Shown here piece by piece: positions 1-10,334 of a stretch of 10,334 nucleotides of DNA (position 1 is its first letter; the number at the start of each line of letters is the position of its first letter). Source of the stretch: Candidatus Hydrogenedentes bacterium CG07_land_8_20_14_0_80_42_17 (lineage in GTDB: Bacteria > UBA8481); contig PEWQ01000130.1 in assembly GCA_002780065.1 (NCBI GenBank), positions 1 to 10,334 on the forward strand. The letters run 5' to 3'. The notes below the pieces were generated by a model that worked only from the letters and a program-made list of their open reading frames with translations, was not told where the DNA came from and ran no database searches. The translations under genes were made by a program, and so were the position numbers.

Positions 1-118
1 TAATCGCATTGCAGTTAGTATTGCATGCAATCAAACTTAACAAAATTTTTTGGACAGCGCCTCGCACGTGCAGAATAAGCACATAGTTACATAACTCAAT
101 GCTCGATTCTATTTCTTA
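1..118. other. Non-coding region downstream of pyrE with short palindromes
   Basis: No convincing gene is present. The stretch is AT-rich apart from a GC-rich patch at about 52-72. It holds a perfect 12-bp palindrome ATTGCATGCAAT (20-31), an 8-bp palindrome GCACGTGC (64-71) and an interrupted inverted repeat AGTTA-CA-TAACT (85-96). Positions 60-84 resemble positions 6412-6436 in the other GC-rich intergenic patch. No GC-rich stem followed by a T-run is clear enough to call a terminator for pyrE. The palindromes could be operators for a gene left of the window. Confidence 0.5.
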
Positions 119-694
119 TTACTTTTTTTTACGCGGGCTACTGCCTGGCTTTTCTAGCGGCTTTTTGTCAAGACAAAGCGGGCATCTACCGGGTTCATAC
201 ATTGGCGCAGTAATTTCAAAGAGTGCATGTGATACAATTTGATCTGAGTGAAAATTCCCGCGGTTGACCAGTGCTCCGATTCCGACAGGGACAGCATCGT
301 TTTTCTTAACTAGTTCGACTACGTCCATAGCCGATCCTCCGGTTGTCAGAACATCTTCTACTACAAGAACGCGCTCTCCCTTATGAAATTTGAATCCGCG
401 CCTCAGAATAAAATTTTTTCCGCGATGCTCCGCAAAATATGATGGAAGATTCAGAGCCTGCGCTACTACAAAGGAAAGAACAATGCCGCCGATCGCAGGC
501 CCGATAACGCTCTCTACATTTTCGCTTCGAAAAAGCTCGGCGATAGCATTCCCTGCAGAATTTGCTTCTTCGGGATACGACAGCAGGCGGGCAAGCTGAA
601 AGTATATGCTCGAATGTTTTCCTGATGCTAATTCGAAATGTCCTTTAAGTATTGCTTCGCGTCTGACGAGAGCTTCTTCAAGATTGTACGACAT
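119..694 (-). CDS. pyrE: Orotate phosphoribosyltransferase
   Basis: Transfers the phosphoribosyl group of PRPP to orotate to give OMP, the fifth step of de novo UMP synthesis in the cytoplasm. The protein has 191 residues. The N-terminal ELASGKHS segment (21-28) and the PRPP-binding motif VLVVEDVLTTGGS (109-121) are typical of the family. The C-terminal CPLC (171-174), followed by KPGSS, is the signature I associate with the Thermus-type PyrE group (TIGR01367-like). It differs from the E. coli type. A GTG at 721 would add nine residues inside pyrF. I prefer the ATG at 694 because it follows the pyrF stop by 4 bases and has an AGAGAGG Shine-Dalgarno match about 12 bases upstream. It is co-transcribed with and probably translationally coupled to pyrF. 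The tail PRKKK is lysine-rich and unremarkable. Confidence 0.96.
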   Translation of the reverse strand: MSYNLEEALVRREAILKGHFELASGKHSSIYFQLARLLSYPEEANSAGNAIAELFRSENVESVIGPAIGGIVLSFVVAQALNLPSYFAEHRGKNFILRRGFKFHKGERVLVVEDVLTTGGSAMDVVELVKKNDAVPVGIGALVNRGNFHSDQIVSHALFEITAPMYEPGRCPLCLDKKPLEKPGSSPRKKK

Positions 695-698
695 ACGT

Positions 699-1412
699 TT
701 ATTTCGCCTCTCTGAGTTCACTCAGAATTTTTCTAACCTCTTCAACCGGATCGTGAGCTCTCAATATCGGCCTGCCTACAACAATATGAGTAGCTCCGTT
801 TTTGACTGCTGTGACAGCATCTGCGGTTCGAGACTGGTCATCTTTGGTATCAGAAACCTCTTTGCAAACTCTGATTCCAGGTGTGACTATAAGCGAGTTT
901 GAAGGAAGAATCGAGCTTAAAAATTTTGCTTCAAGAGGCGAAGAGACCACACCGTCGGCTCCTCCCGAAATTGCAATATCAGCCAGAGCGGCAACACGCG
1001 CTTCAGTGGAGATTGAAGAACCAAAGATTTCTTTTTGCGAAAGTTGAGAGAGACTAGTCAAGAGAGTGACTGCAAGAATTTTGCAACGCCCTTCTGCTCC
1101 GTTAACTGCGGCTTTTATCATGTCCTTTCCGCCTGATGCATGAACAGTAAGAAAATTTATTCCTATCGATACTGCAGATCTGACCGCATGCTCGACCGTG
1201 TTGGGAATGTCGTGCAGTTTTAAATCTAGAAATATTTTTGCTCCGTCCTCAATCGATTCTTCGACGAAACAACGTCCTTCTCTTATGAATAGTACCGGCC
1301 CAATCTTAAATGTGGAAACTAAAGGAATCAGGTTTCGCATTATTTTACGGGCTTCCGCCGGATCATTAAGATCTAGAGCCGGAATCAATTTATCTTTGAG
1401 TTCTATTTTCAT
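699..1412 (-). CDS. pyrF: Orotidine 5'-phosphate decarboxylase
   Basis: Decarboxylates OMP to UMP, the last step of de novo pyrimidine synthesis. The 237-residue TIM-barrel protein matches the usual group 1 length. Landmarks are ALDL with Asp14, Lys36, the catalytic FLDLKLHDIPNT block (Asp63, Lys65, Asp68), HASGG (91-95), the phosphate-side TPGIR (177-181), DDQ (191-193) and GRPI (213-216). All expected catalytic residues are present. The usual VMTP stretch after DDQxR reads TADA, with no change in length. It heads the minus-strand pyrF-pyrE pair and diverges from the HD-GYP operon. A TATGAT box ends 9 bases before the ATG and no Shine-Dalgarno sequence is visible, so the transcript is probably leaderless or nearly so. 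Confidence 0.97.
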   Translation of the reverse strand: MKIELKDKLIPALDLNDPAEARKIMRNLIPLVSTFKIGPVLFIREGRCFVEESIEDGAKIFLDLKLHDIPNTVEHAVRSAVSIGINFLTVHASGGKDMIKAAVNGAEGRCKILAVTLLTSLSQLSQKEIFGSSISTEARVAALADIAISGGADGVVSSPLEAKFLSSILPSNSLIVTPGIRVCKEVSDTKDDQSRTADAVTAVKNGATHIVVGRPILRAHDPVEEVRKILSELREAK

Positions 1413-1421
1413 TTAAGAAAT

Positions 1422-1427
1422 ATCATA
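1422..1427 (-). promoter_or_regulatory. Candidate -10 box of pyrF-pyrE
   Basis: Read on the minus strand this is TATGAT, a good -10 match, 9 bases before the pyrF ATG. Transcription would start within a few bases of the start codon. No clear -35 box is seen; TGTATT at about 17 bp spacing is weak. Confidence 0.35.
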
Positions 1428-1489
1428 AACTATTTTTTTCAAACAATACAGCCGCAGTGAAAAAAAAGTTTTTTTCTATAAAAATTTTA

Positions 1490-1495
1490 TACAAT
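1490..1495 (+). promoter_or_regulatory. Candidate -10 box of the HD-GYP/pabB operon
   Basis: TACAAT lies exactly 6 bases before the ATG at 1502, so transcription would begin at or beside the start codon. This TANNNT-to-ATG geometry is the one reported for leaderless genes in Deinococcus-type bacteria. The flanking DNA is an AT tract. No recognisable -35 element is present, so the call rests on position and sequence only. Confidence 0.35.
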
Positions 1496-1501
1496 ATATT
1501 T

Positions 1502-2908
1502 ATGAAACACTTAGACACCTCGAAGATGTTCAGACTTCTTTTCGTTGTATCCCTGATTTTCATCATTGCAATGCTCATATCTATTATGAGCGGCTGGTCA
1601 TTTACAGTAAGAATAGGCGTATTTGCTCTGGCAATAGCAATTTCTTTGCTTTACATACTTTATGAAATAGGAAGGGAGCGGTGGAAGAGAACGGCTGAAC
1701 CTGAAGCTGTTTTGAAAAGCGCAGAGGAAGATGATTTGTTGTCCGCGGCAAATGTAATGATCACCAATCGGTTGAAAGAAATTGACTCTGCTGTTTGGCG
1801 CGGAGAAGAGGGACTCGAAGGCATGAGCGAGAACGAAGCGCGGCTGAGGCAGGCTCGGGAATTTTCTTTGGCATCAGCGATTGCAGGCTCTCCTGAATTG
1901 GTGCTCGATCGTGATTCAATAATTAAGCTTGCTCTGAACAGAGCGTGGCGGATTCTGCATTTGGAATTAGGAGCTGCATTAGAGTGGACTGACTCGGCGG
2001 CGGGCCGCGCCAGAGTGGCGGCGGTTGAGGGAAAAGTAGATGAGATAAAAAATATCGGTGAAATATATCTGGATGAGCTCGGAGTTCAAACCTTGAAGAG
2101 CGCGGCGCTTGCTGATTGGAGCAAAGACGAAAAGTTCGAGGGACTTCTTCGCGGTGCAAAGACAAAGATCGGAGTGCCGGTCCAAATCGGAGATTACAGA
2201 TGGGGCTGGATTCTTCTCGAATCGAGGGAACGGAAGAGTTTGTCCGCTACGGAGACGAGATTTCTTGTTGCGCTTGGTCGCGAATTATCGGCTGCGCTTT
2301 CCATCTTGGATGATTGGAAGAATGCTCGTGACGAGATGAAATCAGTTTTAGCAAGGCTCTCTGATCATATTGCCGAGCGCAGAAGCAAGAAGAAGGGAAG
2401 AGGAGAGAGAATAGGAAAACTCTATGAATCCGCGGCAAATGTGCTTGGTATGGGAAGCATGGAGATCGAGATTGGAAGGTTTGCGGCGATAGTTATGGAT
2501 CTTGGTGAAGTCGGAGTGCCGGAACTAATATTGAACAAAGCCGGCGATCTTACGCCTCAGGAGATGAGGTTTGTCAAGGATCATCCGGCTCTGTCAGTAA
2601 AATTATTGAGAGAGTTCGTCCTGACGAAATATATTGAACAGACGGTTGTGGCTCATCATGAGACATGGATTGGAGACGGATATCCATCCGGAATTAAAGG
2701 CGAGGAGATTCCAAGAACTGCGCGCTTGCTTTCTGCGTGCGATACTGTCGAGGCGCTATTGTCTGATCGGCCATACCGAAATGCTTATGACTCTGCCGAG
2801 ACAATTAACGAAATCAAAAAACTTTCCGGTAATAAATTCGATCCTGAAATAATTTCTGCTATCGAGAAGGTTTACGAGCCGTGGATTAACTGGATGACAG
2901 CTAAATGA
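1502..2908 (+). CDS. Membrane GAF / degenerate HD-GYP domain protein
   Basis: Predicted inner-membrane c-di-GMP-type signalling protein. From the ATG at 1502 it has 468 residues: two membrane spans (about 9-28 and 36-55), a charged helical linker, a GAF-like sensor (about 120-270) and an HD-GYP-type domain (about 290-465). The domain keeps LNKAGDLTPQEM, DHP (His361), HHETWIGDGYP (His385, His386, GYP 393-395), Asp414 and SDRPYR. The HD pair itself reads MD (332-333), the following DIGKIGIP-like segment reads DLGEVGVP, and the His of the usual HSxRV helix is Arg300. Several metal ligands are therefore lost, so phosphodiesterase activity is doubtful and a receptor or scaffold role is possible. 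A GTG at 1457 would add 15 residues. I prefer the ATG because the spans begin soon after it and a TACAAT box sits 6 bases upstream. The stop overlaps the pabB start (ATGA). Confidence 0.85.
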   Translation: MKHLDTSKMFRLLFVVSLIFIIAMLISIMSGWSFTVRIGVFALAIAISLLYILYEIGRERWKRTAEPEAVLKSAEEDDLLSAANVMITNRLKEIDSAVWRGEEGLEGMSENEARLRQAREFSLASAIAGSPELVLDRDSIIKLALNRAWRILHLELGAALEWTDSAAGRARVAAVEGKVDEIKNIGEIYLDELGVQTLKSAALADWSKDEKFEGLLRGAKTKIGVPVQIGDYRWGWILLESRERKSLSATETRFLVALGRELSAALSILDDWKNARDEMKSVLARLSDHIAERRSKKKGRGERIGKLYESAANVLGMGSMEIEIGRFAAIVMDLGEVGVPELILNKAGDLTPQEMRFVKDHPALSVKLLREFVLTKYIEQTVVAHHETWIGDGYPSGIKGEEIPRTARLLSACDTVEALLSDRPYRNAYDSAETINEIKKLSGNKFDPEIISAIEKVYEPWINWMTAK

Positions 2909-4167
2909 ACTCGTTTTTGAATAACTCGATTATGCCTGAGAATGGCGAGGCAATATTTTTTAACGCAATGCCTTCGCGCTCGGAGCCATATTCTTATATC
3001 TTCAGATCTCCTTCTGAGATACTGACTTTGACTGCCAAAAATGCTTACGCTCAGTTAAATAAAATCGAATCGGCAATAGGAAATGGAAAATATTGCGCCG
3101 GTTTTTTTTCTTATGAACTTAATTCTGTTTTTGATGGAATTGAGTGCTGGAACGACGAAGAGTGTTTAGGAATATGGGGAATTTACGACGGCGTAAGGCG
3201 CTATGATCATCTTTCAAAAGAGTGGACTGAAATAGGAAATGCACCGCCGTTCCCTGAATTATCAGAAATGAAAGATGCGAAGATAAGTTCTTTTTCACCG
3301 CATATTGATTTTGATGAATACAAGAATGTGATCGAACGTATTCATGAGGCAATACGCAGTGGAGCCACTTATCAGGTGAATTATACATTTCCAGTTTATT
3401 TAAAAATAGATGGTGATTTGTGGGGACTCTTTGTCAGACTGCTTGAAATGCAACCTGTTCCTTATGCTTCGTTTCAGGTTTGGCCGGATAAAAAAATACT
3501 TTCCATCTCTCCGGAACTTTTTATTCACCGCAGCGGCAGAAAAATTTTAATGAAACCTATGAAGGGAACTGCGTCCAGATGCATGAATTCGAAAGAGGAC
3601 GACGAAATGAAAAATTGGCTGAATAGAGATGAAAAGAACCGTGCGGAAAATATTATGATAGTTGATATGATAAGAAATGATCTCGGAAGAATCGGAACAG
3701 AGGTTAGAGTTGAAAACCTGTTTGAGATCGAAGAGTATCCAACGGTTTGGCAGATGACGTCCACGGTCTCATGCGAGGCAAAGGATGGCATCGAGTTGTC
3801 GGAAATATTGAGAGCGGTTTTTCCATCAGGCTCCGTCACCGGAGCTCCGAAGATCTCTACGATGAAGATGATCAGAGAACTCGAAAAAACTCCGCGCGAA
3901 GTTTACTGCGGAGCTATAGGTTATATTTTGTCGAAAGAAGAATTTCGTTTCAGCGTGCCTATTCGCACACTAGAGTCTGCTTCTGATAATAACTGGAGGC
4001 TTTCGGTCGGCAGTGGAATCACGATTGATTCGGACCCGACAAAAGAGTATGAAGAATGCATCGACAAGGCAAAATTCGTTATGAAACTAGTCGGAGCTGA
4101 CCAACGCGTCTTGAGCTGCGGCGAACACGCAGGTTCGAGGAGTGAACTAATGGAAGGAAAAAGATGA
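2905..4167 (+). CDS. pabB: Aminodeoxychorismate synthase component I
   Basis: Converts chorismate, with ammonia from a PabA-type glutaminase, to 4-amino-4-deoxychorismate for p-aminobenzoate and folate synthesis. The 420-residue protein carries the chorismate-binding fold: TYQVNYTFP (about 155-163), PMKGTASR (218-225), ENIMIVDMIRNDLGR (248-262), YPTVWQMTSTV (278-288), and PSGSVTGAPKISTMKMI (307-323). Lys220 in PMKGT marks aminodeoxychorismate synthases; anthranilate synthases usually have Ala there. The start overlaps the preceding stop by ATGA, indicating coupling. No PabA or PabC is seen in the window or fused to it. The last nine residues, after HAGSR (407-411), are encoded by an inserted segment. 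Without it the protein would end DSVPE. The tail lies beyond the catalytic fold, so activity should survive. Confidence 0.93.
   Translation: MNSFLNNSIMPENGEAIFFNAMPSRSEPYSYIFRSPSEILTLTAKNAYAQLNKIESAIGNGKYCAGFFSYELNSVFDGIECWNDEECLGIWGIYDGVRRYDHLSKEWTEIGNAPPFPELSEMKDAKISSFSPHIDFDEYKNVIERIHEAIRSGATYQVNYTFPVYLKIDGDLWGLFVRLLEMQPVPYASFQVWPDKKILSISPELFIHRSGRKILMKPMKGTASRCMNSKEDDEMKNWLNRDEKNRAENIMIVDMIRNDLGRIGTEVRVENLFEIEEYPTVWQMTSTVSCEAKDGIELSEILRAVFPSGSVTGAPKISTMKMIRELEKTPREVYCGAIGYILSKEEFRFSVPIRTLESASDNNWRLSVGSGITIDSDPTKEYEECIDKAKFVMKLVGADQRVLSCGEHAGSRSELMEGKR
4127..4140 (+). repeat. 14-bp direct repeat, left copy
   Basis: ACGCAGGTTCGAGG inside the 3' end of pabB, encoding part of HAGSR. It is identical to 4701-4714. 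The two copies bracket the DUF4258/DUF2283 pair, and sequence identity stops abruptly on both sides. Confidence 0.85.
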
Positions 4168-4418
4168 AGCCAATTAGACTTTCAGAACATGCAAAAGAAC
4201 AGTGCATTTTTAGAGGGACAACAGAAGAAGAAGTCATTGAGACAATAAAAACATCATTTTGGCAACCAATTGAATTGAAAAGACAGGAATGCAAAAAAGA
4301 TTTTGCCTTTGAACATGAATGGAATAAGAGATACTATAAGACTAAACAAGTGAGACCTATATTTGTCGAAGAAGATACAGAGATTGTGGTAATTACAATC
4401 TATACTTACTATTTTTGA
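4164..4418 (+). CDS. DUF4258 family protein, possible toxin of a two-gene module
   Basis: An 84-residue protein whose pattern I recognise as DUF4258 (PF14076-like): RLSEHAKEQ near the N-terminus (His9), FRGTTEEEV (Arg17), then WNKRYYKTKQVRPIFVEE (53-70) and a hydrophobic beta-strand end VVITIYTYYF. Biochemical function is not established as far as I know. Family members are small and often sit beside a DUF2283 gene, a layout like type II toxin-antitoxin pairs. The conserved His, Arg, Lys and Tyr residues would suit an RNase of RelE/BrnT-like fold, which is inference. Its start overlaps the pabB stop (ATGA) and GGAAGG (4152-4157) sits 6 bases upstream, so it borrows pabB transcription and probably coupled translation. 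It lies in the inserted segment. Confidence 0.8.
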   Translation: MKPIRLSEHAKEQCIFRGTTEEEVIETIKTSFWQPIELKRQECKKDFAFEHEWNKRYYKTKQVRPIFVEEDTEIVVITIYTYYF

Positions 4419-4419
4419 G

Positions 4420-4426
4420 AGGAGGT
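4420..4426 (+). promoter_or_regulatory. Strong Shine-Dalgarno sequence of the DUF2283 gene
   Basis: AGGAGGT is a near-perfect anti-16S match 9 bases before the ATG at 4436. It fixes that start over the nearer ATG at 4429, whose frame stops after seven codons. Most resident genes here have weak or no such site, so it supports a foreign origin of the pair and suggests high translation of the second gene. Confidence 0.7.
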
Positions 4427-4435
4427 ATATGAAAA

Positions 4436-4651
4436 ATGAGAATAACTTATGATTCAGAGGTAGATGCTTTGTATATTCGTTTTATCGAAACAACGGTAAC
4501 AACTAATCATGTTGCGGAAGGTATTGCAGTAGATTATGATGTAGAGGGCAGAATTGCAGGGATAGAGATTCTTGATGCTGTAAAGAGTTTTGGCAGTAAG
4601 GATGTATTTAAAAAGGTAACGCTTGAGGATTTAGCACTGCATACAATGTGA
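4436..4651 (+). CDS. DUF2283 family protein, possible antitoxin partner
   Basis: A 71-residue protein with the DUF2283 (PF10049-like) pattern: RITYDSEVDALYIRF (2-16), then EGIAVDYDVEGRIAGIEILDA (28-48), and a short C-terminal helix VTLEDLALH. The family is a compact beta-rich fold of unknown function, frequently encoded next to DUF4258 genes. An antitoxin role is inferred from gene order, size and pairing, not from a demonstrated activity. The gene begins 17 bases after the DUF4258 stop with a strong AGGAGGT. A second gene translated more strongly than the first is what a toxin-first pair would need, since the antitoxin must be in excess. No DNA-binding helix-turn-helix is evident, so autoregulation would need another mechanism. 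Confidence 0.8.
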   Translation: MRITYDSEVDALYIRFIETTVTTNHVAEGIAVDYDVEGRIAGIEILDAVKSFGSKDVFKKVTLEDLALHTM

Positions 4652-4671
4652 GCCTCTCGCTAGAGATTAAA

Positions 4672-4677
4672 TAATAT
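4672..4677 (+). promoter_or_regulatory. Possible -10 box upstream of the nuclease-GGDEF gene
   Basis: TAATAT sits in the AT-rich end of the inserted segment. A start of transcription near 4684 would give an mRNA leader of about 53 bases for the gene at 4737. The box is 6 bases before an ATG at 4684, the same geometry as at 1490-1502. No -35 box is seen. The AT-rich context makes chance likely. Confidence 0.2.
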
Positions 4678-4700
4678 ATGAATATGTTCAGAGATAAAAG

Positions 4701-4714
4701 ACGCAGGTTCGAGG
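4701..4714 (+). repeat. 14-bp direct repeat, right copy
   Basis: ACGCAGGTTCGAGG, identical to 4127-4140. In the frame that continues pabB, it is followed by codons GAC AGC GTG CCA GAA TGA. This looks like the severed original pabB terminus. Confidence 0.85.
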
Positions 4715-4732
4715 GACAGCGTGCCAGAATGA
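4715..4732 (+). pseudogene. Severed original 3' end of pabB
   Basis: Read in the frame of the repeat, these bases encode DSVPE and a TGA stop. They lie 574 bp beyond the point where pabB departs from this sequence and 4 bases before the next start codon. They are now untranslated in this frame because TGA at 4679-4681 closes it upstream. The reading as a remnant depends on the insertion model. Confidence 0.5.
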
Positions 4733-4736
4733 AGAT

Positions 4737-6287
4737 ATGAGACCGGCATCAGTCACTTCTTTAAAAACTTATCTCACTTGTCCAAAAAAATATTATTACG
4801 CTTATATCGAATGGCTTCCGAAGGAAGATGACAAACCGTCTATTCGACTTTCCGTTTCGAATATACTTCATGCGGCATTGACTGCTTATCATGCTAGAGC
4901 TACTAAGGACTGGAATTTACTCGACCTTGCGCTAGTTGAGACATGGGACCCGAGACTCTTTTCCGATCTTTGCACATCAGCAAATGAATATCACAGAAGC
5001 AGATGGATTTTATGGCAGGCATGGTCTGCTATAAGCAGTGGAGAGACGGTCAGGTACGGTCAAAACGCCGAACTTGATTTCGGCGGCGGAAAGTTCAGGA
5101 GCCGAATCGACAGAATAGATCAGGAACCTGACGGTATTTCATTTGTGGAATATCATTTGGGAGACAGAGTCTCGGAGATCGATCAGTGGTCATTTCAAAT
5201 TTATGCGTCCATCTCGGCAAAGCTTATGAAACAGCCGGTAAAATCTGTCAGAGTAATTCAGCTCGGAGCTGAAGAACCGGAACTAAAATTAAATCCTGAA
5301 GATCCCTTCAAGCTAGAGAATGACATAAAACGTTTGCGGAGAGTTATCGATTCGGATCAAAGGCACATGCCTCATCCTGATCAGCATTGCCGTTTTTGCG
5401 CGTATTCGAATATATGCGATGCGGCAGAGTCGGTGCTCGGATCAGGCCGAATCAAACAATCTAACGAACTCTTTAGAATTTTCCGTGCGCTCGAGATACT
5501 TATTGAGGCTGGAGAATCGATAGACACTTTGAAGACACTGGCGCTCAAAGCAGTGAATCAAATTCATTTCGAAGCGAAACTTATTTGGATTGACGGCAGA
5601 GAAGTTGGACCTGAACTATTAGATGCGGCCAAGAAGAAGATCGAGATTGAAGGCGGAATAGTTGAAGAGGAAACAAAGCTGACTTTGCATGAAGGTGATT
5701 CACTAATCGTGCCGGTTTCAGATGTCGGATTCATAGTATTTCCGAAGGCAGTATCCAGAACAAGCGCAGAGATATTCGGGAGGAGTTTGAGAATAGCATG
5801 GGAGCGAACAAATAATTACATAGCTGCAACGACTGACGGGCTGACAGGACTTGCTCGAAGAGAAATTTTTGAAGATAAAATTAATAGATTATCCGGACAA
5901 GATTATACACTTATTATTTGCGACATAGATCGTTTCAAATTAATTAATGATACATACGGACATGAAGGAGGAGATGTTTGCCTCAAGATTTTTGCCGATA
6001 TTGTTCGCAATGAACGAGGAGTTGTTTCTTATCGAATTGGAGGTGAGGAATTTCTGCTTTTTATTCCAAGCAAAGATTTAGATTATTGCCGTAGAAAAGC
6101 CGAAGAGATAAGAAAAAATATAGCAGAACGTGAAATTATTTATGACGGCAAGAAGATACAGATGACAACATCTTTTGGAATTGCTTCCGGAGAAAATTTC
6201 GTTTCAGCCAGAGAAATATTAAAGAGAGCAGATGCCGCACTTTATAGAGCAAAAGAAAAAGGACGAAATTGTGTCGAAGTTTTTTGA
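4737..6287 (+). CDS. RecB/Cas4-like PD-(D/E)XK domain fused to GAF-like and GGDEF domains
   Basis: A 516-residue three-part protein. Residues 1-230 resemble the RecB/AddB/Cas4 nuclease family: SVTSLKTYLTCPKKYYY with Cys15, His45, RIDRID (Asp125), motif III as E138-Y139-H140, QIYA (154-157) and C218-x2-C221-x5-C227, which with Cys15 forms the four-cysteine Fe-S pattern. The motif III lysine is His, so cleavage is uncertain. Residues about 243-360 look like a GAF sensor. Residues 365-516 are a GGDEF domain: DGLTGLARR, CDIDRFKLINDTYGHEGGD (Asp396, Asn404, Asp413), RIGGEEF (433-439) and ADAALYRAKEKGRN. The cyclase site looks intact, so synthesis of c-di-GMP from two GTP is likely. There is no RxxD inhibitory site before GGEEF. 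No membrane span or signal peptide is seen, so it is cytoplasmic. It was probably coupled to pabB before the insertion and has no Shine-Dalgarno of its own. I know of no described protein with this order. Confidence 0.85.
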   Translation: MRPASVTSLKTYLTCPKKYYYAYIEWLPKEDDKPSIRLSVSNILHAALTAYHARATKDWNLLDLALVETWDPRLFSDLCTSANEYHRSRWILWQAWSAISSGETVRYGQNAELDFGGGKFRSRIDRIDQEPDGISFVEYHLGDRVSEIDQWSFQIYASISAKLMKQPVKSVRVIQLGAEEPELKLNPEDPFKLENDIKRLRRVIDSDQRHMPHPDQHCRFCAYSNICDAAESVLGSGRIKQSNELFRIFRALEILIEAGESIDTLKTLALKAVNQIHFEAKLIWIDGREVGPELLDAAKKKIEIEGGIVEEETKLTLHEGDSLIVPVSDVGFIVFPKAVSRTSAEIFGRSLRIAWERTNNYIAATTDGLTGLARREIFEDKINRLSGQDYTLIICDIDRFKLINDTYGHEGGDVCLKIFADIVRNERGVVSYRIGGEEFLLFIPSKDLDYCRRKAEEIRKNIAEREIIYDGKKIQMTTSFGIASGENFVSAREILKRADAALYRAKEKGRNCVEVF

Positions 6288-6340
6288 AAGGAAAAAAGGG
6301 TCAGGCATTAGTTTATTAGGTTTTATAAATATCTATTCTT

Positions 6341-6392
6341 GGAGGCACAGGCCTCGTTTTGGAGGCGCAGCCCTCGTTTTGGAGGCACAGGC
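6341..6392 (+). repeat. Tandem 20-bp repeats, two full units and one partial
   Basis: Unit 1 (6341-6360) reads GGAGGCACAGGCCTCGTTTT. Unit 2 (6361-6380) differs at two positions and unit 3 (6381-6392) is partial. Unit 1 can fold GAGGC/GCCTC around ACAG and is followed by GTTTT, so the array could also terminate transcription from the gene ending at 6287. The period is exactly 20 bp. Confidence 0.75.
6342..6360 (+). terminator. Possible intrinsic terminator of the upstream operon
   Basis: A 5-bp perfect stem GAGGC/GCCTC with an ACAG loop is followed by GTTTT, 55 bases after the GGDEF gene's stop. The stem is short and the T-run is only four bases, so termination would be weak. A weaker copy follows in unit 2. 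Confidence 0.3.
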
Positions 6393-6423
6393 GCTCCGCG
6401 TAAATGGACGCCCTCGCCTGTGC
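6385..6423. repeat. Inverted repeat GCACAGGCG / CGCCTGTGC
   Basis: Nine-base perfect inverted repeat, 6385-6393 with 6415-6423, around a 21-base loop. The left arm is part of repeat unit 3. A second imperfect inverted repeat, GCCCTCGCC (6410-6418) with GGTGAGGGC (6443-6451), overlaps it, so alternative folds compete. This is typical of short dispersed palindromic elements rather than a simple terminator. Confidence 0.6.
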
Positions 6424-6491
6424 AAGCTACGCACGTGCTAGGGGTGAGGGCATGAAAGAAAACAACTTTATTTTTTCGGGAAACTTCAGTT

Positions 6492-8066
6492 ATGATTATT
6501 ATTGCTGAAGCTGTATTGATACTTCATTCATTATTTTTTTCTACAGAACTCTTTCGGATTGCCGCAGTGCTTTCGGCATTATTTGCACTCTTTTCTATTT
6601 CGTTTGGGAAATTTAATTCGAGAAGATTTTTTTTATTTTCTGCGTTAGCCTTGGGAGGCATAACAAGTGTATTGTTCGGAACTGCGCCGGGACCATCTGC
6701 AGAGGCAATTGGAATCCTGCTTGGAGCTTGGGGTTGGTACAGTTTAGGTTCACTTCGAAATTCAGAGAATAAATTTAACATTCATTTAGGATTTTGTTCT
6801 GCAGTGACAGCAGTATTGCTGGCGATGCTTTCCGCTCTGCAATTTCTGATTACCGAAAGACCTTCGTCATTATGGTGGCTTTCACCAATTGATTTCGGAA
6901 TTACAATGCTTATTGTTGGATTTTACGGATTGAAATCTATTAATAATTCGAAATGGAAGTTTGCCTACATTCTTATTTTAGCATCCAGCATTGCATTGAC
7001 TTCATCACGAGGAATTCTCGCTGCATTCATAGCGGGCATTTTTATCATTTCCGATATTTCATTTAAACGTAGAGCACTTCTAATAATTATTGCGCTGACC
7101 ATCTCTCTTCCAATTATAATAAAGCGGATATCGAACGATCCGTTTGCATGGAACAGAACCCGGATTTACGCGTGCGCTTTAAATTTGATTGAAGAACGTC
7201 CGCTTGCAGGTTGGGGGCTTGGCTCGTTCGATGCTGTTTCTCAGCGAGCGCAGTTGCCGGACCCGACGGAAATACGGAGAATGAGGACTCCTATTCATGC
7301 ACATAACGATGCTCTTCAAATTCTTGCAGAACTTGGCATTCCAATCGGTTCCGCAGTTATTGCAGAATTTATTCTTGCGTGGGCTCTGCTCTATCGAAAA
7401 AGACAGCAGGTTGAATTTGCGATTGTCACTTCATTGTTTGTTGTATCGCTCTTCTATTTTCCGTTTCAACTTGCGCTCCCGCTCTTTTCAGTGATGTTTT
7501 GTTTAGGAGCAGGACTTGACTCCGGTTTTTTTCAACGAAATGTTAATCCTTTTATTCTGCCTGCTATGGCTCTTTTGGTGTATGCTTACGGCATGATAGT
7601 AAATGATCCGAGCATAGCAATATTCGATGCGAGGCTCGCAATAACAAAAATGCAAAATGCCGTAGGAGTAAAGCGCATGATAGAGCTCGAACCTCAACGG
7701 CCGGAATCATATTTGAATCTAGGAATATTTACCGCGCAAACAGGAAATAGCTCATCTACAATCTATGCATTCGAAAAAGCTGTCGGGCTTGCGCCTACAA
7801 GAACTGCGATTAGATTTGATCTTGCACAAGCATGGCTATGGCATTCCACTTTTCTTAACTCTCATCAGGAATCCGAGCATGCCAGAAAGATTGCAATGTG
7901 CCACATGGGTTTAATACGGGCAATAGAGCCTTTGTCGTTAGCAGGGCTCGATGCGGCTGGAGACACAATCGGCTTTATGCTCGCGTCTTCAATTCTGGAT
8001 AGAATTGAAATTAGTTCCGGAAGCTCGGCGGATGTAAAACCATTGAGAAGGAGACTCGAGTTTTGA
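6492..8066 (+). CDS. O-antigen ligase / Wzy-like membrane protein with C-terminal TPRs
   Basis: Probable inner-membrane enzyme that joins or polymerises lipid-linked polysaccharide, in the O-antigen ligase (WaaL/Wzy_C, PF04932-like) superfamily. The 524-residue protein has about ten or more hydrophobic spans between residues 1 and 370. The family signature is ALTSSRG (Arg173), then NRTRIYACALNLIEERPLAGWGLGSF (221-246), and the periplasmic loop PIHAHNDALQILAELG (267-282) with His269 and His271. Residues about 376-505 are soluble and TPR-like, with ESYLNLGIFTAQTGNSSSTIYAFEKAVGLAP (405-434) a good repeat. TPR tails occur in other bacterial ligase-family proteins. The exact substrate (O-antigen, exopolysaccharide or protein glycan) cannot be read from the sequence. 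The ATG at 6492 lacks a strong Shine-Dalgarno. The stop overlaps the kinase start as TTGA. Confidence 0.85.
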   Translation: MIIIAEAVLILHSLFFSTELFRIAAVLSALFALFSISFGKFNSRRFFLFSALALGGITSVLFGTAPGPSAEAIGILLGAWGWYSLGSLRNSENKFNIHLGFCSAVTAVLLAMLSALQFLITERPSSLWWLSPIDFGITMLIVGFYGLKSINNSKWKFAYILILASSIALTSSRGILAAFIAGIFIISDISFKRRALLIIIALTISLPIIIKRISNDPFAWNRTRIYACALNLIEERPLAGWGLGSFDAVSQRAQLPDPTEIRRMRTPIHAHNDALQILAELGIPIGSAVIAEFILAWALLYRKRQQVEFAIVTSLFVVSLFYFPFQLALPLFSVMFCLGAGLDSGFFQRNVNPFILPAMALLVYAYGMIVNDPSIAIFDARLAITKMQNAVGVKRMIELEPQRPESYLNLGIFTAQTGNSSSTIYAFEKAVGLAPTRTAIRFDLAQAWLWHSTFLNSHQESEHARKIAMCHMGLIRAIEPLSLAGLDAAGDTIGFMLASSILDRIEISSGSSADVKPLRRRLEF

Positions 8067-9046
8067 TTCGCTCGGTAACGTGGGTTATTGCGGGGATTTT
8101 AATTCTGCTCCTAGTAATGGCGCTCGGCCTGTGGCTGGCTTTAACGCTTCCAAAAAATGATCCTCGAATTTTAATCGAGTTTTACTCAGTGATAATGACA
8201 TCGCTTTTGCTTGTCGCAATAGCAGTTTCAGTTGGAATGCTGCATTCATTGAGGCGAGACAAAAAAGCGGTTGCTGAATTGGTCGAAGCGCTGACATCTC
8301 GGAAACGAATCCATCAAAATAACGATTGGACGAATTTCGCTTCGGCTGTGAATATGACGATTGAAGAGCTGAATAGGTTGGAAAAAAGTTTGATCGAGAC
8401 TGAACTTGAGAAGGGAAGAGACGAGAGAATATTGGCGATAGGACGGCTTGCAGCAGGCATTGCGCACGAAATCAGAAATCCAATCACTAATGTTATCGGG
8501 TATGCGGCGCTTCTTAAGGAACATGTTTCTGATGAAACAATTCTTCGCGATTTATCGACAATAGAAGAGGAAGCCAGGAGATGCGAGTCGATTACCGATT
8601 CGATTCTGGCATTTTCGAGAACTCCAAAACTGAAGTTGGAACCGATTACAGCAGAGGAAATTGTTCCTCGAATTGAAGGTATTGAAATTGAAGTTGAAGA
8701 CGATAAAACGCGCTTCAATGCAGACAGAGCCTTGATGTCGAGAGTGATGGAAAATCTTGTTTCGAATTCCAAGGACGCCGGTGCGAAGCGAGTGAAGATA
8801 GTTGCTGGAAGAAAAGTATCGAAGATTGAATTTGAAGTTATAGATGACGGACGAGGAATTTCGAGTTCGATAATTGAGCGGCTTTTCGAACCGTTCGCGA
8901 CATTTAAACGCGGTGGTTTGGGATTGGGGCTGGCGATTTCGAAGGGCGTAGTTGAGGCGCATGGAGGCAGTATATCTGCATCGAATAGACCTGAAGGCGG
9001 AGCTCGGTTCGAGATCCTTATTCCAATTTCAGGAGGGAAAATATAG
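8063..9046 (+). CDS. Membrane sensor histidine kinase, NtrB-like
   Basis: Autophosphorylates on a histidine and passes the phosphate to a response regulator, most likely the one encoded next. The 327-residue protein has two membrane spans (about 5-29 and 38-60) with a very short outer loop. A cytoplasmic linker (about 62-118, possibly HAMP-like) follows, then the H-box AAGIAHEIRNPIT with His135, the N-box around Asn235 (ENLVSNSKDA), G1 DDGRGI (261-266), FEPF (275-278) and G2 GLGLGLAISK (285-294). All catalytic motifs are present. With almost no periplasmic domain it may sense the membrane or an internal cue. The start is TTG, overlapping the ligase stop as TTGA. The next in-frame ATG at 8117 would cut the first span, so TTG is preferred. 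Confidence 0.92.
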   Translation: MIRSVTWVIAGILILLLVMALGLWLALTLPKNDPRILIEFYSVIMTSLLLVAIAVSVGMLHSLRRDKKAVAELVEALTSRKRIHQNNDWTNFASAVNMTIEELNRLEKSLIETELEKGRDERILAIGRLAAGIAHEIRNPITNVIGYAALLKEHVSDETILRDLSTIEEEARRCESITDSILAFSRTPKLKLEPITAEEIVPRIEGIEIEVEDDKTRFNADRALMSRVMENLVSNSKDAGAKRVKIVAGRKVSKIEFEVIDDGRGISSSIIERLFEPFATFKRGGLGLGLAISKGVVEAHGGSISASNRPEGGARFEILIPISGGKI

Positions 9047-9056
9047 AGTGGGAAAT

Positions 9057-10334
9057 ATGGAAGAAGAAGACAAAATACTTGTAGTAGATGACGAAGCCAA
9101 AATAAGAGAACTTGTATGTCGGGCCTTAGAGGGTAGAACTCTAGACACTGCCGCGACTGCTGATGAAGCTCGAAGTAAGCTTTCAGATGCGCGACTGGTG
9201 CTCTTGGATCTGAAACTTGCAGGCGATGACGGGATGGAACTTCTTAACGAATTTAGGGAGAATAGACCTGAAGTGCCGGTGATAATTATGACGGCGTTTG
9301 CGAGTATTGAAAGCGCTGTTTCTGCGATGAAAGCAGGAGCTTGCGACTACATCACTAAACCGTTCTCTTCACTTGACGATTTGAGGCTCAAAGTTGATCG
9401 AGCTTTGCGCGAAGCAAAATTGGAGATCGAGAACAGAAAACTCAGAAACCTTCTTATTGAGCAGGACAGTTTCGAGGAGATGATTGGCGGCTCTGCTTTA
9501 ATGAATAAGGTTTACAACATGATTGATAGGGTTGCAGATGGAGAATCCACCATTCTAATCGAGGGCGAGAGCGGGACAGGGAAAGAACTTGTTGCAAGAG
9601 CTATTCACCGCAGGAGCTCTAGACAAAAAAAATCGTTTATTGAGATTAATTGCGCGGCAATTCCGGAAAATTTATTGGAGAGCGAATTATTCGGATACGA
9701 AAAAGGCGCATTTACCGGCGCATATAAACAGAAAAAAGGTTTATTTGAAACTGCTCAGGGCGGGACGGTTTTTTTGGATGAGATAGCGGAGATGCCGAAG
9801 GAACTCCAAGTTAAATTGCTGAGAGTTATAGAAGAAAAAAGTTTTACGCGCTTGGGTGGAACATCTTTGACAAGGATAGATTCACGTATTATTGCGGCGA
9901 CAAATAGGGATTTAAAACAAGCAGTAAAGAACGGAGAATTTCGGGAGGATTTATATTACCGGTTGGCTGTGATACAAATTGCTCTTCCACCTCTCAGAGA
10001 TAGAGTCGGAGATTTAGAAAAACTTTTCAAGTTCTGGGTGCCGAATGTTACATTTGAAAAAGAAGCGTGGGAAATAATCATGAGTTACAATTGGCCCGGC
10101 AATGTTAGAGAAGTAAAGAATTTTGTTGAAAGAATTAACCAGCTTGGAATTAAGCGCGTGACGGTATCCGATCTGCCTGATGATTTTTCAGGCAGTACGT
10201 CAGGAAGTTTAAGGATTTCAGGTTCGCTTGTTGAAATGGTGGATTCTTACGAACGCTCGATAATTAAACAGGTTTTAGAAGATTCAAACGGCGTTAGAAT
10301 AGATGCGGCGAATCGATTGGGAGTAACCAGGCAG
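9057..10334 (+). CDS. Sigma-54-dependent response regulator, NtrC family (3' end outside window)
   Basis: Transcription activator partnered with the upstream kinase; the frame is open to the window edge (426 codons). The receiver domain (about 5-120) has the acidic pair Asp11-Asp12, phospho-acceptor Asp51 and Lys101. The AAA+ domain (about 140-365) has Walker A GESGTGKE (170-177), the sigma-54-contact loop GAFTGA (217-222), Walker B GGTVFLDE (235-242), and ATNRDL, then LPPLRDR (310-316) and WPGNVREVKN (346-355). A Fis-type DNA-binding helix-turn-helix begins near 398 and is cut at GVTRQ. The stretch between LPPLRDR and WPGN is about 29 residues, shorter than usual. The start is ATG 9057, or GTG 9048 in the same frame. 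The latter is better placed for AGGAGGG at 9031-9037. Targets are unknown; the neighbouring polysaccharide gene is a reasonable guess. Confidence 0.93.
   Translation, partial: MEEEDKILVVDDEAKIRELVCRALEGRTLDTAATADEARSKLSDARLVLLDLKLAGDDGMELLNEFRENRPEVPVIIMTAFASIESAVSAMKAGACDYITKPFSSLDDLRLKVDRALREAKLEIENRKLRNLLIEQDSFEEMIGGSALMNKVYNMIDRVADGESTILIEGESGTGKELVARAIHRRSSRQKKSFIEINCAAIPENLLESELFGYEKGAFTGAYKQKKGLFETAQGGTVFLDEIAEMPKELQVKLLRVIEEKSFTRLGGTSLTRIDSRIIAATNRDLKQAVKNGEFREDLYYRLAVIQIALPPLRDRVGDLEKLFKFWVPNVTFEKEAWEIIMSYNWPGNVREVKNFVERINQLGIKRVTVSDLPDDFSGSTSGSLRISGSLVEMVDSYERSIIKQVLEDSNGVRIDAANRLGVTRQ

Follow-up and report, generated by a model that had tools for sequence, protein, structure and literature searches.

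A putative diguanylate cyclase whose N-terminal RecB/Cas4-type domain is likely a pseudo-nuclease

The window, a complete contig of 10,334 nucleotides, encodes a 516-amino acid protein in which a four-cysteine RecB/Cas4-type nuclease fold is followed by a weakly GAF-like region and an intact GGDEF domain. The reading we favour, with confidence just short of even, is that of a cytosolic diguanylate cyclase with a recruited input domain of this type, a pseudo-nuclease that binds nucleic acid and gates the synthesis of c-di-GMP. The N-terminal PD-(D/E)XK module would be stapled by an Fe-S cluster bound to four cysteines, and in the window's phylum it would have become a pseudo-nuclease by losing the catalytic Lys and the Q motif while keeping the fold and the cysteines. 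Its most likely ligands would be single-stranded nucleic acid or the ends of nucleic acids. The signal would pass through the GAF-like region, with its signalling helix, to dimerisation of the GGDEF domain and c-di-GMP output, which probably has surface functions (pili, polysaccharide) as its target.

Domain architecture of the fusion protein

The frame runs unbroken from the ATG at 4737 to the TGA at 6285-6287. On residues 4-228 the Pfam profile PF12705 (PDDEXK_1) matched with E=3.3e-19 (70 bits; cut-off 22), PF01930 (Cas_Cas4) matched residues 112-227 above its cut-off (E=1.4e-7), and hhalign of the domain against solo and tandem nucleases gave a probability of 100%. The NCBIfam Cas4 model TIGR00372 scored 43 bits, under its cut-off of 65, and no cas genes, including cas1/cas2, were found among the window genes searched; judged by these profiles, the domain resembles Cas4 but does not qualify as a certified Cas4.

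A structure model of residues 1-237 (pLDDT 61, pTM 0.52) was obtained from a 12-row alignment including eleven viral relatives, the usable rows of which were found with solo-nuclease seeds; with the full-length fusion alignment as the query, viral contigs matched at the GGDEF side only. Its fold matches in the PDB were ACE1, RecE, AdnAB, AddAB, Dna2 and Cas4. The AdnAB nuclease domain aligned over 214 residues with Z 14.7 (VIA-align), and structure comparison gave Z 13.8 for ACE1 and Z 12.3 for AddB. The single-sequence model of the full-length fusion was unusable (pLDDT 36).

Table 1 Features of the window and of the fusion protein
Feature	Position (nt)	Strand	Basis or remark
Fusion gene: 4-Cys PD-(D/E)XK (pseudo)nuclease, GAF-like linker, GGDEF diguanylate cyclase (predicted)	4737..6287	+	516 aa
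PD-(D/E)XK / RecB-Cas4-type domain, residues 4-228	4746..5420	+	PF12705, hhalign, fold search
Cys15, first predicted Fe-S ligand	4779..4781	+	Cys in 41/41 aligned domains
Asp125, metal-binding Asp of IDRID motif, kept	5109..5111	+	Asp in 41/41
Degenerate catalytic motif E138-Y-H140-L-G replacing D-Y-K-T-G	5148..5162	+	41-domain alignment
Ser152 at Q position of QxxxY motif; Tyr156 kept	5190..5192	+	Gln in 29/39 relatives
Cys218, Cys221, Cys227, predicted Fe-S ligands	5388..5417	+	each Cys in 41/41
GAF-like region, residues 240-360, weakly supported	5454..5816	+	Pfam scan of homologues, hhalign
GGDEF domain, residues 364-511; DIDRFKLIND and GGEEF intact	5826..6269	+	PF00990, motifs
O-antigen ligase-like (Wzy_C) protein, C-terminal TPR	6492..8066	+	next gene; order kept in G001
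Membrane sensor histidine kinase	8063..9046	+	homologue at matching place in G001
Sigma-54 dependent response regulator; runs off contig end, start approximate	9040..10334	+	57% identical to G001 counterpart

The cyclase end is clear-cut: PF00990 matched residues 364-511 above its cut-off (E=1.3e-31), and the DxD, ND and GGEEF motifs and the guanine-contact Asp are invariant across ten aligned fusion members. We take the roles of the metal and guanine-contact residues to be those assigned in PleD. Since all of them are kept in all ten members, diguanylate cyclase activity is expected, that is, the fusion GGDEF should make c-di-GMP. The inhibitory RxxD I-site is present in phylum B, one of the two other phyla with fusions, and in genome G388 of phylum A; it is absent in the window, in the related genome G001 and in family f107 of phylum A. 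Nine PilZ domains, candidate c-di-GMP receptors, are encoded in the window's genome. A membrane-anchored protein with an HD-GYP-type (HD_5) domain and a weak GAF match (1457-2908, + strand), a likely c-di-GMP phosphodiesterase, lies 1.8 kb upstream of the cyclase.

The sequence-only reading had described one uninterrupted polypeptide with a RecB/Cas4-like fold, a four-cysteine layout at the N-terminus, a GAF-like middle domain and a complete C-terminal GGDEF, in that order. The single frame and the cysteines (C15, C218, C221 and C227) were confirmed, and Pfam matches on the 516-aa protein and the homologues agree with the order. PF12705 (E=3e-19) and the AdnAB, ACE1 and AddAB fold matches place residues 1-230 inside the PD-(D/E)XK fold by both profile and structure comparison, and the complete GGDEF stands on PF00990 and its intact motifs. 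The GAF-like assignment is weakly supported: hhalign of the middle region against GAF gave a probability of 65% and GAF_2 appeared in 3/10 homologues (best E=1.7e-4, under its cut-off where shown), but no GAF profile in Pfam matched the window protein.

Conservation of the nuclease-like domain

The catalytic site was compared in an alignment of 41 domains, 12 from fusions and 29 from solo, tandem or helicase-linked proteins. The catalytic Lys is found in 39/39 domains outside the window's phylum and also in each of the eleven viral relatives, some of which are near-identical; it is replaced by His140 in the window and by Val in G001. Position 138 is Asp in the same 39/39 domains and in G001, and Glu in the window. 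At the Q motif position Ser is found in the window and Arg in G001, the two genomes of the phylum. Measured against the pattern of an active nuclease (D...(D/E)xK with the Lys, plus the Q motif), the window domain falls short, with D125 and E138 present. Because His140 stands for the catalytic Lys and Ser152 for the Q motif, an active nuclease is unlikely here and the domain is likely a pseudo-nuclease; the earlier reading had the fold right but overlooked the loss of the Lys and of the Q motif. The active site is intact in all ten fusions of the other two phyla, which look catalytically competent, and the intact site is probably the ancestral state of the fusion.

The four cysteines, in a 1 + 3 pattern, are predicted to bind an Fe-S cluster. 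As they are kept in 41/41 domains, including the two that lack the Lys, the fold appears to be constrained even though catalysis is not. The N-terminal domain also seems to be under selection, since it is retained with invariant cysteines at about 28% identity (residues 1-230) between two families of the window's phylum.

Tandem proteins with two RecB/Cas4-type nuclease domains were also encountered (L154, 760-2214; L155, 757-2208; similar ones in G030, G177, G232 and G240). The first domain of L154 and of L155 is without the IDRID and DYKTG motifs and keeps some cysteines in the Fe-S arrangement. A 1336-aa frame in G411 (L275) carries about five consecutive PDDEXK_1-type matches.

Distribution and origin of the fusion

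The sequence-only reading had suggested a search for homologues of the same domain order, and a profile built from the two N-termini of the window's phylum led to fusions in two further phyla. The fusion is not unique to the window genome: the nuclease and GGDEF occur in this order in 12 genomes from three phyla, and PDDEXK_1 and GGDEF both matched in 10/10 members scanned. The sole other genome of the window's phylum compared, G001, has a 528-aa homologue of identical domain order and about 30% identity. All seven genomes of phylum A carry the fusion, which is complete in G106, G242, G370 and G387, cut at a contig end in G388, spread across two contigs in G386 and interrupted by Ns in G389. 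In phylum B it occurs in 3/16 genomes (G213, G391 and G394), all of one family. Three overlapping samples of 385-387 genomes each, one of them enriched for near-complete genomes, yielded no further fusions. Other candidates of 480-600 aa turned out to be tandem or plain nucleases with no cyclase fused, and a scan of genome contigs gave one match, which was unrelated.

In the nuclease-domain tree the fusions fall in four groups and a single clade is mildly rejected (AU p=0.032), whereas the GGDEF tree is compatible with a single fusion clade (p=0.81). These trees are compatible with a single origin or with a few, and repeated formation of the fusion is possible.

Genetic context

The window and G001 are syntenic: the fusion is followed by the O-antigen ligase-like gene, the histidine kinase and the sigma-54 response regulator. 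The neighbours in the window are envelope and regulatory genes rather than genes of DNA repair or defence. In phylum A the context is PFK-SurA-CheC-Memo, and in family f107 the fusion gene overlaps or abuts the Memo gene before it and the PpiC rotamase gene after it. In phylum B the fusion lies between TldD/PmbA and YceG/MltG (TldD-MltG-deacetylase context). No clear DNA repair, recombination or defence genes were found among the fusion neighbours in the three phyla, and the window gave no Rfam matches.

Several further observations concern the surroundings of the gene. At L121, L128 and L129 of phylum A the fusion is preceded at close range by a gene of the Memo family; no gene intervenes in f107, whereas an RNase E/G gene does in f261. 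On contig C45 of G001 (L031/L032) two pilin-like genes are located a short way upstream of the fusion; FtsK and a ComEC-like competence gene follow about 7-14 kb downstream. In the window, a DUF4258-like gene (4164-4418, + strand) and, immediately after it, a DUF2283 gene (4436-4651, + strand) lie just upstream, overlap the end of pabB and have the appearance of a small toxin-antitoxin-type pair. A 20-bp unit (TTGGAGGCACAGGCCTCGTT) is repeated in 2.7 copies at 6339-6392, in the interval that separates the fusion from the gene after it.

The input signal and alternative explanations

A nucleic-acid-binding input is favoured on three grounds: the nearest-fold relatives bind DNA ends, the nuclease fold has persisted after the loss of its chemistry, and the part that stays constant and active is the cyclase end. 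The nearest folds to the window domain are those of AdnAB, AddAB and Dna2, all binders of DNA ends; for human DNA2, the Fe-S cluster is reported to shape the DNA-binding tunnel (PMC7311471). The main weakness of this reading is the envelope and regulatory, rather than DNA-related, character of the neighbours. Loss of the catalytic motif may also mean that DNA affinity was lost, the GAF-like signalling link is weak (hhalign 65%), and a possible multiple origin of the fusion speaks against the reading too.

The main rival is an Fe-S sensor of redox state, oxygen or NO, in which the nuclease fold is no more than a scaffold and a labile cluster switches the cyclase when it is oxidised or lost; we consider it unlikely, if worth keeping in mind. 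It would explain why the four cysteines survive and the catalytic residues do not, and control by gas or redox sensors is common among diguanylate cyclases and c-di-GMP phosphodiesterases. However, the same cysteines are invariant in 29/29 related plain nucleases, where the cluster is mainly structural, so their retention alone is no proof of redox sensing and structural need suffices to account for it. The Fe-S cluster of human DNA2 is structural, and redox control of the enzyme does not rely on it (PMC7311471).

Less probable again is an ordinary diguanylate cyclase whose vestigial or protein-binding N-terminus localises the enzyme and senses nothing. The envelope and regulatory neighbours and the decay of the catalytic motifs in the window lineage would fit it, but the N-terminal domain, 230 residues long and invariant in its four cysteines, has persisted at about 28% identity across two families, which would hardly be expected of a vestige.

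The sequence-only reading had also allowed that the messenger could gate the nuclease module. Such a c-di-GMP-regulated nuclease, with the cyclase or its product controlling DNA cleavage by the N-terminus, is compatible with the intact active sites of the ten fusions of the other two phyla and with the I-site kept in phylum B and G388. For the window protein it cannot hold in the usual way, because both members of its phylum (2/2) have other residues in place of Lys140 and Gln152 and the I-site is absent there, and overall we regard it as improbable.

A defence sensor, in which nucleic acid from an invader would set off the synthesis of a cyclic dinucleotide in the manner of Cas10, is very improbable. 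A nuclease and a GGDEF-fold cyclase do share one chain, as in Cas10, and PADLOC matched the Cas4-type domain, but no cas, CBASS or effector genes were found near the fusion, and its stable presence across whole small phyla is unlike that of defence islands; neither neighbours nor PADLOC support a CRISPR or defence context. An assembly chimera of two genes, a concern for a 2.39 Mb genome assembled in 207 contigs, of which the window is one, can be set aside almost with certainty, as can a frameshift, since independent genomes of three phyla have the identical full-length order and one of them is syntenic with the window.

Extended to the whole family, the favoured nucleic-acid-binding reading becomes more tentative: these proteins would be nucleic-acid-gated diguanylate cyclases in which the nuclease domain acts as a sensor of DNA or RNA, with cleavage in two phyla and binding alone in the window's. 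Members with intact and with lost active sites reside in separate phyla and offer a clean test of whether binding or cleavage controls the second messenger.

Comparison with known systems

Known inputs of c-di-GMP cyclases are light, gases, redox state and small molecules. In the open-access literature we found no report of a DNA-processing fold as such an input, and no GGDEF protein or diguanylate cyclase with a PDDEXK, Cas4, RecB or nuclease domain or an Fe-S cluster, in agreement with the earlier statement that no system of this order has been described. The fusion family illustrates a route from a repair-type nuclease to a signalling module, and may wire DNA handling straight to second-messenger signalling.

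With the RecB/AddB/AdnAB/Cas4/Dna2 branch (PF12705, PF01930) the window domain shares the fold, the four cysteines, the IDRID Asp, the Tyr and the motif order. It differs in the His or Val in place of Lys and in the lost Q motif in the window's phylum, and the fusion has a cyclase partner instead of a helicase, Cas1 or Cas2. A survey of Cas4 proteins found the catalytic motifs conserved throughout (PMC5704561), in contrast to the window domain, which recalls TP1, the nucleocapsid protein of Thermoproteus tenax virus 1, an inactivated Cas4 with its nucleic-acid-binding role kept (PMC4625639, PMC5704561). Both are Cas4-like nuclease folds, TP1 without catalysis and the window domain probably so, but TP1 is a virion protein and the fusion a predicted signalling enzyme.

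GAF-GGDEF cyclases have in common with the fusion a complete C-terminal GGDEF domain with GGEEF and the metal and guanine contacts, preceded by a GAF-like region that is weakly supported in the fusion; the window protein differs in its nuclease-fold input and in having no I-site.

Cas10 contains an HD nuclease domain. No HD domain was detected in the fusion, the Cas10 palm2 profile gave 22.6 bits against a cut-off of 27, and no type III partners were found among the window genes searched. Cas10/Csm1 of type III CRISPR systems likewise combines a nuclease and a GGDEF-derived cyclase fold in one chain, and makes a nucleic-acid-activated second messenger (PMC3150331, PMC10910872). The divergent palm there yields cyclic oligoadenylate and Cas partners are involved, whereas the fusion, with a PD-(D/E)XK fold where Cas10 has its HD nuclease, carries a canonical GGDEF. 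If the family is indeed gated by nucleic acid, it would represent a bacterial counterpart of Cas10 or cGAS that uses a canonical GGDEF enzyme.
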